Assembly: GCA_021781495.1 (NCBI GenBank)
Contig: JAJXWS010000006.1
Span: 1-61,076 of the forward strand
Direction: 5' to 3'
From: Acidobacteriota bacterium
GTDB lineage: Bacteria; Acidobacteriota; Terriglobia; Terriglobales; Acidobacteriaceae
DNA: 61,076 bases
This document shows, piece by piece, positions 1 to 61,076 of the stretch. A program made the position numbers and the translations under genes. Each line of letters begins with the position of its first letter. Position 1 is the stretch's first letter. Below the pieces are notes generated by a model that saw only the letters and a program-made list of their open reading frames with translations, was not told the DNA's origin and searched no databases.

Positions 1-204
1 TTTCCCCGCGCCCTTTCGTTCTCATGGATAAAGGAACCAACAGCAGAAGCGGATCGTAGATGCATGGGAAGGCACTCCCACGGAATCTACATCTTTTGTC
101 TGATTCCTCAGGCGTGTGTTTCGTATCTAAATAGAAGCATCAGCACAGATTCACAGTATTCACGTGGAGTATTGCTGTGCACCGAGGTACAGGAAGGCGG
201 AGAC

Positions 205-354
205 ATGGTACAGACAGCCCCCACAACTGGCCCCTCCCCACTGCTGGCACAAGGCGGCAGCACGCCCGTTTCCCAGTGCTGCGATGAGCGCCTGTACCAG
301 GTCATGACCGTCGCCGCTATTTTGTTGATTCTCGGAAGTTTGTGGGCATTTTAG
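205..354 (+). CDS. Small membrane peptide, 49 aa, unknown function
   Basis: I do not recognise this protein. The ATG at 205 follows a strong ribosome binding site (AGGAAGGCGGAG at 191-202), which is why I prefer it to an in-frame ATG at 64 whose extra codons look non-coding. The product has a short polar Pro/Ser/Gly-rich start, a Cys-Cys pair near residue 28, and a hydrophobic C-terminal segment (about residues 34-49, VMTVAAILLILGSLWAF) long enough for one membrane helix. It is probably a tail-anchored small inner-membrane peptide. It is convergent with the DUF1648 gene at 390-872. It is a weak gene call because there is no homology support, only RBS plus a plausible membrane helix. Confidence 0.45.
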   Translation: MVQTAPTTGPSPLLAQGGSTPVSQCCDERLYQVMTVAAILLILGSLWAF

Positions 355-389
355 CAGCTCGGCGCTGCTAGGGACTTGCGCGGCCGGAC

Positions 390-872
390 TTACTCCGCGG
401 TTGGAACCGCGGCCCGAATCATAGCAACCAGGTGCCAGGCCACCGTGCCAAAGATCAACACGATAAACGCCGGCATCAGCAGCGGAGGCAGGCGCCCCTC
501 GCCGCTACGCACCGCCTGAATCATCGACCACAGCAGCACAGTAAACAGGCACACCAGCTCAGTCTTTACCCAGACAATCATGTTCAGGGCCGTATTCTGC
601 AGCCGCAGACGGTTCTCTTCGGTCACGCGTACGGGAAAGTTGAACCCGGCAGGAAACATGGCAACGACCGTAATCAGCAGGTAAAGCCCGATCGTGATGA
701 CATTGAGAAACAGCAGGATCGAAGGCGATCCCCAGCCATTCGGATTGCCCGCCGCATCAAAGTGCGTGGGAATCTGACTTGGCAGTGGATTGGGACCGGC
801 AAGCGCCGAGTACGTAAGCCATACCTGGAACGCAATCGCCGCGACTGCAATCACTTCGAGCCATTTCCGCAT
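390..872 (-). CDS. DUF1648 domain membrane protein
   Basis: A 160-residue integral membrane protein. The N-terminus holds a first helix (residues 5-25) followed by the DUF1648 signature: a short loop with LPSQIPTHFDAAGNPNGWGS-like spacing, seen at about residues 30-50. Three more hydrophobic segments follow (about 51-75, 100-120, 130-152). The domain is known from SdpI-like immunity and sensor proteins of Bacillus and from many uncharacterised membrane proteins; this copy is shorter than SdpI and lacks its extra C-terminal helices. The start ATG at 872 is the first methionine and precedes the membrane helix directly. It is downstream of and co-directional with the DnaC-like ATPase (64 bp apart), which suggests no shared function. 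The exact role is unknown. Confidence 0.75.
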   Translation of the reverse strand: MRKWLEVIAVAAIAFQVWLTYSALAGPNPLPSQIPTHFDAAGNPNGWGSPSILLFLNVITIGLYLLITVVAMFPAGFNFPVRVTEENRLRLQNTALNMIVWVKTELVCLFTVLLWSMIQAVRSGEGRLPPLLMPAFIVLIFGTVAWHLVAMIRAAVPTAE

Positions 873-935
873 GGGGTTCCTTTCTGCCCGGGCTTTCGTA
901 TCGAGACCATACTATCCCGAGTCGCCGCCCCATCC

Positions 936-1694
936 TCAGCCAAATCTTGCACGCTTCACGCTCTGGCGAAAATCGTTTCCGCGCATCTCTACCCGCACGC
1001 ACATCTCGGAAAGGCGGGAACGCATCCGGTCGCCGATGCGATCGCCCAGCGTCTGCTCGCGCGCGGCCCGCTCCGCGTTGCTCATTCCCGCGCCCGCAGA
1101 GGGCAAATCCGGATAATTCGTGGTGATAATCGTCGACTGGCGGTCGTTGTAGCGCGTGTTCAGGATCAGCGCAACCGTGTCCCAGACCCATTCGTTCGGT
1201 TTTTGGGCGCCAAGGTCGTCCAGCACAAGCACATCCGCCGCAAAGATTGGCTTCAGCAGTTCCAGCTCCGTGGTATTCACCTGCGGGTTATAGCTGTTTT
1301 GGATGTTCTTCAGCAGCTCGCGATAGTCGCAGAACAGGCCTTTCACACCGCGCTCCTGAACCAGACGGCGAAGCACGCCCACCGCCAAGTGCGTCTTGCC
1401 TACGCCGATTGATCCCGTGAACAGCAGCCCCTTGCCGGCCGTGTCCACCGGGTAAGCATCCACAAACCGGCGCGCCGTCAGCAGCGCTTCCCGCAAGGAC
1501 GCGTCCGCCCCTGGGAAAGCGGGGTCGAAGCCGTCCAGCGTGCACTCCCGATACCGCTCCGGTATATGCGCCGCGGCAAGCCGCCGCTGTTCACGCTCCG
1601 CCTGCTGGCACTCGCAGGCGCGGGTTACCCAAACGCCCGTGGCCGACATCACCTCGACCAGTCCCAACCCTCCGCAGATTGAACATTCGCTCAT
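936..1694 (-). CDS. DnaC/IstB-like ATP-binding protein with N-terminal Cys cluster
   Basis: A 252-residue AAA+ ATPase of the DnaC/IstB/DnaI type, which loads replicative helicase in known members. Residues 4-29 hold four cysteines (C4, C7, C27, C29) that look like a zinc-binding motif, as in DnaI-type loaders. The Walker A is GSIGVGKT (residues 94-101), Walker B VLVLDDLG (155-162), and a sensor-I-like TTNYP follows at 191-195. I chose the ATG at 1694 because it starts the CxxC motif; the in-frame extension to 1787 reads as non-coding. No transposase lies beside it, so a chromosomal helicase-loader role is more likely than an IS21 helper. It is divergent from the SGNH hydrolase at 1825. Confidence 0.85.
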   Translation of the reverse strand: MSECSICGGLGLVEVMSATGVWVTRACECQQAEREQRRLAAAHIPERYRECTLDGFDPAFPGADASLREALLTARRFVDAYPVDTAGKGLLFTGSIGVGKTHLAVGVLRRLVQERGVKGLFCDYRELLKNIQNSYNPQVNTTELELLKPIFAADVLVLDDLGAQKPNEWVWDTVALILNTRYNDRQSTIITTNYPDLPSAGAGMSNAERAAREQTLGDRIGDRMRSRLSEMCVRVEMRGNDFRQSVKRARFG

Positions 1695-1824
1695 GGCTCT
1701 TAAAAGCCTAGCGCATCCGGCTGGCGCCCATGCCGGTGCGGATTTCTCCTGTTCTGTGGAAAAGCGATGGCCTGCTCGCGCACGCATTGCCTACAATCGG
1801 AGCGCGCATCCAAACCGTTGATCC

Positions 1825-2640
1825 ATGTTCAGGAGTTTTCCCGTGTCTCGAATCGCACTGTCCACATTCTTGGGAGCCATCGCCCTTGCCGGATTGTTTG
1901 CTCCCGCCTGCCTGGCCGCCCAGCAGCCCGGCAATACTGCAGAAACCAAGGCCGCCGTTCCGCAGCCCTCCGCTGCCCAGCAATCCTACGACGACTACAA
2001 GCACAAGCGTGATGAGCAGTTGCTCACGGACTTTCCCTGGCTGGCCCGCTTTCGCGAGGAGAATGCAAAGCTTGGCCTGCCTGCGCCCGGCGAAAACCGC
2101 GTCGTATTCATGGGTGACTCCATCACTCAGGGCTGGCATCTGGATCAGTCCTTCCCCGGCAAGCCCTATATCAATCGAGGCATCAGCGGGCAAACCTCGC
2201 CGCAAATGCTCCTCCGCTTCCGCCAGGACGTGATCCATCTTCAGCCCAGGGTCGTGGTCATCCTAGCCGGCACCAACGATATCGCAGGGAACACCGGCCC
2301 CGAGACCCCGGAGCAGATGGAGGACAACCTCGCCTCCATGGCCGACCTGGCAACAGCCAACCACATCAAGGTCGTCCTCTGCTCCGTGACTCCCGCCGTT
2401 GATTTTCCCTGGCATCGCGGCCAGCAACCCGCGCCCAAAATCGACGCGCTGAATGACTGGATCCGGAAGTATGCCGCCGAAAAGGGTTATGTGTATGTCG
2501 ATTACCACTCCGCGCTCAAGGATGCAGAGGATGGCCTGCCGTCAAATTTAAGCAAAGACGGCGTGCATCCCCTCCCCGCGGGCTATGCGATCATGGCCCC
2601 TCTGGCGGAAGCAGGCATTGAAAAGGCGCTGGCGCAATAA
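1825..2640 (+). CDS. Secreted SGNH/GDSL-family hydrolase
   Basis: A 271-residue esterase or acetylesterase of the SGNH hydrolase superfamily, exported by an N-terminal signal peptide (hydrophobic core about residues 8-28, cleavage near ACLAAQ). The four conserved blocks are visible: GDSI with the nucleophile Ser99, a Gly in NRGISG (118-123), GTND with Asn151 (149-152), and DGVHP with the catalytic Asp245/His248 pair. The spacing resembles the lysophospholipase L1-like/platelet-activating-factor acetylhydrolase subgroup, many of which deacetylate carbohydrates. The substrate cannot be read from sequence. A TACAAT -10-like hexamer at 1792-1797 sits a suitable distance upstream. The gene stands alone between a divergent ATPase and rpmE. 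Confidence 0.88.
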   Translation: MFRSFPVSRIALSTFLGAIALAGLFAPACLAAQQPGNTAETKAAVPQPSAAQQSYDDYKHKRDEQLLTDFPWLARFREENAKLGLPAPGENRVVFMGDSITQGWHLDQSFPGKPYINRGISGQTSPQMLLRFRQDVIHLQPRVVVILAGTNDIAGNTGPETPEQMEDNLASMADLATANHIKVVLCSVTPAVDFPWHRGQQPAPKIDALNDWIRKYAAEKGYVYVDYHSALKDAEDGLPSNLSKDGVHPLPAGYAIMAPLAEAGIEKALAQ

Positions 2641-2681
2641 CACCAATTCGGGCGGGGAGGCACTCCTTTCCGCCCTCATCG

Positions 2682-2710
2682 TTGCGAATCCGTCCAAATC
2701 CCCATACAAT
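2682..2710 (+). promoter_or_regulatory. Probable sigma-70 promoter of rpmE
   Basis: TTGCGA at 2682-2687 and TACAAT at 2705-2710 are separated by 17 bases, the optimal spacing. Transcription would start near 2717, giving a leader of about 26 nt before the rpmE ATG at 2743. Confidence 0.6.
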
Positions 2711-2742
2711 AAAAGAATTGCAGGAAAGGTCTGTCGCGAGAA

Positions 2743-2967
2743 ATGCCTAAGGAAAAGATTCACCCAGCTTATGAAGCAGTGCGCGTGGTGTGCGCCTGCG
2801 GAAACAACTTTGAGACCCGCTCGACCCACAAGGGCGATATCCATGTGGAAATCTGCTCGGTCTGCCACCCGTTCTTCACCGGCAAGCAGCGCCTGGTTGA
2901 CACCGCTGGCCGCGTGGAGCGCTTCCGCCGCAAGTACGCCAAGGCCGGCGAGGCAGCGGCCAAGTAG
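2743..2967 (+). CDS. rpmE: 50S ribosomal protein L31, zinc-binding type
   Basis: A 74-residue protein of the large ribosomal subunit that bridges the subunits near the 5S rRNA. The start matches L31 ([13 protein letters not shown]), and all four zinc-ligand cysteines of the C+ form are present (C17, C19, C38, C41, the last two in CSVCHPF), followed by the conserved [18 protein letters not shown] region. The C+ form is the zinc-replete version; in other bacteria a cysteine-less paralogue replaces it under zinc starvation, but none is seen here. The start ATG at 2743 follows a short leader and a terminator lies downstream, so the gene is probably monocistronic. Confidence 0.98.
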
Positions 2968-2996
2968 GCCAGACGCAGTGAGTGGTTGGTACGGTT

Positions 2997-3020
2997 GGGC
3001 CTCCGCCAAGGCGGAGGCCC
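2997..3020 (+). terminator. Hairpin downstream of rpmE
   Basis: A perfect 11-bp stem GGGCCTCCGCC (2997-3007) with its complement at 3010-3020 around a 2-nt spacer (so the real loop opens the inner pairs). Only a weak T-rich tail (ACGTTCGTTT) follows. It lies 29 bp after the rpmE stop. Confidence 0.7.
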
Positions 3021-3192
3021 ACGTTCGTTTGGCCGGCCACCGGATGCTTAATTTACCCTGTCGCCCAGCCGCAACCTGGAGCATCCTGAATATAGCTGGA
3101 GAAGCGGCGGCATACACCAGGCGTTTTATCTGCCTTCGTTCCATGCCGCAGGGCGACACCCAAACGTAGCGTCCAACGGGGGGGGAGCGCAA

Positions 3193-4422
3193 GTGACCGG
3201 CAGAGGTTTTACGGTGAAAAAGAGTTGGGACAATCCCGTGGAACACGAGATGCCCGCCCAGGCGCGGGTACCGGCGGAGATGCGCATCGGTCCGGTCGTG
3301 GTCGCTCCAGCCACGGTGCTGGCTCCCATGGCCGGCGTTACAGACACCGTCTTCCGGCGCTTCATCCGTCACGCCAGCCTGTTCACGGCCTCGGCCAGTC
3401 CAGCGGAATCCGCAATCGAAGCGGCCGTCACCAACGCTCAGTCTGGCTGCGGCCTGCTGATGACCGAGTTCACCTCCGCCGATGGACTCTCGCGCATGCG
3501 CGAGGCCAAGCGGAAACGCTACCTTACTTTCTACGACGACGAGCACCCCATCGGCGCACAGCTTTTCGGGTCCAATCCGGAGACACTCGCCGAGGCAGCC
3601 CGCATTGTGCAGGACACCGGCTTCGATCTCGTCGATCTCAATCTAGGCTGCCCTGCCAAGCGGGTTGTGGGATGCAACGGCGGCTCGGGCCTGCTGCGCG
3701 ATCTGCCTCGCATCAGCGAGATCTTGCGCGCCGTACGCAAAGCCGTCAGCATTCCTTTCACGGTAAAGTTCCGCCTGGGCTGGAATGACTCGCAGATCGT
3801 CTGCATTGAGCTGGCACGTATGGCTGAGTCCGAAGGGCTCAATGCCGTGGCGCTGCACGCCCGCACACGCGAGCAGGGCTACAGCGGCCAGGCGCGCTGG
3901 GAGTGGATTGCCGCCGTCAAGCAAGCGATCCACATCCCCGTCATCGGCAACGGCGACATTCGAACGCCTGAGGACGCCGCGGCCATGATTGCAAAAACTG
4001 GCTGCGATGGCGTGATGATCGGGCGGGCAGCTCCAGCAAATCCCTGGATCTTCCGCCAGATTGCCCAGTACACCGCGCATGGCAGCTATGACCGGCCCAC
4101 CGTGCATGACCGGTACCGGATGATCCGGACCTACTTCCAGATGCTGCTGGACGAGGCGGAAGCCAGCCAGTCGCTGCCTCGCGACGCCCGTCACGGCGAG
4201 ACCGCGGGCAAGATGAAGCAGTTCGCCTCCTGGTTTACCCACGGAGTTCCCGGCGGAGCCAAGCTGCGCGCGGCCATCTACCAGGAGCGCACCGGAGCCG
4301 GCGTGCTCGAACAGGTAGATCGCTTCTTCACCGCCCAGATTGAATCCGGCCTCGGCGCGCAGGATGTCACTTCGGCAGAAGAGTATCCGGCCTTTCCGGA
4401 AACTGCGCTCGTCTGCGACTAG
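3193..4422 (+). CDS. dusB: tRNA-dihydrouridine synthase, DusB type
   Basis: An FMN-dependent enzyme that reduces specific uridines in the tRNA D-loop to dihydrouridine. The N-terminal TIM barrel begins with the FMN motif LAPMAGVTD (residues 43-51); the catalytic cysteine is in LNLGCPAK; phosphate-binding GNGDI and IGRAAPANPWIF motifs follow, then the C-terminal helical tRNA-binding domain. The GTG at 3193 is preceded by a very strong GGGGGGGAGC site; an ATG at 3250 is an alternative. The family normally runs directly from FRRL to a Gly-rich strand; here about 25 extra residues (roughly 58-84) sit between FRRF and GCGLLMTEF. Length is 409 aa, longer than E. coli DusB (321), because of that insert and N- and C-terminal extensions. 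Confidence 0.93.
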   Translation: MTGRGFTVKKSWDNPVEHEMPAQARVPAEMRIGPVVVAPATVLAPMAGVTDTVFRRFIRHASLFTASASPAESAIEAAVTNAQSGCGLLMTEFTSADGLSRMREAKRKRYLTFYDDEHPIGAQLFGSNPETLAEAARIVQDTGFDLVDLNLGCPAKRVVGCNGGSGLLRDLPRISEILRAVRKAVSIPFTVKFRLGWNDSQIVCIELARMAESEGLNAVALHARTREQGYSGQARWEWIAAVKQAIHIPVIGNGDIRTPEDAAAMIAKTGCDGVMIGRAAPANPWIFRQIAQYTAHGSYDRPTVHDRYRMIRTYFQMLLDEAEASQSLPRDARHGETAGKMKQFASWFTHGVPGGAKLRAAIYQERTGAGVLEQVDRFFTAQIESGLGAQDVTSAEEYPAFPETALVCD

Positions 4423-4502
4423 AGACGAGCACAAATCCTGCACAGCGCATCCCGCTCCGGCCTCTCGACCACAACCGAAGGCTTGCCTGCGCGCCTCCGC
4501 AC

Positions 4503-5690
4503 TTAAAGCATCTCCACCGCCAGAGCGACTGCATTTCCCCCGCCCAGGCACAGTGCGGCAATGCCTTTGCGCAGCCCACGCTGGGCCATCGCAGAGAGCA
4601 GTGTCACCAGCACACGCGCTCCGCTGGCGCCGATGGGATGCCCGATGGCCACGGCGCCTCCGTGTACATTCACCCGCGCGGCATCCAGCTCCAGCTCACG
4701 AATCACCGCCAGCGCCTGCACGCTGAATGCCTCATTCAGTTCGAACAGATCGACATCGGCCAGCGTCCACCCGGCCTTGGCAGCAACCTTGCGCACTGCT
4801 TCAATGGGGGCCAGGCTCATCCACTCCGGCTCACGTCCGCTTGTCGCCTGAGCGCGAATCACTGCAATCGGCGTCCTCTCCAGTTCCCTTGCCCGCTCTG
4901 TGCTCGTCACCACCAACGCGGCTGCACCATCATTCACCCCCGGCGCATTCCCCGCAGTCACCGTGCCACCTTCCTGAAAGGCGGGCTTCAGCCGCGCGAG
5001 AATCTCCGTCGTCGTGTCCGGGCGAACAGACTCATCCACTTCAAACATTCGTGGCGCGTCGCCCTTCTTTGCAGGCGGAATCTCGACCGGCAGAATCTCG
5101 TCGCGGAAGCGACCCTGCTGCGTGGCTGCGGCCGCGCGCCGGTGTGACTCCACCGCAAAGGCATCCTGCTCTGCGCGTCCAATGCCGTATTTGCGCGCGA
5201 CCAGCTCCCCGGCGGTCCCCATGTGGAAGTTGTTATACACATCCCACAGGCCATCGTGGATCATCGCATCTTCCAGCGTGCCGTCGCCCATGCGATATCC
5301 CGTCCGGGCCTGCTGCAGCAGATACGGCGCATTGCTCATGGACTCCATGCCGCCTGCCACCACCATCTCGGCGTTGCCGGTCTCAATGGCCTGTGCCGCA
5401 AGCGCAACCGCCTTCAGCCCTGAGCCGCATACCTTGTTGATGGTCAACGCGCCGGTCGGGTAAGGCAGACCTCCGTAAATTGAGGCCTGCCTCGCCGGAT
5501 TCTGGCCCAGCCCAGCCTGCAGCACACAGCCCAGAATGCATTCATCCACCTGCGCAAAGTGGCCGCCTGCACGCTGCACCGCCTCGCGTACCACCAGCGC
5601 TCCTAGTTGTGGAGCAGAAAACGACTGTAGCGATCCTTGAAACTTGCCCACCGGTGTACGAACAGCAGAGATAATGACGGCTTCTTTCAT
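4503..5690 (-). CDS. Acetyl-CoA C-acyltransferase (thiolase II type)
   Basis: A 395-residue thiolase, condensing two acetyl-CoA to acetoacetyl-CoA or cleaving 3-ketoacyl-CoA. The nucleophilic Cys88 lies in [11 protein letters not shown]; the active-site His is in [16 protein letters not shown]; the second Cys is in the C-terminal [11 protein letters not shown]. The NEAF motif is present in [13 protein letters not shown]. The ATG at 5690 is preceded by GGGAGCG and begins the standard [17 protein letters not shown] start; the in-frame extension to 5744 is rejected. Length and motifs fit biosynthetic (AtoB/PhaA-like) thiolases, but no polyhydroxyalkanoate or mevalonate gene is adjacent, so the pathway is open. 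It is downstream of hrpB on the same strand, 82 bp away. Confidence 0.93.
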
Positions 5691-5772
5691 GCGCTGCGCT
5701 CCCAGATTCGCATCGCCTGCCATCTTAGACCAAAACGTGAGCACTGGGAGCAGGCCCAGCCCCCATCTACAC

Positions 5773-8112
5773 TCAACCTGCGTGATGCTCCGGCCATGCG
5801 TGCCGCGGATAGCGCCGCATCAGTTCGCGACGCACCTGCGGATAGAGCCTCTTCCAGAAGCCTGCAAGATCCGTCGTCGTCTGCACTGCCCGCTGATTTG
5901 GAGCCAGCAGATGCAGCACCACCGGCAACTGCTGCGGGCCAAGCCGCGGCGTCTCCTCCATCCCGAAGAAGTCCTGCAACCGCGATGCAATCCATGGTGT
6001 TTTCCCGCGTTCGTAATGAATCTTCGTTTGCCGACCGACCTTCAGGCGCAGCGTGCGCGGCGCCAGCTCACCCAGGCGTTGCGCCTGCAATCGCTGCTCA
6101 GCCCATGCGAAAAATCCACCGCTCATGCTCTTCAGTTCTGCAAAGCTGCGCAACCCTGCGCAGAACTCACGGAAGAGCACGGCCAAATCCGGCGCAGGAT
6201 AACCGGCAAACTCCATGCGCCCCAGCCAATCCTCCAGCAGATCGGCTTCGATGAAACGCGCCACGCCCGCCTCAAGCGCCTTCTCTGCCAGCAGCGCCGC
6301 GGTCCCTTCGGTTTCAGGTGCAGGCCCGGTGGACTCCTGCAGCACCAGTTCGTCGTACAGCAGTCTGCTTACCCGTTCCACGCGCTCCGCCTGCCGGTTC
6401 CATACGAGCCTCGTCTCCTCTCGCACGCGATCCGGGAAGAAATCCAGCAACCACTCCGGCTCTACGCGGGCAGCCAGCCGTACCAGCGGCAGCGGACTCT
6501 CCTTGCGATCTTCCACGTCCAACGCCACCAGAAATGGATACAGTGGCGGCTCGCCCACAAACTCGGCGGCCACGCCATTCGCGAGCATCATCTGCCTGCC
6601 CACCCTGCGCCGCGCCACGCGGTCCGGAAACCCCATCAAGACGGACTGTAACAGGGCATCGTCATCGTGCCGCAGCGCTCTCTCCGGATGCACAAGTTTC
6701 AAGAGCTGTCGTAACTGCTGCCGTGTCCGTTCATCCAACGGCTCGTCAATTGCCGCAAGCAGATCATTGTGTTCGCGCCGCGCACCTGCGCTCAGCAGTG
6801 CTGCCGTCACGCACGCTCCCCTGCTCACGCCGCGCTCCACCGCAGCATGAATCATCCTGGAAAGACGCGGATGCAGCGGCAGCTCCATCAGGCGCTTCGC
6901 CTCGCCTGCCGCACCCAGCCTGTCCAACAGTTGTTCGGCATGTTCCACGGCGGCGTCAGGCGGTGCATCCAGCCACTCCAGCTCGCGCGCATCCGCAACT
7001 CCCATCGCTCGCAACGCGAGACAAAGCTGCGTCAGATCACTGCGCAGAATCTCGGGCGTGTCATGGTCAGCGCGCTGCTGAAAGTCCATCTGCGAGTACA
7101 GCCGCAGAACGCGGCCCTCGGCCGTGCGTCCTGCGCGGCCCGCTCTCTGGCGCGCTGATGCCTTGCTCACCCTGCCCACCCGCAGCGTCGGTAAGCCCGT
7201 CCATGGCGAGTAAGCTGCAAGCCGCGCCAATCCGCTGTCAATCACCGCGGTCACTCCATCAATCGTGATGGAGCTCTCTGCCACATTGGTTGCCAGAATC
7301 ACCTTGTGCTGCGCGCTGGCAGCGACAGCCCGGTCCTGTTCCGCAGGCGGCAGATCACCATGCAACGGCAGCACCAAGCGTTTTGCTTTGCGCACCACCG
7401 GCTCGCAGGCGCTCGCAGCGCGTCGAATCTCCGCTGCTCCCGGCAGAAACACCAGTACTTCGCCGTTCTGTCCCTCGCGCAGCAGTTGTTCCAGTGCGCT
7501 CTTCACCTGCTCGTGCAGGGGTTCCGGCGAGTACGGCAGATGCTCAATCGCAACATCAAACATCCGCCCGTGCGAATGCATTACGGGGCAATTTCCCAGA
7601 AATCTCGCAACCGGTTCCGTATCCAGAGTTGCCGACATCACCACAATCCGCAGCTCTGGCCGCCTGCTCTGCAAGCGCTTTAGCAAAGCCAGTGCCAGAT
7701 CACTTTCCAGGTGCCGCTCATGGAACTCGTCCAGCACCACGGCGTCTACGCCCGCCAGTTGCGGATCACTGAGCAAACGCCGCGTTAGTACGCCCTCGGT
7801 CAGGAAGTGCAGCCGCGTCTGCGGGCCGGCCACACGTTCAAAGCGCACCTGGTAGCCAACTGTCTGGCCAACATCCTCTCCCCGTTCCCATGCCACGCGC
7901 CGCGCAGCCAGTCGCGCTGCAATCCGCCGCGGCTCCAGAACCACGACATCGCCGCGCACAGCAGACAGCAGCGCAGGTGGAATGCGCGTCGTCTTTCCCG
8001 CGCCCGGTTCTGCTTCAATCACCAGATTCGGATTCTTCTCAAGGGAGGCAAGAATCTCCGGGACAATCGCGTCCACGGGCAGTGGGGACAAACGGCGCAC
8101 ACTCCTATCCAA
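5773..8112 (-). CDS. hrpB: ATP-dependent helicase HrpB
   Basis: A 779-residue DEAH-box helicase of the HrpA/HrpB group. Walker A is PGAGKTT (residues 36-42), motif II is DEFH (128-131), motif III is SATLD, and motif VI is QRAGRAGR. A helicase-associated domain and the HrpB-specific C-terminal region ([40 protein letters not shown]) complete it. The C-terminal motif set is what separates HrpB from HrpA. The biological role is poorly defined; in some proteobacteria it contributes to attachment and RNA metabolism. The start ATG at 8112 is the first codon of the open frame. Length agrees with the family (about 800 aa). Confidence 0.95.
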
Positions 8113-8162
8113 TCTCAGCGCTCAGCCTTGAGTCAATCGCAGCACGAGTTGCCGCCGCTGTA

Positions 8163-9299
8163 TCAACGCGCCGGTGCTGTGCCTGGATAGCCCTGCCACA
8201 GATACTCCAACGCCTCCGGCAGCGTCTGCTCTCGCACAGCGTGGTCCACATGGCCCGCATTGCGGGCAAAGACAAACTGGTAGTGATAGCCCTTGGCCGC
8301 CAGCACTCTGGCCATGTCTTCGTTGGCTGCCACCCAGTCGTGCATGCCGTCGCGCATGACATTCGGATTCAGCAGGTCCCGGTCGCCCACCTCCATCCAG
8401 AGGCGAATCGGCTTGGCCGGGCTTTCCGGAATCAAATGCTCGTGGAACTCCCAGGCTCCGTGCGGAGTCTGCGGATTGTAAGGCCATTGCTGGTTCACGT
8501 ACGTACCCGAGTACGTGAGCACGCGGTGGTACCACTCCGGGTGATACCACGCCATAATCAGTGCGCACGAGCCGCCAGAGCTGCCGCCCATCGTGGCGCG
8601 TCCATCCGGATCCTTCGTCAACCTTACGTGGTACTTCTGCTCCACTAGCGGCAGCACTTCCCGCCCCACAAACTCCGCATAGCGGCCAGACATGGTGTCG
8701 TATTCCAGACCGCGTTCGCTGCCCTGAGCATCGCCGCCTCCATTGCCGATCGAGATGGCGATCATCACCGGCACGCGATGCTCCGCAATCAGACTGTCCA
8801 ATGCTGTAAACAGCATTCGGTCCGGTCCGTCCGCGCCAACAATAAACGGCGCAATTGTTCCCGGCACGTATTGTTGCGGCACATACACTGCCACCCGCCG
8901 CGTGTACGGCGCCGGATGACTGGTTGTCACCACAAGCCTGGCAGGATGCCTGGGGTCCGGTGTGCCAAACGTATTTGCGTCCCGCGCTATGCCGGGATAA
9001 ATCCTGCTGTCGGCCGAGCTCATCGTGAACTCGTACACCGTCCCCCTGGGCACGCCCGGCTTTGCAGTCATCTCCGGTGCAGGAGTGTGCGTAGGCCCCA
9101 GAATGTAGTTCCCATCGGCATCGGTAGGAGCATTCAAACCATCCGGCAACTCGCGCGCCGCAACATAGCCTGCCGTGTGCGGATCGCGTGCCGGTGGCGT
9201 TGGCCGCTCAGGCCTGGCAGCGACAGGCAATTGCGCCATCGCGGGCATCAACCCCGCCATCAGGCCAATCAGCATCGCAATGCTCACGCGAAGAAGCAT
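8163..9299 (-). CDS. Secreted esterase, enterochelin-esterase-like alpha/beta hydrolase
   Basis: A 378-residue exported hydrolase with a signal peptide (residues 1-22, ending AMAQ). The C-terminal esterase D/Fes-like alpha/beta-hydrolase domain has the nucleophile elbow GGSSGG, the acid in the EVGDRDLLNPN region, and the catalytic His in NAGHVDHA. An N-terminal beta-rich region (about 30-130) resembles the carbohydrate-binding-like fold found ahead of Fes domains. Siderophore hydrolysis is known for the family, but feruloyl/xylan esterases share the fold and no iron genes are adjacent, so the substrate is undetermined. The ATG at 9299 is preceded by AAGGTTCAGG and starts the signal peptide; the extension to 9389 is rejected. 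Confidence 0.82.
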   Translation of the reverse strand: MLLRVSIAMLIGLMAGLMPAMAQLPVAARPERPTPPARDPHTAGYVAARELPDGLNAPTDADGNYILGPTHTPAPEMTAKPGVPRGTVYEFTMSSADSRIYPGIARDANTFGTPDPRHPARLVVTTSHPAPYTRRVAVYVPQQYVPGTIAPFIVGADGPDRMLFTALDSLIAEHRVPVMIAISIGNGGGDAQGSERGLEYDTMSGRYAEFVGREVLPLVEQKYHVRLTKDPDGRATMGGSSGGSCALIMAWYHPEWYHRVLTYSGTYVNQQWPYNPQTPHGAWEFHEHLIPESPAKPIRLWMEVGDRDLLNPNVMRDGMHDWVAANEDMARVLAAKGYHYQFVFARNAGHVDHAVREQTLPEALEYLWQGYPGTAPAR

Positions 9300-9660
9300 C
9301 CTGAACCTTTCTGATCGCGGGGTGTCACTTGGGTGTGAGTTCGGCCACCCTTGCCGAAGTCGCCAGGTCGGTTCAACTGCCTCGCCCAATATAACCGGCG
9401 ACGGCCAAACGGGGATAGTTCCAGATCCGAATCAAAATGGTTATGCTTACAAAATAAGTGCGAACAGAATTATAACTCCTTTTATTTATGCCAGTTAGTT
9501 GTCGTCTTTACTGGAGTCGGCGGCGGTTAACGGAAACACAGTGGCCGATTCCAGCTATAAAGAACCAGACTTGTTTGCAGAGTGAGGATAGATCAGCAGC
9601 CAAGTTCAGCCAAAGGAAAGGCCCGAGAGGTCGAATGCGCACCGTGTGCAGGATTGTCAG
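9300..9660. other. 361-bp intergenic stretch
   Basis: Upstream of the esterase gene on the minus strand. It is markedly AT-richer than its neighbours between 9430 and 9500. The minus strand reads TATAAT at 9474-9469, a possible -10, but without a good -35. No gene, tRNA or clear terminator was seen. Confidence 0.5.
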
Positions 9661-11346
9661 CTATCGCTCTTCATCAGTGAACGCATGTTGCCACTCGTGA
9701 CCTTTGAGCTTGAATTCCGACACTCCATCAGGTGCGGGCGACACATCAATGATTCGGATCTTCAGGCTAAGCGAGTTGCCATTAAACACACTTATGCTTC
9801 GTGCGAGTGAAGCCGACTGGAACTTCTGCGGGTTGGAGTAAATCGCATCCAGGCCTTTCCAGTGGACCTTTAACAAGGTGCCGTCTGGCGCGATCCAATA
9901 CGCGCGTACGTTCTGATCGAAACTACCGTCGTCCTTGATGTAGCCGGCGTGCAGCCGGATGACGTTCGCGCCGTTAAGGTCTGCTGGCCTTACCTTCCAA
10001 TCAGCTTCGTAGGTGGTTTCGAGATCTGCGACGGGCTCGAGGAACTTGAAGACAACGCGAAGCAGGCCGACGGACCTTCCTTCCTCCAATTGATAGCGCT
10101 TTCCCCCATCTTGCGATCGTACATAACGGCTGCTGCCGAAATGTGCCTCGCGTTTCCAATGTTCGGCGTCGATCCACGTGTCTTCGTAATCGCCCTTCTC
10201 CACCTTGCCAGAAGGATCAGCCGCATCGAATTCCGCCTTCAGTGTGTATGGAGACTTACTCGCATTGCCAAGAAATTCGGCCGCGCGGAGGCTCGCTAGG
10301 TACGTCTTTGCCGGCAAGAAGTTTTCCGTCCCGGCAAGGCGGCCGGCTTTGAAAGACATGGTGATGCGAGAAACCACCTGAACCGGCTCGCCATTCACGA
10401 GTACGGGCTTGAAGCGCATGGCGGAGATCGCCTTTGACGCCGTCTCTGACACCGCATGGTTGTCCGTGACTATTGCGCCAATTTCGCGGACGATGCCTTC
10501 ACGGTCGATGGCGACAGTTGCCGTCAAGGTGCCCTCGAACGGGCCGTCCTGAATCGTCGGCCACGCTATCGGAGGTGCGCTCTCCAGATTCTTCCGACAC
10601 AGAACTTCATCCAGCAGAATCGTCTTGATCGGGTGTGGATCGGCGCCCGGGGCAGAAGCGTCGAACATTTTATCGTCCAGTTTTAAATCCCCCAGATCGG
10701 TGATCTTGGCCGTGACCTCCGGACTGCCACACAAAACCGTTCGGGCGACATGAAGGTCGTGGAACTTCTTGTAATCCCTGTAAAGCCCGCACCAACCGGG
10801 TCCTCCACCGTAAAAAAGTAGGCCGGTTGCGTCGCTGATCGCGATTGACGACCCGATGCCCTTTGTGACCTGGCCATCGGTGCTTGGGACTGACCACTGG
10901 TAATAGGTTGAGCCTGCGAGATGCTTCAAATCAGCACCAGCGACGTCCTTAAGGCGATCTTCAAGGTGAGGAACTGGATCGATCAGGGCGACGGTTAACT
11001 CACGCAGCCACTCCGGACGATAGGTACCATCGTTCTTCTGCCAAACGCGGTCGCCATTCACAATTTCAATCTGATGAAATTCGGGCGTCCGAAGTTCCTT
11101 GCGGTAACGGTCCGGAGATTGCCACCATATCTCGACTTCACCCGTACGTGAAGGATTGGTACCTCGCGACGACGCGAACGACGCTACTAGGTGAAACGGA
11201 CGAGTGCCGGGCTGATTGAGCGTGCTCCTCTTAACCGACTCCCGGACGTACGACACGTCGTCGGCAATGGAGAGAAACGGGAAAAAGGTGAGCAAAGGGA
11301 GCAGAACGATTCCAAGCCGTTTCACCATTGGGCGCCAGTTTACCAC
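9661..11346 (-). CDS. Secreted protein with duplicated domain flanking a TonB-C-like domain
   Basis: A 561-residue exported protein (signal peptide about residues 8-28; the ATG at 11328 is an equally possible start). Residues about 50-235 and 366-556 look like two copies of one domain: both begin with a PFHL/PYTLKA strand, then a D/E-rich strand, a Trp-X-X-hydrophobic-Lys-X-Glu segment (SPDRYRKELR and DAEHWKREAHF), and later a WKV/W-hydrophobic strand, reminiscent of LolA-like lipoprotein carriers. Between them (about 265-335) is a domain with the DREGIVREI, ASKAISAMRFKPVLVNGEPV pattern of the TonB C-terminal domain. The arrangement suggests an outer-membrane or periplasmic assembly role, but no function is known. 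It is transcribed alone, minus strand. Confidence 0.75.
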   Translation of the reverse strand: MVNWRPMVKRLGIVLLPLLTFFPFLSIADDVSYVRESVKRSTLNQPGTRPFHLVASFASSRGTNPSRTGEVEIWWQSPDRYRKELRTPEFHQIEIVNGDRVWQKNDGTYRPEWLRELTVALIDPVPHLEDRLKDVAGADLKHLAGSTYYQWSVPSTDGQVTKGIGSSIAISDATGLLFYGGGPGWCGLYRDYKKFHDLHVARTVLCGSPEVTAKITDLGDLKLDDKMFDASAPGADPHPIKTILLDEVLCRKNLESAPPIAWPTIQDGPFEGTLTATVAIDREGIVREIGAIVTDNHAVSETASKAISAMRFKPVLVNGEPVQVVSRITMSFKAGRLAGTENFLPAKTYLASLRAAEFLGNASKSPYTLKAEFDAADPSGKVEKGDYEDTWIDAEHWKREAHFGSSRYVRSQDGGKRYQLEEGRSVGLLRVVFKFLEPVADLETTYEADWKVRPADLNGANVIRLHAGYIKDDGSFDQNVRAYWIAPDGTLLKVHWKGLDAIYSNPQKFQSASLARSISVFNGNSLSLKIRIIDVSPAPDGVSEFKLKGHEWQHAFTDEER

Positions 11347-11509
11347 GATCGATCTTGAACTGAATTGTCGGCATTATGAATCGCGAAGTAGCTGCGACAA
11401 AGCGGACTTTCCCACCTCGCTTGGAAAGCGCTGCGCATTTCCCACTTTTCCACAGCTTTGACGGCTGCAATCGAAGCATAAATGTTCACGCTTCTAAGAT
11501 AGGTCGACC

Positions 11510-11977
11510 CTAGAAGGGAATATCGTCGTCCGAAATCTCGGTTGCCTGCGCGTAGTCGTCCTGTCCCGCCTGCGAACGCTGGTCAAAGCTCGCCGCGGAC
11601 CCCGATTGCCGGCTGTATCCACCGGAGCCTGCGCCTTCATCGCGCCCCGAAAGCAGCGAGAGATCATTCACGATAATCTCGGTACGATAGCGCTTCGCGC
11701 CGGTCTCCTTGTCATCCCAGCTCCGCGTCTGGATCTTGCCCTCAACGTAGAGCTTGGTGCCCTTCTTCACATAGTCGCGGACGATCTCAGCCAGTCGTGA
11801 AAAGGCAACTAGGTTGTGCCACTCCGTGCGATCCTGCCAGTTGCCCTGCGCATCCTTCTGGCGATCGGTCGTGGCCAGCGTAAAGTTGGCCACCATGGTG
11901 CCGCCGCCCGTGGAGCGGATTTCAGGATCTTTTCCCACATTGCCCAAAAGAATAACTTTATTGACTGATTTCGCCAT
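11510..11977 (-). CDS. ssb: Single-stranded DNA-binding protein
   Basis: A 155-residue SSB. The OB-fold occupies residues 1-110 (start MAKSVNKVILLGNVGKDPE, then ANFTLATTDR and EWHNLVAF with the conserved aromatic residues that stack on DNA). A Gly/Ser/Gln-rich linker leads to the acidic C-terminal tip DDDIPF that recruits replication and repair partners. The ATG at 11977 follows GGAGAG at the right distance; the frame extension to 12088 is rejected. It is the last gene of a minus-strand run behind the heme O synthase cluster, 40 bp after the 95-aa membrane protein, so co-transcription is possible. Confidence 0.97.
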   Translation of the reverse strand: MAKSVNKVILLGNVGKDPEIRSTGGGTMVANFTLATTDRQKDAQGNWQDRTEWHNLVAFSRLAEIVRDYVKKGTKLYVEGKIQTRSWDDKETGAKRYRTEIIVNDLSLLSGRDEGAGSGGYSRQSGSAASFDQRSQAGQDDYAQATEISDDDIPF

Positions 11978-12017
11978 GTTCGTGTGCTCTCCAGTAAGCA
12001 GAAAGAATATCAGACCG

Positions 12018-12305
12018 TCAGCCCCGCCGAGCCATCGAGCGGCGGCGCATCCATTTCGCCACGCCCAGCGCCAACAGCAGCCCGCCAAAGGGGAGACACA
12101 TCAACGCGACAATCAGCGCAAACCAGCCGGTATTCGTGTGCGCGCCCGTGCGGGAAAAGCCGCCCAGAACTGTCTGCAGCAGAATCACCGCCAGCAGCCC
12201 TGACACCACCATCCATCCGCCCCATTGCAGAAGCTGGCGCGTACCATCTTCGGGCATCGCGGCTCGCACACTTGCAGCGTTCGGCGTGGAGCGGCTGGGA
12301 GTCAT
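12018..12305 (-). CDS. Small two-helix membrane protein, unknown
   Basis: A 95-residue membrane protein with two predicted helices (about residues 25-50 and 60-80) joined by a short GGFSRTGAHTNTGW loop and ending in a basic RRR tail, which suggests the C-terminus is cytoplasmic. I do not recognise a named family. The ATG at 12305 starts 4 nt after the DUF420 stop codon, so translation is probably coupled; a GTG at 12308 overlaps the same site. Its place behind ctaB and the DUF420 gene makes a role in cytochrome oxidase assembly or heme delivery a reasonable guess by context only. Confidence 0.65.
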   Translation of the reverse strand: MTPSRSTPNAASVRAAMPEDGTRQLLQWGGWMVVSGLLAVILLQTVLGGFSRTGAHTNTGWFALIVALMCLPFGGLLLALGVAKWMRRRSMARRG

Positions 12306-12309
12306 CACT

Positions 12310-12867
12310 CTATCCTTGCGCCAGGCGCAACATTACATACGTGATCACGCCGGTCACCGATACATAGAGCCACAGCGGAAACGTCCACCGGGCCACCTTG
12401 CGATGCTGCGGAATCCGTCCGCTCAAGGAAAAGAAGAAGGTCACCAGCACCAGCGGCAGCGCCACCGTTGCCAGCACAATGTGGCTCGCCAGCAGCATCA
12501 GATAGAACGTGCGAAAAGCGGCGTGCACGGGATAGCGCACGTCTCCGTGCAGCGCATGATGCAGGATGTATCCCACCAGAAACAGCGTGGAAAATCCAAA
12601 CGCGGTCATCATCGACGCGCGATGCGCCTCGATTTTCCGGGCGTGAATGAATGTGAATCCAATCAGCAGTGCCGTTGCGGAAAGCCCGTTCAGCAAAGCA
12701 TTCAGCGGCGGCAAAAATGCAAATCGCACGCTGCCGGCATCGCTTGCCGGATGAATGTAAATTAGCCAGAACAGAAATGCCGTAGCCGCCACGCTGATGC
12801 CAAGGATCACGGCTATCGCAGTGCGTGTGCCCGCAGGAGAACTCGACGTGGAAGTGGTCGTCGTCAT
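12310..12867 (-). CDS. DUF420 membrane protein (CtaM/YozB-like)
   Basis: A 185-residue, five-helix membrane protein of the DUF420 family. Helices lie at about 16-37, 52-73, 85-108, 125-150 and 160-182, with conserved histidines at the membrane edges (FIHARKIEAHR, LHHALHG, SHIVLA). In Bacillus subtilis the family member YozB/CtaM is needed for assembly of caa3/heme A-type cytochrome oxidases. That role fits its place directly after heme O synthase (6-bp gap). The histidine pattern is compatible with heme or copper handling, which is inferred. The start ATG at 12867 is used; an alternative frame of similar length overlapping this gene is a shadow. Confidence 0.85.
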   Translation of the reverse strand: MTTTTSTSSSPAGTRTAIAVILGISVAATAFLFWLIYIHPASDAGSVRFAFLPPLNALLNGLSATALLIGFTFIHARKIEAHRASMMTAFGFSTLFLVGYILHHALHGDVRYPVHAAFRTFYLMLLASHIVLATVALPLVLVTFFFSLSGRIPQHRKVARWTFPLWLYVSVTGVITYVMLRLAQG

Positions 12868-12873
12868 GGTGCC

Positions 12874-13884
12874 TCAATGTGCCGCAATGGCGCAAAGCAT
12901 CAACGTCGTCATCAAAAGCGGAAGATAAATGACGCTGACCTTCAGCAGATCACGCGCCAACATCCTGCTCTCTGTATCCGAAGTAGCCTTGAGAATCCGC
13001 GCAAAGCGGATGGTGTAGGCCAGGTAGAACAGTCCCAGGGCAGTGGCCAGCACCGCATAGGTTGTGCCCGCCATGCCCAGCTTCCACGGAGCCAGGCTCA
13101 CCGGGATCATCAATACTGCGTAGAACAGGGCCTCTGCCACGGTTGAAAGCCCATCGGGCTGCGCCACCGGCAGCATGCGAATCCCCGCGCGCGCATACTC
13201 CTCGCGATACATCCAGGAGATCGCCATGAAATGCGGAAATTGCCACACAAATAGAATCGCGAACAGCGCCACGGCCGGCCACTCAATGCGCCCGCGAGCG
13301 GCTGTCCAGCCCAGCATCGGTCCCATCGCTCCGGGGAACGCCCCGATGAACGTCGCCAGTGTCGTTACGCGCTTCAACGGCGTGTACACCGCAACGTACG
13401 TGAATGCCGTGAGCAGTGCCAGGGAAACGGTGAGCAGATTGGTATGCAGCGCCAGCCAGATTCCGCCCAACGCAAGCGCACTAATGCCGGCAAGTATGCC
13501 TTCCAGCAGCGTGAACCGCCCTGTCGGTAGCGGCCTGTCGGCCGTCCGCCGCATCAGCGCATCCGATGTCCGCTCCAGCGCCTGGTTCAGCGCGCCTGAG
13601 CCAGCCGACACCAGGCCAATGCCGAACAGCGTGTCCAGCAGCCCACGTTGCAGGCTTGAGATATCGGACTGCATCGAGCCCAGGTAAAAACCCGCCCAGC
13701 CCGTCACCACCACCATGCCCGTGACGCGCACCTTGAACAACTCGCGGAAGTCATGAATCAACGTCGCCGTCGTGCCGGGGCTCGGCGCGTGGATGGGATG
13801 ATGCCCATGCAGCGACGCATGCGCGTGGCTTTCATTTGGCGCGGCAAGCTCTGCCGAAGCGGTGGCTTGGGAAACGGGAGTCAT
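12874..13884 (-). CDS. ctaB: Heme O synthase (protoheme IX farnesyltransferase)
   Basis: A 336-residue UbiA-family prenyltransferase that adds a farnesyl group to heme B, giving heme O for terminal oxidases. The first aspartate-rich-type motif is in NQALERTSDALMRRTADRPL, and the loop pattern RPLPTGRFT matches CtaB/CyoE; a second motif is near the WQFPHFMAISWMYREEY segment. Nine hydrophobic segments are visible. The N-terminus carries an unusual extension of about 45 residues with six histidines between residues 20 and 32 (H20, H22, H26, H28, H29, H32), absent in E. coli CyoE. It heads the ctaB-DUF420-small membrane protein group on the minus strand; other cytochrome oxidase genes are not in the window. 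Confidence 0.95.
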   Translation of the reverse strand: MTPVSQATASAELAAPNESHAHASLHGHHPIHAPSPGTTATLIHDFRELFKVRVTGMVVVTGWAGFYLGSMQSDISSLQRGLLDTLFGIGLVSAGSGALNQALERTSDALMRRTADRPLPTGRFTLLEGILAGISALALGGIWLALHTNLLTVSLALLTAFTYVAVYTPLKRVTTLATFIGAFPGAMGPMLGWTAARGRIEWPAVALFAILFVWQFPHFMAISWMYREEYARAGIRMLPVAQPDGLSTVAEALFYAVLMIPVSLAPWKLGMAGTTYAVLATALGLFYLAYTIRFARILKATSDTESRMLARDLLKVSVIYLPLLMTTLMLCAIAAH

Positions 13885-13908
13885 GGATAGGTTTGGGACC
13901 TCTGCAGC

Positions 13909-13946
13909 ATTGCCCGGGGCAATACCGCACCTGTATCTGATGATAC
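13909..13946. promoter_or_regulatory. Two dyad symmetries upstream of ctaB
   Basis: ATTGCCC-G-GGGCAAT at 13909-13923 is a perfect dyad and GTATC-TGAT-GATAC at 13933-13946 is a second. Both lie in the 87 bp between aroK and ctaB, 25-60 bp upstream of the ctaB start on the minus strand. The first has too small a centre to be a simple terminator. They could be operator sites or mRNA hairpins at the aroK 3' end. Confidence 0.35.
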
Positions 13947-13971
13947 CAAGTGCGCGCGACCCGCAGGGCGC

Positions 13972-14505
13972 TTACAGCCCCGCAGCCTGCACAATGGCGT
14001 CAGCCACCTGCTCCGGCGTCAGCGCATCCACGGCAATACTCACATGCGCGGTGCGGTAGAGCGGCATCCGCCGATGGTAGCGGTTCGCCAGGTTTGCCTG
14101 GTCTGCCAGCACCGGACGCGTATGCTCGGTTCCCTTGCACCGCTCCAGCGTTGTGGTCAGTTCCACCTCCAGGTGAACCAGCAGCGTGCGGGGGGCCTGC
14201 AAGAGCAGATCGCGCGTCTCAGTCCGCTCAATGGCGCCGCCGCCTAGTGCCAGCACCAGAGCATCCTCGGCCCCCAGCCGGGCAATGGTCGCGTGTTCGC
14301 GGTCGCGAAATGCCGGTTCCCCAAAGCGGGCAAACAGATCGGCAATCGTGGTCCCGGCTTCAGCCTCGATTACCTCATCCACATCCAAGAAACGCCAGCC
14401 CAGCCGCTGCGCCACCAGCGGCCCCACCGTGCTCTTGCCCGAGCCCATAAAACCTGTCAGAACAATGCGGCGGATGCCGGTAGCCGAGTGCGTTTGCGTA
14501 TCCAT
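13972..14505 (-). CDS. aroK: Shikimate kinase
   Basis: A 177-residue cytoplasmic kinase that phosphorylates shikimate at the 3-hydroxyl in the aromatic amino acid pathway. The P-loop is GFMGSGKST (18-26), followed by the shikimate-binding FLDVDEVIEAEAG and FRDREH motifs and the Gly-rich LALGGGAI; the lid is in ARPVL-like HTRPVLAD. The ATG at 14505 begins MDTQTHS; an upstream in-frame TTG at 14511 is less likely. The C-terminal domain continues to the stop without truncation, and length fits the AroK/AroL family. Flanked by a DMT exporter upstream and ctaB downstream, all minus strand; no other aromatic-pathway gene is adjacent. Confidence 0.96.
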   Translation of the reverse strand: MDTQTHSATGIRRIVLTGFMGSGKSTVGPLVAQRLGWRFLDVDEVIEAEAGTTIADLFARFGEPAFRDREHATIARLGAEDALVLALGGGAIERTETRDLLLQAPRTLLVHLEVELTTTLERCKGTEHTRPVLADQANLANRYHRRMPLYRTAHVSIAVDALTPEQVADAIVQAAGL

Positions 14506-14583
14506 CGTCAAGAAAGCAGGCCTTTCGTGCCCGGGAGGCGGACTCTTATCTCCAAGTTTATAGGCAACACGCCGACCCGGCGT

Positions 14584-15003
14584 TCAGCCCAGGACCATCA
14601 CCATCGCCCCTGCCGTAATCAGGAGTCCACCCGCCACCACTGGCACCGTCAGCCGCTCCCCCAGCAGCAGCCAGGCAAACACCATCACCATTGGCACGCT
14701 CAGCTTGTCCAGCGGCGCCACACGCGAAGCTGGTCCCAGTTGCAGAGCCCGGAAATAGCAGAGCCACGACAGTCCCGTCGCCACTCCGGACAGCGTAAGA
14801 AACAGCATTGTCCGCCGGTCCAGCAGACGAATCTCTCCATGCTTGCCCAGCGCCAGCGCAATCGCCCACGTAAATACCACCACCACGCTGGTGCGAATCG
14901 CAGTCGCCAGGTTGGAGTCGACATGTGCCACGCCCACCTTGGCCAGCAGGGCAGTGGCGGCAGCAAAAACCCCGGAAAGCAGCGCCCATCCAATCCAGTT
15001 CAT
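14584..15003 (-). CDS. EamA-family transporter, single-domain
   Basis: A 139-residue integral membrane protein of the drug/metabolite transporter superfamily, the single-EamA-domain type with five predicted helices. It shows the EamA hallmarks: an N-terminal helix starting MNWIGWALLSG, an Ala/Gly-rich helix, and the closing GERLTVPVVAGGLLITAG motif. Single-domain members probably act as dimers. Substrate is unknown. I used the ATG at 15003 (first Met of the membrane part); a much longer frame to 15618 runs through lptE and is an artefact. It is divergent from lptE, 54 bp apart. Confidence 0.85.
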   Translation of the reverse strand: MNWIGWALLSGVFAAATALLAKVGVAHVDSNLATAIRTSVVVVFTWAIALALGKHGEIRLLDRRTMLFLTLSGVATGLSWLCYFRALQLGPASRVAPLDKLSVPMVMVFAWLLLGERLTVPVVAGGLLITAGAMVMVLG

Positions 15004-15057
15004 ATTCGATATGGTACGGCGCGCCTCACACCCGCCGTTGGATACACTGGAACTGTC

Positions 15058-15579
15058 ATGCGCCTGCTCCCATTTGCCTCGCTTGCCGCCGCCCTGCTTG
15101 GGCTGGCCGGCTGCGGTTATCACACGCTCGGCGCGGCCACGCATCTGCCGCCTGACGCCCATACCCTGTCCGTGCCAGTCTTCTCCACGCACACGGAGGC
15201 CTACCACACTGAGGCGTTGATGACCAACGCGGTCATTCGCGAGTTTGCCAGCCGCACGCGCCTGCGCGTTACGCCGGCTGAAGACGGCAACCCCGACCTC
15301 ATCCTGCACGGCACCATCCTGCAGGAGGCCGCTGCACCGCTCACGTACAACACCTCCACGCAGCAGTCCTCCAGCTTTCTCATCACGCTGGTTGCGTCGG
15401 TCAAGCTCACGGACCGCGACGGCAAGGTGCTTTACGAGAACAAGAACTACGTCTTCCGCCAGCAGTACCAGGCCACGACAGACCTGCCCACATTCCTCGA
15501 CGAGAGCCCCGCGGCAGAACAGCGCCTTTCGCGCGACTTTGCGCGCCAACTGGTCGCCGACATACTCGAGGGGCTTTAG
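15058..15579 (+). CDS. lptE: LPS-assembly lipoprotein LptE
   Basis: A 173-residue outer-membrane lipoprotein that plugs the LptD barrel and helps insert lipopolysaccharide. It begins with a signal peptide and lipobox LAGC (Cys19), then the characteristic GYHTLG start of LptE, a strand containing PVFSTHTEAYHTEALMTNAVIREF, DLILHGTI, and a C-terminal ADILEGL. This pattern is the LptE/RlpB family. Its presence shows that the organism builds an LPS-containing outer membrane. In E. coli lptE precedes holA, and the same order occurs here, although 480 bp separate them. The ATG at 15058 follows ACACTGGAACTGTC. Confidence 0.9.
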   Translation: MRLLPFASLAAALLGLAGCGYHTLGAATHLPPDAHTLSVPVFSTHTEAYHTEALMTNAVIREFASRTRLRVTPAEDGNPDLILHGTILQEAAAPLTYNTSTQQSSSFLITLVASVKLTDRDGKVLYENKNYVFRQQYQATTDLPTFLDESPAAEQRLSRDFARQLVADILEGL

Positions 15580-16059
15580 AGGATGTGAGTGGCGCAGAGT
15601 GGAGGAACCCGGCGCCATTCACATCGTGGGGGAGTTACTGCTTCTATCGAGCCGCTGCCTTGTCAACATCCAGCTCGACCATGCATCCATCAGGGGTGGT
15701 GGGACGCATGATATCCCTTCCGGAAGCCGGGGGCGACTGGGAAGGAATATGCCTGCGGAACAGGCTGGACCCAGTCTAGCCATACCCCATGCACACATCC
15801 TTTAAAAACGCCCTGAATCTCTGCTTCTGACGTTACCGGAGTCCCTATAAATCAGATAGAAAGCTTGTTACTTAACTCATTCGTTAACCCACTTCCCATT
15901 GTGCTTTAAGCCTCCCATCCAGTGCGCTATTGCCGCTCCGTCTTTGTTGCCCCGTTGCAGATTCAGGCAACCCTCGTTCACCCAGGCTGGCAGCAGGCCG
16001 CCGGGAACGATATTCTGGAGCGGCATGTTCGTCCCACCCCATTGCCGGAGAATCCACCC
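15580..16059. other. 480-bp stretch between lptE and holA
   Basis: No convincing gene. It contains a dyad TTAAC-N6-GTTAA at 15872-15887 in an AT-rich segment. A 43-codon open frame on the minus strand (15644-15775) reads like a gene tail but has no good start. Nothing else was seen. Confidence 0.4.
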
Positions 16060-17226
16060 ATGAGCGGCTCACGATGGGGCGCAGGATTTGCCGCTGTGGC
16101 CCGTTTTGTTGCGGAGATCGAGGCTGCGGCTGCCGGCAGCGGACAGCTCCGTCCCGGCTACGTCCTCGCCGGCGACGAGATGTTTCTCCTCGACCGCTGC
16201 CGAGCCGCCGTCCTCAAGGCCTTTGTTCCGAATGACCTGAAGGATTTTTGCCTCTCTGACCTGGACCTGAGCAACACCACAATCTTTGAGGTCCTTGATC
16301 GGGCCCAGACTCCATCCCTGATGGCGCCGTTCCAGGTGATTTTTGTGCGCAACGTGCGCCAGCTTTACACCCGCGGTGCCAAAAAGGAAGAGTTTGCCAC
16401 GCTTGACCGTTACTTCCGCTCGCCCAATCCGCAGGCACTGCTCCTGTTCGTTGCCGACTTTCTCCACATCCCTTCGGATATCCGGCGCATGGAATTGGAC
16501 GACAAAAACCGCTTCGAACGCCTAAATGAGACGCTGGGGCAGCACTGTGGCATGATTGAGCTGGCCCGCGTGAATGAGGATGACGCCATGCGCTGGGCCG
16601 TCTCTACCGCGCAGCAAGCGGACACCCGGCTGGAGCCCGACGCCGCCCGGGAACTGGTGGATGCCCTCGGCGCCGATATGATGCTCATCGCATCTGAGCT
16701 GGAAAAGCTGCTGCTCTACACCCTCGGGCGCGGCCGTATCACCCTCGGTGACGTTGAGACCATGGTCCTCGGCGCCAAGCAGCGCTCCCTCTATGAGCTC
16801 ACAGACGCCATCAGCGCCCGTAACCAGGCCCGCGCGCTCGCTCTGCTGCAAGGACTCCTAAACACCTCTGACGCTGGCGAAGACGCCGCCATCGGCCATC
16901 TCTACATGCTGGCCAAAACCTTCCGCCAGATGCTCGTAATCCTGGAGAAGAACGTGCGCGACTCGCGGGCCATCTGGCAGGCGCTCTGGCAGGGCTTTCG
17001 AATGCCGCCCTTCGCCGCAGATGATCTCATCCGCCAGGCTCGCCGCTACAAGAGCCGTCGCGAGCTTACCCGCGCCCTCCGTCTGATTGCCCGCGCCGAC
17101 CTCGAACTGCGGTCCTCGCCGCCGGACAAGCGTCTCGTGCTGGAAAAACTCATCTACGATCTCGCTTCAGAGCCCAGAGGCAGCTCATCCTCATGGGCCT
17201 CTGTTCAGCTCTCTCTGGAAGCCTGA
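16060..17226 (+). CDS. holA: DNA polymerase III subunit delta
   Basis: A 388-residue delta subunit of the clamp loader, which opens the sliding clamp. The N-terminal AAA+-like fold starts with GYVLAGDEMFLLDRC, followed by FVRNVRQLYTRGAKKEE and the central helical domain with LEKLLLYTLGRGRITLGDVE, then the C-terminal collar domain RRYKSRRELTRALRLIARADLELRSS, a signature shared with E. coli HolA. There is no P-loop, as expected for delta. The ATG at 16060 has GGAG 9 nt upstream; the frame extension to 15922 is rejected. It sits downstream of lptE as in proteobacteria. The C-terminus runs beyond the collar by some 20 residues. Confidence 0.92.
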   Translation: MSGSRWGAGFAAVARFVAEIEAAAAGSGQLRPGYVLAGDEMFLLDRCRAAVLKAFVPNDLKDFCLSDLDLSNTTIFEVLDRAQTPSLMAPFQVIFVRNVRQLYTRGAKKEEFATLDRYFRSPNPQALLLFVADFLHIPSDIRRMELDDKNRFERLNETLGQHCGMIELARVNEDDAMRWAVSTAQQADTRLEPDAARELVDALGADMMLIASELEKLLLYTLGRGRITLGDVETMVLGAKQRSLYELTDAISARNQARALALLQGLLNTSDAGEDAAIGHLYMLAKTFRQMLVILEKNVRDSRAIWQALWQGFRMPPFAADDLIRQARRYKSRRELTRALRLIARADLELRSSPPDKRLVLEKLIYDLASEPRGSSSSWASVQLSLEA

Positions 17227-17245
17227 ACCGCTGCAAAGCTCTGGA

Positions 17246-17653
17246 TTATCGGATTCCGTGGTCGTTCAGCCATGGCCCGAAGGCATGATCGTCCTTCTGG
17301 ATGTGCTGGGTCAGCCAGTCCCGCAGGAAGTGGAGCAGGTGCACGCTCACTGCAATCTCGCCTCGCTCCAGGCGCTCATAATAGTCCTCCACCTGCCGGG
17401 CAAGAATATGATGCTGCAGCTGATGGAGAGCGAGCCCCGGATATTGGGCGGCTTGCATCAGACTTTCTTCGTGGGAAAAGTGGATCCGCGCGTAACGCAG
17501 CAACCGTTCCAGCAGCCGGCCGGTCACACACATCGCCTGCCCTTTCGTCATCGCGTCGTACAGCTCGTTCAGCAACTCCACCAGTACGCCATGCTGCTTG
17601 TCGATTGACCGAACGCCAACGGAAAGGCTGTCATTCCAGGTAACCAGCGCCAT
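17246..17653 (-). CDS. Bacteriohemerythrin (first of two)
   Basis: A 135-residue di-iron oxygen-binding protein. All seven ligands are in place: H21, H58, E62, H77, H81, H117 and D122, the same numbering as in the Methylococcus protein. The conserved start is MALVTWNDSLSVGVRSIDKQH; motifs HFSHEE, HQLQHH and HIQKDD follow. The family binds O2 reversibly between the two irons and is thought to supply or sense oxygen. The ATG at 17653 fits the family start; an upstream extension to 17683 is rejected. It lies 149 bp downstream of a paralogue of the same length on the same strand. Confidence 0.93.
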   Translation of the reverse strand: MALVTWNDSLSVGVRSIDKQHGVLVELLNELYDAMTKGQAMCVTGRLLERLLRYARIHFSHEESLMQAAQYPGLALHQLQHHILARQVEDYYERLERGEIAVSVHLLHFLRDWLTQHIQKDDHAFGPWLNDHGIR

Positions 17654-17802
17654 GCCTGCCCTCTCCAGCCGGGATCCCGGCAAGAGAGTTATCGACCGCC
17701 TGTGCCATCTGTTGCATGGAAATCACGGTGGGAAGGAAGCGCTGCCGTGCCGGAAGAGGAAAGGGGGAGTGGGGGGAGGGATGCCCCCGGACAGTCTCTG
17801 GT

Positions 17803-18210
17803 TTAATACACGCCGCGCGCGTTCAACCACGGGCCATACTGCCGGTCGAGGCTCTCGATGTGCTCCATGTACCAGCTGCGCAGGAACTCCAGCAGCGGAT
17901 GTACCTGCAGCGAGTCGCAATTCTCAGCGCGCCGCACGGTCTTGCGAATCTCACTCAGCAGCCGCTGATGCGCCGCACGATGCTCCAGCAGGCCGGGAAA
18001 GTTGTAGGCCTGCAGCAGATGCTCTTCGCTAGCAAAGTGCTTGCGGGTAAAGTCCACCAGCCGTTCCAGGCTCTCGTCCAACTGCTCCCGATTGCATCCG
18101 TGCAGCAGGTCGTCGCGCAGTTCGTTCATGGTATCCATCAGGATGCCATGCTGGTCATCCATTGCCTTTACACCAACCGTGCAAGCGTGGCTCCAAGTCA
18201 GAAGGGTCAC
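17803..18210 (-). CDS. Bacteriohemerythrin (second of two)
   Basis: A 135-residue bacteriohemerythrin parallel to the 17246-17653 protein and of the same length. The complete ligand set is present: H21, H58, E62, H77, H81, H117, D122 (motifs DDQHG, KHFASEEH, LLEHRAAHQ, YMEHIESLD). It shares the start MTLLTWS...VGVKAMDDQHG and the C-terminal PWLNARGVY with its neighbour, PWLNDHGIR. The two are likely ancient tandem duplicates whose loop sequences have diverged. They may differ in oxygen affinity or expression; that is inferred only. Confidence 0.93.
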   Translation of the reverse strand: MTLLTWSHACTVGVKAMDDQHGILMDTMNELRDDLLHGCNREQLDESLERLVDFTRKHFASEEHLLQAYNFPGLLEHRAAHQRLLSEIRKTVRRAENCDSLQVHPLLEFLRSWYMEHIESLDRQYGPWLNARGVY

Positions 18211-18307
18211 AGCTACCTCCAGCGATCACCCTCAGGATGCTTGGTTTATCCGGATTCAACAATGGCTCCAAGGTTGTAGGGGACGCCCCGGCCGGGTTAT
18301 GCCGACG

Positions 18308-19270
18308 CTACTCCAGCACCACCTCCGGCTGCGGTTCATGACCACGCGTGGTCAGCACCACGGCCGCTCCCAGAATCAGTGCCCCGCCCATCGCAGCATG
18401 CGGGCCCAGATGCTCGCCCAGCAGTTTTACCCCCAGGAACGACCCCAGCGCCGGCTCAATATTCAGGAATACCCCTGCTCGCGATGCCGGAACATGATGA
18501 ATCCCCCAGTTCCAAAGTAGGGTGGTTGTCGCGGTGCACGCCAGTCCGCTGATGGCCAGCGCCATCCACGCTGTCGTACTCACATGAGCAAACGGAGGCG
18601 GCTGTCCGTGCGTAGGCAGCCACGGACGCAGCAGCCATGGCCCCAGGACCCATGCCGCCAGCATCACGGTTCCAGACAGGATGGTGTATGCCGTCACGAC
18701 CGGCGGGCTGTGCGTCTGCATCAGCTTTTTGCTCAACAGGATCCACGCCAGCGACAAGCATAGCGAAAGCACCACCAGAAGATCCCCGGTCAGCGAGGGC
18801 TCTCCCTGCGTCGCCGATCCATGATGCCCGCCCAGGACGATCAACGCTGCACCCACGGTGGAACTGGCCAGCGCAGCCCAGCCAATGCCGTCCAGCCTCT
18901 CCCCCGCAAACACCGCCGCAGCCACACCCAGCAACACCGGCATCGATCCCACCATCAGGGATGCATGGCTCACCGTCGTTCGCGCCAGCCCATGGAACTG
19001 GATGAGAAACTGCACCGGAATGCCCAATGCGGCTGAAATCAGGAGCAGGCGCGTCTCGCTCCACTTGAGCCGAACCCGATGCATAAGCGCCACCGGCAGC
19101 ATGCCCACGCAGGCAAACAGAAAGCGGTAGAGCACCATGTGCTCCACGCTCATCTCATTCAGCGCCAGCCGGCCAAAATAGAATCCCGTGCCCCAAAGGC
19201 AGCCCGCCAGCGCGCATGCGCCGTACCCCAGAAACATCACCCTCCGGCTACCGGTTCCCATGGTTACCAT
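18308..19270 (-). CDS. EamA-family DMT transporter
   Basis: A 320-residue membrane protein with ten predicted helices in two EamA repeats (about residues 12-150 and 160-310), the usual layout of the DMT family (RhaT/YdcZ-like exporters). Features include GCLWGTGFYFGRLAL at the start of repeat 1 and IEPALGSFLGVKLLGEHLGPHAAMGGALILG at the end of repeat 2. Substrate specificity cannot be predicted. The start may be 19270 (MVTM) or 19261 (MGTG); both precede the first helix. It is divergent from the secreted propeller-like protein at 19350. Codon use is typical of neighbours. Confidence 0.88.
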   Translation of the reverse strand: MVTMGTGSRRVMFLGYGACALAGCLWGTGFYFGRLALNEMSVEHMVLYRFLFACVGMLPVALMHRVRLKWSETRLLLISAALGIPVQFLIQFHGLARTTVSHASLMVGSMPVLLGVAAAVFAGERLDGIGWAALASSTVGAALIVLGGHHGSATQGEPSLTGDLLVVLSLCLSLAWILLSKKLMQTHSPPVVTAYTILSGTVMLAAWVLGPWLLRPWLPTHGQPPPFAHVSTTAWMALAISGLACTATTTLLWNWGIHHVPASRAGVFLNIEPALGSFLGVKLLGEHLGPHAAMGGALILGAAVVLTTRGHEPQPEVVLE

Positions 19271-19349
19271 CTCACTCTTTACTCTCGCACACCCTGCATG
19301 TGCCGGTGTCTCTGCCCAAAATCGCCGTCATCAGCGAAAATAGAAAGCG

Positions 19350-20693
19350 ATGGCACAGCCGCTCCGCAAGGCTGACTTTGGCAAGCACGTAAGCCTGGGG
19401 CTCACGGTGGCGGCGCTGCTGCTTTGCCTGCCCATGGCCAGCTTCGCGCAGGCCACCCTGATCTCGCTGCGCCACCACAAACCTGCGCCGGCCAACCCAC
19501 CCGCCGCCCAACCGGCCGTCCACGCGTCGCAGCCCCCCGCGTTCTCCATCCCCGTTGAGCCGCTCGGTTTCGCTGCGCCCGGCCCCATCTATCAGGGCCA
19601 GCGCATGGCCCTTGCCTCGCTCGACTTCCTCGACGAAGGCAGGCTGCTCTTCACGTTTCGCGCTCCCGGGCTCATCCATCGCGACGCGAGCGGTGCCGAC
19701 CAGCGCCAGATACGTGCTCTTGTCCTTTCACTGCCGAAGGGTAACGTCGAAGATGAGGACCTCTGGACCCTCCACGGCGACTCCCGCTACCTCTGGATAC
19801 TCCATGACGGAAGCTTCCTCCTGCGCGATCTCAACGACCTCAGGCAGGGCAACACCAATCTCGATCTGAAGCCGCTGCTGCACTTTCCCGGCCCTCTGCT
19901 CTGGCTGGAAATGGACCCCTCGCAGCAATACCTCGTCACGGACTCCCATGAGCCTGGGCAGACTGCCTCCGAACCTGGCCAGGTCCCAAGCCCCGACACC
20001 GCGGCCGCCAGCGTAACCACGGACGGTAGCGACACTTCCGGCGAGCCCAACATAGTTCTGCGCATCCTCCGCCGCTCCACGGGTCAGGTGATGCTGGTCA
20101 GCCACGTGCGCACGGTCGTCCACCTGCCCATCAATTCGGACGGCTACCTGGAACCTCTGCGCGGCCGTGGCCGGGAGTGGCTGCTCAACATGAACTACTT
20201 CACAGGCGGCAACCGCATTCTCGGTCACGTAGACTCGATCTGCACTCCCACACTTCAGTTCCTCGCTCCGCAGGAGGTCATTGCCTCCACCTGCAACATC
20301 GACGGAACCCTCAGCCTTTCCGCCATCTCCATCGACGGTCTTCATCTTTGGGACGCGCCGCAGCCCCCCATACAGGTCTGGCCGCGCCTGTTCTTCTCCG
20401 CCGGTGGACTGCGCCTGGCCCGTGAGACGCTGGTCGTCACGCATCCCATCGACGCCTATACCCCGCTGAGTTTTGACGATGTGAAAGGCCAGTTCGTCGA
20501 GGTCCTGGATGCCGCCACGGGCAAGGTTGCGCTCAAAGCCTCCGCCAGCCCCGTCCTGGACGGCGGCGGAAACGTCGCCATCTCGCCGTCCGGCAGGCGC
20601 GTCGCCATCCTCGACGCCGGCGCTATCCATGTCTACGAACTGCCCGCACCGCCCCCGCTTTCTTCCCGCGAACAGTCGCATCCGTCGCGCTGA
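19350..20693 (+). CDS. Secreted propeller-like protein, unknown
   Basis: A 447-residue exported protein (signal peptide about residues 13-34, ending ASFAQ). The body contains several short strands typical of a beta-propeller or WD40-like fold, with repeated patterns around FLDEGRLLFTF, LWTLHGDSRYLWIL, VVLDAATGKVAL and AISPSGRRVAILDAGAIHVYELP. The last resembles a YncE/WD-type blade. I do not recognise a named family; similar large secreted proteins are common in acidobacteria. A low-complexity insert (VPSPDTAAASVTTDGSDTSG) lies near residue 215. The gene is followed 65 bp later by the PP2C phosphatase and may be in one transcript with it. Confidence 0.75.
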   Translation: MAQPLRKADFGKHVSLGLTVAALLLCLPMASFAQATLISLRHHKPAPANPPAAQPAVHASQPPAFSIPVEPLGFAAPGPIYQGQRMALASLDFLDEGRLLFTFRAPGLIHRDASGADQRQIRALVLSLPKGNVEDEDLWTLHGDSRYLWILHDGSFLLRDLNDLRQGNTNLDLKPLLHFPGPLLWLEMDPSQQYLVTDSHEPGQTASEPGQVPSPDTAAASVTTDGSDTSGEPNIVLRILRRSTGQVMLVSHVRTVVHLPINSDGYLEPLRGRGREWLLNMNYFTGGNRILGHVDSICTPTLQFLAPQEVIASTCNIDGTLSLSAISIDGLHLWDAPQPPIQVWPRLFFSAGGLRLARETLVVTHPIDAYTPLSFDDVKGQFVEVLDAATGKVALKASASPVLDGGGNVAISPSGRRVAILDAGAIHVYELPAPPPLSSREQSHPSR

Positions 20694-20757
20694 GCACGCA
20701 TTTTGCGGCTGTTCAGGCTAACTGCCCCCGTGTAAACTGAGCGATGGGGGAAGTTCC

Positions 20758-21501
20758 TTGGCAACGGCGACCGTCCATTTTCTCGCTGCGGCAATCACAG
20801 ATCGAGGTCGAAAGCGGCCGTCCAACGAGGATGCCTTCGGTTACTCCGTAGAGGATGGTGTCTATGTCGTCTGTGACGGCATGGGTGGCGCCGCCGCCGG
20901 AGAGATCGCCAGTTCCCTCGCCGTGGATGAAATGCTGCGGCTCCTCACTGGCCGCTCCCAGAATGGGGAAGCCTCTCTGCCGGAACAGGCAGAGCAAGCC
21001 ATTCTGGCCGCCAACCAGGCCATCTACAGCCGCGCGCAGCGCAATCATCGCCTGAGCGGAATGGGAACGACTCTTGTCGCCCTCCTTGCGCAGGAGCACA
21101 ACCTTTGGGTGCTCAACATCGGGGACAGCCGCTGCTACCGCCTGCGCCAGGGCCAACTGGAACAGCTCACCCTCGATCACTCCCTGGTAGAGGAGCAGGT
21201 GCGCGTGGGCCGCATGACCCGCTCTGAGGCGCTCCGTTCTCCCCTCCGCAACGTCATCACCCGCGCACTCGGTACGCAGTGCCGCGTGACGCCGGACATC
21301 TTCGGGCTCGAAGCCGCGCCAGGCGATCTTTACCTGCTCTGCTCCGATGGCCTGACCCGCGAACTGCCCGATTCCGTCCTCCAGTCGATGCTCACTGCCA
21401 GCGGGCCGCTCGAAGAGATGTGCGCCGGACTCATCAACGCCGCCAAGAAAGCCGGTGGCCACGACAACATCACCTGCCTGCTGGTCCGCGTGCAGGACTG
21501 A
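20758..21501 (+). CDS. PP2C-family serine/threonine protein phosphatase
   Basis: A 247-residue metal-dependent protein phosphatase of the bacterial Stp1/PrpC type, which dephosphorylates Ser/Thr kinase targets. The metal-binding aspartates are in RGRKRPSNEDAFGY (D25), VCDGMGG (D40), SDGLTRELPD and GGHDNITC near the C-terminus, all conserved. The start is TTG at 20758, with GGGGGAAG 7 nt upstream; an upstream ATG at 20744 is out of frame. No eukaryote-type kinase gene is adjacent, so its partner is elsewhere. Length fits the stand-alone family. Confidence 0.93.
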   Translation: MATATVHFLAAAITDRGRKRPSNEDAFGYSVEDGVYVVCDGMGGAAAGEIASSLAVDEMLRLLTGRSQNGEASLPEQAEQAILAANQAIYSRAQRNHRLSGMGTTLVALLAQEHNLWVLNIGDSRCYRLRQGQLEQLTLDHSLVEEQVRVGRMTRSEALRSPLRNVITRALGTQCRVTPDIFGLEAAPGDLYLLCSDGLTRELPDSVLQSMLTASGPLEEMCAGLINAAKKAGGHDNITCLLVRVQD

Positions 21502-21690
21502 ACGCACTTCGGTCATTGGCAAACGCGCCCAATCCCCGCATCTCCGCGCAAACACCGTAAGTGCAGCAATGCTCTTCTTTCAGCACCGCACTGTCCACCC
21601 CGAGCCTGCCCACCTATTCCCTGCACTTCCTCGTGACACGCATCACGGCAATTTCCCGTCGCTGGTCCCATATTTACCGTGGGGTGAGCC

Positions 21691-22815
21691 ATGAAATTGA
21701 CCTTAACTGTGATTAAGGCAGATATCGGCTCCGTCGGCGGACACGTCGCTCCCTCCCTGCACCTGCTGGAAACCGTGAAAACCTACATTGGGAAGCGCGC
21801 TCCGGGGCTGGTTCTCGACCACTACATCAGCCATACCGGTGATGACATCGCAATCCTCATGACGCATACGCTTGGGGAGAACGATGCCCAGATCCACCAA
21901 CTCGCATGGGATGCCTTTCGCGCCGGTACCGACGCCGCGCGTCAGGAGGGCCTCTACGGTGCCGGACAGGATCTCCTCAAAGACTCCTTTTCCGGAAACG
22001 TAAAGGGCATGGGCCCCGCCGTCGCTGAAATGGAGATCGACGAGCGCACCAGCGAGCCGTTTCTTTTCTTCGCAGCCGACAAGACCGATCCCGGCGCCTT
22101 CAACCTGCCGCTCTATCTGGCCTTTGCCGACCCCATGAACACACCGGGCCTCATTCTCTCCCCCAAGATGTCGCTCGGCTATCGCTTCGTCATCATGGAC
22201 GTGAGCAACACGGCCGGCGACCGCATCATCGAGCTCAACGCACCCGACGATCTGTACGACATTGCCGCGCTGCTCCGCGATCCGGAGCGATTTGTCGTCG
22301 AGTCCATCTGGTCGCGCGCCACCGGCGAGCAGGCTGTCGCCGTTGCCACCTCGCGACTCCACAACATTGCCGGCAAGTACACGGGGAAAGACGATCCCGT
22401 CATGCTCGTTCGCGTGCAGATGAACTTTCCGGCCACAGGAGAGATTCTTGCGCCCTACGCCATTGGCCACTTTGTTGGTGGCGGCATGCGAGGCTCCCAC
22501 CAGGTGCCTATCATGCCTGTTGCGCTGAACACCGGCATCAGTTACTTTGATGGGCCTCCCATCGTCAGTTGCGCCGGCTTCTGCAGCCATAACGGACATC
22601 TCACCGAGCCCGTGGACAACTTTGCGCATCCGTTCTGGGATCGCGTTCGCAGCCACGTCGCCGACAAGGCCATCGAGATCCGGCGTCAGGGCTTCTCAGG
22701 CGCCGCCATGTTGCCGATGAACGAGCTGGAATACACCGGCATTGCAGAAAAGCTCGCTGGCCTCGACAAGCTCTTTCGCATCCGTGAGGCGAAAGCGGAA
22801 CTCCAGAAGGTATAA
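21691..22815 (+). CDS. Bifunctional fructose-1,6-bisphosphate aldolase/phosphatase
   Basis: A 374-residue enzyme of the archaeal-type FBPA/P (class V FBPase) family. One active site first condenses triose phosphates to fructose 1,6-bisphosphate and then removes a phosphate, committing carbon to gluconeogenesis. The N-terminus shows VIKADIGSVGGH, Mg-binding HTGDD near residues 48-52, KDSFSGNVKGMGP, and the aldolase pair is seen as Tyr230 and Lys233 in KYTGKDDP (Tyr229/Lys232 in Sulfolobus). The GGGMRGSHQVPIMPV motif is the phosphate site. Most bacteria use unrelated FBPase types. The ATG at 21691 follows GGGGTGAGCC. A terminator follows. Confidence 0.92.
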   Translation: MKLTLTVIKADIGSVGGHVAPSLHLLETVKTYIGKRAPGLVLDHYISHTGDDIAILMTHTLGENDAQIHQLAWDAFRAGTDAARQEGLYGAGQDLLKDSFSGNVKGMGPAVAEMEIDERTSEPFLFFAADKTDPGAFNLPLYLAFADPMNTPGLILSPKMSLGYRFVIMDVSNTAGDRIIELNAPDDLYDIAALLRDPERFVVESIWSRATGEQAVAVATSRLHNIAGKYTGKDDPVMLVRVQMNFPATGEILAPYAIGHFVGGGMRGSHQVPIMPVALNTGISYFDGPPIVSCAGFCSHNGHLTEPVDNFAHPFWDRVRSHVADKAIEIRRQGFSGAAMLPMNELEYTGIAEKLAGLDKLFRIREAKAELQKV

Positions 22816-22829
22816 CCCCTCGCACCCTG

Positions 22830-22868
22830 CGAAGGCCCGGCCCAGCACACACGCTCACCGGGCCTTCG
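22830..22868 (+). terminator. Hairpin after the aldolase/phosphatase gene
   Basis: Stem CGAAGGCCCGG (22830-22840) with its exact complement at 22858-22868, a 17-nt loop, and a weakly T-rich tail (TTGTGTTT). It ends the plus-strand gene and lies before a convergent MFS gene, so it may act on both strands. Confidence 0.75.
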
Positions 22869-22930
22869 TTGTGTTTCGCAGCGGATTCCACAAGCATTGC
22901 GATGTGGGACAGAGTTGCCGCAAGAGCAGC

Positions 22931-24157
22931 CTAGGCAGTCATCTCTGCGCCTTTGGCTTCGCGGCCCAGGATGGCGAGGACAGCGAGCGCAACGGCAACC
23001 AGGACAACGGTGACGGCGAGGACGTCTGAGTAGCTACCCCAGCGCTCGGCGGCAAGAGCCTGGCCTTTGCCGTTCCAGGAGGTAATGAGGCCGCCGAGTT
23101 GATAGGCAAGGCCGGGCGCGGTGGCGCGGACAGGACCGGGAGAGAGTTCCGTGAGGTAGGCTGGCACCACTCCCCATGCGCCCTGAACCATGAACTGCAT
23201 GAGAATGGCACCCGCGCCGAGGGTCCAAGCAGAGTGGCCGTAAGCATACAGCGGGATGACCGGGATGGAGAGTAGCGCGGCAGCGATAATGGCGCGCTTG
23301 CGTCCCCAATGCTCCGAGAGAACGCCGAAGACGAATCCTCCTGCGATGGAGCCTAGACCGTAAAGCACGCCAATCAGGCCCACAGTCTGCGGCGAAAGGT
23401 GCATCTGGACCGAAAGAAAGGTGGGATACACGTCCTGCGTGCCATGGGAAAAGCTCATGAAGGCGGTCATGAGAATGACCAGAAAAAAGAACGTGGGCAG
23501 AAATTCGGTAATATGCGCCGGGATAAGCGGACCTGTGCGGCGCTCCCGTGGTCTGCGAGCCGATGCGAGCCAGACGGGACTCTCTTCGACTCGGATCTGC
23601 ACGTAGAGGACAAGCAGACCCGGAACTGCCCCGAGTAGAAAGAGGCCCCGCCAGCCAATGGCATGGAAGAAGAGCGCGTAGGCGGCAGAGGCAAGGATGG
23701 AACCGAGGGCATAGCCCTCCTGCAGGATGCCGGAGAAGGTTCCGCGGCCCTCGCGGGGCAGGCTCTCAAAGGCAAGCGCCGCACCCACTCCCCACTCGCC
23801 CCCCATGGCAATGCCGAAGAGCGCTCGGAGGACAAGCAGCACATTCAGCGATGGCGCAAAGGCGCAGGCGGCCTCAATGATGGAGAAGCTGAGAATGTTG
23901 GTAATCAGAACAGGGCGGCGGCCATAGCGGTCTGCCAGGAGGCCAAAGATGACGGCGCCGACGGGCCGGAATGCCTGGGTAAGAAAGACCGCACCTAGAA
24001 TTGCCGAGGGCATGGCCCGGAAATCGGCCGCGATGGCCTTTACGCAGAAGATGAGCAGAAAAAAATCGAGACTGTCGAGCGTCCAACCAAGAAACGAGGC
24101 GACGAAAGCATGCCGCTGCGATGAGGTAAGACGCTGGAAGTCGCGAACGAAAGACAT
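22931..24157 (-). CDS. MFS transporter, carboxylate/sialate-H+ symporter-like
   Basis: A 408-residue, 12-helix major facilitator transporter. The start is the ATG at 24157 (MSFVRDFQRL); another ATG at 24169 is 4 codons upstream. The MFS motif A-like loop GLLADRYGRRPVL lies near residue 80, the second-half loop GVLSEHWGRKRAII near 275, and the sequence LGWTLDSLDFFLLIFCVKAIAADF is the classic opening of the NanT/Jen1-like (SHS) group that carries sialate, lactate or other carboxylates. The exact substrate is not predictable. It is convergent with the aldolase/phosphatase and divergent from the zinc-ribbon gene. Confidence 0.88.
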   Translation of the reverse strand: MSFVRDFQRLTSSQRHAFVASFLGWTLDSLDFFLLIFCVKAIAADFRAMPSAILGAVFLTQAFRPVGAVIFGLLADRYGRRPVLITNILSFSIIEAACAFAPSLNVLLVLRALFGIAMGGEWGVGAALAFESLPREGRGTFSGILQEGYALGSILASAAYALFFHAIGWRGLFLLGAVPGLLVLYVQIRVEESPVWLASARRPRERRTGPLIPAHITEFLPTFFFLVILMTAFMSFSHGTQDVYPTFLSVQMHLSPQTVGLIGVLYGLGSIAGGFVFGVLSEHWGRKRAIIAAALLSIPVIPLYAYGHSAWTLGAGAILMQFMVQGAWGVVPAYLTELSPGPVRATAPGLAYQLGGLITSWNGKGQALAAERWGSYSDVLAVTVVLVAVALAVLAILGREAKGAEMTA

Positions 24158-24203
24158 TACCGGGAGCATAGCAGACGATGCGGCACGGAATCATTTCGCA
24201 ATG

Positions 24204-24212
24204 TGATATAAT
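24204..24212 (+). promoter_or_regulatory. Extended -10 promoter of the zinc-ribbon gene
   Basis: TGATATAAT at 24204-24212 is a perfect extended -10 (TGnTATAAT). Transcription would start near 24219, followed by a strong AAGGAGG site at 24224-24230 and the ATG at 24240. No good -35 was seen, which an extended -10 can tolerate. Confidence 0.6.
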
Positions 24213-24239
24213 CGTTGGCCCTCAAGGAGGGGTGGCGAT

Positions 24240-24662
24240 ATGGATGGGCAATGCGCGAAATGCTCGGCCAAACTGACGCCGGAGTGGAAGTTCTGCCCCA
24301 GTTGCGGCGCCACTGTGGTGCAGACGACTCATGTTGAGGTGCAACACCTGCCGGCAGAGAAGACACCGGTGAAGGGTGCGTTTGGCGGATTGCTGCTGGG
24401 TGTGCTGGTCACGCCGATGATGCTGATTGTGGGAACCATGCTGTGCCTGACCGGGCTTGGCGCGTTTGTCGGGGTTCCGATGATTATTGGCGGCGTGCTG
24501 GCACCGCTGGTGGGACCAATGATGGGCTTCGGGTCGCTGCGCGGCAAGTGCCCATGGTGCGGCAAAACGGTGAGCAGCATCAGCAGCATCCAGAGCTTTG
24601 ACTGCGATGCATGCCACCACCGGATCGCATTCCGGCAGAACGAGTTTGTACGCGCTGCGTGA
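24240..24662 (+). CDS. Membrane protein with zinc ribbons at both ends
   Basis: A 140-residue protein. The N-terminal zinc ribbon has CAKC (C5, C8) and FCPSC (C19, C22). Two hydrophobic segments follow (about 46-70 and 72-95, Gly/Leu-rich), and a second CPWC...FDCDACHH motif (about 102-128) near the C-terminus makes a second possible zinc site. The two ribbons bracketing a membrane hairpin would both face the cytoplasm. I do not recognise a named function; single zinc-ribbon/membrane proteins are a common uncharacterised type. The ATG at 24240 has a very strong SD sequence. It is 65 bp upstream of the next gene on the same strand. Confidence 0.8.
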   Translation: MDGQCAKCSAKLTPEWKFCPSCGATVVQTTHVEVQHLPAEKTPVKGAFGGLLLGVLVTPMMLIVGTMLCLTGLGAFVGVPMIIGGVLAPLVGPMMGFGSLRGKCPWCGKTVSSISSIQSFDCDACHHRIAFRQNEFVRAA

Positions 24663-24727
24663 CGGCTGTAGCGCAAGCCTTTCTTCCTTCCCCTCGCAAC
24701 AGACGCGGAGGTCGCGGGAGTCCCAGT

Positions 24728-25288
24728 ATGTGGATGAGATGGGTGGTTGTGCGGCTGGTTGCCCTGCTGTTGGCCTTTCCGATATTGGCTCAGGAAAGTG
24801 CTTCGGCGGCACAGGGGGATGCTGCGGTCTACGTGGTGGCGTTTCGCACCCCTGCGCACGTGCGCTACTCCAAGCCGGAGGTGTTTCATGGGTTCGCAAC
24901 GGACTTGTGGGATTTTCTGAAGTTGAAGGGCGTCGCGGTAAAGATGGACCCGGAGCGCGGCACGATCGAAACAGAATCGCCGATGTCCGTTGACAGCATG
25001 CTGAACATCGCACGGCAGGTGGGGGCGACTTCCCTGCTGTTTGTGACGATCGATCGGCCGATGACGAAGTGGATCAAGGTGACAGTGCAATCCTACGACC
25101 GCGGCGGGAAACTGCTGTGGCGCGAAGAGGCATCCGATGCCGGGTCGATGACCGGCTCAGGTGGCTACAAGAAGACACTGGAGCGGCTGGAGGCCGGATT
25201 GGCGAAGCGACTGGGCGGACCGGGATTGCCTGTTACTCCAGAGGTTTCACCCTCTGCAAAAGCGACAGAGGAGGCCACAAAGCCATGA
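24728..25288 (+). CDS. Secreted protein, unknown
   Basis: A 186-residue exported protein with a signal peptide (about residues 3-20, ending ILAQES). I do not recognise the family. The mature part has a DVLK-like fold of alternating strands (AAVYVVAFRTPAHVRYSKPEVF, SLLFVTIDR, IKVTVQSYDRGGKLLW) and a C-terminal Pro/Ser/Thr-rich tail; the SYDRGGKLLW stretch resembles proteins of the periplasmic TPR/lipoprotein-associated set. The ATG at 24728 is chosen because it begins the signal peptide and has GGGAG upstream; the longer frame start at 24611 overlaps the previous gene. The stop codon overlaps the start of the next gene (ATGA at 25285), so the two were cotranslated. Confidence 0.7.
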   Translation: MWMRWVVVRLVALLLAFPILAQESASAAQGDAAVYVVAFRTPAHVRYSKPEVFHGFATDLWDFLKLKGVAVKMDPERGTIETESPMSVDSMLNIARQVGATSLLFVTIDRPMTKWIKVTVQSYDRGGKLLWREEASDAGSMTGSGGYKKTLERLEAGLAKRLGGPGLPVTPEVSPSAKATEEATKP

Positions 25289-25811
25289 GGTTACTGCTCG
25301 CACTACTGCCTCTGCTGATGGCCGCCGGGAGCATGGCTCAGAGCGAATCGAATCTCTTGGTGCTAACGAAGGACACCGAAATACGACTGGTAATGGCCGA
25401 AACGCTGACTTCAAAGCACGCATACAAAGGGGAACGTGTTGAGTTGAAGGTGGCCGAAGACGTAATGGTAGGCAACGCACTGGCGGTTCCGCGCAATACG
25501 CGGGTGCTGGAACGGTGCACGTGGGCAAGGCCAAGGAGGGGGACCGGACAAATCCGCACCAGGTGGTGATCGCCGTGGACTACATCCGGCTTGGGGAAAG
25601 ACGAATACAGCTGGTGGGGATTCACTCCGACAAGGGGAAGGTAGACAAGAGTGCCGTGGTGGCAAGCGCGATGCTCTTGGGGCTTACCGGTGCCCTGATT
25701 GCGATGAATGCGCGAACCGGAGAGATCCGGGAAGGGACTGAGGTAAAAGCAGTTGTGGCGGAAGATGTCCAATTGCCGCGACTGGAACTGCCCGTTCTGA
25801 AGCCGCAGTAA
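25285..25811 (+). pseudogene. Secreted protein gene split by a one-base frameshift
   Basis: The gene opens with an ATG at 25285 overlapping the upstream stop, a signal peptide (MRLLLALLPLLMAAGSMAQ) and a domain with LVMAETLTSKHAYKGERVELKVAEDVMVGNALAVPRNTRVL. At about 25510 the frame is lost and stops at 25569. The next frame, starting at 25515, carries on smoothly (VHVGKAKEGDRTNPHQVVIAV..., ending ELPVLKPQ at 25811). Adding one G near 25509-25510 makes RVLGTVHVGKAKEGD, a seamless join. The parts together give about 175 residues. Such a one-base loss could be a real mutation, a sequencing error in a G run, or slippage. The family (secreted, with VPRxTxVxG-type strand and a C-terminal membrane-like VVASAMLLGLTGALIAMN) is not one I can name. 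Confidence 0.75.
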
Positions 25812-25869
25812 CAACCCACGCCTTTTGAGGCCCGAGCCGAAGCGAAAATATCGTCCTTATTTTTTTCTA

Positions 25870-25891
25870 GATATTTGTTGCAACAAATATC
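25870..25891. promoter_or_regulatory. Perfect 22-bp palindrome, probable MarR operator
   Basis: Half-site GATATTTGTTG at 25870-25880 is followed immediately by its exact complement CAACAAATATC at 25881-25891. The core TTGTTGCAACAA is a typical MarR-family operator, and a MarR gene lies two genes downstream, so it probably controls the yceI-marR unit. Confidence 0.75.
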
Positions 25892-26039
25892 CTGCCGAGT
25901 GCGTCTAAAAAAGCAGGTACAACCAAGTTTGAAGCGGAAGGCCGGAGCTCGAAGGGTCCGGATTCTGCGAACCGGCAGACGCCTGAGGCGTACCGGCATC
26001 TCAGCGGCCCAATGGCCCATACGGAAAAGGACACGATAC

Positions 26040-26615
26040 ATGAAGCGTTTAGCACTGACGGCCGGAATTCTTGCTCTAGCGGCTCCCCTTGCCATGGCAC
26101 AGACCTCCACCTGGGTTCCGGACAAGACACACAGCGAAGTTGACTTCTCGGTTCTGCACCTGAGCTTGTCGAAGGTGCGCGGCCACTTCGGCAATATTGG
26201 CGGCACCATTACGTGGAACGAAGCGGATATCAACAAGTCCGTGGTGGACGTGACGATTGACGTAAGCACGCTGGATACGGGCGTGAGCATGCGCGACACA
26301 GACCTGAAGAGCTCCGGCTTTTTTGATGTGAGCCAGTACCCGACGGCCACCTTCAAGAGCACGGGCGTTGCGAAGCATGGCAATAGCCTGACCATCAACG
26401 GAAACCTGACGCTGCACGGCGTAACCAAGCCGGTGGTGCTGGAAGTGGATGGACCGACAGGACCGATTCCGGGCATGGATCACCGGCCGCACGCTGGCTT
26501 CTCTGCCACCACGACGATTAGCCGCACGGCTTTCGGACTGGGCACGAAGTATCCCAACAACATCGTGGGCGATGAAGTAAAGCTGACGATTGACCTGGAC
26601 GTGGTGAAGCAGTAA
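26040..26615 (+). CDS. YceI-family periplasmic protein
   Basis: A 191-residue secreted lipocalin-like barrel that binds polyisoprenoid or other hydrophobic ligands in known members. The signal peptide is residues 1-21 (ending AMAQ). The mature protein starts with the conserved WVPDKTHSEVDFSVLHLSLSKVRGHF and carries NVDVTIDVSTLDTG-type and SGFFDVSQYPTATFKST signatures, then NGNLTLHGVTKPVVLEV, closing the barrel. Family proteins are induced by stress or base. The ATG at 26040 has AAAGGA upstream. It follows the palindromic operator by 149 bp and precedes marR by 86 bp, so the regulator and target form one unit. Confidence 0.95.
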   Translation: MKRLALTAGILALAAPLAMAQTSTWVPDKTHSEVDFSVLHLSLSKVRGHFGNIGGTITWNEADINKSVVDVTIDVSTLDTGVSMRDTDLKSSGFFDVSQYPTATFKSTGVAKHGNSLTINGNLTLHGVTKPVVLEVDGPTGPIPGMDHRPHAGFSATTTISRTAFGLGTKYPNNIVGDEVKLTIDLDVVKQ

Positions 26616-26624
26616 GTATAGCCT

Positions 26625-26670
26625 GCGCAACAGGTTGGAGGCCGGGCCTACCGGCTTCCAGCTGTTGCGC
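26625..26670 (+). terminator. Long hairpin between yceI and marR
   Basis: Outer arms GCGCAACAG (26625-26633) and CTGTTGCGC (26662-26670), with inner pairing of GGAGGCCGG and CCGGCTTCC. There is no T run after it. It could act as an attenuator or mRNA stabiliser that lowers marR relative to yceI. Confidence 0.55.
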
Positions 26671-26701
26671 GGAGATGTCCCAAGAACGGAATGGAGCCTG
26701 C

Positions 26702-27244
26702 ATGTCTGCCCTGAGACAAGAGATCGCACAAGAACGGCCCTTCTCCAGCACAGAGGAGGAGGCGCTGCTGAACCTGATGCGGACGGCCGACTGCATTCAA
26801 CGCACATTTCAGCGCAAGACCCGGGACTTTGGCGTGACCTCCACGCAGTACAACGTGTTGCGGATACTGCGGGGTGCGCAGCCGCAGGGGCTGACCTGCT
26901 CCGCGATCGGTGACCGGATGATCACGGCAGAGCCGGATATCACGCGTCTGCTGGCCCGGCTGAAGGTGCTCAAGCTGATCCGGCAGCAGCGTGACCGTAA
27001 AGACCGCCGCGTGGTGTGGACGCAGATATCAGAGGCGGGGCTGGAGCTGCTGCGGCAGATGGACCCGGTGGTGCAGCAGACTCCGCGCGAGCTGCTGGGA
27101 CACCTGGGCGAAGAGAATCTACGCGAGATGATTCGCCTGTTGGAAGCAGCGCGCGCACGCTGTGGCGCAACCGAGGCCCGCGTAAGCTGCGATGGAAGCG
27201 ATAGCATTGCATGCGTGCCAGACGCGAACGGGGCTAAAGGGTAA
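26702..27244 (+). CDS. MarR-family transcriptional regulator
   Basis: A 180-residue DNA-binding protein of the MarR winged-helix family. The recognition region holds TSTQYNVLRILRGAQPQGLTC and RMITAEPDITRLLARLKVLKLIRQQRDRKDRRVVWTQISEAG, the second covering helix 3 and the wing. The dimerisation helices flank it. The ATG at 26702 is preceded by GGAATGGAG; an ATG at 26675 lies in frame further upstream. The C-terminus is longer than in MarR itself, with an odd tail including two cysteines (SCDGSDSIACVP). It probably binds the palindrome at 25870-25891 upstream of yceI and so represses both genes; inducer unknown. Confidence 0.9.
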   Translation: MSALRQEIAQERPFSSTEEEALLNLMRTADCIQRTFQRKTRDFGVTSTQYNVLRILRGAQPQGLTCSAIGDRMITAEPDITRLLARLKVLKLIRQQRDRKDRRVVWTQISEAGLELLRQMDPVVQQTPRELLGHLGEENLREMIRLLEAARARCGATEARVSCDGSDSIACVPDANGAKG

Positions 27245-27272
27245 CGCCTGTAGGATTAGCCGAGTGCGCCGT

Positions 27273-28028
27273 TTATCGGCTGGCGGCCTTTGGCGCGCGC
27301 GAATCCTCGTCCGAATCGCTCTGAATGATCTTGTTATGCAGGCAATAGAGCGCGAGCTCAAGCCGGTCTGAGACGCCGAGCTTGTCATAGATCTTGCGGA
27401 GATAGTTCTTGATGACCTGCTCGGTGGTTCCGAGTTGGAACGCGATCTCCTTGTTGCGCTTGCCCTGGGTAATGCAGGTAATGATGGCCATCTCCTTGGG
27501 CGAGAGACGGGGCTGGTTACGCGGGCTGACCAGCGCCGCTGCCTGGGAGCGATAGGCCTCAATCACCCAGTTGACGGACTGATTGTCAATCCAGGTTTCG
27601 CCGGCGCCGATACGGCGCACGCAGCGCACGAGCAGGTCCGGCGAGATGGAGCGGGAGATGATGCCGCGAACCCCGCGGCGATAGAGCTCGACAGTCTGGT
27701 TTTCGTCCGTGGCAACCGCCTGCACGATGAGCTTGACGTCTGGCGCCAGGCGCAGCAGCTCGGGAATGGCGTTGGCAGTTCCGGCAAGAAGACTGCCCTC
27801 GAGAATCACGATGTCCGTGGGATAGCGCTGAATGGCCGTGTGCAGGTTCTCAAGGGAGTCCGCCTGCGCAACAACGCGGATATCGTCTTCAAGCGCAAAA
27901 ATCTTGCGGATGCCGACACGATAAATGGCCTGGGAGTCCGCAAGGATCACACGGATTGCGCCAGGCTTTACCGGCCCTTCCTGGGCCTCGTCTTCATGAG
28001 AGTCATCTACGAATGCCATAGCCTGCAC
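27273..28028 (-). CDS. LuxR/NarL-type regulator with a degenerate receiver
   Basis: A 251-residue regulator: an N-terminal receiver-like domain (about residues 24-145) and a C-terminal LuxR helix-turn-helix (about 175-235, with LSPKEMAIITCITQGKRNKEIAFQLGTTEQVIKNYLRKIYDKLGV). The receiver has lost the usual phosphorylation chemistry: the acidic pocket is D31-S32, the phospho-acceptor position is Glu77 (in DIVILEGSL), the switch Ser/Thr position is Ala104, and the conserved Lys is Arg126. A Glu in place of Asp often mimics the phosphorylated state. No histidine kinase gene is adjacent. It sits 21 bp after the PilZ gene in one minus-strand unit. Confidence 0.85.
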   Translation of the reverse strand: MQAMAFVDDSHEDEAQEGPVKPGAIRVILADSQAIYRVGIRKIFALEDDIRVVAQADSLENLHTAIQRYPTDIVILEGSLLAGTANAIPELLRLAPDVKLIVQAVATDENQTVELYRRGVRGIISRSISPDLLVRCVRRIGAGETWIDNQSVNWVIEAYRSQAAALVSPRNQPRLSPKEMAIITCITQGKRNKEIAFQLGTTEQVIKNYLRKIYDKLGVSDRLELALYCLHNKIIQSDSDEDSRAPKAASR

Positions 28029-28049
28029 AGCGAGAACTGAAGAAGTCTG

Positions 28050-28412
28050 TCATTGCTCGGCGAATTGATACTCGTCGATGGTAACGGCAGCCTGATACAA
28101 ACCTTGACTTATGGAGCAGCGTACCACACGCCCGCGACAGTGAACCAGCACATCGCGAGTCGAACCAAAGACCGCCCCAGGCATGTGCAGCGAAAATCGG
28201 ATACCTTGTCCCACGGCCAATGACGACTCCAAATCAAAAAGCACGCCGTTGGCGGAGATGTTGCGCGTAACTGCGGTTTTCTGTCCCTCGTCCGTAAAAA
28301 TAACGACCGGCAGCGAGACAGGAAATCGCACGGCACTGCGAACTTCCTGCCGTCCATCCGGTGCAGGAGTTGGCTTGTTGTCGGGCGATTCACTCGTTTG
28401 CGGCGTGTCCAT
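28050..28412 (-). CDS. PilZ-domain protein, cyclic di-GMP-binding type
   Basis: A 120-residue stand-alone PilZ domain. Both c-di-GMP motifs are present: RxxxR as R25-SAV-R29, and the (D/N)xSxxG motif NISANG (51-56). Basic R25/R29 and a small residue before them match binding-competent PilZ. Residues 1-20 are a Pro/Thr-rich linker. Stand-alone PilZ proteins act as c-di-GMP adaptors for motility, exopolysaccharide or transcription. It lies upstream of, and probably in one operon with, the LuxR gene at 27273, so second messenger input could feed a transcription factor that no longer uses phosphorylation. The ATG at 28412 is chosen as the first start of this frame. Confidence 0.9.
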   Translation of the reverse strand: MDTPQTSESPDNKPTPAPDGRQEVRSAVRFPVSLPVVIFTDEGQKTAVTRNISANGVLFDLESSLAVGQGIRFSLHMPGAVFGSTRDVLVHCRGRVVRCSISQGLYQAAVTIDEYQFAEQ

Positions 28413-28974
28413 TCAGCACTTCCTGGTATTCGGAGTTCTCAAAGGCAACAAGGAACTCTGCAAGCAATGTAACGAATCTATGCACTTTCCTCCAGAAACG
28501 AAAGTTTAAACAGGATAACGAATCTGACACGGGCTGCCCTGCATCCGAAGCACCATGCCCTTCTTCAGTCCCGTCCGGTGAGAAAGCGCCGATTGGAAAG
28601 AAGATAGCAGATGTTTCCATCCGACTGCGACAGGCCTACGACTCCGGGGATGGTTCCTTCTCAGGATCAGGAAATCCCGGAATGGGTATCCAGCCCGCCC
28701 GATGCTCAACCCCTCGGTCACATCTAGAATTGCGCACGACACCGTTCTCTGCCAGCGAGCAGCCGAGGCTACGAGCTGTGATTCAGATCACCAGGCGGAC
28801 AACCTAAGACACACATTTCATGAATAGTTCGCCCGTGAATGCGAGATTTTGCAGGCGCGGAGACCCTGGTGAGAAATAAATTGGGAGGATAGTTACTTTT
28901 GTTGTAGCCGAAATAACACAATTGGGTTACTCTTTCCGTGCAAAGCTCATTTTGTTCCTCGGGAGAACGCGTAA
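28413..28974. other. 562-bp intergenic stretch
   Basis: Divergent control region between the PilZ gene (minus) and the repeat-protein gene (plus). The last 120 bp are AT-rich and end with a GGGAGAAC ribosome binding site for 28975. No gene, strong promoter pair or riboswitch could be identified. Confidence 0.45.
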
Positions 28975-29322
28975 ATGTTTTCGAATCCGCTGAAGTTTTC
29001 CGGTCTCTTTCTCGCTGCCACCTTGGTTACCGTTACTAGCTGCCTGGCCAGCTCGATTCCGATGAGCCCCTATCCGACCTCTGGTGGCGTGGTTGCATCC
29101 ATTCCCATGAGCCCCTATCCGACTTCCGGCGGCGTGGTTGCATCCATCCCGATGAGCCCCTACCCGACATCAGGTGGCGTGGTTGCGTCCATCCCCATGA
29201 GCCCCTATCCGACCTCTGGTGGCGTGGTTGCATCCATCCCCATGAGCCCCTACCCGACTTCCGGCGGCGTGGTTGCATCCATTCCGATGAGTCCCTATCC
29301 GACTTCTGGCGGGATCGTGTAA
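28975..29322 (+). CDS. Exported protein made of six perfect 15-residue repeats
   Basis: A 115-residue protein that I cannot assign to any family. The first 25 residues are a signal peptide (FSGLFLAATLVTVTSCLAS). Cys23 follows V-T-S, a permissible lipobox, so it may be a lipoprotein; otherwise signal peptidase I could cut near CLA-S. The rest is only repeats: SIPMSPYPTSGGVVA five times and SIPMSPYPTSGGIV once (from residue 27 to 115). Each unit has three Pro, one Met, one Tyr and a Gly-Gly. The DNA of the units differs only at silent sites (a single Val-to-Ile change in the last), so selection has held the protein. The ATG at 28975 has GGGAG 9 nt upstream. Possible roles: surface or cell-wall structural protein, or a secreted peptide precursor with several cores. 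Confidence 0.85.
   Translation: MFSNPLKFSGLFLAATLVTVTSCLASSIPMSPYPTSGGVVASIPMSPYPTSGGVVASIPMSPYPTSGGVVASIPMSPYPTSGGVVASIPMSPYPTSGGVVASIPMSPYPTSGGIV
29053..29319 (+). repeat. Six tandem 45-bp coding repeats
   Basis: Units at 29053-29097, 29098-29142, 29143-29187, 29188-29232, 29233-29277 and 29278-29319 (the last cut by the stop). They begin TCSATY in each case and code the same 15 residues. Variation is at third codon positions (for example CCG/CCC, TAT/TAC, TCT/TCC/TCA). No spacers or insertions occur between units. Confidence 0.95.
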
Positions 29323-29352
29323 CGATTCGAAACACTGGGCGAAACTGGGCCG

Positions 29353-29380
29353 CTGACCATACGCGAAATACTGCTACACT
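29353..29380 (+). promoter_or_regulatory. Possible promoter of the seven-helix protein gene
   Basis: CTGACC at 29353-29358 and TACACT at 29375-29380 are 16 bases apart, and the -10 has an upstream TG (TGcTACACT). Transcription would begin near 29387, 24 nt before the ATG at 29411. Confidence 0.45.
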
Positions 29381-29410
29381 CAGAGCATCGCGTCGAACTT
29401 TGCTGATGGG

Positions 29411-30199
29411 ATGTCGATGATGAGTCTGGATAACGCGTTGTGGCTGGCGGGCAGTTTGACCGAAGCAACGCTCCTTGTGCTGTTCTTTACCAGACGAACA
29501 TGGCGCACGTTTCCGGTTTTGTGCATCTACATCGCAGCGGATCTGATTAGCAACGCGGCCAATTTCATCGTTCTAAGATCATTCAACCGCAACTACTTCT
29601 CCATCTACCTTGTGGAGACAGTGGTGGATTCAGTTCTGCAGTTCGGCGTTCTTGTTGAACTGACCTGGTCCGTGCTGCGCCCGCTTCGCCCTTCCGTTCC
29701 TCGTAGAACATTGGTTGCTATTGCGCTGGTGATTATCGGGTTGGGCATTGCCGGTTGGCCCGTCTCAGGACTGCACAGGCCTGCCCAGATTACGACCGGC
29801 GGCTACCTGCTGGCGCACCTGCAGCAGACATTTTCGATCTTGCGCGTTCTCATGTTTCTGCTGGTTGCCGCGTTCAGCCAGTTGCTCTCCATTGGCTGGC
29901 GAGACCGCGAGTTGCAGGTGGCCACCGGTCTTGGCTTTTACTCCCTGGTGAGCCTGGGTGCCGCCATGCTGCGGACGCATGTAACCACGGTTTTCCAGTA
30001 CAGCCATCTGAATGAGATCGTCGTGGCCAGCTATGTTTGCTCGCTGATTTACTGGGTGGTCTGCTTTGCCCAGAAAGAGGCGACGCGGCGAGAATTTACG
30101 CCGCAGATGGAGAGTTTTCTTCTGGCTATGGCGGGTTCTGCGCGCACGCAGCGCATCGCCCTTGCGGACTCGCAGCACTCCCGCAGAGGTAATCACTAA
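29411..30199 (+). CDS. Seven-helix membrane protein, unknown
   Basis: A 262-residue membrane protein with about seven hydrophobic segments (near residues 12-30, 38-58, 68-95, 102-122, 140-168, 178-196, 210-225) and a cytoplasmic-looking, basic C-terminus ending RTQRIALADSQHSRRGNH. I do not recognise the family; proteins of this type are recurrent in acidobacteria. It has no catalytic motif I can see. The ATG at 29411 is followed by ATGATG (29417-29422), so the exact start is open by up to 3 codons. It follows the repeat-protein gene by 88 bp and precedes another unknown gene, so a joint export or surface function is possible but not shown. Confidence 0.75.
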   Translation: MSMMSLDNALWLAGSLTEATLLVLFFTRRTWRTFPVLCIYIAADLISNAANFIVLRSFNRNYFSIYLVETVVDSVLQFGVLVELTWSVLRPLRPSVPRRTLVAIALVIIGLGIAGWPVSGLHRPAQITTGGYLLAHLQQTFSILRVLMFLLVAAFSQLLSIGWRDRELQVATGLGFYSLVSLGAAMLRTHVTTVFQYSHLNEIVVASYVCSLIYWVVCFAQKEATRREFTPQMESFLLAMAGSARTQRIALADSQHSRRGNH

Positions 30200-30550
30200 C
30201 GGACGGCGTTCGCCTGCCATCCATCCGCACACTACCCGACAGGTGTTTTGCATCCAGTAACTTGCCGTTCCGCGCGCACCACCCATGGTGCGTGCGCGGA
30301 TGTAAGCTGTTCGTTACAAACGGGGTAGTCGCTACCGGAAAGTACCATTGACCGAATGTTTCGATTACTTTAAGTTACCTTGGTGTGGAACAATTCTGGG
30401 TACTAATTTGAGAATGAGAAGTACAATTTGGGTGGTTTTCTTTCCCCAAAAGTGTCATTTTCTGCTAAAAATATTGGAACAAGAGAAAGAGATAGCGGGA
30501 GCTGCACGGAAGTACCTAAACAGGGTCAGTATTCCGCTTGAGGACGGCCG
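30200..30550. other. 351-bp intergenic stretch
   Basis: Contains the hairpin at 30269-30300, then an AT-rich stretch from about 30340 to 30500. A 68-codon open frame ends at the next start codon but reads as chance coding. No regulatory site could be named. Confidence 0.4.
30269..30300. terminator. Hairpin after the seven-helix gene
   Basis: TCCGCGCGCACC (30269-30280) faces GGTGCGTGCGCGGA (30287-30300) across a short ACCCAT loop, with two bulged bases. It lies 69 bp past the stop and lacks a T run, so it is a weak terminator candidate. Confidence 0.5.
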
Positions 30551-31069
30551 ATGATCTTTCCTTTGCTGCAAATTGCCGCCATAGCGGTTGTGGCTGTTTA
30601 CCTTGGTCGCTGGAGAGCAGGCGTACGCCGCCGCAACAACGAGACGTGGGGCACGCTGCTGTCCCGTTTGCGGCCAGACTGGAGCGCGCGCGATCTGAGC
30701 GGTCACTTCCTGTGGAAGGAAGGGATCGATACCACTCCGGAAGAGACGTGGTTGCGGATGCATGGCGCGCATGGGTTGTGGGCAATCTACCAGAATGCGC
30801 GGGTGATGCAGGAGATGGCCGACTATGCCGCTCGCAACAGTGAGTCGATTGACCGGGAACTCATTGAGACGCTGCACAGCGATGCGATGCAGATTCGTCT
30901 GTGCGTGCTGATGGCGCTGGCGCAGTACGCCTTCAGTCAAGCGAGCGAAGGTGTACGAGTGAATGCCTTCCGCGCCGCCTCAATGTATACGGGCATGGCG
31001 GCGCGCATGACGCGGCTGTTGCAGGAGAATGCGGCAGTTGTGGTGCCGGACTTTGTGGCTGCAATGTAA
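30551..31069 (+). CDS. Protein of unknown function with N-terminal membrane helix
   Basis: A 172-residue protein with one N-terminal membrane helix (residues 2-18, FPLLQIAAIAVVAVYLG) followed by an Arg-rich segment (RWRAGVRRRNNE) that would stay in the cytoplasm. The soluble part is mainly helical, with PDWSARDLSGHFLWKEGIDTTPEETWLRMHG and a long amphipathic region (DRELIETLHSDAMQIRLCVLMALAQYAF), suggesting a compact helical domain. I do not recognise it. It is followed by a strong terminator at 31090, so it is the last gene of its unit. Confidence 0.7.
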   Translation: MIFPLLQIAAIAVVAVYLGRWRAGVRRRNNETWGTLLSRLRPDWSARDLSGHFLWKEGIDTTPEETWLRMHGAHGLWAIYQNARVMQEMADYAARNSESIDRELIETLHSDAMQIRLCVLMALAQYAFSQASEGVRVNAFRAASMYTGMAARMTRLLQENAAVVVPDFVAAM

Positions 31070-31089
31070 ACAGCAAGCACTTGGACAAG

Positions 31090-31115
31090 AAAACCCCGGC
31101 CGAGGCCGGGGTTTT
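31090..31115. terminator. Strong bidirectional terminator
   Basis: AAAACCCCGGCC (31090-31101) pairs exactly with GGCCGGGGTTTT (31104-31115) around GA, with a T run on both strands. It separates the convergent genes ending at 31069 and 31138. Confidence 0.92.
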
Positions 31116-31137
31116 TGCTTTTACGCCTGAAGATTCC

Positions 31138-32115
31138 CTAGACCGGATTGGCGGCTAGAAAGTCATTGATGCGCTTGTACTCCTCGTCGTTGACGCGGAA
31201 GGTGAGCGCGGGAGCAACTCCCTCAACCTGCTGACCGCTACGACCGCCGACAATGGCCGCAGTGATGGCTGGATTATGCAGGGTCCAGGCAACGGCGACA
31301 ACGCCGGGGCCGACTCCGTGGCCACTGCCGATCTCGCGGAGCAGTTCGACGAGCTTGAGGTTGCGGCTCAAGCGGGGCTCATTGAATTCGACGGCACGCT
31401 TGCGCCAGTCATCCGCGGGCAGGGCGGCAACACGCTCGGCGCTCATCTTGCCCGTCAGCAGACCAGAGACCATGGGCGAGTAGTTGATGACTCCAATGCC
31501 GTTGGCCTGGGTGTAGGGCAGGATCTCCTCTTCGACGGCGCGCCGGAGCATGGAGTAGGGCGGCTGCAGGCTGGTGATGGGAGCGATCTGCTGGACGCGC
31601 TTCATCTGCTCGACGGAGAAGTTGGAGACACCGATCCAGCGAATCTTGCCCTCTTTGCGGAAGCGGGCGAGCGTCTCCCAGCCCTCTTCAATTTCGGAGT
31701 CGGGATTCGGCCAGTGAATCTGATACAGGTCGATGGTTTCCACGCCAAGGCGGCGCAGAGAGCCCTCAAGTTCTTCCTGCAGCGAGCCTGACTTCAGCGA
31801 GCGGTAGATGGAGCGGTCATCGTGCCAGCGCATGGAGCACTTCGTGAAGACGAGAGGCTTGTGGCTCGTGGTCTTGAGAGCGCGTGCAACCACCTCCTCC
31901 GAGTGTCCGAGTCCATAGATGGCGGCGGTGTCAATCCAGTTCATGCCGAGGTCGAGCGCGCGATGGATCGCGGCAACTGACTCATCGTCGTCCTGAGGGC
32001 CCCAGGCAAACTCCCAGTTGCCCCCGCCAATGGCCCATGCGCCAAAGCCAATCGGCGTGAGTTGTAGATCGGAATTTCCTAATGTGCGAAGCGAAATAGA
32101 GGAAGTTGTGGACAT
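31138..32115 (-). CDS. Aldo/keto reductase
   Basis: A 325-residue NADPH-dependent oxidoreductase of the aldo/keto reductase superfamily. The catalytic tetrad is complete: Asp62 and Tyr67 in NWIDTAAIYG, Lys92 in VFTKCS, and His134 in YQIHWP. The barrel ends with the NADP-binding segment TAAIVGGRSGQQVEGV. The architecture resembles the YajO/AKR13-type group, but the substrate cannot be predicted. The ATG at 32115 is the first start of this frame. The 3' end meets the strong terminator. Confidence 0.94.
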   Translation of the reverse strand: MSTTSSISLRTLGNSDLQLTPIGFGAWAIGGGNWEFAWGPQDDDESVAAIHRALDLGMNWIDTAAIYGLGHSEEVVARALKTTSHKPLVFTKCSMRWHDDRSIYRSLKSGSLQEELEGSLRRLGVETIDLYQIHWPNPDSEIEEGWETLARFRKEGKIRWIGVSNFSVEQMKRVQQIAPITSLQPPYSMLRRAVEEEILPYTQANGIGVINYSPMVSGLLTGKMSAERVAALPADDWRKRAVEFNEPRLSRNLKLVELLREIGSGHGVGPGVVAVAWTLHNPAITAAIVGGRSGQQVEGVAPALTFRVNDEEYKRINDFLAANPV

Positions 32116-32249
32116 ATCAACAGCTTAGATGATCGCGGCAGGACATTGCTGCAAGTTTTGTGCACTGCGCTGCAGGGCTGTTCCTACCGATTCCACTGCC
32201 GTGGATGAAGAAGCCGGACCTGCGGATACCGGTGATGCAGCCGCTGCCT

Positions 32250-33290
32250 TCAGCCCTGCGGAGGAGGCGGCGCGGACGGCTCCGGTTTGGCCTTTGCCGG
32301 TGCGGGCTTCCTGGCTGCGGATTTCTTTTTAGCAGGCTTGGTGGCCTTGCGCGCAGCAGGCACAGCACCGAGAAAGGCGGACCAGCGGAGTTCCTGCGCG
32401 TGGGGCGCGAACCTGGCCTTTGCAATGGTGAGATCGGCAACCTCCTGGACAAGCCAGTCAAAGTTCTCCTGGCCGATGGAGTGCAGGTCCGCATCCGGCG
32501 CCGGGTTCATAAAGTCGATGGCATAGGGGATGCCGTTCTCCACGGCAAATTCAACGGTGTTGATGTCATAGCCGAGAGCGCGACAGAGTTTGAGGGCATC
32601 TTGTTCGATGCGCTTGAGGAGCTTCCTGCTCGCGGTAGGTGCTTGTTGCACGTAGCGCTCAGGATGCGGACGGCGTGGGTCGTAGGCCACGATGCGGACT
32701 TTCTTTTGCCCCACGACAAAGCAGCGGAAGTACTCCTGAAAATCGACAGCCTTCTGGTACATCATGCAGAGATCGCGCGATTGGTCATAGGCGCGGAAGA
32801 ACTCGTCGCGATTGTGGACGACGTATACGTCGCGCCATCCGCCACCGTTAACGGGCTTCATAAAGCCGTGCTCGCCGACGTACGTGAAGACGGACTCCCA
32901 GTTGAGCGGGTACTCCAGGTTGCGCATGGAGCGATCCGTGGTGCCGACGGGCAGTTGCTTATGCGGCAGGATGACCGTGGGCGGCACGGCAACGCCGAGC
33001 TTGGCCGCAAGGGTGTAGTTGAAGAACTTGTCGTCTGCGGACCACCAGAAGGGGTTGTTGAGAACCATGGTTCCGTTCAGCGCAGCGTGCTTGAGAAAGG
33101 CACGATAGAAGGGGACGTCGTGCGAAATGCGGTCAAGAATGACGGCATACGGCAGCGGATTGGCAAGCTGCACCGCACCAGTCTGAACAAATTCCGCCTG
33201 GATCCCCTCAACGTTGCGGGCATTGATGTGCTCGACGAGTGCGCCGGGAAAGCTGTTCTCCATCCCGAACAGAACGCCAATCTTTTTCAT
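32250..33290 (-). CDS. ATP-grasp ligase-like protein
   Basis: A 346-residue protein of the RimK/glutathione-synthase-like ATP-grasp fold, whose members join a carboxylate to an amine or thiol. The N-terminal region is an MKKIGVLFGMENSFPGALVEHIN segment; the central part has the ATP-binding Lys145 in GFMKPVNGGGW, and the C-terminal metal-binding motif is VEFAVENGIPYAIDFMNPAPD (about 246-266, D259 and N262). Residues 310-346 are a disordered KPAKKKSAARK-type tail rich in Lys, Ala and Pro. The ATG at 33290 has GGAGGG 6 nt upstream; the ATG at 33296 would touch the SD. It follows an esterase gene by 102 bp on the same strand, with a Fur-box-like site upstream of both. Confidence 0.83.
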   Translation of the reverse strand: MKKIGVLFGMENSFPGALVEHINARNVEGIQAEFVQTGAVQLANPLPYAVILDRISHDVPFYRAFLKHAALNGTMVLNNPFWWSADDKFFNYTLAAKLGVAVPPTVILPHKQLPVGTTDRSMRNLEYPLNWESVFTYVGEHGFMKPVNGGGWRDVYVVHNRDEFFRAYDQSRDLCMMYQKAVDFQEYFRCFVVGQKKVRIVAYDPRRPHPERYVQQAPTASRKLLKRIEQDALKLCRALGYDINTVEFAVENGIPYAIDFMNPAPDADLHSIGQENFDWLVQEVADLTIAKARFAPHAQELRWSAFLGAVPAARKATKPAKKKSAARKPAPAKAKPEPSAPPPPQG

Positions 33291-33392
33291 GCGCATCCCT
33301 CCGTAAAACAAGTCTAGGGTAGTTGCCCCGCGCACAGGCTACTTCGCCTTGGCGGGCGGCACGTATCCAGTCAGGCAACGGGTGCGTCAAGG

Positions 33393-34103
33393 TCACAGGT
33401 AGTGCTGCAGCATCCGTTGCCAGGTAGGCCAGTCATGAGAGTTCTGCGACTCCCAGATGTAGAGTTGGTGGGGAATCTCTTTGGCACTGAAGACACGACC
33501 AAGATTTTGATTCTGCGCAAGGCAGTGATCGTCCCACCCGGTGGCGAGGACGTAGCGATTCCGACGATAGCGCTCAAGATACCAGGGGTCGTTCAGGTTG
33601 GGCAGGTAGTGCGTGGGAAGGTTGTAGTAGCAGTCCTTGTCGTAGTAGCCGCCGAGGAAGCCGGAGAGGTCGAAGGCGCCGGACATGGACAGCATGCCCG
33701 TAAACACATCCGGGTGGCGCAGTGCGATGTTGGCAGCGTGATAACCACCAAAGCTGCAGCCAAGAGCGACCAGTTGCGCATCGCGATTGCGGCGGCGAAC
33801 AAAGGGCACAACCTCATGCAGCAGGTAGCTCTCGTACTGCATGTGGCGAGCAATGCGGGTGCGCGGGGCAACGTTGCGGTTGTACCAACTCTCCATGTCA
33901 ACAGAGTCCGCGCAGAAGAGCTGAAGCTGGCCGGAGTCAAGGCGGCCGGCAAGCGATGCGACCATGCCGCGATCCTCAAACTCGTAGAAGCGCCCGCCGG
34001 AGGTGGGAAAAGCGAGCGCGGGCAACCCGGCATGGCCGAAGACGAGGAGTTCCATGGATCGGCCCAGGCGGGGAGACTGCCACTGGTGATATTCACGAAC
34101 CAT
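33393..34103 (-). CDS. Esterase-family alpha/beta hydrolase
   Basis: A 236-residue cytoplasmic (no signal peptide) hydrolase of the esterase D-like family. The nucleophile elbow is GCSFGG with Ser117, and the catalytic His223 is in SQNSHDWPTW; the acid is likely Asp192 or nearby in ATGWDDHCLAQN. The fold start (LVFGHAGLPALAFPTSGG) fits the group. The preferred start is the ATG at 34103 with GGAG 6 nt upstream; the in-frame ATG at 34121 has no SD. It precedes the ATP-grasp gene (102 bp gap), and the two are probably co-transcribed. Siderophore or polyester hydrolysis is possible; substrate unproven. Confidence 0.82.
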   Translation of the reverse strand: MVREYHQWQSPRLGRSMELLVFGHAGLPALAFPTSGGRFYEFEDRGMVASLAGRLDSGQLQLFCADSVDMESWYNRNVAPRTRIARHMQYESYLLHEVVPFVRRRNRDAQLVALGCSFGGYHAANIALRHPDVFTGMLSMSGAFDLSGFLGGYYDKDCYYNLPTHYLPNLNDPWYLERYRRNRYVLATGWDDHCLAQNQNLGRVFSAKEIPHQLYIWESQNSHDWPTWQRMLQHYL

Positions 34104-34687
34104 GACGCTCTCCGCGGCCATGTGCGCCGGTCGATGAAATCTGCGGAGACATTCTCTTTAAGCTGTTGATAATAATGATCATCACTAGATCCAACGCCGC
34201 GCAAAATGGGAGAACCGGCAGTTTCCTGATACTGTAACAGCCCCGGGCGACGGCGGGGGACCGGCAATTTGCCGGGAGATGCAAAGCCAGTGGCAAAAAG
34301 CGGCTGGTAGATCTGCGGAAAACCTCAATTTTGGAGCATAACCGGGGCACACAAAGTGAGATGAGCCGGACAGCTTGGGTGCGACCATGTTTCCGAGGAG
34401 TTCCAGCAAATTAAGTCTTCTGGGAGCAGCATCTTCGATTTAGCAGGGCCAAACGCGCTGTAAGCCGGGTGAAATAGCCTGCGACCAGGTAAATTCACTC
34501 GGAAGTCGACGCAGGAAACTTGCTCCGGCGTTCAGTTTCGGCGATACTTAGGTGTTGTGTCTTGTGCGGCTGGGCGCATTCGTCTGGCCTGAATGAGTCG
34601 AGGCGCGCTGAAGCAAATAAGCCGCCGGCCGGGAAGATCCCCTGAGACCGCAACAGAGCATTGGAATCTGAAAGGAACTGTATCGCC
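34104..34687. other. 584-bp intergenic stretch
   Basis: Divergent region between the esterase (minus) and rpsP (plus). It contains the Fur-box-like dyad at 34167-34181 and the S16 ribosome binding site at 34673-34676. Nothing else was recognised. Confidence 0.5.
34167..34181. promoter_or_regulatory. Fur-box-like site
   Basis: TGATAATAATGATCA matches the 7-1-7 Fur consensus TGATAAT-N-ATTATCA at every position except one (G for T). It is centred about 70 bp upstream of the esterase start at 34103 on the minus strand, where a repressor would block transcription. Confidence 0.5.
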
Positions 34688-34942
34688 GTGGTGATGATTC
34701 GTTTGGCGCGCGTTGGCGCCCGCAAGCAGCCCTACTACCGCATTGTTGTGATTGAGAAGGATCGCGCGCGCAATGGCCGTTCGATTGAGGTAGTTGGCAC
34801 GTATAACCCCCGCACCAATCCGGCCTCTGTGGACCTGAAGCACGAACGGATTGTATATTGGCGCAGCGTGGGTGCCCAGTTCTCGCCGACGGTGGCAAAG
34901 CTGGTGGCAAAGAACCCGGCTGCGGCTCCTGCCGCGGTCTAA
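34688..34942 (+). CDS. rpsP: 30S ribosomal protein S16
   Basis: An 84-residue ribosomal protein that stabilises the 5' domain of 16S rRNA. The sequence MIRLARVGARKQPYYRIVVIEKDRARNGRSIEVVGTYNPRTNP is the S16 signature. The start is taken as GTG at 34688 (MVMIRL), 11 nt after AGGA; the ATG at 34694 is also possible. It heads the classic rpsP-(khpA)-rimM-trmD-rplS gene order, which is preserved here and extends to rnhB. Confidence 0.97.
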   Translation: MVMIRLARVGARKQPYYRIVVIEKDRARNGRSIEVVGTYNPRTNPASVDLKHERIVYWRSVGAQFSPTVAKLVAKNPAAAPAAV

Positions 34943-35002
34943 TCCCCTTCCCGTTCCCCCCTGGGAGCGATTACAGATCTCTGGCCACCGTTGAGACAGA
35001 TG

Positions 35003-35031
35003 CTGACGGGGGCCAGAACCTGTGCTACTAT
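35003..35031 (+). promoter_or_regulatory. Possible internal promoter before khpA
   Basis: CTGACG at 35003-35008 and TACTAT at 35026-35031 are separated by 17 bases, with an extended TG at 35023-35024. Expected transcription start near 35038, 48 nt before khpA. Confidence 0.45.
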
Positions 35032-35085
35032 TCGCGCACCGATCCAAGTAAGTCTGATTGGATGTAGACGGTCAGGGGCAAGTGC

Positions 35086-35355
35086 ATGACCCAAGTTGAT
35101 ATGGTCGCAGTAGATGAACTGGTTCGCGAAATAGCGCGGGCCCTGGTTGATGAACCGGCAGCCGTAGAAGTGCAGTCCGTGGACCGGGACGATAATACCG
35201 TTCTCAAGCTAAGGGTTGCGCCGCAGGATGTTGGCAAAGTCATCGGTAAGCAGGGGCGCACTGCGCGCTCCGTGCGCACCATTCTGGGTGCCGTGAGCAT
35301 GAAGCTGCATCACCGCTACACGCTCGACATCCTGGAAGAGGACGACAAGCCTTAA
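35086..35355 (+). CDS. khpA: KH-domain RNA-binding protein KhpA
   Basis: An 89-residue single KH-domain RNA-binding protein, known from Gram-positives and others as the KhpA partner of KhpB, acting in RNA control and cell division. The GXXG loop is GKQG in GKVIGKQGRTARSVR, followed by the hydrophobic helix. The ATG at 35086 has CAGGGG upstream. It lies between rpsP and rimM, its usual place, with a possible internal promoter upstream. Confidence 0.95.
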   Translation: MTQVDMVAVDELVREIARALVDEPAAVEVQSVDRDDNTVLKLRVAPQDVGKVIGKQGRTARSVRTILGAVSMKLHHRYTLDILEEDDKP

Positions 35356-35396
35356 GCTACGGAACGGACGCGAGCCGGCAACTGCCGGAGGGGAAG

Positions 35397-35987
35397 ATGA
35401 CCCAACCGGAAGAGTGGGCTTGGCTTGCGCGCATTCGGCGCACACAGGGACGCAAAGGCGAGGTCTTCGCCGAGATTTTGACAGATTTTCCTGAGAAATT
35501 TGCCGAACGGCGAAGGCTATGGCTCATTGCCGAGGGCTCTTCGGCGGCAGCCGAACGGACCAAAGTTGATTTGTTGCCACAAGAGGTTGAGCTCACATCC
35601 CACTGGTTGCACAAGGGTGGCGTTGTGCTGCACTTCGCCGGCGTGAACACCATCTCGGACGCAGAAGCTCTTGCAGGACGAGTAGTGGCGATTCCAAGGG
35701 CGGAGCGAACTACGCTAGGCGTAGATGAAGCCTACGTTGGCGACCTGATTGGGTGCACGCTGGTGGATGTGTCCGGTGCTAACCCGGTGGATGTGGGCGA
35801 GATTGTGGATGTGGACCGGGAGGCTGGTCCGGTTGCCCTGCTGGTGGTGCGCGGCGCCCAGGGAGAAGTGTTGATTCCCTTTGCCAAGAGCTACCTGAAG
35901 AACCTGAATGTGAGCGCAAAGCGGGTGGAGATGGCCCTGCCTGAAGGGCTTGTTGACCTGAACGCGCCGGGTTCGGGCAACGCCTGA
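35397..35987 (+). CDS. rimM: Ribosome maturation factor RimM
   Basis: A 196-residue protein that binds S19 and helps 30S head assembly. The N-terminal RimM domain has LARIRRTQGRKGEVFAEI with the G-E-V pattern, followed by a PRC-barrel (about residues 110-190) with EAYVGDLIGCTLVDV and GEVLIPFAKSYLKNLNVSAKRV. Between them a Lys/Glu-rich hinge. The ATG at 35397 follows GGAGGGGAAG at good spacing. It is between khpA and trmD as expected. Confidence 0.96.
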   Translation: MTQPEEWAWLARIRRTQGRKGEVFAEILTDFPEKFAERRRLWLIAEGSSAAAERTKVDLLPQEVELTSHWLHKGGVVLHFAGVNTISDAEALAGRVVAIPRAERTTLGVDEAYVGDLIGCTLVDVSGANPVDVGEIVDVDREAGPVALLVVRGAQGEVLIPFAKSYLKNLNVSAKRVEMALPEGLVDLNAPGSGNA

Positions 35988-36009
35988 GATTCAGAGTGAT
36001 TGAACGCCG

Positions 36010-36855
36010 ATGAGCTTGCGCTTTGACATCGTGACCATCTTTCCGGGACTGTTTGCCGGGATTTTTGACCATGGGATTGTGCGCCGGGCGCAGGCCGAAG
36101 GGCTGGTGACCGTTGGCGTGCACGACCTGCGCGCCTTTACCCACGACCGGCACCGCACGGTGGATGATCGGCCGTTTGGCGGCGGCGAGGGCATGGTGCT
36201 AAAGCCGGAACCGCTGGCTGAAGCGCTGGGATCGCTGGAAATCGCAAAAAAGACAGAGAGGATGCAGGCCGGGAGCCCAGGGCGGACGCGGGTGATTCTG
36301 CTTTCGGCCCAGGGCAAGCCGTTTACGCAGCAGGTGGCGCGTGAACTGGCAGGGCTGGAACGGATGGTGCTGATCTGCGGACGCTATGAAGGCGTGGACG
36401 AGCGGATCAACGATCTGTATTGCGACATGGAACTCTCCATTGGCGACTATGTGCTGAGCGGGGGTGAGCTGGCCGCCGCGGTGGTGGTGGATGCGGTGAT
36501 GCGGCTGGTTCCGGGCGTGCTGGGCAATGAGGCGTCAGGGGAGTTCGAGAGCTTTGGCGCGGCGGACGCCGAGATTACAACGGATGAGCAGGGCGTACCG
36601 CGCTCCCAGCACGGAGCAGGCGGACTGCTGGACTATCCGCACTACACGCGGCCGGCGGAGTTTGAGGGTCTGCGCGCGCCGGAGGTTCTGCTGAATGGAG
36701 ACCACCGGCAGATTCGCCGCTGGCGCCGTGAGCAGCAACTGCGCAAGACAATGATGAACCGGCCGGACCTGCTGGAACAGGCCCAGTTGAGCCGCGAAGA
36801 CGAGAAGATCCTGGGCGCAATTCGCGAGGAAGCTCGCAGCAAAACAGAGACGTAA
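36010..36855 (+). CDS. trmD: tRNA (guanine-N1)-methyltransferase TrmD
   Basis: A 281-residue SPOUT methyltransferase that modifies G37 of tRNAs next to the anticodon, preventing frameshifts. It carries the SAM-binding trefoil knot in ICGRYEGVDERI and LSIGDYVLSGGELAAAVVVDAVMRLVPGV, and an N-terminal FDIVTIFPGLFAGIFDHGIVRRA. The C-terminal domain with DYPHYTRPAEFEGLRAPEVLLNGDH covers the substrate-binding part. The active form is a dimer. Length is slightly above E. coli TrmD (255). The ATG at 36010 lies 22 bp behind the rimM stop; it is the fourth member of the translation cluster. Confidence 0.97.
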   Translation: MSLRFDIVTIFPGLFAGIFDHGIVRRAQAEGLVTVGVHDLRAFTHDRHRTVDDRPFGGGEGMVLKPEPLAEALGSLEIAKKTERMQAGSPGRTRVILLSAQGKPFTQQVARELAGLERMVLICGRYEGVDERINDLYCDMELSIGDYVLSGGELAAAVVVDAVMRLVPGVLGNEASGEFESFGAADAEITTDEQGVPRSQHGAGGLLDYPHYTRPAEFEGLRAPEVLLNGDHRQIRRWRREQQLRKTMMNRPDLLEQAQLSREDEKILGAIREEARSKTET

Positions 36856-36936
36856 GAGATCGCCAGTCCAGAATTAGGCGCGAAGGGCGATTGTCTGTTA
36901 AACTTAAGGTTCTGAGTTCAACAGCAGGAAACTACC

Positions 36937-37302
36937 ATGTCCATTCATCCCGTAATGCAGCGCCTGGCCGACAAGCTGAAGCGCACCGATCTCCCCGAGT
37001 TCGTCCCTGGTGACCAGGTTCGCGTCCAGGTCAAGATCAAGGAAGGCGACAAAGAGCGTTTGCAGGCCTTTGAGGGTCTGGTAATCGCCATTAACCGCGG
37101 CCCCCAGGGCACGTTTACCGTGCGCAAGATGAGCTTTGGCCAGGGTGTGGAGCGTATCTTCCCCTTCAACTCCAAAGTCGTCGACAAGGTCGAGAAAATT
37201 CGCAGCTACAAGGTGCGTCGCGCCAAGCTGTTCTACATTCGCGGACTGCGCGGCAAGGCTGCTCGTCTCAAGGAAGTGGATCGGCTGACCGCCAAGGCAT
37301 AG
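36937..37302 (+). CDS. rplS: 50S ribosomal protein L19
   Basis: A 121-residue large-subunit protein at the 30S-50S interface. The L19 signature is seen in [66 protein letters not shown], ending [19 protein letters not shown] ([15 protein letters not shown]). The last about 10 residues are the typical basic tail. The ATG at 36937 has CAGCAGGAAAC upstream. It is followed by a strong terminator, which ends the rpsP-rplS operon, although rnhB follows. Confidence 0.97.
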
Positions 37303-37323
37303 CCTTTCTCAACTGTTTTTTGT

Positions 37324-37358
37324 CACGAGCCCCCGGCCCACGCGGCTGGGGGCTCGTG
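37324..37358 (+). terminator. Rho-independent terminator after rplS
   Basis: CACGAGCCCCC (37324-37334) pairs exactly with GGGGGCTCGTG (37348-37358) with a 13-nt loop, followed by ATTTTTTAT. It ends the ribosomal operon 21 bp after the L19 stop. Confidence 0.92.
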
Positions 37359-37377
37359 ATTTTTTATACTGGAGAAC

Positions 37378-38013
37378 ATGGCCAAGCCTACGGATTGCGG
37401 ATGGACGCTGGAGGAAGCCGCACGCAAGTGCGGCGCATTGCGCATTGCGGGGCTGGACGAAGTGGGGCGCGGGCCGCTCTTTGGGCCGGTGGTAGCGGCT
37501 GCGGTGATTCTGCCGCGCGGTTGCAGCCTGCCGGGACTGACCGACTCAAAGAAGCTGAGCGAAAAGAAACGCAACGAGCTGGATATAGAGATTCGCGCGA
37601 ACGCCGTGGCGTGGGCGATTGCCTTGGTGGACGCAGAAACAATTGACCGCATTAACATCCGGCAGGCCTCGCTGCTGGCCATGCGGCGCGCGGTAGAACA
37701 ACTGGCCCTAAGCCCGGATTACTTGCTGATTGACGGGCGCGACACAATCGACTGGCCATGCCCGCAACAGGCAGTGATTCAGGGCGACGGCACGAGCCTC
37801 TCCATTGCCGCGGCAAGCGTGCTTGCCAAGGTATATCGCGACAGGCTTTTGGTGGAGTTGGACCGGGAGTTTCCCGGTTATGGACTCGCACAGCATAAGG
37901 GGTATCCGTGCCCGGCCCACAGAGAGGCTCTGGCGCGGCTTGGGCCCACTCCCATGCACCGCAAAAGCTATCAGCCGGTGGCACAATCGGCGTTACAATT
38001 CCCTGAGCTTTAA
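37378..38013 (+). CDS. rnhB: Ribonuclease HII
   Basis: A 211-residue enzyme that cleaves the RNA strand of RNA-DNA hybrids and removes single ribonucleotides. The catalytic Asp27-Glu28 pair is in IAGLDEVGRGPLFGP; the third acidic residue is in LLIDGRD; the C-terminal KGYPCPAHREAL motif matches type 2. The ATG at 37378 has GGAGAAC upstream. It lies 19 bp past the rplS terminator, in the conserved trmD-rplS-rnhB order, with its own expression or read-through. Confidence 0.96.
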   Translation: MAKPTDCGWTLEEAARKCGALRIAGLDEVGRGPLFGPVVAAAVILPRGCSLPGLTDSKKLSEKKRNELDIEIRANAVAWAIALVDAETIDRINIRQASLLAMRRAVEQLALSPDYLLIDGRDTIDWPCPQQAVIQGDGTSLSIAAASVLAKVYRDRLLVELDREFPGYGLAQHKGYPCPAHREALARLGPTPMHRKSYQPVAQSALQFPEL

Positions 38014-38039
38014 TTGAAAGCCCGTGGAGACTCGCCGTG

Positions 38040-39197
38040 ATGCGGCTCCGATGGATTGCGTTCGTCTGCGTGGGGGCTCTGGGACTGGTGGCGTGTGACC
38101 GGCCCCGACCCAAGAAGCCGGATCCTACTCTTGGGCGAGTGACCGGGCTTGTGCTATGCGCAGATACAGGCAAGCCAGCTCGCTTTGCAGAAGTAATACT
38201 CACAAAAGTCCCCGTGGAAAACGAGGACCCCTCTGACATAGTTTCCCCTTTGATCGACAGTGAAAAAGCGGTAACGGGCCTTGAGGGCCGCTTCACAATG
38301 GAAGCGGTAAAGCCGGGACGTTACTTTGCATTCGCAACGTTGGATGGATATCTGGATCCGTTTCGCGGGCTGGATGTAAGCCGGCTGGAGAAGCTGGAGA
38401 GCGACAAAGAACGTGCCTTGGACGCGCTGAAGCAGTGGAAGGCAAACCTTGTTGACGTGTCTGTTGCGGCACACCGTACGACGGTCGTAACAATTGACAT
38501 AGAACCCGCTGCGGAGATTGAGGGTACGGTAACGTTTGACGATGGCAGCCCGGCAATTGGCGTGCATTTTGAGCTGTTGCGCAAGACCGCAGACCACAAC
38601 TGGTCGAGTGTAGGTTTAGGACGAGTGGAGGGATGGTCGCTTCCAGAAGTGAGCGATCGCCATGGGCACTACCGGCTGGAGAACCTGGTTGGCGGGGAAT
38701 ACATTGTGTGTGCTCTGATGCCCCCGGACTGGGAGGACGATGCGCCTCGCGTCTGTACAGGAAACGTATTTCGTCAACGCGACGCACGTATTATCCGGGT
38801 AGAGAGCGCAGGAGTCGCACAAGGAGTGGACATCGTCATTCCACTGACAGGGATGCATAGGGTTTCCGGAACAGTGAGAGCCTTGATCGACGATCATCCG
38901 ATGCACGATGGCGTGGTCCAACTGCTGTATGCGGACGACGGAGAGAAGACCCGCGAAACAGTACTGGATGCCGATGGCTACTACCAGTTCCGTTACGTGC
39001 CAAGCGGGGAGTACGTCGTGCGGGTAACGCATGTTTCAGAAATCGATCCCAATAGCCCGGAGGACCCGCAGACGCGAGAAAAGAGCCGGATCCTATATGC
39101 CGATAAAGAGACCCCACTAAGTGTCGCGACGGACATGCAGAGCGTGGATTTTGCACTGACTGAGGCCAAGCCTTCCACCGTGGAAGAAAAACACTAG
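38040..39197 (+). CDS. Lipoprotein with carboxypeptidase-regulatory-like domains
   Basis: A 385-residue lipoprotein: signal peptide with lipobox LVAC. The mature part holds three carboxypeptidase-regulatory-like (beta-sandwich) modules, one near residues 35-110 (GRVTGLVLCADTGKPARFAEVIL), one near 155-245 (AEIEGTVTFDDGSPAIGVHFELL) and one near 285-370 (HRVSGTVRALIDDHPMHDGVVQLLY). Typical turns FTMEAVKPGRYFAF, YRLENLVGGEYIVCA and YYQFRYVPSGEYVV close each. Such domains are common on the surface of acidobacteria and Bacteroidetes. The start is ATG 38040; GTG 38037 just upstream is also possible with GGAG at 38026. It follows rnhB by 23-26 bp. Confidence 0.85.
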   Translation: MRLRWIAFVCVGALGLVACDRPRPKKPDPTLGRVTGLVLCADTGKPARFAEVILTKVPVENEDPSDIVSPLIDSEKAVTGLEGRFTMEAVKPGRYFAFATLDGYLDPFRGLDVSRLEKLESDKERALDALKQWKANLVDVSVAAHRTTVVTIDIEPAAEIEGTVTFDDGSPAIGVHFELLRKTADHNWSSVGLGRVEGWSLPEVSDRHGHYRLENLVGGEYIVCALMPPDWEDDAPRVCTGNVFRQRDARIIRVESAGVAQGVDIVIPLTGMHRVSGTVRALIDDHPMHDGVVQLLYADDGEKTRETVLDADGYYQFRYVPSGEYVVRVTHVSEIDPNSPEDPQTREKSRILYADKETPLSVATDMQSVDFALTEAKPSTVEEKH

Positions 39198-39220
39198 AGC
39201 CGCGGATGAAGCCGGGCCGC

Positions 39221-39835
39221 TCAGGCTGCTGCGGTCACCTTGCGGCGCTGTGCTAAGGCGAGCACGGGGCGGGCAAGCAGGAGAATCGCCAGCACAATGG
39301 TGATGGTCACGGGTGTGAGCACGCCGGGCTTGACCTGCCACCAGTAGTGAACCACGCCGCAGACGGCAGCAAGATAAGCAAGCTTGTGAAGGCGGTTCCA
39401 GCGCTTGCCTCCCAGCTTGCGAATGGCCCAGTTGGTGGAGGTGGCCGCCAGCGGCAGCAGCAACAGCCATGCCACCATGCCCATGGTGATGAAGCGGCGC
39501 TTTACGACGTCAGCCGTCATGGCATTGATGTCGAATGCCGTGTAGAGCGCGATCCACGTCAACAGATGCAGAGTTGCGTAGAAAAAGGCAAACAGGCCGA
39601 GCAGACGCCGAAAGCGAATCAGCCACGACAACTGAGGAAGCAGGCGCCGCACTGGCGTAATCGCCAGTGAGATGGTGAGCAGGCGCAGTGTGGCCAGGCC
39701 GGTGGTAAAGGTGATCTCCGCCGTGGGATCAGGGCCTAGGTTGTTGGTAGCTGCTCCCCAAACGAGGCGCGCGAGCGGCCACAGGCAGGCCAGCCATACG
39801 AGAGTTTTGAGCAGAACGAGTGTGGAACGTTTCAT
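39221..39835 (-). CDS. msrQ: Heme-binding subunit of periplasmic Met-sulfoxide reductase
   Basis: A 204-residue, six-helix heme b membrane protein that passes electrons from the quinone pool to MsrP. The heme ligands are histidines on helices: His in YATLHLLTW and those in WNRLHKLAYLAAVCGVVHYWW. The family pattern RRLLGLFAFFYATLHLL and GGKRWNRLHKL is clear. The ATG at 39835 starts the first helix (MKRSTLVLLKTLVW); the longer frame to 39895 is rejected. It is downstream of msrP with an 88-bp gap, the expected gene order, both minus strand. Confidence 0.95.
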   Translation of the reverse strand: MKRSTLVLLKTLVWLACLWPLARLVWGAATNNLGPDPTAEITFTTGLATLRLLTISLAITPVRRLLPQLSWLIRFRRLLGLFAFFYATLHLLTWIALYTAFDINAMTADVVKRRFITMGMVAWLLLLPLAATSTNWAIRKLGGKRWNRLHKLAYLAAVCGVVHYWWQVKPGVLTPVTITIVLAILLLARPVLALAQRRKVTAAA

Positions 39836-39923
39836 GACCAGCCGATCGAGAGTGTCGTAAGTACGCAGAAGTTGCACTGGGCTGCACAGGTGCAAGCCCG
39901 ATGGAGCCGGGGCGGGGACAACC

Positions 39924-40907
39924 CTAGTAATACTTTTTGAGATCCATGCTGTTATAAAGCGAGGCTACCTGGTCTCCATAGCCGTTGAACATGAGCGTGG
40001 TACGCAGTTGCGCATAGAAGGGCAGGCCGATGCGACGCTCGGTCTTCTGGCTCCAGCGGGGATGATCCACGTTGGGATTGACGTTGGAGTAGAACCCGTA
40101 CTCGTTTGGAGCCATGTCGTTCCACGTGGTGTGCGGCTGCTTGTCCAGGAAGCGCACGGCAACAATGGACTTGGCGGACTTGAAGCCGTACTTCCACGGA
40201 ACAACGATGCGCACCGGCGCTCCATTCTGGTTGGGCAACACCTCGCCGTAGAGGCCAAAGGTAAGCAGAGTGAGCGGGTTCATGGCCTCATCCATGCGTA
40301 GCCCTTCCGAGTATGGCCAGAAGATGGTGGACTCGGACGACCACTTCTCGACGTGCTTGTCGTAGTAGGAGAGGAACTGCACGTATCGGGCGTTGGAGAG
40401 CGGCTCGCACTGGCGGATGAACTCAGAGAGCGAATAGCCAACCCACGGGACAACCATGCTCCACGCCTCAACACAGCGATGGCGGTAAACCCGGTCCTCC
40501 AGCGCATGCATCTTGAGGAGCGTGTCGATGTCGAAGGTCTTCGGCTTTTTCACCAGTCCCTCGACGCGTACGGTCCACGGGCGCGTCGGCAAGCCACCGG
40601 CATTCATGGCGGGCTGATACTTCTGCACTCCGAACTCGTAAAAGTTGTTATAGGTCGTGACGTCCTTGTAGCTGGTCAGTTGCTCGCCGGTGGTGGTAAG
40701 CGGACTCTTTACGGTCTGCAGTTTGGTGCCTGCAAGAACGCCTGCACTAGGCGAAAGGACCTCTGCAATGCGCTCGGCACCAAATGCAACAGCACCCGTG
40801 GCGGCCGCGCCGGAGATAGCCGTGCGAAGAAAACGGCGGCGGTTCATGTACTGCTCGCGGGGCGTAATGGCAGAAGCGGGAATGCCCGGCGGTTTGCCAA
40901 TGAGCAT
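39924..40907 (-). CDS. msrP: Periplasmic Met-sulfoxide reductase, molybdopterin subunit
   Basis: A 327-residue Tat-exported molybdoenzyme that repairs oxidised methionines in envelope proteins. The Tat signal has [12 protein letters not shown] (residues 22-33) and the molybdenum-ligand cysteine is in [17 protein letters not shown]. The oxidoreductase domain continues with [13 protein letters not shown] and ends with an [14 protein letters not shown] tail. The ATG at 40907 (MLIGKPPG) has GAGGT 6 nt upstream; the frame extension to 40919 is rejected. It is followed by msrQ; a mog gene about 1.5 kb away fits its cofactor need. Confidence 0.96.
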
Positions 40908-41042
40908 AGATGACCTCACTCAGGGAAGAAGTTCGTCGCAACCATTAGACACTACAGGGTTGCCGTAGGTTACACCCGAGCGGGATACGAAAATTGATGG
41001 GATGAAAGCCGGGAAAGTCCGCTGGGGCTGGCGGGGCAGCAG

Positions 41043-42146
41043 CTATCGGCCGCCCCGGCCGGCTTTCTCACTATGCACAAGCGCGGGCAAACTGCCGCGC
41101 GGAAAGGTGGTGGACTGGCGCACGACGAGCCGTGTCGGTACATTCCACTCCTTGCGTGCCGCTTTGGGGTGGTCTGTCTCAATACCGGCGCGGAGGGCTT
41201 CCACGGCGGCGGCCGCAAGGTCATGGCAGGACATCTCAATTGTGGTGAGCGGCGGCAGCATAAACTGCGCCAGATGAATATCGTCGAATCCGACGACTGA
41301 GATATCCGCAGGCACCTTGTGCGTGGTGTGGTGCAGCCCGTGCAGAACGCCGATGGCCGTCATGTCGTTCGAGCACATGATGGCCGTGGGCAGCGATTCA
41401 AGCGTCGCCAGCTTCTCCATGGCCGCGATGCCGCCTTCCATCGTGTGGCTGCCTTCAATCATGTGCTCGGAAGGAACATTGAGGCCGAGTTCCCCCATCG
41501 CCTTGAGAAACGCATCCCGACGCGCCACAGCAGAGCGCAGACGCAGCGGACCGCTAATGAACGCGATTTGACGGTGTCCAAGTGCCGCTAGATGCTGCAC
41601 GCCCTGGCGTATGCCTTCCCCATAATCCACCTTGATGGTGCGGATGTTGGGCAGGTCAGGTCCCGCGTCGACAAAGACCAGAGGAAACTCGCGCTCCACC
41701 AGCTTCTTTACCAGGTCTTCTTCGATGCCGAAGGTCATGACCGCTACGCCATCCACATTGCGCTGCATCAGGCGGCGCAGGAGCGACTCCGTGCGGGCCG
41801 GCTCGTAGTTCGTGGAGCCGATCAGTACCTCGTAACCCTGCGCAACAGCCAGGTTTTCAAACTCCTGGACGAGTTCGGGGAAGAAGGGGTTGGTAATCTC
41901 TGACACGATGAGGCCCAGCATTTGGCTGCGACCAGAAACAAGAGCGCGTGCCTGCGTATTTGGCAGGTAGCCAACTTCTTCGATGGCCTTCCATACGCGA
42001 CGGGCAAGATCAGGGTTGACGGTGGAGATGTGATTAACCGTGCGAGAAACGGTTGCAATCGACACTCCAGCGCGCTGCGCCACGTCGCGGATGCTGACTG
42101 TGCCGGGACGGCGACGTTCAGAGGGATGGTTTCTAGGTCCACTCAC
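41043..42146 (-). CDS. LacI-family transcriptional regulator
   Basis: A 367-residue regulator. The N-terminal helix-turn-helix is TVSIRDVAQRAGVSIATVSRTVNH, followed by the hinge helix with ARALVSGRSQ. The periplasmic-binding-like effector domain runs from LGLIVSEITNPFFPELV to the C-terminus, with the FDDIHLAQFMLPPLTTI stretch near the end. The true start is uncertain: GTG at 42146 is used because it lies 15 codons before the HTH, but ATG at 42260 opens the same frame and neither has a good ribosome site. The sugar it senses is not evident, as no carbohydrate genes are adjacent. Confidence 0.88.
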   Translation of the reverse strand: MSGPRNHPSERRRPGTVSIRDVAQRAGVSIATVSRTVNHISTVNPDLARRVWKAIEEVGYLPNTQARALVSGRSQMLGLIVSEITNPFFPELVQEFENLAVAQGYEVLIGSTNYEPARTESLLRRLMQRNVDGVAVMTFGIEEDLVKKLVEREFPLVFVDAGPDLPNIRTIKVDYGEGIRQGVQHLAALGHRQIAFISGPLRLRSAVARRDAFLKAMGELGLNVPSEHMIEGSHTMEGGIAAMEKLATLESLPTAIMCSNDMTAIGVLHGLHHTTHKVPADISVVGFDDIHLAQFMLPPLTTIEMSCHDLAAAAVEALRAGIETDHPKAARKEWNVPTRLVVRQSTTFPRGSLPALVHSEKAGRGGR

Positions 42147-42242
42147 GGGTGTCTTGATTTTACGCTTTCCTGATGTTTCCGAAGACGCTGGATGCAAAGA
42201 TTGTATGCCATAACTTACCCAAAAGCTGTATCTTGCGAATAT

Positions 42243-42254
42243 TTTTGCGTAAAA
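42243..42254. promoter_or_regulatory. Near-palindrome upstream of the LacI gene
   Basis: TTTTGCGTAAAA at 42243-42254 is a near-perfect dyad (one mismatch per arm) centred on CG, the typical layout of a LacI-family operator. It lies about 100 bp upstream of the GTG start and may serve autoregulation. Confidence 0.3.
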
Positions 42255-42360
42255 GACCATGCGTGCTTCTGGCCGCGGCAGCGCCAAAAGCATGGAATCC
42301 TGGAAAGCGTTTGCTGATCAGCTCAAGCCATGTCCCATTAAGCCGTTGAGTAATGCGATT

Positions 42361-42861
42361 TTACGGATGCGACTGGCCTCCGGCGACCACTTCAAGTCCG
42401 TGACGCAGCAATGGCAGGATGCTTGTCAGGCTCTCTTCCGCACCTCGATGACTGCCCGGGAGGTTCACGATCAGGGTGTGTCCCGCAAGTCCAGCTACAC
42501 CTCGCGAGAGCCAGGCGTAGGGGTTGAGGCTTGCTCCCTGCACGCGAATGGCCTCGGCCAGACCGGGAGCCTCGCGCTCAAGAACGCGCCGGGTAGCCTC
42601 TGGAGTGCGATCGCGCGGGCCAAGGCCGGTGCCCCCGGTGGTGAGCACCAAACGCACGCCCTGATGGCACCAGCGGCGAAGCTGAGCCTCGATCTCATCC
42701 ACTTCGTCCGGCAGAAGCGCGGTAAGAATCTGCGCCTGCGGCCACTGCTCGCGGAGCAATGCCTCAACGGCAGGGCCAGCAGTATCCGTTGCCAGGCCCT
42801 GCGAACAGCGATCCGATACGGTAAGGACAGCGAACAGCAATTTATCGCCCTCCCTTCGCAT
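42361..42861 (-). CDS. mog: Molybdopterin adenylyltransferase
   Basis: A 166-residue MogA/MoaB-type enzyme that adenylates molybdopterin before molybdenum insertion. Motifs: LTVSDRCSQGLATDTAGP at the start, LTTGGTGLGPRDRTPEAT in the middle (binding the nucleotide), and a final LPGSHRGAEESL. The start is unsettled: ATG 42861 overlaps the end of the upstream esterase by 20 nt, while TTG 42840 lies 2 nt after the esterase stop behind an AAGGGAGGGC ribosome site inside the overlap. Either way translation is coupled. The nearby MsrP is a molybdoenzyme. Confidence 0.92.
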   Translation of the reverse strand: MRREGDKLLFAVLTVSDRCSQGLATDTAGPAVEALLREQWPQAQILTALLPDEVDEIEAQLRRWCHQGVRLVLTTGGTGLGPRDRTPEATRRVLEREAPGLAEAIRVQGASLNPYAWLSRGVAGLAGHTLIVNLPGSHRGAEESLTSILPLLRHGLEVVAGGQSHP

Positions 42862-43783
42862 CCGCCTGCAACACTCGGATGGTATGGAGCCAGGTGATTA
42901 CACTCTGTGGCCATGTGGTGATGGGCAACGCCGTGCGACGCAGGCCGTAGCCGTGTCCGCCTTCCGCGTAGACGTGGAGCTCCGCGGGAACTCCTGCGCT
43001 CTTCAGGGCCATGAAGTAGTTGATGACGTTCTCCACATGCACCGGATCATCCTCCGCCTGCAAGAGGAAGGTGGGCGGTGTATCGGCAGTGGGATGGATC
43101 TCCGGGTTGGGAGCCATTCCCTTCTCCGCATTCGCCAGATAGCCGGGATAGAGAACGACGGCGAAGTCCGGCCGGCAACTCAACGCATCTGCCGCATCCA
43201 CAGGAGGGTAGAGGCGCTGCTCGTAGTGGGTGCTGATGGCCGCGGAGAGATGGCCACCCGCCGAGAAGCCCAGCACTCCCACGCGGTGAGGATCAATGTG
43301 CCACTCAGCCGCGTGCTCGCGGACCAGCCCGAGCGCGCGCTGGGCATCCTGCAGGGCCGCTGGCGACTTCGGATAGGGGCCAGTGTCGGGGACGCGGTAC
43401 TTGACCAGAATGCAGGTAATGCCCTCGGCGTTCAGCCAATCGCAGACCTCAGTGCCCTCCAGATCGATGGCCAGGATCTTGTAGCCTCCGCCGGGGAAGA
43501 CAACAACTGCGGCTCCGGTGTTTCGGCCCTTGGGCGAGTAAACCGTCAGCGTGGGCGTGGCAACATTGCCGAGGCGGATCAGCGGGCGGCCCGCAATCAG
43601 CTTGTCCTTCGCAGATGTGGTATCCACTTCAGGCGGCAGGCTGGTGGGCGCGCCCGGAGCTTTGCCGGGCCAGAGATTCACGGTGATGTGGCCGGGCGCG
43701 GGCTGCCATGCGGGCTTTTGAGCATGGGCTGCAGCAGGAATCGCCAGTGTGGCGCAGAGAAAAAACATGGCTCGTTGCTTCAT
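42842..43783 (-). CDS. Secreted alpha/beta hydrolase (BD-FAE-like esterase)
   Basis: A 313-residue exported esterase. The signal peptide is residues 1-22 (ending AHAQ). The fold start VVVFPGGGYKILAI includes the oxyanion HGG-like GGG, the nucleophile elbow is GFSAGG (Ser174), the acid near LLQAEDDPVH, and the His in EGGHGYG. This matches the BD-FAE/hormone-sensitive-lipase type, common among xylan/feruloyl esterases. The ATG at 43783 has GAGG upstream; the longer frame to 43819 is rejected. It overlaps the mog gene on the same strand; function is unrelated as far as can be seen. Confidence 0.85.
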   Translation of the reverse strand: MKQRAMFFLCATLAIPAAAHAQKPAWQPAPGHITVNLWPGKAPGAPTSLPPEVDTTSAKDKLIAGRPLIRLGNVATPTLTVYSPKGRNTGAAVVVFPGGGYKILAIDLEGTEVCDWLNAEGITCILVKYRVPDTGPYPKSPAALQDAQRALGLVREHAAEWHIDPHRVGVLGFSAGGHLSAAISTHYEQRLYPPVDAADALSCRPDFAVVLYPGYLANAEKGMAPNPEIHPTADTPPTFLLQAEDDPVHVENVINYFMALKSAGVPAELHVYAEGGHGYGLRRTALPITTWPQSVITWLHTIRVLQADAKGGR

Positions 43784-43862
43784 ACCAGATGCCTCGACGA
43801 AAATGAAAAGTGTTCGCAAAGATGATGCCAGCCCCGGAAAGGAATAGGCAAATGCAACACCG

Positions 43863-44813
43863 TCATGGGCGTGCGTTGGGCGGAACGAGAAGCGTAAGCA
43901 TTTGCGATGCTACTTCAATCCTGGCGGGCAAGGTCCCCAGCACTTCACCGTCCGCCTCAACGTAAACGGGCGCGGGAGAACCATTCGCTGCGCGACACTG
44001 GACCGAGACAGCCTCGATCAGCTCCACCTCGGAAGAGAAGGTCTGGCGGCCAGCAATCACCGCGAGCAGGAAGCGGAGATAGCGCAGCCGGCTGCGCGTC
44101 TTAAAGGCGACCAAATGCAGCCAGCCGTTGTGAAGCGTAGCTCCCGGCGCCAGGGTACGGAGAACGCCGCCAAAGGAGCGGACGCGCACAGCCAGAAGCT
44201 GCGACATCTGCTCGACTCGCGGGACGGGATTGCCGTTGACCTGAAACGTTGCCTCAAACAATGGAAACGGGTTTGTGGCCCAGATGCGGAAGGCTTCCAC
44301 CAGGTAAAGAATGTAGCCGAATTTGCGCTTGAGACCGGCATCCAACCGCGACATGAGCAGCGCATCCGCTCCAACGCCGGCAGCCACGGTGAAGTAACGG
44401 GAGCAATCGGCACCGCTCTTGTCGCGATAGAAGATGCGGCCGACGTGAACCTGCGTGGGAACAGCCCGTAGCATTGCGCGCACAGCCTTTACCGGCGAAC
44501 GGCCAAGATTAAGGTCCTGGGCAAGCGCGTTGGCCGTGCCGAGGGGGATGACACCGAGGGCAACGGGCGTATCAACCAGGCATTGGAGAATCTCGTGAAC
44601 AGTGCCATCTCCCCCGCCGGCGAGGATGGTGTCATATCCGTGGCGAACGGCGCTGGCCGCAAGGGTACGGGCACTGCCCGGCGCATTGGTTTCAAGCGCT
44701 TCTGCCTCGATACCAGCCTTGCGCAACTCAGATAGAACTTTGCGTACAACCTCGGCGCGGCGGGCCGAGTATTGTCCTGAAGCCGGGTTGTAGATAAGGG
44801 CAACTCGACGCAT
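43863..44813 (-). CDS. Diacylglycerol/lipid kinase-like protein
   Basis: A 316-residue member of the DAGK catalytic-domain family (YegS/DgkB type), which phosphorylates diacylglycerol or related lipids using ATP. The P-loop-like GGGDGTVHE motif is in ILAGGGDGTVHEILQ, and the LGTANALAQDL motif follows. The second (C-terminal) beta-sandwich region contains ADGEVLGTLP near the end. The ATG at 44813 is used because it starts MRRVALIYNPASG, the normal family start; the open frame to 44990 is a spurious extension. It is divergent from the blaI-like gene, with a 318-bp gap. Confidence 0.9.
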   Translation of the reverse strand: MRRVALIYNPASGQYSARRAEVVRKVLSELRKAGIEAEALETNAPGSARTLAASAVRHGYDTILAGGGDGTVHEILQCLVDTPVALGVIPLGTANALAQDLNLGRSPVKAVRAMLRAVPTQVHVGRIFYRDKSGADCSRYFTVAAGVGADALLMSRLDAGLKRKFGYILYLVEAFRIWATNPFPLFEATFQVNGNPVPRVEQMSQLLAVRVRSFGGVLRTLAPGATLHNGWLHLVAFKTRSRLRYLRFLLAVIAGRQTFSSEVELIEAVSVQCRAANGSPAPVYVEADGEVLGTLPARIEVASQMLTLLVPPNARP

Positions 44814-45131
44814 GGAGCTCTTCGTCCTGGACGGAACCTGACTTAACAGGAAACCTGTCTTTATCTTCGCAGACGGGAATGGCGCAACCCCTGGGATTGC
44901 AATTCCGGAACCCAGGCCGTCGAACCGGAGCGAACAGCAAGGAGCGGCATGACAGACCCAAAAGAATGGATACAGGACTCCGGCTCGCACCCTGAGCCCG
45001 CTCTGGGAGGCGAAATAAATCCGGCAGTCACAAAATATTTTCCCCGCTGCTAACTAATCCTTTAGTTGTTCGTCCATAGGGTGTGCGGCGAATCAGACAG
45101 CGGACACTCCGCACGAAAGAAGCGATCGAAA
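44814..45131. other. 318-bp divergent control region
   Basis: Lies between the lipid kinase (minus) and the BlaI-like regulator (plus). It holds the dyad at 45052-45067. The stretch 45030-45065 is AT-rich and probably carries the promoter for the operon. Nothing else was seen. Confidence 0.5.
45052..45067. promoter_or_regulatory. Perfect dyad, probable BlaI operator
   Basis: AACTAA-TCCT-TTAGTT is a perfect inverted repeat, 65 bp upstream of the blaI-like ATG. BlaI/MecI repressors bind such short palindromes, so it is a likely autoregulatory operator for the operon. Confidence 0.6.
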
Positions 45132-45530
45132 ATGCCACCGAAGAAATCCAACACGCTGACTGAGGCTGAGCTCCGGCTGATGAAGATCCTGTGGAAGCGC
45201 GGCGAATCTGCCGTGACAGACCTGGTGGCCGCCATACCGAAGGGCGAGGCACTGGCCTACAACTCGGTGCTGACCACAATTCGAATTCTGGAACAGAAGG
45301 GCTATGTGCAACACCGGCAGGAAGGACGAGCCTTTGTCTACCGGCCTTGCGTAGCCGAGCAGGAAGCAAGCCAGACAGAGATTCGCCACGTGCTGAGCCG
45401 CTTCTTCGGGAACTCGCGCGAGCGGCTATTGCTTTCGATGCTGGGGGATGAAGATATCTCAGCGGATGAGTTGCAGCGCCTGAAGGATGCGATTCAAAAC
45501 GCAGCTCCCGATAAAGAGGATGAGGGATAG
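45132..45530 (+). CDS. BlaI/MecI-type transcriptional repressor
   Basis: A 132-residue winged-helix repressor of the BlaI/MecI/CopY family. The pattern LTEAELRLMKILWKRGESAVTDLVAAI is the conserved start, and LAYNSVLTTIRILEQKGYVQHRQEGRAFVYRP covers the recognition helix and wing. The C-terminal part forms the dimer; family repressors are inactivated by proteolysis there. The ATG at 45132 follows GATCGAAA. The gene is 3 nt upstream of an M56 peptidase gene, and a palindrome lies upstream of it: the classic BlaI-BlaR1 layout, here not linked to a beta-lactamase. Confidence 0.93.
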   Translation: MPPKKSNTLTEAELRLMKILWKRGESAVTDLVAAIPKGEALAYNSVLTTIRILEQKGYVQHRQEGRAFVYRPCVAEQEASQTEIRHVLSRFFGNSRERLLLSMLGDEDISADELQRLKDAIQNAAPDKEDEG

Positions 45531-45533
45531 TGC

Positions 45534-47114
45534 ATGCAGTTGGCCACGGTTGCAGATGCGATGCATGGGGCAAGTCTGAGGGCAGCCAGCCTGCTTCTTG
45601 AAAGCTATCTTCCGCTGAGCCGGCAGGCTGCCACCGCAGCGATCACGATGCTGTGGCAGGGAGCCATGATTGCTGCGGGATTGGCGCTGTATCTCCGGCT
45701 AACGCCACGCATTGGAGCTGCGCATCGCTGGCTGGTGTGGGCAGCCGGATTTGCTACAATCGCGAGCCTGCCTCTCGTTCCGCTGCTGGCTCGGCTTGGC
45801 CATGCCTCGGCGATTGCAACAGCGCAGGGTACAAGCGCTGTAGTCGACAAGCCATGGCTGCAACTGGATGCACGCTGGAGCATAGGAATTGCGGCAATCT
45901 GGCTGGTGGCTTCGCTCTATCGCGCGGTGGATTTAGGTGTACACACAGTTCGCCTGCGCACACTATGGAAGTCGGCCACGCCACTCGAGCACGAAGATCT
46001 TGCAGCAGCTCTGCAAGGGCTGAGGCACGGAAGAATTCGCATCTGCGTTACGAAAACATTGGAACGGCCAAGCGTAATTGGCTTCTGGGCTCCGCGCATT
46101 CTTATCCCCGAGTGGCTGCTATCGCGTTTGAGCGACGCAGAGTTATCCCAGGTTGTGCTGCATGAGGCAGAGCATTTGCGCCGGCGTGACGACTGGACCA
46201 ATCTGCTGCAGAAGATTTGCCTGATCGTATTTCCGCTCAACCCCGCCTTGCTGTGGATAGAGCGCCGACTGTGCCAGGAGCGCGAGATGGCCTGCGACGA
46301 GGGCGTGATTCGCGTAACGCGCGCTCCACGCGCCTATGCTGCGTGCCTTGCAAGCCTGGCGGAGCGCGGACTGCAGCGCAGAGTCGAGGCGCTCTCATTA
46401 GGCGCGTGGCAACGCCGGTCGGAACTTGTGGAGCGTGTACATAGCATTCTGCGGAGTAAGAGCGGATTCAATCCGGCAGCGGCGCGCGCAACTCTTTTCC
46501 TGGTCACCTGCGGACTTCTAATCGCTGCCACTGGCTTCGCCAGCTGTCCGCAGTTAATTGCATTTGTTTCCAGCCAGCCCGCGTCCGCGAACATCGCGCA
46601 GGGTGTAACTCACATACATGCAGCCGTCGCACAAGTACACGTCAACTCCGGGATGGTACGCAGCACTCCTGTAAAGCGGCGTGCGTTGAGCTTCCATACC
46701 GCGGAGACAAAGCCCTTCGCTGTTTCAAATGCATCGGCGCCGCGGTTCATTGCGGTAGATACGGCGCAGGAACAAACGCAAAACACCTTGGCTGATAACG
46801 CGGCCAGGATGCCCCGAATCAAGTTAGCAAGCGCGGAAGCACGAAACTTTGCGCCCGCAGTAAATGAACAACAATCATGGATTCTGCTGACAACGTGGGA
46901 GCAGATAGATACAACCTCCGCAGGGTCGCAACGGTCCGCAGACTATGAGACTCCGCGAAGCACAAGCCATGCATTCAACGGCGAGACGAACACACCCAAC
47001 AGCACGACAGCTCAATGGAGGGTAACACAGCTCGTGTTGCGCGTTCTGCCCTCCAGATCCTCTTCCAATCCGATCGCGTATGTTCGCAGCGACTGGTTTG
47101 CGATTCAACTTTAG
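45534..47114 (+). CDS. M56-family metallopeptidase (BlaR1-like sensor)
   Basis: A 526-residue membrane zinc peptidase. The motif is HEAEH (residues 210-214), with ERRLCQEREMACDEGV as the conserved following segment. Several membrane helices flank it (about 36-56, 67-88, 114-130, 222-240, 322-340). The C-terminal 190 residues, after helix 5, are extracytoplasmic and low-complexity (Ala/Thr/Ser/Gln-rich) without any penicillin-binding sensor domain, so this protein probably senses something other than a beta-lactam. On signal, it would cleave the BlaI-like repressor. It begins 3 nt after the repressor gene; HtrA follows by 34 bp. Confidence 0.9.
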   Translation: MQLATVADAMHGASLRAASLLLESYLPLSRQAATAAITMLWQGAMIAAGLALYLRLTPRIGAAHRWLVWAAGFATIASLPLVPLLARLGHASAIATAQGTSAVVDKPWLQLDARWSIGIAAIWLVASLYRAVDLGVHTVRLRTLWKSATPLEHEDLAAALQGLRHGRIRICVTKTLERPSVIGFWAPRILIPEWLLSRLSDAELSQVVLHEAEHLRRRDDWTNLLQKICLIVFPLNPALLWIERRLCQEREMACDEGVIRVTRAPRAYAACLASLAERGLQRRVEALSLGAWQRRSELVERVHSILRSKSGFNPAAARATLFLVTCGLLIAATGFASCPQLIAFVSSQPASANIAQGVTHIHAAVAQVHVNSGMVRSTPVKRRALSFHTAETKPFAVSNASAPRFIAVDTAQEQTQNTLADNAARMPRIKLASAEARNFAPAVNEQQSWILLTTWEQIDTTSAGSQRSADYETPRSTSHAFNGETNTPNSTTAQWRVTQLVLRVLPSRSSSNPIAYVRSDWFAIQL

Positions 47115-47148
47115 ACAACCATTCCAACAACCCCAGAGTGAGGTAGCT

Positions 47149-48708
47149 ATGCCAGCATCAACTAATTCATTAGTGGTTCGAGCAAAGAAGTTAGCCAAAC
47201 CTGCACGAGCTGTTGCCACTGCTGCGTTCGCAGTCATCGTTCTGTTTGCGCACAGCACGGCACACGCAGCCAGCAATCCCGCATCGCCGTTGGATGACAA
47301 CAGCGTCTCCTCACTGGTGGCATTGGACAATGCAGTGGAAGCAGTGGCGGCGCGGGTAACTCCTGCTGTCGTCAATGTCTCAGTCACCTCGCGCGTTTCC
47401 GCGCAGAATACGAATGCGGACAATGGTCAGGATCAGGGCATACCTCCGAATGCATTGCCGCCCGGCTTCGGCCAGTTCTTTTTTGGTCCGCAGGGACCTG
47501 ACACGACACAGGGCCCACAGTTGGAGCACGGCATCGGAAGCGGCATCATCATCTCGCCCGATGGCTACATTGTGACGAACAACCACGTTGTCGATGGCGC
47601 GATGCAGATTCGCGTAACCCTGCATGATCGTCGCGTCTTTCCTGCAAAACTCGTGGGCGTGGACAAGCTCAACGACCTGGCTGTGATCAAGATTCCAGCC
47701 ACGAACCTGACGAGCATCGCATGGGGCGATTCCACACGACTGCAGCCGGGCCAGACGGTTCTCGCCTTCGGAAGTCCTTTTGGATACTTCCGGTTTTCTG
47801 TCACTCGAGGTATCGTGAGCGCAGTTGACCGCCCGAATCCATACAGTAACGATCCGCGCAAGCCCGGCGCATTCATTCAAACGGATGCTGCGATCAATCC
47901 CGGCAACTCCGGTGGCCCCCTGGTGGATGCCCACGGAGAATTGGTGGGAATCAACACCTTCATCATCTCGAACAATGGGTCATTTGCGGGAGCCGGATTT
48001 GCAATTCCTTCCCAGATCGTAAAAGCGTCTGCGGAATCCATCATCAAGACCGGCGGTGTGCGCCATGGGTACCTTGGCATCACGATGAATGATGTAACGC
48101 CCGATAACGCAAGCTTCTTTGATCTACCGGACGCGAGCGGCGCCATCATCAGCCAGGTAACACCCGGCTCGCCTGCGAGCCACGCCGGACTCAAGGCTGG
48201 CGACGTGTTGCGCGACCTGAACGGGAAGAAGATTGTAAATGGAAGCGCGCTGCAGGTTGCAGTGACTGAGATTGCACCGGGAAATACCATCCATCTGAGT
48301 ATCCTTCGCAATGGCAAGCCGGAAGCCATCCAGGTAACCGTTGGAGAATTCAACGGTGCGAATGAAGTGGCGGGAAATGACGGATCAGGAAAGCAGCAGC
48401 GTGGAAGGCTTGGCCTTGCCGTAGACGACTTGACGCCGCAGCTCCGCGAGCAGCTGAACATCCCTTCGCAGTTGAACGGTGCGGCCATTGCGAATGTGCG
48501 CCCCGCAAGCCCGGCAGACGATGCCGGTCTCTCTCCAGGCGATGTCATTCTCGAAGTGAACCGTCAGCCAGTGCAAACTGCCGATGCCTTTGCTAACAAG
48601 ATTCACTCGCTTCCTGCAGACAAAGACATATTGCTTCTTGTGTGGTCCAAAGGCGGAACCACATATCGGGTAGTGCATCCTGAGGCCGATCCGCAGAACG
48701 GGATGTAA
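47149..48708 (+). CDS. htrA: Do-family periplasmic serine protease (DegP/HtrA)
   Basis: A 519-residue periplasmic protease and chaperone that handles misfolded envelope proteins. After a signal peptide (about residues 20-40, ending AHA) the catalytic triad is His146 (TNNHVV), Asp176 (LNDLAV) and Ser254 (GNSGGPL). Two PDZ domains follow (about 305-390 and 415-505), matching the Do/DegP type, with HYGYLGI-like (RHGYLGITMNDVTP) and GRLGLAVDDLTP starts. The ATG at 47149 has GAGG upstream. It is third in the blaI-M56-htrA operon, which suggests it is induced as an effector. Confidence 0.95.
   Translation: MPASTNSLVVRAKKLAKPARAVATAAFAVIVLFAHSTAHAASNPASPLDDNSVSSLVALDNAVEAVAARVTPAVVNVSVTSRVSAQNTNADNGQDQGIPPNALPPGFGQFFFGPQGPDTTQGPQLEHGIGSGIIISPDGYIVTNNHVVDGAMQIRVTLHDRRVFPAKLVGVDKLNDLAVIKIPATNLTSIAWGDSTRLQPGQTVLAFGSPFGYFRFSVTRGIVSAVDRPNPYSNDPRKPGAFIQTDAAINPGNSGGPLVDAHGELVGINTFIISNNGSFAGAGFAIPSQIVKASAESIIKTGGVRHGYLGITMNDVTPDNASFFDLPDASGAIISQVTPGSPASHAGLKAGDVLRDLNGKKIVNGSALQVAVTEIAPGNTIHLSILRNGKPEAIQVTVGEFNGANEVAGNDGSGKQQRGRLGLAVDDLTPQLREQLNIPSQLNGAAIANVRPASPADDAGLSPGDVILEVNRQPVQTADAFANKIHSLPADKDILLLVWSKGGTTYRVVHPEADPQNGM
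47161..47174. promoter_or_regulatory. Second BlaI-like dyad inside the start of htrA
   Basis: ACTAAT-TC-ATTAGT at 47161-47174 is a perfect inverted repeat of the same half-site type (ACTAAT) as the dyad at 45052. It sits over codons 5-9 of htrA, so it may be an internal operator. Confidence 0.35.
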
Positions 48709-48732
48709 CAGAAGATTCCTGAGCTCCCATTG

Positions 48733-48780
48733 AACAAAAGAGCCGCTACAGCGCCAGCGCGTCGTAGTGGCCCTTTTGTT
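48733..48780 (+). terminator. Long hairpin after htrA
   Basis: AACAAAAGAGCCGCTAC (48733-48749) pairs with GTAGTGGCCCTTTTGTT (48764-48780), with two mismatches and a 14-nt loop. The second arm ends in a T-rich segment. It lies 24 bp after the htrA stop. Confidence 0.75.
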
Positions 48781-48907
48781 TCGGGCTTGCCTTGCACAGA
48801 CTGACATGGCGAAGAGGATGATCTTCGGCACACATTCGCAGTCCTCCATACCCTTTCAACTCTCGGAATCCAGACCGAGGTTTTATGATAGGCGCTGCGA
48901 GGTGAAT

Positions 48908-49894
48908 ATGCTCGGTCGCTGCATCTGTCTTCTGCTTCTCAATTTCGCTGTCTTCCTTTCCTGTCAGGCACAGAGCGCACAACCTCTTGCCCTGGAAAAG
49001 ACATTGCCGCTCCCGGGCATCCAAGGAAGGATCGATCACCTATCATTCGATTCAAAGGGCGATCGTCTCTTCGTGTCTGCGCTTGGAAATGGAACAGTCG
49101 AAGTGATTGATCTTCGCACCATGGCACGCAGTCATGAGATTACTGGATTGAAAGAACCGCAGGGAGTGCTCTTCAGCGTCCAGGACGACCGCCTGTTTGT
49201 AGCATGCGGCGGTGACGGCACACTGCGCAGCTACAGCGGATCAACCTATGCACCGCTCAGGACGGTGTCACTTGGAGACGATGCGGACAACGTACGCTTC
49301 GATGCTGCAAGCCATGAGATTCTTGTGGGATACGGAAGCGGTGGCATAGCAGCCTTCAATAAGGACCTGAAGCAGATCTCGGATGTGAAACTCCCCGCCC
49401 ATCCCGAGTCGTTCCAGATTGGACAGAGCGGCTCGCTCCTCTACATCAACATTCCCGATGGCAAGATGATTGCGGTAGTCGATCGCGCTCGCAATGCCGT
49501 GACACATCAATGGCCGCAATTCACCGCACACGCAAATTTTCCGATGGCGCTCGATGAAGCCAGCCATCGCGTGTTCATTGGCTTTCGCAGGCCACCGCTG
49601 CTAGAGGTCCTGAACGCCGATAGTGGCGAACCTGTTGCTCAACTGCCAATCGCCGCGGATGCGGATGACATGTTTTATGACCACAATCGACGCCGTATTT
49701 ACGTGATTGGCGGTGAAGGCGTCTTAGACGTAATCGAGCAGAAGGATGCAGACCACTATGTGCTGACGCAGCAATTGCAGAGTTCGCCCGGTGCGCGTAC
49801 GGGATTGTTTGTCAGCGACCTGAACAGGTTATATGTAGCCGCACCTCAGCATGGGCCAAAGCCCGCCGAGATACTCATCTATCGCGTCCAGTAG
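48908..49894 (+). CDS. Secreted YncE/YVTN-type beta-propeller protein
   Basis: A 328-residue exported protein (signal about residues 4-23, CICLLLLNFAVFLSCQAQ). The rest forms YVTN/YncE-type blades: GRIDHLSFDSKGDRLFVSALGNGTVEVIDLRT, DDRLFVACGGDGTLRSYSG, GSLLYINIPDGKMIAVVDRA, ASHRVFIGFRRPPLLEVLNADSG, NRRRIYVIGGEGVLDVIEQ and DLNRLYVAAPQ; six to seven blades. Such proteins bind ligands or act at the surface, no enzyme motif is seen. The ATG at 48908 has GAGGTGAAT upstream; the earlier frame start at 48767 overlaps the hairpin. It may share transcription with htrA only by read-through. Confidence 0.85.
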   Translation: MLGRCICLLLLNFAVFLSCQAQSAQPLALEKTLPLPGIQGRIDHLSFDSKGDRLFVSALGNGTVEVIDLRTMARSHEITGLKEPQGVLFSVQDDRLFVACGGDGTLRSYSGSTYAPLRTVSLGDDADNVRFDAASHEILVGYGSGGIAAFNKDLKQISDVKLPAHPESFQIGQSGSLLYINIPDGKMIAVVDRARNAVTHQWPQFTAHANFPMALDEASHRVFIGFRRPPLLEVLNADSGEPVAQLPIAADADDMFYDHNRRRIYVIGGEGVLDVIEQKDADHYVLTQQLQSSPGARTGLFVSDLNRLYVAAPQHGPKPAEILIYRVQ

Positions 49895-49972
49895 CCATGC
49901 TCTATTCTCCTATGCCCCTTTCTTTACGCAAAGTGGAAATAGGGGACGTAGCAGTTCTAGCCAGAGCACCTC

Positions 49973-52231
49973 TCAGGTGCGAACCTTCCACTTGGTAGAT
50001 AACGCCGCCAGCTTCTCATTCAATGAAGCCGGAGGCTGAGTTGCCGGCCGCGGTGCAGGCTTTGAGGATGGAGCCAGAAGCGCCTTGATGGAAAGCGCTA
50101 TGCGCTTGGTCTTCGCATCCACGCTTAGCACCTTGACTTTGATGATCTGCCCCGTTTTCACGGCCTCCGATGGATCCTTGATAAAGCGATTGGATAGTTC
50201 GCTGATATGTACGAGTCCATCCTGGTGAACACCGATATCCACAAATGCGCCGAACTTCGTCACGTTGGTCACTACGCCTTCAAGCACCATACCCGCTTGC
50301 ACGTCGGTGATGTCACGGACTTCTTCATGGAAGCTTGGCGCGACAAATTTATCGCGCGGATCGCGGCCTGGCTTGCGCAGCTCGTTGAGGATATCCTCCA
50401 GCGTATAGGCTCCGTCTGAAAGCTTCGAGCGATCCACCTTCTCAAGCAACTCCGGCTTCTGAATGATCTCTGTAATCGAGGCATTGAGCGATTCTGCGAT
50501 TCCTTCCACGATGGGATAGGACTCCGGATGAACAGCGGTAATGTCGAGCGGATTGCTGCCATGGCGGATACGCAAAAATCCCGCAGCCTGCTCAAACGTC
50601 TTGGGACCGATACCGGGCACTTCGAGAACCTGCATGCGTGATCGAAAACTTCCCTTCTCGTTCCGATAGCTGACAATATTCAGCGCAGTCCGCTCGGAGA
50701 TGCCGGCAACATGGCGAAGCAGCGTCCATGAGGATGTATTCAGATCGACGCCGACGCGATTCACGCAGCTCTGAATAACACTCTCAAGCGACTCCGCCAA
50801 CTGGCGCTGATCGACATCGTGCTGATATTGCCCAACTCCAATAGACTTGGGATCAACCTTGACCAGCTCCGAAAGCGGGTCTTGCAGACGCCGCGCAATG
50901 GAGATCGCTCCACGCACCGTAAGGTCGAGGTCGGGAAACTCCTGCCGTGCAACTTCTGACGCAGAATACACACTGGCGCCCGACTCGCTGACAGTTACAG
51001 AAAAGATATCTTCGATGCCCTTTTGGCGCAGGAAATTGCGGACAAACGTGTCGGTCTCACGAGACGCTGTGCCGTTGCCAATGGCAATGGCGCACACGCT
51101 GTGCCCGCGCAGAAGCGCTTCGAGCTTTGGCGTGGCCTCTGCATTGCCTTGTTTGGAGGTGTGCAGATAGAGCACAGTATGTTCAAGCAATTTTCCGGTC
51201 GCATCGATGACGGCAACTTTGCAGCCTGTGCGAAGACCCGGATCAATGCCGAGGACCGAAATTGGTCCAGCAGGAGGAGCGAGCAGAAGATTGTAGAGAT
51301 TATCGCGAAAGACCTGAATAGCCTCCGTGTCCGAACGGCGCTTAAGCTCGATGCGAATCTCCGCCTGGATCGATGAGTTCAGAAGTCGTTTCCACGCATC
51401 CTCGATCGCGATATCCAGTTGCTGCGTCCAGTCACCCGCACGACGCAAAACATGCTGCCGCATCACGGAAAGAGCGCGCGCCTGCTCTACCTCGATAAGA
51501 AAGTAAAGAACATTTTCCGACTCACCACGGCGAATCGCCAGCATGCGATGTGATGGAATAGTCTGCGCAGGCTCCTTGTAGTCGTAATACATCTTGAATT
51601 TTTCCTGCGCATCAACAGCATCGACCACCTTGCGGCTGATCACCACACCCTCATTGAATACGAGTTGCCGTAATGCCTTACGCAGATCGGCATTCTCACT
51701 CATCCATTCGGCCACGATGTGCCGCGCTCCCTCCAGCGCTTCTTCTTGAGATACGACGCCGAGTTCGGGATGGATAAAACCTAGTGCATAGATATTAAGA
51801 GTCTGCCCGTTGCTCTCCTGATCCCAGAGATATTGTGCAAGAGGCTCCAACCCCTTTTCCCGGGCAATAGTGGCCTTGGTTCTGCGTTTGGGCTTATACG
51901 GAAGATAGAGATCTTCCAGCTCGCTCTTGTCGAGGGTAGCTTCAATGCGAGCCTTTAACTCTTCGGTCAGCTTCCCCTGCTCTGCGATTGATGCCAGAAT
52001 AGTTTCCCGCCGGTCAAGCAACTCTCGGAGATAACGAAGCTTTTCTTCAATGGCAAGAATTTGTACTTCATCAAGATTTCCGGTTGCCTCTTTACGATAG
52101 CGCGCAATGAATGGAACCGTGCTGCCATCGTCGAGTAGCTCGGCAACGGCAACAACGCTTCGCAGCGCTAAACCACTTGTTTGTGCAATATGAAGAAGAA
52201 TATTGGGAGAGAGATTTTTCTTTTCCGCCAT
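49973..52231 (-). CDS. tex: Tex-family RNA-binding protein
   Basis: A 752-residue protein of the Tex family, linked with transcription and RNA turnover. The N-terminal region shows the conserved VPFIARYRKEATGNLDEVQILAIEEKLRYL, followed by LEDLYLPYKPKRRTKATIAREKGLEPLA. The YqgF-like nuclease fold (with VLGIDPGLRTGCKVAVID, about residue 330), HhH region (LEVPGIGPKTFEQAAGFLRI) and the S1 domain at the C-terminus (GMVLEGVVTNVTKFGAFVDIGVHQDGLVHISELS, about 640-715) complete it. The ATG at 52231 is the first start. Length is as for the family (about 770). Confidence 0.97.
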   Translation of the reverse strand: MAEKKNLSPNILLHIAQTSGLALRSVVAVAELLDDGSTVPFIARYRKEATGNLDEVQILAIEEKLRYLRELLDRRETILASIAEQGKLTEELKARIEATLDKSELEDLYLPYKPKRRTKATIAREKGLEPLAQYLWDQESNGQTLNIYALGFIHPELGVVSQEEALEGARHIVAEWMSENADLRKALRQLVFNEGVVISRKVVDAVDAQEKFKMYYDYKEPAQTIPSHRMLAIRRGESENVLYFLIEVEQARALSVMRQHVLRRAGDWTQQLDIAIEDAWKRLLNSSIQAEIRIELKRRSDTEAIQVFRDNLYNLLLAPPAGPISVLGIDPGLRTGCKVAVIDATGKLLEHTVLYLHTSKQGNAEATPKLEALLRGHSVCAIAIGNGTASRETDTFVRNFLRQKGIEDIFSVTVSESGASVYSASEVARQEFPDLDLTVRGAISIARRLQDPLSELVKVDPKSIGVGQYQHDVDQRQLAESLESVIQSCVNRVGVDLNTSSWTLLRHVAGISERTALNIVSYRNEKGSFRSRMQVLEVPGIGPKTFEQAAGFLRIRHGSNPLDITAVHPESYPIVEGIAESLNASITEIIQKPELLEKVDRSKLSDGAYTLEDILNELRKPGRDPRDKFVAPSFHEEVRDITDVQAGMVLEGVVTNVTKFGAFVDIGVHQDGLVHISELSNRFIKDPSEAVKTGQIIKVKVLSVDAKTKRIALSIKALLAPSSKPAPRPATQPPASLNEKLAALSTKWKVRT

Positions 52232-52552
52232 AACGACCTAGGTTCATGGTACATGGATTTGCTGAGGAAATTTTCTGCGGTACATTGTGCAAAAGCTGCT
52301 CATCCAGATGAATCCAATCGCAGACAATTGCATGATTCACTGGCGCGCAAATACCTATGCAAGACAAACAAAACTCAATCACCCGTTCTCTTTGGTAGCG
52401 ACATATCGCCGCGACGATACAGCCTACTATACTGAATTTATGGTCATTGCCCCGGAAGAATCGGACAGAGCAGCCTTACTGGCACACTCTCCGGCACACG
52501 CAAGACATCCGATGTGGCAAAAGATCACCATCAGGGCGGGACAACACCGAAT
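52232..52552. other. 321-bp divergent region between tex and the DHA2 gene
   Basis: AT-rich in the tex-proximal half. TATACT at 52428-52433 is a possible plus-strand -10 without a convincing -35. An 89-codon open frame (52287-52556) has no recognisable content. Confidence 0.4.
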
Positions 52553-54160
52553 ATGAAAGCGGATGAACAAGGTGCTCAGGCCAGCATGGAGCACATGGAT
52601 TGGCGCCCGTCTGTCAATCCATGGATGGTTGCACTTTCCGTCATGCTGTCCACCTTTATGGTTGTGCTCGATTCCTCTGTGGCCAATGTGGCGCTGCCGC
52701 ACATCGCGGGGAATCTCTCCGCGTCTACAGATGAATCCACCTGGGTTCTCACGAGCTATCTGGTCTCGAATGCCATCATGTTGCCCGTTTCAGGCTGGGT
52801 CGCACGGCGCATTGGACGCAAGCGTCTACTGATGATTTCGATCCTTGTCTTCACAGCAGCTTCGTTGCTCTGCGGTATGGCGTTGGATATGCCTATGCTC
52901 ATTCTGGCCAGGATTCTGCAAGGCGTGGGCGGCGGGGGTATGCAACCACTTTCGCAGTCAATTCTCCTGGAAAGCTTCCCGCCGCATCAGCATGGAAAGG
53001 CCATGGCCGCCTACGGCATGGGGATTGTAGTGGCCCCGGTAATTGGACCAACACTCGGCGGATGGATTACTGACAGTTATTCCTGGAGATGGATTTTTTA
53101 CATCAACCTTCCTGTAGGCATGATTGCACTGCTGATGGCCAGCGTGTACATCGAGGATCCTCCATATCTGCGTCATGCACTTCAAGGCACTATCGATTTT
53201 CTTGGCTTTGGGCTGATGGCTTTATGGCTCGGCACTCTGCAACTCGTGCTGGACAAAGGACAGGAGGCAGACTGGTTTTCTGCAGGATGGATACGATGGA
53301 CTACTGCTGTGTCTATATTTGCGCTGGCCGGCTTCGTTCTACGCGAATGGATATGCAAAGATCCGATTGTGCAGTTGCGCGTACTCGCGGAACGAAACTT
53401 TGGAATTGGAACGCTGATTGCCGGACTCTATGGCTTTACGCTCTATGGAGTCACAGCAATCCTGCCTCTGTTTCTGCAAACAGTGCTGGGATACCCTGCA
53501 CTGGACAGTGGCTTGGCCGTAAGCCCGCGCGGCATTGGATCCATCCTCTCCATGTTCATCGTCGGCATGTTGGTAAACAAGATTGACAGTCGCGTCCTGC
53601 TTACGTTTGGCTTCGCGCTGTTTGCATATTCCACAATCCTGCTAAGCAAAATTAATCTGGATATCGCGATGGCTTCCGTTGTGTGGCCGAACGTGCTGAA
53701 CGGATTTGCAGGTGGCTTCATCTTTGTTCCACTGACAACGATAACAATGAGCCGCCTTCGCAAGGAGCAAATTGGAAATGCCGCTGGCATCTATAACCTG
53801 ATACGCAATATCGGCGGCAGCATTGGCATTGCCACTGTGACGACTATGCTGGTGCGAGGCTCACAGACACATCAGAACTATCTGGCGTCTCATCTTACGT
53901 CTGAGAATCTCAGCCTGCAGAATGCACTACTAGGCTTGCAGGCACAGCTGCAAACATCAGGCTCAAGCAGCTCGGTTGCTTCCATGCGGGCACTCGGTTT
54001 GCTTTACAAGGGCATTCAGCAACAGGCCTCTGTGCTTGCCTATGCCGATAATTTTCGGCTGATGGCGATGCTCTCTCTTGTTTGTATCCCGCTTGCTCTC
54101 TTACTGCACAAGCCTGCACACCACTCGCGCGCGAACTCCAAAACAAACAAGTCTACGTAA
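52553..54160 (+). CDS. DHA2-family multidrug exporter (EmrB/QacA type)
   Basis: A 535-residue, 14-helix MFS drug:H+ antiporter. The motif C region LDSSVANVALPHIAGNL is near residue 45, motif A is in GWVARRIGRKRLL, and the SWRWIFYINLPVG loop is typical of 14-TM DHA2. The ATG at 52553 starts MKADEQGAQ; the in-frame GTG at 52514 lacks an SD. It carries no partner: no membrane-fusion (EmrA/HlyD) gene and no TetR/MarR regulator adjoin it. In Gram-negatives such partner-less pumps may still export across the inner membrane only. Confidence 0.9.
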   Translation: MKADEQGAQASMEHMDWRPSVNPWMVALSVMLSTFMVVLDSSVANVALPHIAGNLSASTDESTWVLTSYLVSNAIMLPVSGWVARRIGRKRLLMISILVFTAASLLCGMALDMPMLILARILQGVGGGGMQPLSQSILLESFPPHQHGKAMAAYGMGIVVAPVIGPTLGGWITDSYSWRWIFYINLPVGMIALLMASVYIEDPPYLRHALQGTIDFLGFGLMALWLGTLQLVLDKGQEADWFSAGWIRWTTAVSIFALAGFVLREWICKDPIVQLRVLAERNFGIGTLIAGLYGFTLYGVTAILPLFLQTVLGYPALDSGLAVSPRGIGSILSMFIVGMLVNKIDSRVLLTFGFALFAYSTILLSKINLDIAMASVVWPNVLNGFAGGFIFVPLTTITMSRLRKEQIGNAAGIYNLIRNIGGSIGIATVTTMLVRGSQTHQNYLASHLTSENLSLQNALLGLQAQLQTSGSSSSVASMRALGLLYKGIQQQASVLAYADNFRLMAMLSLVCIPLALLLHKPAHHSRANSKTNKST

Positions 54161-54169
54161 ATTGCGATC

Positions 54170-55723
54170 TTAGGTTACCGGGGCCGGGTTAAAGAGAGCG
54201 AGATCGTTGTGAAGACCCCAGTGGTCAGCCCATGTCTTCTTGCGGCCGCTTGCGACATCCAGAATCATTTGGAAGATTTGCTCACCTACTTGTTCGATTG
54301 TGGCCTTTCCCGTGGCAATGACACCGGCATCAACGTCGATCAGATCGTGCCATCGATCAGCAAGTGTCGAGCGCGATGCAACCTTGATCACTGGCGCCAT
54401 CGCCAGCCCGTAGGGAGTCCCTCGCCCCGTTGTAAAGACGCATAGATTCATGGATGCTGCGAGCTGGAGCGTTCCGCAGATAAAGTCGCTAGCGGGTGTC
54501 GCCGCAAACAGCAGGCCTTTCTGACGTGTGCGCTCGCCCGGAGGAACGACCCCGCAGATAGCGCTGGTTCCCGCTTTGGCAATCGATCCAAGTGCCTTCT
54601 CAACTACATTGGTAAGACCTCCGCTCTTGTTGCCGGGCGTCGGGTTAGCACTGCGGTCAACACCACCACGCTTAAGATATGCGTCATACCAGCGCATCTC
54701 GCGAATCAGATCCTGTGCCACTTGCTCGTTCGCCGCGCGCGCGGTGAGCAGGTGGATTGCATCGCGAACCTCGGTGACCTCGGAGAAGAGAACTGTGGCT
54801 CCCGCGCGAACGAGAAGATCGGACGCATAGCCAACCGCAGGATTCGCAGTAACTCCTGAAAATGCATCACTTCCTCCACACTGCAATCCGACTACAAGAT
54901 CAGATGCAGGGCGAGCTGTACGCCGTCTTCGGTTCAACTCCACCAAGCGCTTCTCTGCCATCTCCAGGATAGCTGTCACCATTTGCTCAAAGCTCTGGTG
55001 CTGCTCATCCTGCATTCGCACAACGTAAGGATCCGAGCTGAGCACGGGCAGCGTGCTGGCGGGTAACAACTGCGCAGGCTGAAGCTTTTCGCAGCCGAGG
55101 CTGACCACCATGGGCATGCCCCCCAGGTTGGGATTCAGGCTGAGATTGCGCAGCGTGCGGATAGGAATTTCCGATCCCGGTGCCTGAATGGCAACGCCGC
55201 ATCCGTAGGTATGCGTCAGTGCGATCACGTCGTCCACATAGGGATAACGAGGCAGGATCTCAGCCCTTATCCGCCTGACCGCATAGTCCACAGTGGGTGC
55301 AACGCATTGCACCGTTGTCGTGATACCAAGGATATTCTTTGTGCCTACGGATCCATCCTCATTGAGAAAGCCATCGAATGTATAACCAGCGATAGGCGGC
55401 AATGCATCTTGAGCAGTGCTGCAGAATGACAGAGCATCAAGCGATGGCGGATCAGGCAAGCGCATGCACTCCTCATGCACCCAGCTACCTTTTGCAATGT
55501 CCCGCGCAGCGTATCCGATTACGGAGCCATAACGGAGAATAGGCGTTCCCGCAACCATATCGATAAGAGCAACTTTGTGGGCTTCTGGAATACTTTCTAC
55601 CAGAGTAAGGCCGTCGCTCAACGTGGTGCCGGCAGGAAGCCCTCCCTCATTGACGATAATCGCCACTGTATCGGCGGGATGCACCTGAACATAGAGAGGA
55701 TTGAGTTTTGTCCGTTCTGCCAT
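54170..55723 (-). CDS. garD: Galactarate dehydratase family (GarD/UxaA)
   Basis: A 517-residue dehydratase that turns galactarate into 5-keto-4-deoxyglucarate. N-terminal SAF-type domain (about residues 10-95), then the catalytic C-terminal part with [60 protein letters not shown] and [27 protein letters not shown]. This fits GarD more than altronate dehydratase, but both share the fold; the context (glucarate genes) makes galactarate the best guess. It is the last gene of a four-gene minus-strand operon. The ATG at 55723 opens [15 protein letters not shown]. Confidence 0.88.
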
Positions 55724-55768
55724 ATTCCCTTTTCCGAATTACATGCAGTTGCAATTCCAGGTCTTTGA

Positions 55769-57130
55769 TTACGAGGAAGACACCATACATGGACGCTTAG
55801 GATTGAACTTCCAGCCCGGCACCAGAATCTGCATAGCCACTGCGTCATCGCGAGCACTAATACCAATTGCGTTATAGAGTGAATGCGCGTGCTCAATCTT
55901 ATCCATATCAAGCTCAACACCAAGGCCAGGACGATCCGGGACCTGAATTCTTCCGTCGCGAATCTGCATAGGATTCCTAGTTAGATATTGACCATCCTGC
56001 CATATCCAATGCGTATCAATCGCCGTAATCCTGCCGGGCGCTGCCGCGGCAACATGCGTAAACATTGCAAGCGAAATATCGAAATGATTGTTTGAGTGAG
56101 AGCCCCACGTCAGGCCCGTATCACGGCAAAGCTGCGCCACGCGCACTGAGCCCTGCATTGTCCAGAAGTGCGGATCGGCAAGGGGAATGTCGATAGCATT
56201 GAGTTGAATTGCATGACCAAGCTCACGCCAGTTGGTTGCGACCATGTTCGTAGCGGTGGCAAGGCCAGTGGCGCGGCGAAACTCGGCAAGGACTTCTCGA
56301 CCCGATAATCCCTGCTCGGAACCGCAAGGGTCCTCAGCATATGCCAGCACATTACGATGTTCTCGGCAGAGTCGAATCGCCTGATCGAGTGACCATGCGC
56401 CGTTGGGATCAAGGGTGATGCGGGCACTGGGAAATCGTTCCGCAAGCGCCTGAGCAGCTTCCATCTCTTGCTCGCCGGAGAAAACGCCACCCTTCAACTT
56501 GAAATCATGGAAGCCATAGCGTGCGTGCGCGGCCTCTGCCAACTGCAAGACTTCCTGAGTAGTCAGAGCTTGCTCATTCCGCAAGCGCAGCCATGGTTCG
56601 TCAGCGTCTGGTTCAGCGCGATACGGCAAGGGAGTCTTCTGACTATCTCCGATAAAGAATAGATAGCCGAGCACCTCCACACTGGAGCGCTGCTGCCCTT
56701 CTCCCAAAAGCGCGGCGACCGGAAGTGAAAGATGCTGCCCTAGCAGATCAAGGAGAGCAGACTCGATGGCCGTAAGGGCGTGAACAGTGATGCGCTGATC
56801 AAAGGTCTGTGCGCCGCGCCCGTTCGCATCAAGGCCTGCAAATCGCTTGCCCACCGCATTCAGAATTGTGTTGTATCCGGCAATGGATTGACCGAGGACA
56901 AAATGCTTTGCCTCTTCAAGAACGCTGCGAATCCTTTCACCACCTGGCACCTCACCTACACCCGTATGATTCGCGCTGTCCGTAATTAAGACCAGATTGC
57001 GGGTAAAGAATGGCGCATGGGCACCGCTCAGGTTCAGCAACATGCTGTCCTGCCCGGCTACAGGAATTACCCGCATGCTAACGACACGCGGCAAACTTGA
57101 GACAGTGCCTGTATCAATCTCCGCGCTCAT
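55769..57130 (-). CDS. gudD: D-glucarate dehydratase
   Basis: A 453-residue enolase-superfamily enzyme that dehydrates D-glucarate (and L-idarate) to 5-keto-4-deoxyglucarate. The catalytic Lys pair is FKLKGG (K211, K213); metal ligands are D241, E266 and N295, and the general base His349 is in [18 protein letters not shown]-terminal capping domain (1-130) plus barrel. The tail [19 protein letters not shown] is typical. It lies between gudP and garD; spacing 28 and 45 bp suggests co-transcription. Confidence 0.95.
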
Positions 57131-57158
57131 GAAAGCACTCCTGATTGCAAAACTGGCT

Positions 57159-58496
57159 TCAATCGGCAGGTACTGGTATCGGGGAGCGAAGTTCGAGCCG
57201 CTTGATGTCGCCGACGATAACTACATAGCTGAAGATAGCGAGCAGCGCATTCACCGCAACAAAGATCAACGCATCGTTGAAGGAACCCGTGCTTTTGACA
57301 ATGTAACCGATAACGATGGGCGTGGTAATTCCCGCCATATTTCCGAATAGGTTGAAAAGGCCGCCATTCAGCCCTATCAGTTCCTTGGGGGAAGTGTCTG
57401 CAATTACGGTCCATCCAAGTGCGCCAATTCCCTTCCCAAAGAATGCGAGCGACATGAGGAACATGACGGCAACCTGGGCGTTGGTATAGTTGCAGGCAAT
57501 CATCGTAACGGAGAGCAGCATTCCTGCAATGATAGGAGTCTTTCTCGCAAAGGTAAGCGAGTGCCCTCGCACAAGCAGCGCATCTGAGAAGATGCCGCCA
57601 AGCACGCCGCCAACCGATCCGCATAAGGCCGGAAGTGCCGCTGCAAATCCACCCTGAAGAACAGAAAGATGCCGATTCTGCACAAGGTACACAGGGAACC
57701 ACGTAATGAAGAAATAGGTAAGGGTGGTGATGCAGAACTGACCGAGATAGATTCCGACGAGCATGCGCTGATTGAGCAAATTGCGGATGCCGTCCCATCG
57801 AAGCGGACTGCCTCCAGGCCCTGAGCCAAGCGCGCGATCGAGATTCACAAGGCCGCCTCCCTTCTCGATCACTTCAATCTCTTCATGCGAGATCAGCGGA
57901 TGCTCTTTGACGTTGAAGATTACTTTATGCCATGCGAAGGCCAGCACGATCCCGAAGGCACCCATAAACCAAAAGCAACTGCGCCACCCGTGCGCATGCA
58001 CAAGCCAGCCGAAGAAGGGTGCGAAGGCCACCAGGGCGAAGTATTGCGACGCATTAAAAATGGCGGAGGCACCTCCGCGCTCAGCGGCGGGAAACCATGC
58101 CGCAACGATGCGTCCGTTACCCGGAAAGACCGGGGACTGTGCGAGACCGGAAAGAAGGCGAAGGCAGAAGATGGTGCTGAAGACCCAGGCTGCGGCGAAA
58201 TATCCTGCGAAGCCGATGAGAAATGCACAGATCGACCAGCACAGGATGCTGATGCCGTACACGCGCTTGGAGCCGAAGCGGTCAAGCAGGCCACCGGATG
58301 GCAATTGACCCAGCACGTAGGCCCAGCTGAAACCCGAAAGCAAAAAGCCAAGCTTTACAGGGTCCAGGGCAAATTCCTTTTCAATGTCTGTTCCCGCAAT
58401 GGAGAGCGCGACGCGATCGCCGTAGCTGAAGCAGCTGGCGATGAACAGCATGGTGACGATGAGATATCGAATGTGTGTTTGTCGCGTGGCAGTCAT
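57159..58496 (-). CDS. gudP: MFS hexarate transporter (GudP-like)
   Basis: A 445-residue, 12-helix MFS carrier of the anion:cation symporter (ACS) family. Its start [74 protein letters not shown] order, of which [11 protein letters not shown] and [12 protein letters not shown] are seen, is characteristic of GudP/GarP D-glucarate/galactarate permeases. The position between gudD and kdgD supports hexarate uptake. The ATG at 58496 ([12 protein letters not shown]) begins the first helix. Confidence 0.9.
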
Positions 58497-58512
58497 GGAT
58501 GATCCGGTGCGC

Positions 58513-59427
58513 TCAGGAACGGTCTGAGATCAACTTGGTAAGAGCCTCCATGTCCGCGCGGTCCAGTTCAACAAGAGGCGCGCGAACGGGGCCTGCAGAT
58601 CTGCCAACGGCGCGCATTCCTGCCTTGACAATCGATACAGCGTACCCTTTGCGGCGATTGCGAATGGCGATATACGGAAGAACAAATTCGCGAAGCTGCC
58701 TGCGTACTTCCTGATGATCGCGACGCAAAACAGCGGAGTGGAAATTCAGCGCAAAATTCGGCAGGAAATTGAAGATTGCAGACGAATACGTAGTAACGCC
58801 CATCTCCAGATAAGGCAACGCGTAGGTCTCTGCCGTGGGCAGCCCGCCAATGTACGTGAGACGATCTCCGAGCCGCACATAGATGCGCGTCATCAGTTCG
58901 ATATCGCCGTGGCCATCTTTGAAGCCAACAAGGTTTGGACAGCGCGCGCAGAGCTGCTCCAGCGCATCTTCATTCAGAATCGCGTTATCGCGGTTGTATA
59001 CGATGACGCCGAGGTGGGTGGAAGCACAAACTGCCTCCACGTGCGCCATAAGCCCTTTTGCCTCGCTGTTCAGCAGGTACGGCGGAAAGAGGAGGATGCC
59101 ATCGGCACCGGCAGCCTCGGCAGCCTGCACAAACTGCTTCGCGCTGGCAGTTCCGTATCCACAACCGGCAACCACGGGCACGCGACCGCTGGTCTGCTGC
59201 ACTGCGGCGCGAACAACGGCAGAAAACTCCTGCAGCGTGAGGGAAAAGAACTCGCCAGTTCCTCCGGCAGAAAAAAGTCCGACGGGCTTGTGCGCGAGCA
59301 GCCACTCGATGTGTTCGCGATAGGGCGTCTCGTCAAAATCAAAAGCACGGGTGAAGTGAGTAACCGGAAAAGAGAGTAGGCCTGCGCCCAGCTTCTTCGC
59401 CAACTCCTCCGGGGAGATGGAAGACAT
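58513..59427 (-). CDS. kdgD: 5-dehydro-4-deoxyglucarate dehydratase
   Basis: A 304-residue class I aldolase-fold enzyme (DapA-like) that decarboxylates and dehydrates 5-keto-4-deoxyglucarate to 2,5-dioxopentanoate. The Schiff-base Lys170 is in VGFKDGHGD; Tyr144 in VIVYNRDN; the GGTGEF motif (56-61) is the substrate-binding loop. The match to KdgD over DapA is clear from FPVTHF and the YNRDN motif. It is the first gene of the minus-strand operon kdgD-gudP-gudD-garD. The next step, 2,5-dioxopentanoate dehydrogenase to 2-oxoglutarate, is not in the window. The ATG at 59427 begins MSSISPEEL. Confidence 0.95.
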
Positions 59428-59503
59428 CCGTTGCCTCCACTGCGGGATTAGTTAAAAAGTACACGCAAACTATACGGGAGTGAACAACAACTGAACAAGC
59501 AAG

Positions 59504-59567
59504 GTTTGCAAACGGTACAGACTGAGTGAATGTCGAAGCAATTTTGCCAAGCCTGATGCAATATTGC
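59504..59567. promoter_or_regulatory. Two short palindromes upstream of kdgD
   Basis: GTTTGCAAAC at 59504-59513 and GCAATATTGC at 59558-59567 are perfect 10-bp palindromes in the 195-bp region between kdgD and serB. The first lies 77 bp upstream of the kdgD start and resembles LacI/GntR half-sites. A hexarate regulator could bind here; none is in the window next to the operon. Confidence 0.35.
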
Positions 59568-59622
59568 GCAAGCGTGTCTGCATCGGCGCAAATGGGCCAC
59601 TCCGGTATATTGGAACTTAGGC

Positions 59623-60900
59623 ATGTCATCTGGAACGCAAAATAAGACGGTACTGATTCACTTCTCCGGTCCGGATCATCCCGGAATCACGGCTGGGTTC
59701 ACGAGCATACTTGCCCGCTACGATGTGAGCGTTCTCGACATCGGGCAGGCAGTGGTGCATGAACATCTGGCGCTGGGCATCCTCATCGAAGTTCCCGCAG
59801 GTCTGAGCATGACTCCACTCAAATCGGAACTGCTGCTGCGCGCGCACGAGCTTGGGCTGCAGGCACGCTTCACCACTGTACCGCAGAACTCTCTACAGCA
59901 CTGGCTGCAGGGCCTGCATCATAACCACTTCATCATCACCGTGCTGGGGCGTGCTGTGACTGCGCAGCAGTTGGCGCGCGTTAGCTCGATCATTGCGGCA
60001 CATTCGATGAATATCGACCGAATCGAGAGGCTTTCGGGCACGCTCTCTCCCGGGGAAACTCCCACAAACGCATGCGTTGAGTTAAGCGTCAGCGGAGACG
60101 TTTCGCGCGAAGCACCTATGCGAGCGGAGTTTCTGGCCATGGCGCAGGAACTTGCGGTTGACGTCGCCTTTCAGCGCGAAAGCATCTTCCGCCGAAATCG
60201 CAGGTTGTTCGCGTTTGATATGGATTCGACGCTGATCCAGGGCGAAGTCATTGACGAGCTGGCGAAGATGGCAGGCGTGGGAGAAAGCGTTGCGCACATC
60301 ACTGAAGCTGCAATGCGCGGTGAGTTGAACTTTGATGAAAGCTTTACGCGGCGCGTGGGCCTGTTGAAAGGTCTGCCGGCCGATCGCGTCCAGAGTCTGC
60401 TGCACACGATTCCGCTGGCGGATGGCGCGGAGCGGTTGATTCGCACCCTCAAGCTGCTGGGATACAAGACCGCAATTTTGTCAGGCGGATTCAACTTCTT
60501 TGCGCGCTCGCTGCAGGAGCGATTTGGAATCGACGACGTCTACTCGAATGAGCTTGAGATCGAGAACGGAGAAGTGACAGGGCGCGTTGTGCCGCCCATC
60601 ATTAACGGAGCACGCAAGGCCGCGCTGCTGAAGGAGATTGCCGAGCGTGAAGGGATATCGCTGGAGCAGGTGGTGGCTGTCGGCGACGGCGCCAATGACA
60701 TTCCCATGCTCAACCTGGCCGGTATGGGCATTGCGTACCGCGCCAAGCCGCTGGTCAGGCAGAATGCGGACCAGTCGATCTCCTGCCTGGGGCTCGATGG
60801 CCTGCTATACCTGATCGGCGTACGCGACCGCGACCTGCAACCGCATGAAGATGCTGCCGAAGGCAGTGGCGCGGCATTGGGATTTTCTACTGCATCCTGA
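59623..60900 (+). CDS. serB: Phosphoserine phosphatase with two ACT domains
   Basis: A 425-residue enzyme of serine biosynthesis. Two ACT-type regulatory domains (about residues 8-80 and 102-180) precede the HAD phosphatase domain, whose nucleophile Asp199 is in FAFDMDSTLIQGEVIDELA; the others are in ILSGGFNFFA, and GDGANDIPML near the C-terminus. The two-ACT form is known from mycobacteria and others and suggests feedback control by serine. The ATG at 59623 follows GGAACTTAGGC. It is divergent from the hexarate operon, probably with its own promoter. Downstream is a terminator hairpin. Confidence 0.95.
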   Translation: MSSGTQNKTVLIHFSGPDHPGITAGFTSILARYDVSVLDIGQAVVHEHLALGILIEVPAGLSMTPLKSELLLRAHELGLQARFTTVPQNSLQHWLQGLHHNHFIITVLGRAVTAQQLARVSSIIAAHSMNIDRIERLSGTLSPGETPTNACVELSVSGDVSREAPMRAEFLAMAQELAVDVAFQRESIFRRNRRLFAFDMDSTLIQGEVIDELAKMAGVGESVAHITEAAMRGELNFDESFTRRVGLLKGLPADRVQSLLHTIPLADGAERLIRTLKLLGYKTAILSGGFNFFARSLQERFGIDDVYSNELEIENGEVTGRVVPPIINGARKAALLKEIAEREGISLEQVVAVGDGANDIPMLNLAGMGIAYRAKPLVRQNADQSISCLGLDGLLYLIGVRDRDLQPHEDAAEGSGAALGFSTAS

Positions 60901-60936
60901 CATCCCCTGTGCAATGTGCGCTGAGTTTAGGGCATA

Positions 60937-60976
60937 AACAAGGGCGAGCGTTCCATTTGGAACCCTCGCCCCTGTT
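60937..60976. terminator. Hairpin after serB
   Basis: Arms at 60937-60954 and 60959-60976 pair through GGGCGAG...GTTCC and GGAAC...CTCGCCC with one internal mismatch and one mismatch near the base. There is no T run on the plus strand. It may serve the convergent gene as well. Confidence 0.7.
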
Positions 60977-60987
60977 GTGTGAACGAA

Positions 60988-61054
60988 CCACCGCCTAACA
61001 GGCGGTGGCTTCGGGTTACGGCTTAAAGCCGGATCGATCGGCCATGCGGCCGAT
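60988..61054. repeat. Three stem-loops in a row
   Basis: Stems CCACCGCC/GGCGGTGG (60988-61008), CGGCTT/AAGCCG (61019-61031), and ATCGGCC/GGCCGAT (61037-61054) follow one another. They lie between serB and the end of a possible minus-strand gene and, with the hairpin at 60937, may form a cluster of terminators or RNA-stabilising elements. Confidence 0.55.
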
Positions 61055-61076
61055 TACACCACGTTGAAGTCATCGT
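61054..61076 (-). CDS. Possible 3' end of a gene continuing beyond the window
   Basis: Read on the minus strand from the window edge, the codons give DDFNVV followed by TAA (61056-61054). The hairpin series directly after it would suit a gene end. There are too few codons to identify the protein, so this is only a suggestion. Confidence 0.25.

Follow-up and report, generated by a model that had tools for sequence, protein, structure and literature searches.

A hypervariable tandem-repeat peptide gene paired with a predicted seven-helix membrane protein in Acidobacteria

What kind of product is encoded by a gene that consists of a leader and six copies of the same 15 residues is the question raised by this locus. 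It lies in a window from a soil acidobacterium (the whole stretch of DNA analyzed, 61,076 bases) and is the sole tandem array identified there by TRF at a score of at least 50. Its features are the following:

28975..29322, + strand: array ORF, 115 aa, formed by a leader and six 15-residue units
28961..28966, + strand: likely ribosome-binding site GGGAGA, 8 nt before the ATG, judged from the sequence
28975..29052, + strand: leader, predicted signal peptide MFSNPLKFSGLFLAATLVTVTSCLAS, by rule only
29053..29322, + strand: six units of 45 bp for SIPMSPYPTSGGVVA, the final one ending in GGIV plus stop

The leader presents a basic residue, a hydrophobic stretch and an A-x-A-like end, and was judged by rule. 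The first unit begins at 29053, and the unit comprises a core (IPMSPYP) and a linker (TSGGVVAS). Coordinates, frame and six-fold repeat had been given by an earlier sequence-only reading and were exact on re-checking. Its observation that the units all differ in DNA, almost only silently, was also confirmed: the six are distinct, and among units 1-5 every one of the 10 pairs differs at 2-7 silent positions and at no residue. Unit 6 carries a V to I change and is one residue short at its end. The silent codons of 29053-29322 match unit 1 with 4 (three differences) and unit 2 with 5 (two differences), the pattern that duplication of a block of three units would give. No clear second copy of the array was identified in its own genome, where three further matches had E values of 0.04-0.34.

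A search of 60 genomes with the array (its own included) identified three further genomes of the same genus with clear kin (E <= 1e-10), and three weak matches (E 0.0016-0.0098). In the genomes with clear kin the gene next to the array, coding for a 262-aa membrane protein, is conserved too:

29411..30199, + strand: membrane protein predicted to have seven helices (7TM), the array's partner; AlphaFold2 model; adjoins arrays across the genus and in other genera

Searched as protein, the window ORF yielded four candidates, none with E <= 1, and the array of Occallatibacter savannae yielded two kin, each with its own units; since the unit changes between genomes, sequence search is nearly blind to this family. 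Neither the array nor the 7TM reached a curated cut-off in Pfam or NCBIfam, nor did the 7TM alignment against PDB sequences, and a narrow search of the open-access literature found no comparable system for Acidobacteria or bacteria. The statement that no such family is known thus holds for the libraries searched, although a family does exist and was reached through the neighboring gene. An orphan or chance repeat was ruled out by its presence in relatives.

The 7TM was identified in 65 of 80 genus genomes and in 38 of the 42 of good quality. From 75 7TM places listed in the genus 70 loci were fetched and their upstream DNA read: 47 contain complete exported ORFs, 10 an array cut by the contig end and 4 an array broken by N runs, whereas 4 have less than 215 nt upstream and 5 lack an exported-peptide ORF. 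Such an ORF is found beside the 7TM in 61 of 66 informative loci. Three of the five lacking it (L077, L078 and L080) are second 7TM copies in genomes whose other locus has the ORF, and L077, counted as lacking, has only 464 nt upstream. Contigs of seven loci (L156, L162, L166, L173, L175, L176 and L177) stop inside the array or just past its start; arrays are probably under-counted in draft genomes, as repeats break assemblies. When the GTDB species set was scanned with the 7TM alignment, 69 loci were recovered, every one under an Acidobacteria-type title; they include O. savannae AB23 and three named 'Terracidiphilus sp.'. Terracidiphilus gabretensis is reported to have been transferred to Occallatibacter (PMC12935467). 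Outside the genus, 20 of 40 7TM places were fetched, the best-scoring save one partial match, from 19 genomes and 11 genera. Arrays lie beside the 7TM in 15 of these, one short exported peptide in four (L189, L196, L199 and L200, three of them without the proline motif), and the last (L203) has a short exported ORF placed in neither group. Not every member of the family has the pair: the 7TM was identified in 36 of 150 genomes of the family and in 19 of 79 genera. Absence from every related genome, which the sequence-only reading had named as the outcome that would count against it, was not what was found: the locus is conserved and the unit changes between species.

The collection comprises 50 distinct complete ORFs, 46 with 2-19 units and four with a single one. 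Among the 46 arrays, 43 hold at least three units, the median is five and the largest is 19 (L068). Units span 12-24 residues across arrays, as in VPYGPLRLPPPSMAAA (L023), APIVPLPPVAAA (L036), GPMTPAPTPPGPTFA (19 copies in L068) and, in other genera, SPATPRPLPPPAVAFA (nine copies, L191) and GPGGGMPSPIGQTGLIAF (12 copies, L204). Cores span 5-15 residues across the family, with proline accounting for 49% of core residues. The one-unit members, of about 10-18 mature residues, are L043 (IPIIPMPPPLH), L050, L053 (SPIIPAPLPPVGHIADAV) and L055 in the genus and L189, L196, L199 and L200 in other genera. The last three belong to one genus, where the single exported peptides before the 7TM lack the proline motif: SPLQYLLDVWRLG, TEIWRWIMSL and SPLLYLLGVFKGIFY. 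The 57 loci having both 7TM and core contain 54 distinct cores; three locus pairs share a core, and in two of these the 7TMs are just 50-64% identical. In near relatives one or few core residues are changed in every copy together, as in IPMTPFP (two copies, L054) and IPMSPFP (eight copies, L058), whose 7TMs are 80% identical; these changes are read as concerted replacement. On these comparisons the window unit belongs to a large family that is hypervariable and sits at a single syntenic place.

Selection within arrays was compared between core and linker, the core being the proline span plus the preceding residue, set regardless of variation (by hand in L034). Over the 46 arrays the core has a pN of 0.0067 and a pS of 0.319 (ratio 0.021) and the linker a pN of 0.078 and a pS of 0.259 (ratio 0.302). 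The core is invariant in 38 of the 46, and linker pN is above core pN in 26 of 43 arrays, below in 3 and equal in 14 (sign test P 1.5e-5). Units were located by exact k-mers, a method that could miss variant cores; when the procedure was repeated with fuzzy matching, one copy was gained in one array (L040) and the core ratio rose from 0.020 to 0.021. Eleven arrays from other genera gave ratios of 0.046 for the core and 0.252 for the linker, out of 12 attempted (L201, whose core is variable by eye, was not located), with L186, L193 and L198 omitted as cut or gapped. Spacing varies within 9 of the 46 arrays. The sequence-only reading had taken the repeat for an old, drifted one whose protein is held by selection and had proposed comparing silent and replacement changes between units; the window pairs are silent only (units 1-5), and the claim is borne out and widened to the 46 arrays. 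A neutral or purely DNA-level repeat was ruled out by the almost silent-only drift of the core. Selection preserves the core and leaves the spacer free to drift, as expected of a multi-core precursor.

The position of the cores points to how such a precursor may be cut. Before internal cores alanine is found at -3, -2 and -1 in 47, 46 and 50% of array-weighted boundaries; position +2 is proline by definition, and proline returns at +5 (78%) and +7 (89%). An A-x-A-like rule is satisfied at 146 of 219 internal boundaries and fails at 73, with all boundaries passing in 23 of the 46 arrays. Its mean fraction is 0.62 at the core register, the best of 17; the 16 shifted registers reach at most 0.47, the next ones 0.46-0.47. 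The signal before the cores is real but modest. Thirty of the 46 arrays have their first core within residues 21-29, and 28 of those (28 of 46 overall) show a signal-peptidase-like site 0 (20 arrays) or 1 (8 arrays) residue before it; in the other 16 a longer leader stretch separates the signal peptide from the first core. First and later cores often share their N-terminal context, given the A-x-A-like residues before both, and we infer cutting at these positions. A general lipoprotein nature was rejected, since a lipobox-like motif occurs in 3 of 46 array leaders only, the window's included.

Two guesses had been offered for the product, a structural surface protein and a secreted precursor with equal peptide cores. 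In its structural form the array would remain uncut, an extended chain rich in proline that is located in the periplasm, envelope or matrix and is placed or tethered with the help of the 7TM. Many members do have a mature part that is entirely repeat, long arrays occur (the 19 units of L068), the cores are half proline, and no processing enzyme was seen among the Pfam-scanned neighbors, where the sole protease-like match is to a distant esterase/S9-like hydrolase. This main rival is weakened by the one-unit members at the same locus; linker length and sequence vary freely whereas the core does not, unit length spans 12 to 24 and the core differs among near relatives. We regard a structural chain as unlikely. 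Of the two guesses the secreted precursor is favored and the structural protein less so, on account of the frozen core and drifting linker, the 28 of 46 first cores at a signal-peptidase-like site and the one-unit members.

The precursor gene lies in a conserved neighborhood, with the following features in the window:

27273..28028, - strand: LuxR/NarL-type regulator, divergent neighbor (Pfam GerE, E 3.2e-13; receiver domain under cut-off)
28050..28412, - strand: PilZ-domain protein, divergent neighbor (Pfam PF07238, E 2.6e-11)
28894..28932, + strand: promoter-like element, conserved, TACTTTTGTNGTAG-N14-TTGGGTTASTC, derived by eye from an alignment of upstream regions
30551..31069, + strand: 172-aa protein, possible third gene of the unit, downstream on the same strand, without Pfam match

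Neighbors were counted in 28 loci that extend about 4 kb to either side: the LuxR-type regulator and PilZ were each identified in 26, MarR in 24, and the aldo-keto reductase and the 172-aa protein each in 22, so that the array locus is an old chromosomal place. The LuxR/NarL-type neighbor is, as a guess, a candidate regulator of the array gene. Receiver domains usually carry Asp as phospho-acceptor; by motif reading the window regulator has Glu at that position, and the ...LEG motif is also found in 32 of 36 copies of this neighboring gene, so the protein may act without phosphorylation. No RiPP modifying enzyme or dedicated peptide exporter was identified by Pfam among 14 neighboring ORFs (20.7-36.0 kb).

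The promoter-like element, at up to three mismatches, has one site in its own genome and within the order is present in 40 of 65 genus genomes (absent at this threshold in 25), 1 of 332 others and none for a reversed control. Only G023 has two sites, and it also has two loci. All five genus loci without an exported ORF also lack the element (best 11 mismatches, against 0-9 at other loci), and 29 of 30 fetched sites precede an exported-peptide ORF. As the motif was drawn from such regions, its independent evidence is its uniqueness, its absence elsewhere and the new contig-end arrays it located (G084 and G087). At some of the loci considered (the window at 28894-28932, L019, L139 and L140) it resembles an inverted repeat, GGTAGC..GCTACC in L019 and TACC..TACCACTTTTGG in L139, and this looks like what would fit binding of a dimeric regulator.

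The 7TM was modeled by AlphaFold2 (17 sequences, pLDDT 79.1, pTM 0.73) as seven helices plus a C-terminal helix. Loops assigned inside contain 0.207 K+R per residue versus 0.032 outside (69 sequences), from which an N-out/C-in orientation is predicted; the seven-helix arrangement of GPCR-like proteins is thus found here as a prediction. Mean conservation is 0.69 in inner versus 0.50 in outer helix halves, and 0.73 in inner versus 0.34 in outer loops (P 6e-14, with sites taken as independent), the exception being helix 4, which shows the reverse. Fold matches were GPCRs and rhodopsins, none significant, and no kinase or other signaling domain was found with Pfam and NCBIfam. In some genomes a second, diverged paralogue immediately follows the first (L005, 1-408, - strand; L012, 2-547, - strand). 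The array/7TM pairing across genera would also be accounted for if the 7TM were instead an enzyme for cutting, anchoring or exporting the repeat product, and helix 5 does contain a nearly invariant arginine, R145. Most invariant residues, however, lie toward the predicted cytoplasmic side, away from an exported substrate, and Pfam, NCBIfam and further profile and sequence libraries gave no enzyme family match; such a role in place of a receptor is very unlikely.

In one comparison (n=35) the 7TM has a mean protein distance of 0.53, the LuxR-type regulator 0.18 and PilZ 0.38; in another (n=24) the values are 0.55 for the 7TM, 0.33 for the 172-aa protein and 0.23 for the aldo-keto reductase. Core distance follows 7TM distance with neighbors controlled (five settings, partial r 0.22-0.32, P 0.0005-0.0105), a correlation that is suggestive only, as a fast linked gene is also a better clock. 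A small exported variable peptide beside a fast-evolving membrane protein could also be a competition peptide, cut free to inhibit related strains, with the 7TM shielding the producer; the single non-proline hydrophobic peptides of one genus (L196, L199 and L200) go in the same direction. Bacteriocin genes are usually patchy in distribution, whereas this place is constant in 26 of 28 loci and the 7TM nearly so in the good genus genomes (38 of 42). The conserved face of the 7TM is the inner one, and PADLOC gave no match at curated cut-off for the array, the 7TM or the 172-aa protein. A peptide with its immunity protein is therefore improbable. Four features fit an exported ligand in 1-19 copies better than a structural chain: the one-unit products, the frozen core, the drift of the spacer, and a 7TM whose outer side varies while its inner side is conserved.

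Several known systems share part of this arrangement. Bacterial multi-core RiPP precursors, like the array, are single precursors in which spacers alternate with several equal cores; the array differs in its signal-peptide-like leader, and the modifying enzyme expected nearby was not among the 14 ORFs already mentioned. The AIP and ComX pheromone systems of Gram-positive bacteria combine a hypervariable short peptide with a membrane partner variable outside and conserved inside, a pattern repeated here. The differences are that one gene copy yields many units, that the 7TM was found without a signaling domain and that the phylum is Gram-negative. According to PMC6339444, fungal alpha-pheromone precursors have 1-16 copies (mean 5) of peptides of 9-24 residues, and their repeats frequently vary among themselves. 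Measured against that account, the copies here are 1-19 (median 5) of 12-24 residues, and the likeness extends to KEX2-processed repeat proteins (KEPs): a secretory leader, a tandem short unmodified peptide and a 7TM partner (Ste2). The leader, by rule, and the minimum of three repeats of KEPs are found in the window (six units) and in 43 of 46 arrays. The dibasic site (KR, RR, KK or RK), however, is present in none of 220 internal units, so the array is not a member of the alpha-factor/KEP class. It also differs in its bacterial host, in the adjacent partner gene and in a core nearly invariant within the array. PDB sequences and a fold search showed neither a sequence relation nor a significant fold relation between the 7TM and Ste2-type receptors. 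By analogy, the array would work most like a fungal alpha-pheromone precursor. Each known kind that could be tested fails a defining feature, and the function given here is a proposal from sequence.

The explanation we favor, with a chance somewhat short of even, is that the array gene codes for an exported multi-copy precursor of a short proline-rich peptide, cut at its linkers to give a species-specific signal sensed by the 7TM. In the window the product would be exported, as its rule-judged leader suggests, with six copies of one peptide, and be cut apart at the alanine-rich linkers, as the A-x-A-like residues before the cores indicate. The freed peptide would be read by the 7TM encoded next door, a receptor role suggested by its conserved inside, its variable outside and its pairing with arrays in several genera. 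The number of copies would determine the dose, a single unit being sufficient in some species, and the neighboring LuxR-type protein may exert control, which is a guess. Against a signal, a peptide of 12-24 residues would have to cross the outer membrane. The broader idea that Acidobacteria have an alpha-factor-like language, with a private peptide per species, a GPCR-shaped receptor adjoining, and peptide and receptor outer face co-diverging, is less likely than not. If the favored explanation is right, a peptide and 7TM pair would be readable directly from genomes across a family of soil bacteria, dozens of unit peptides would be open to synthesis and assay, and the system would be a convergent bacterial counterpart of the fungal multi-copy pheromone precursor. 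If the product is structural or competitive instead, it would still be a clean natural case of a core frozen within a genome and swapped between species.
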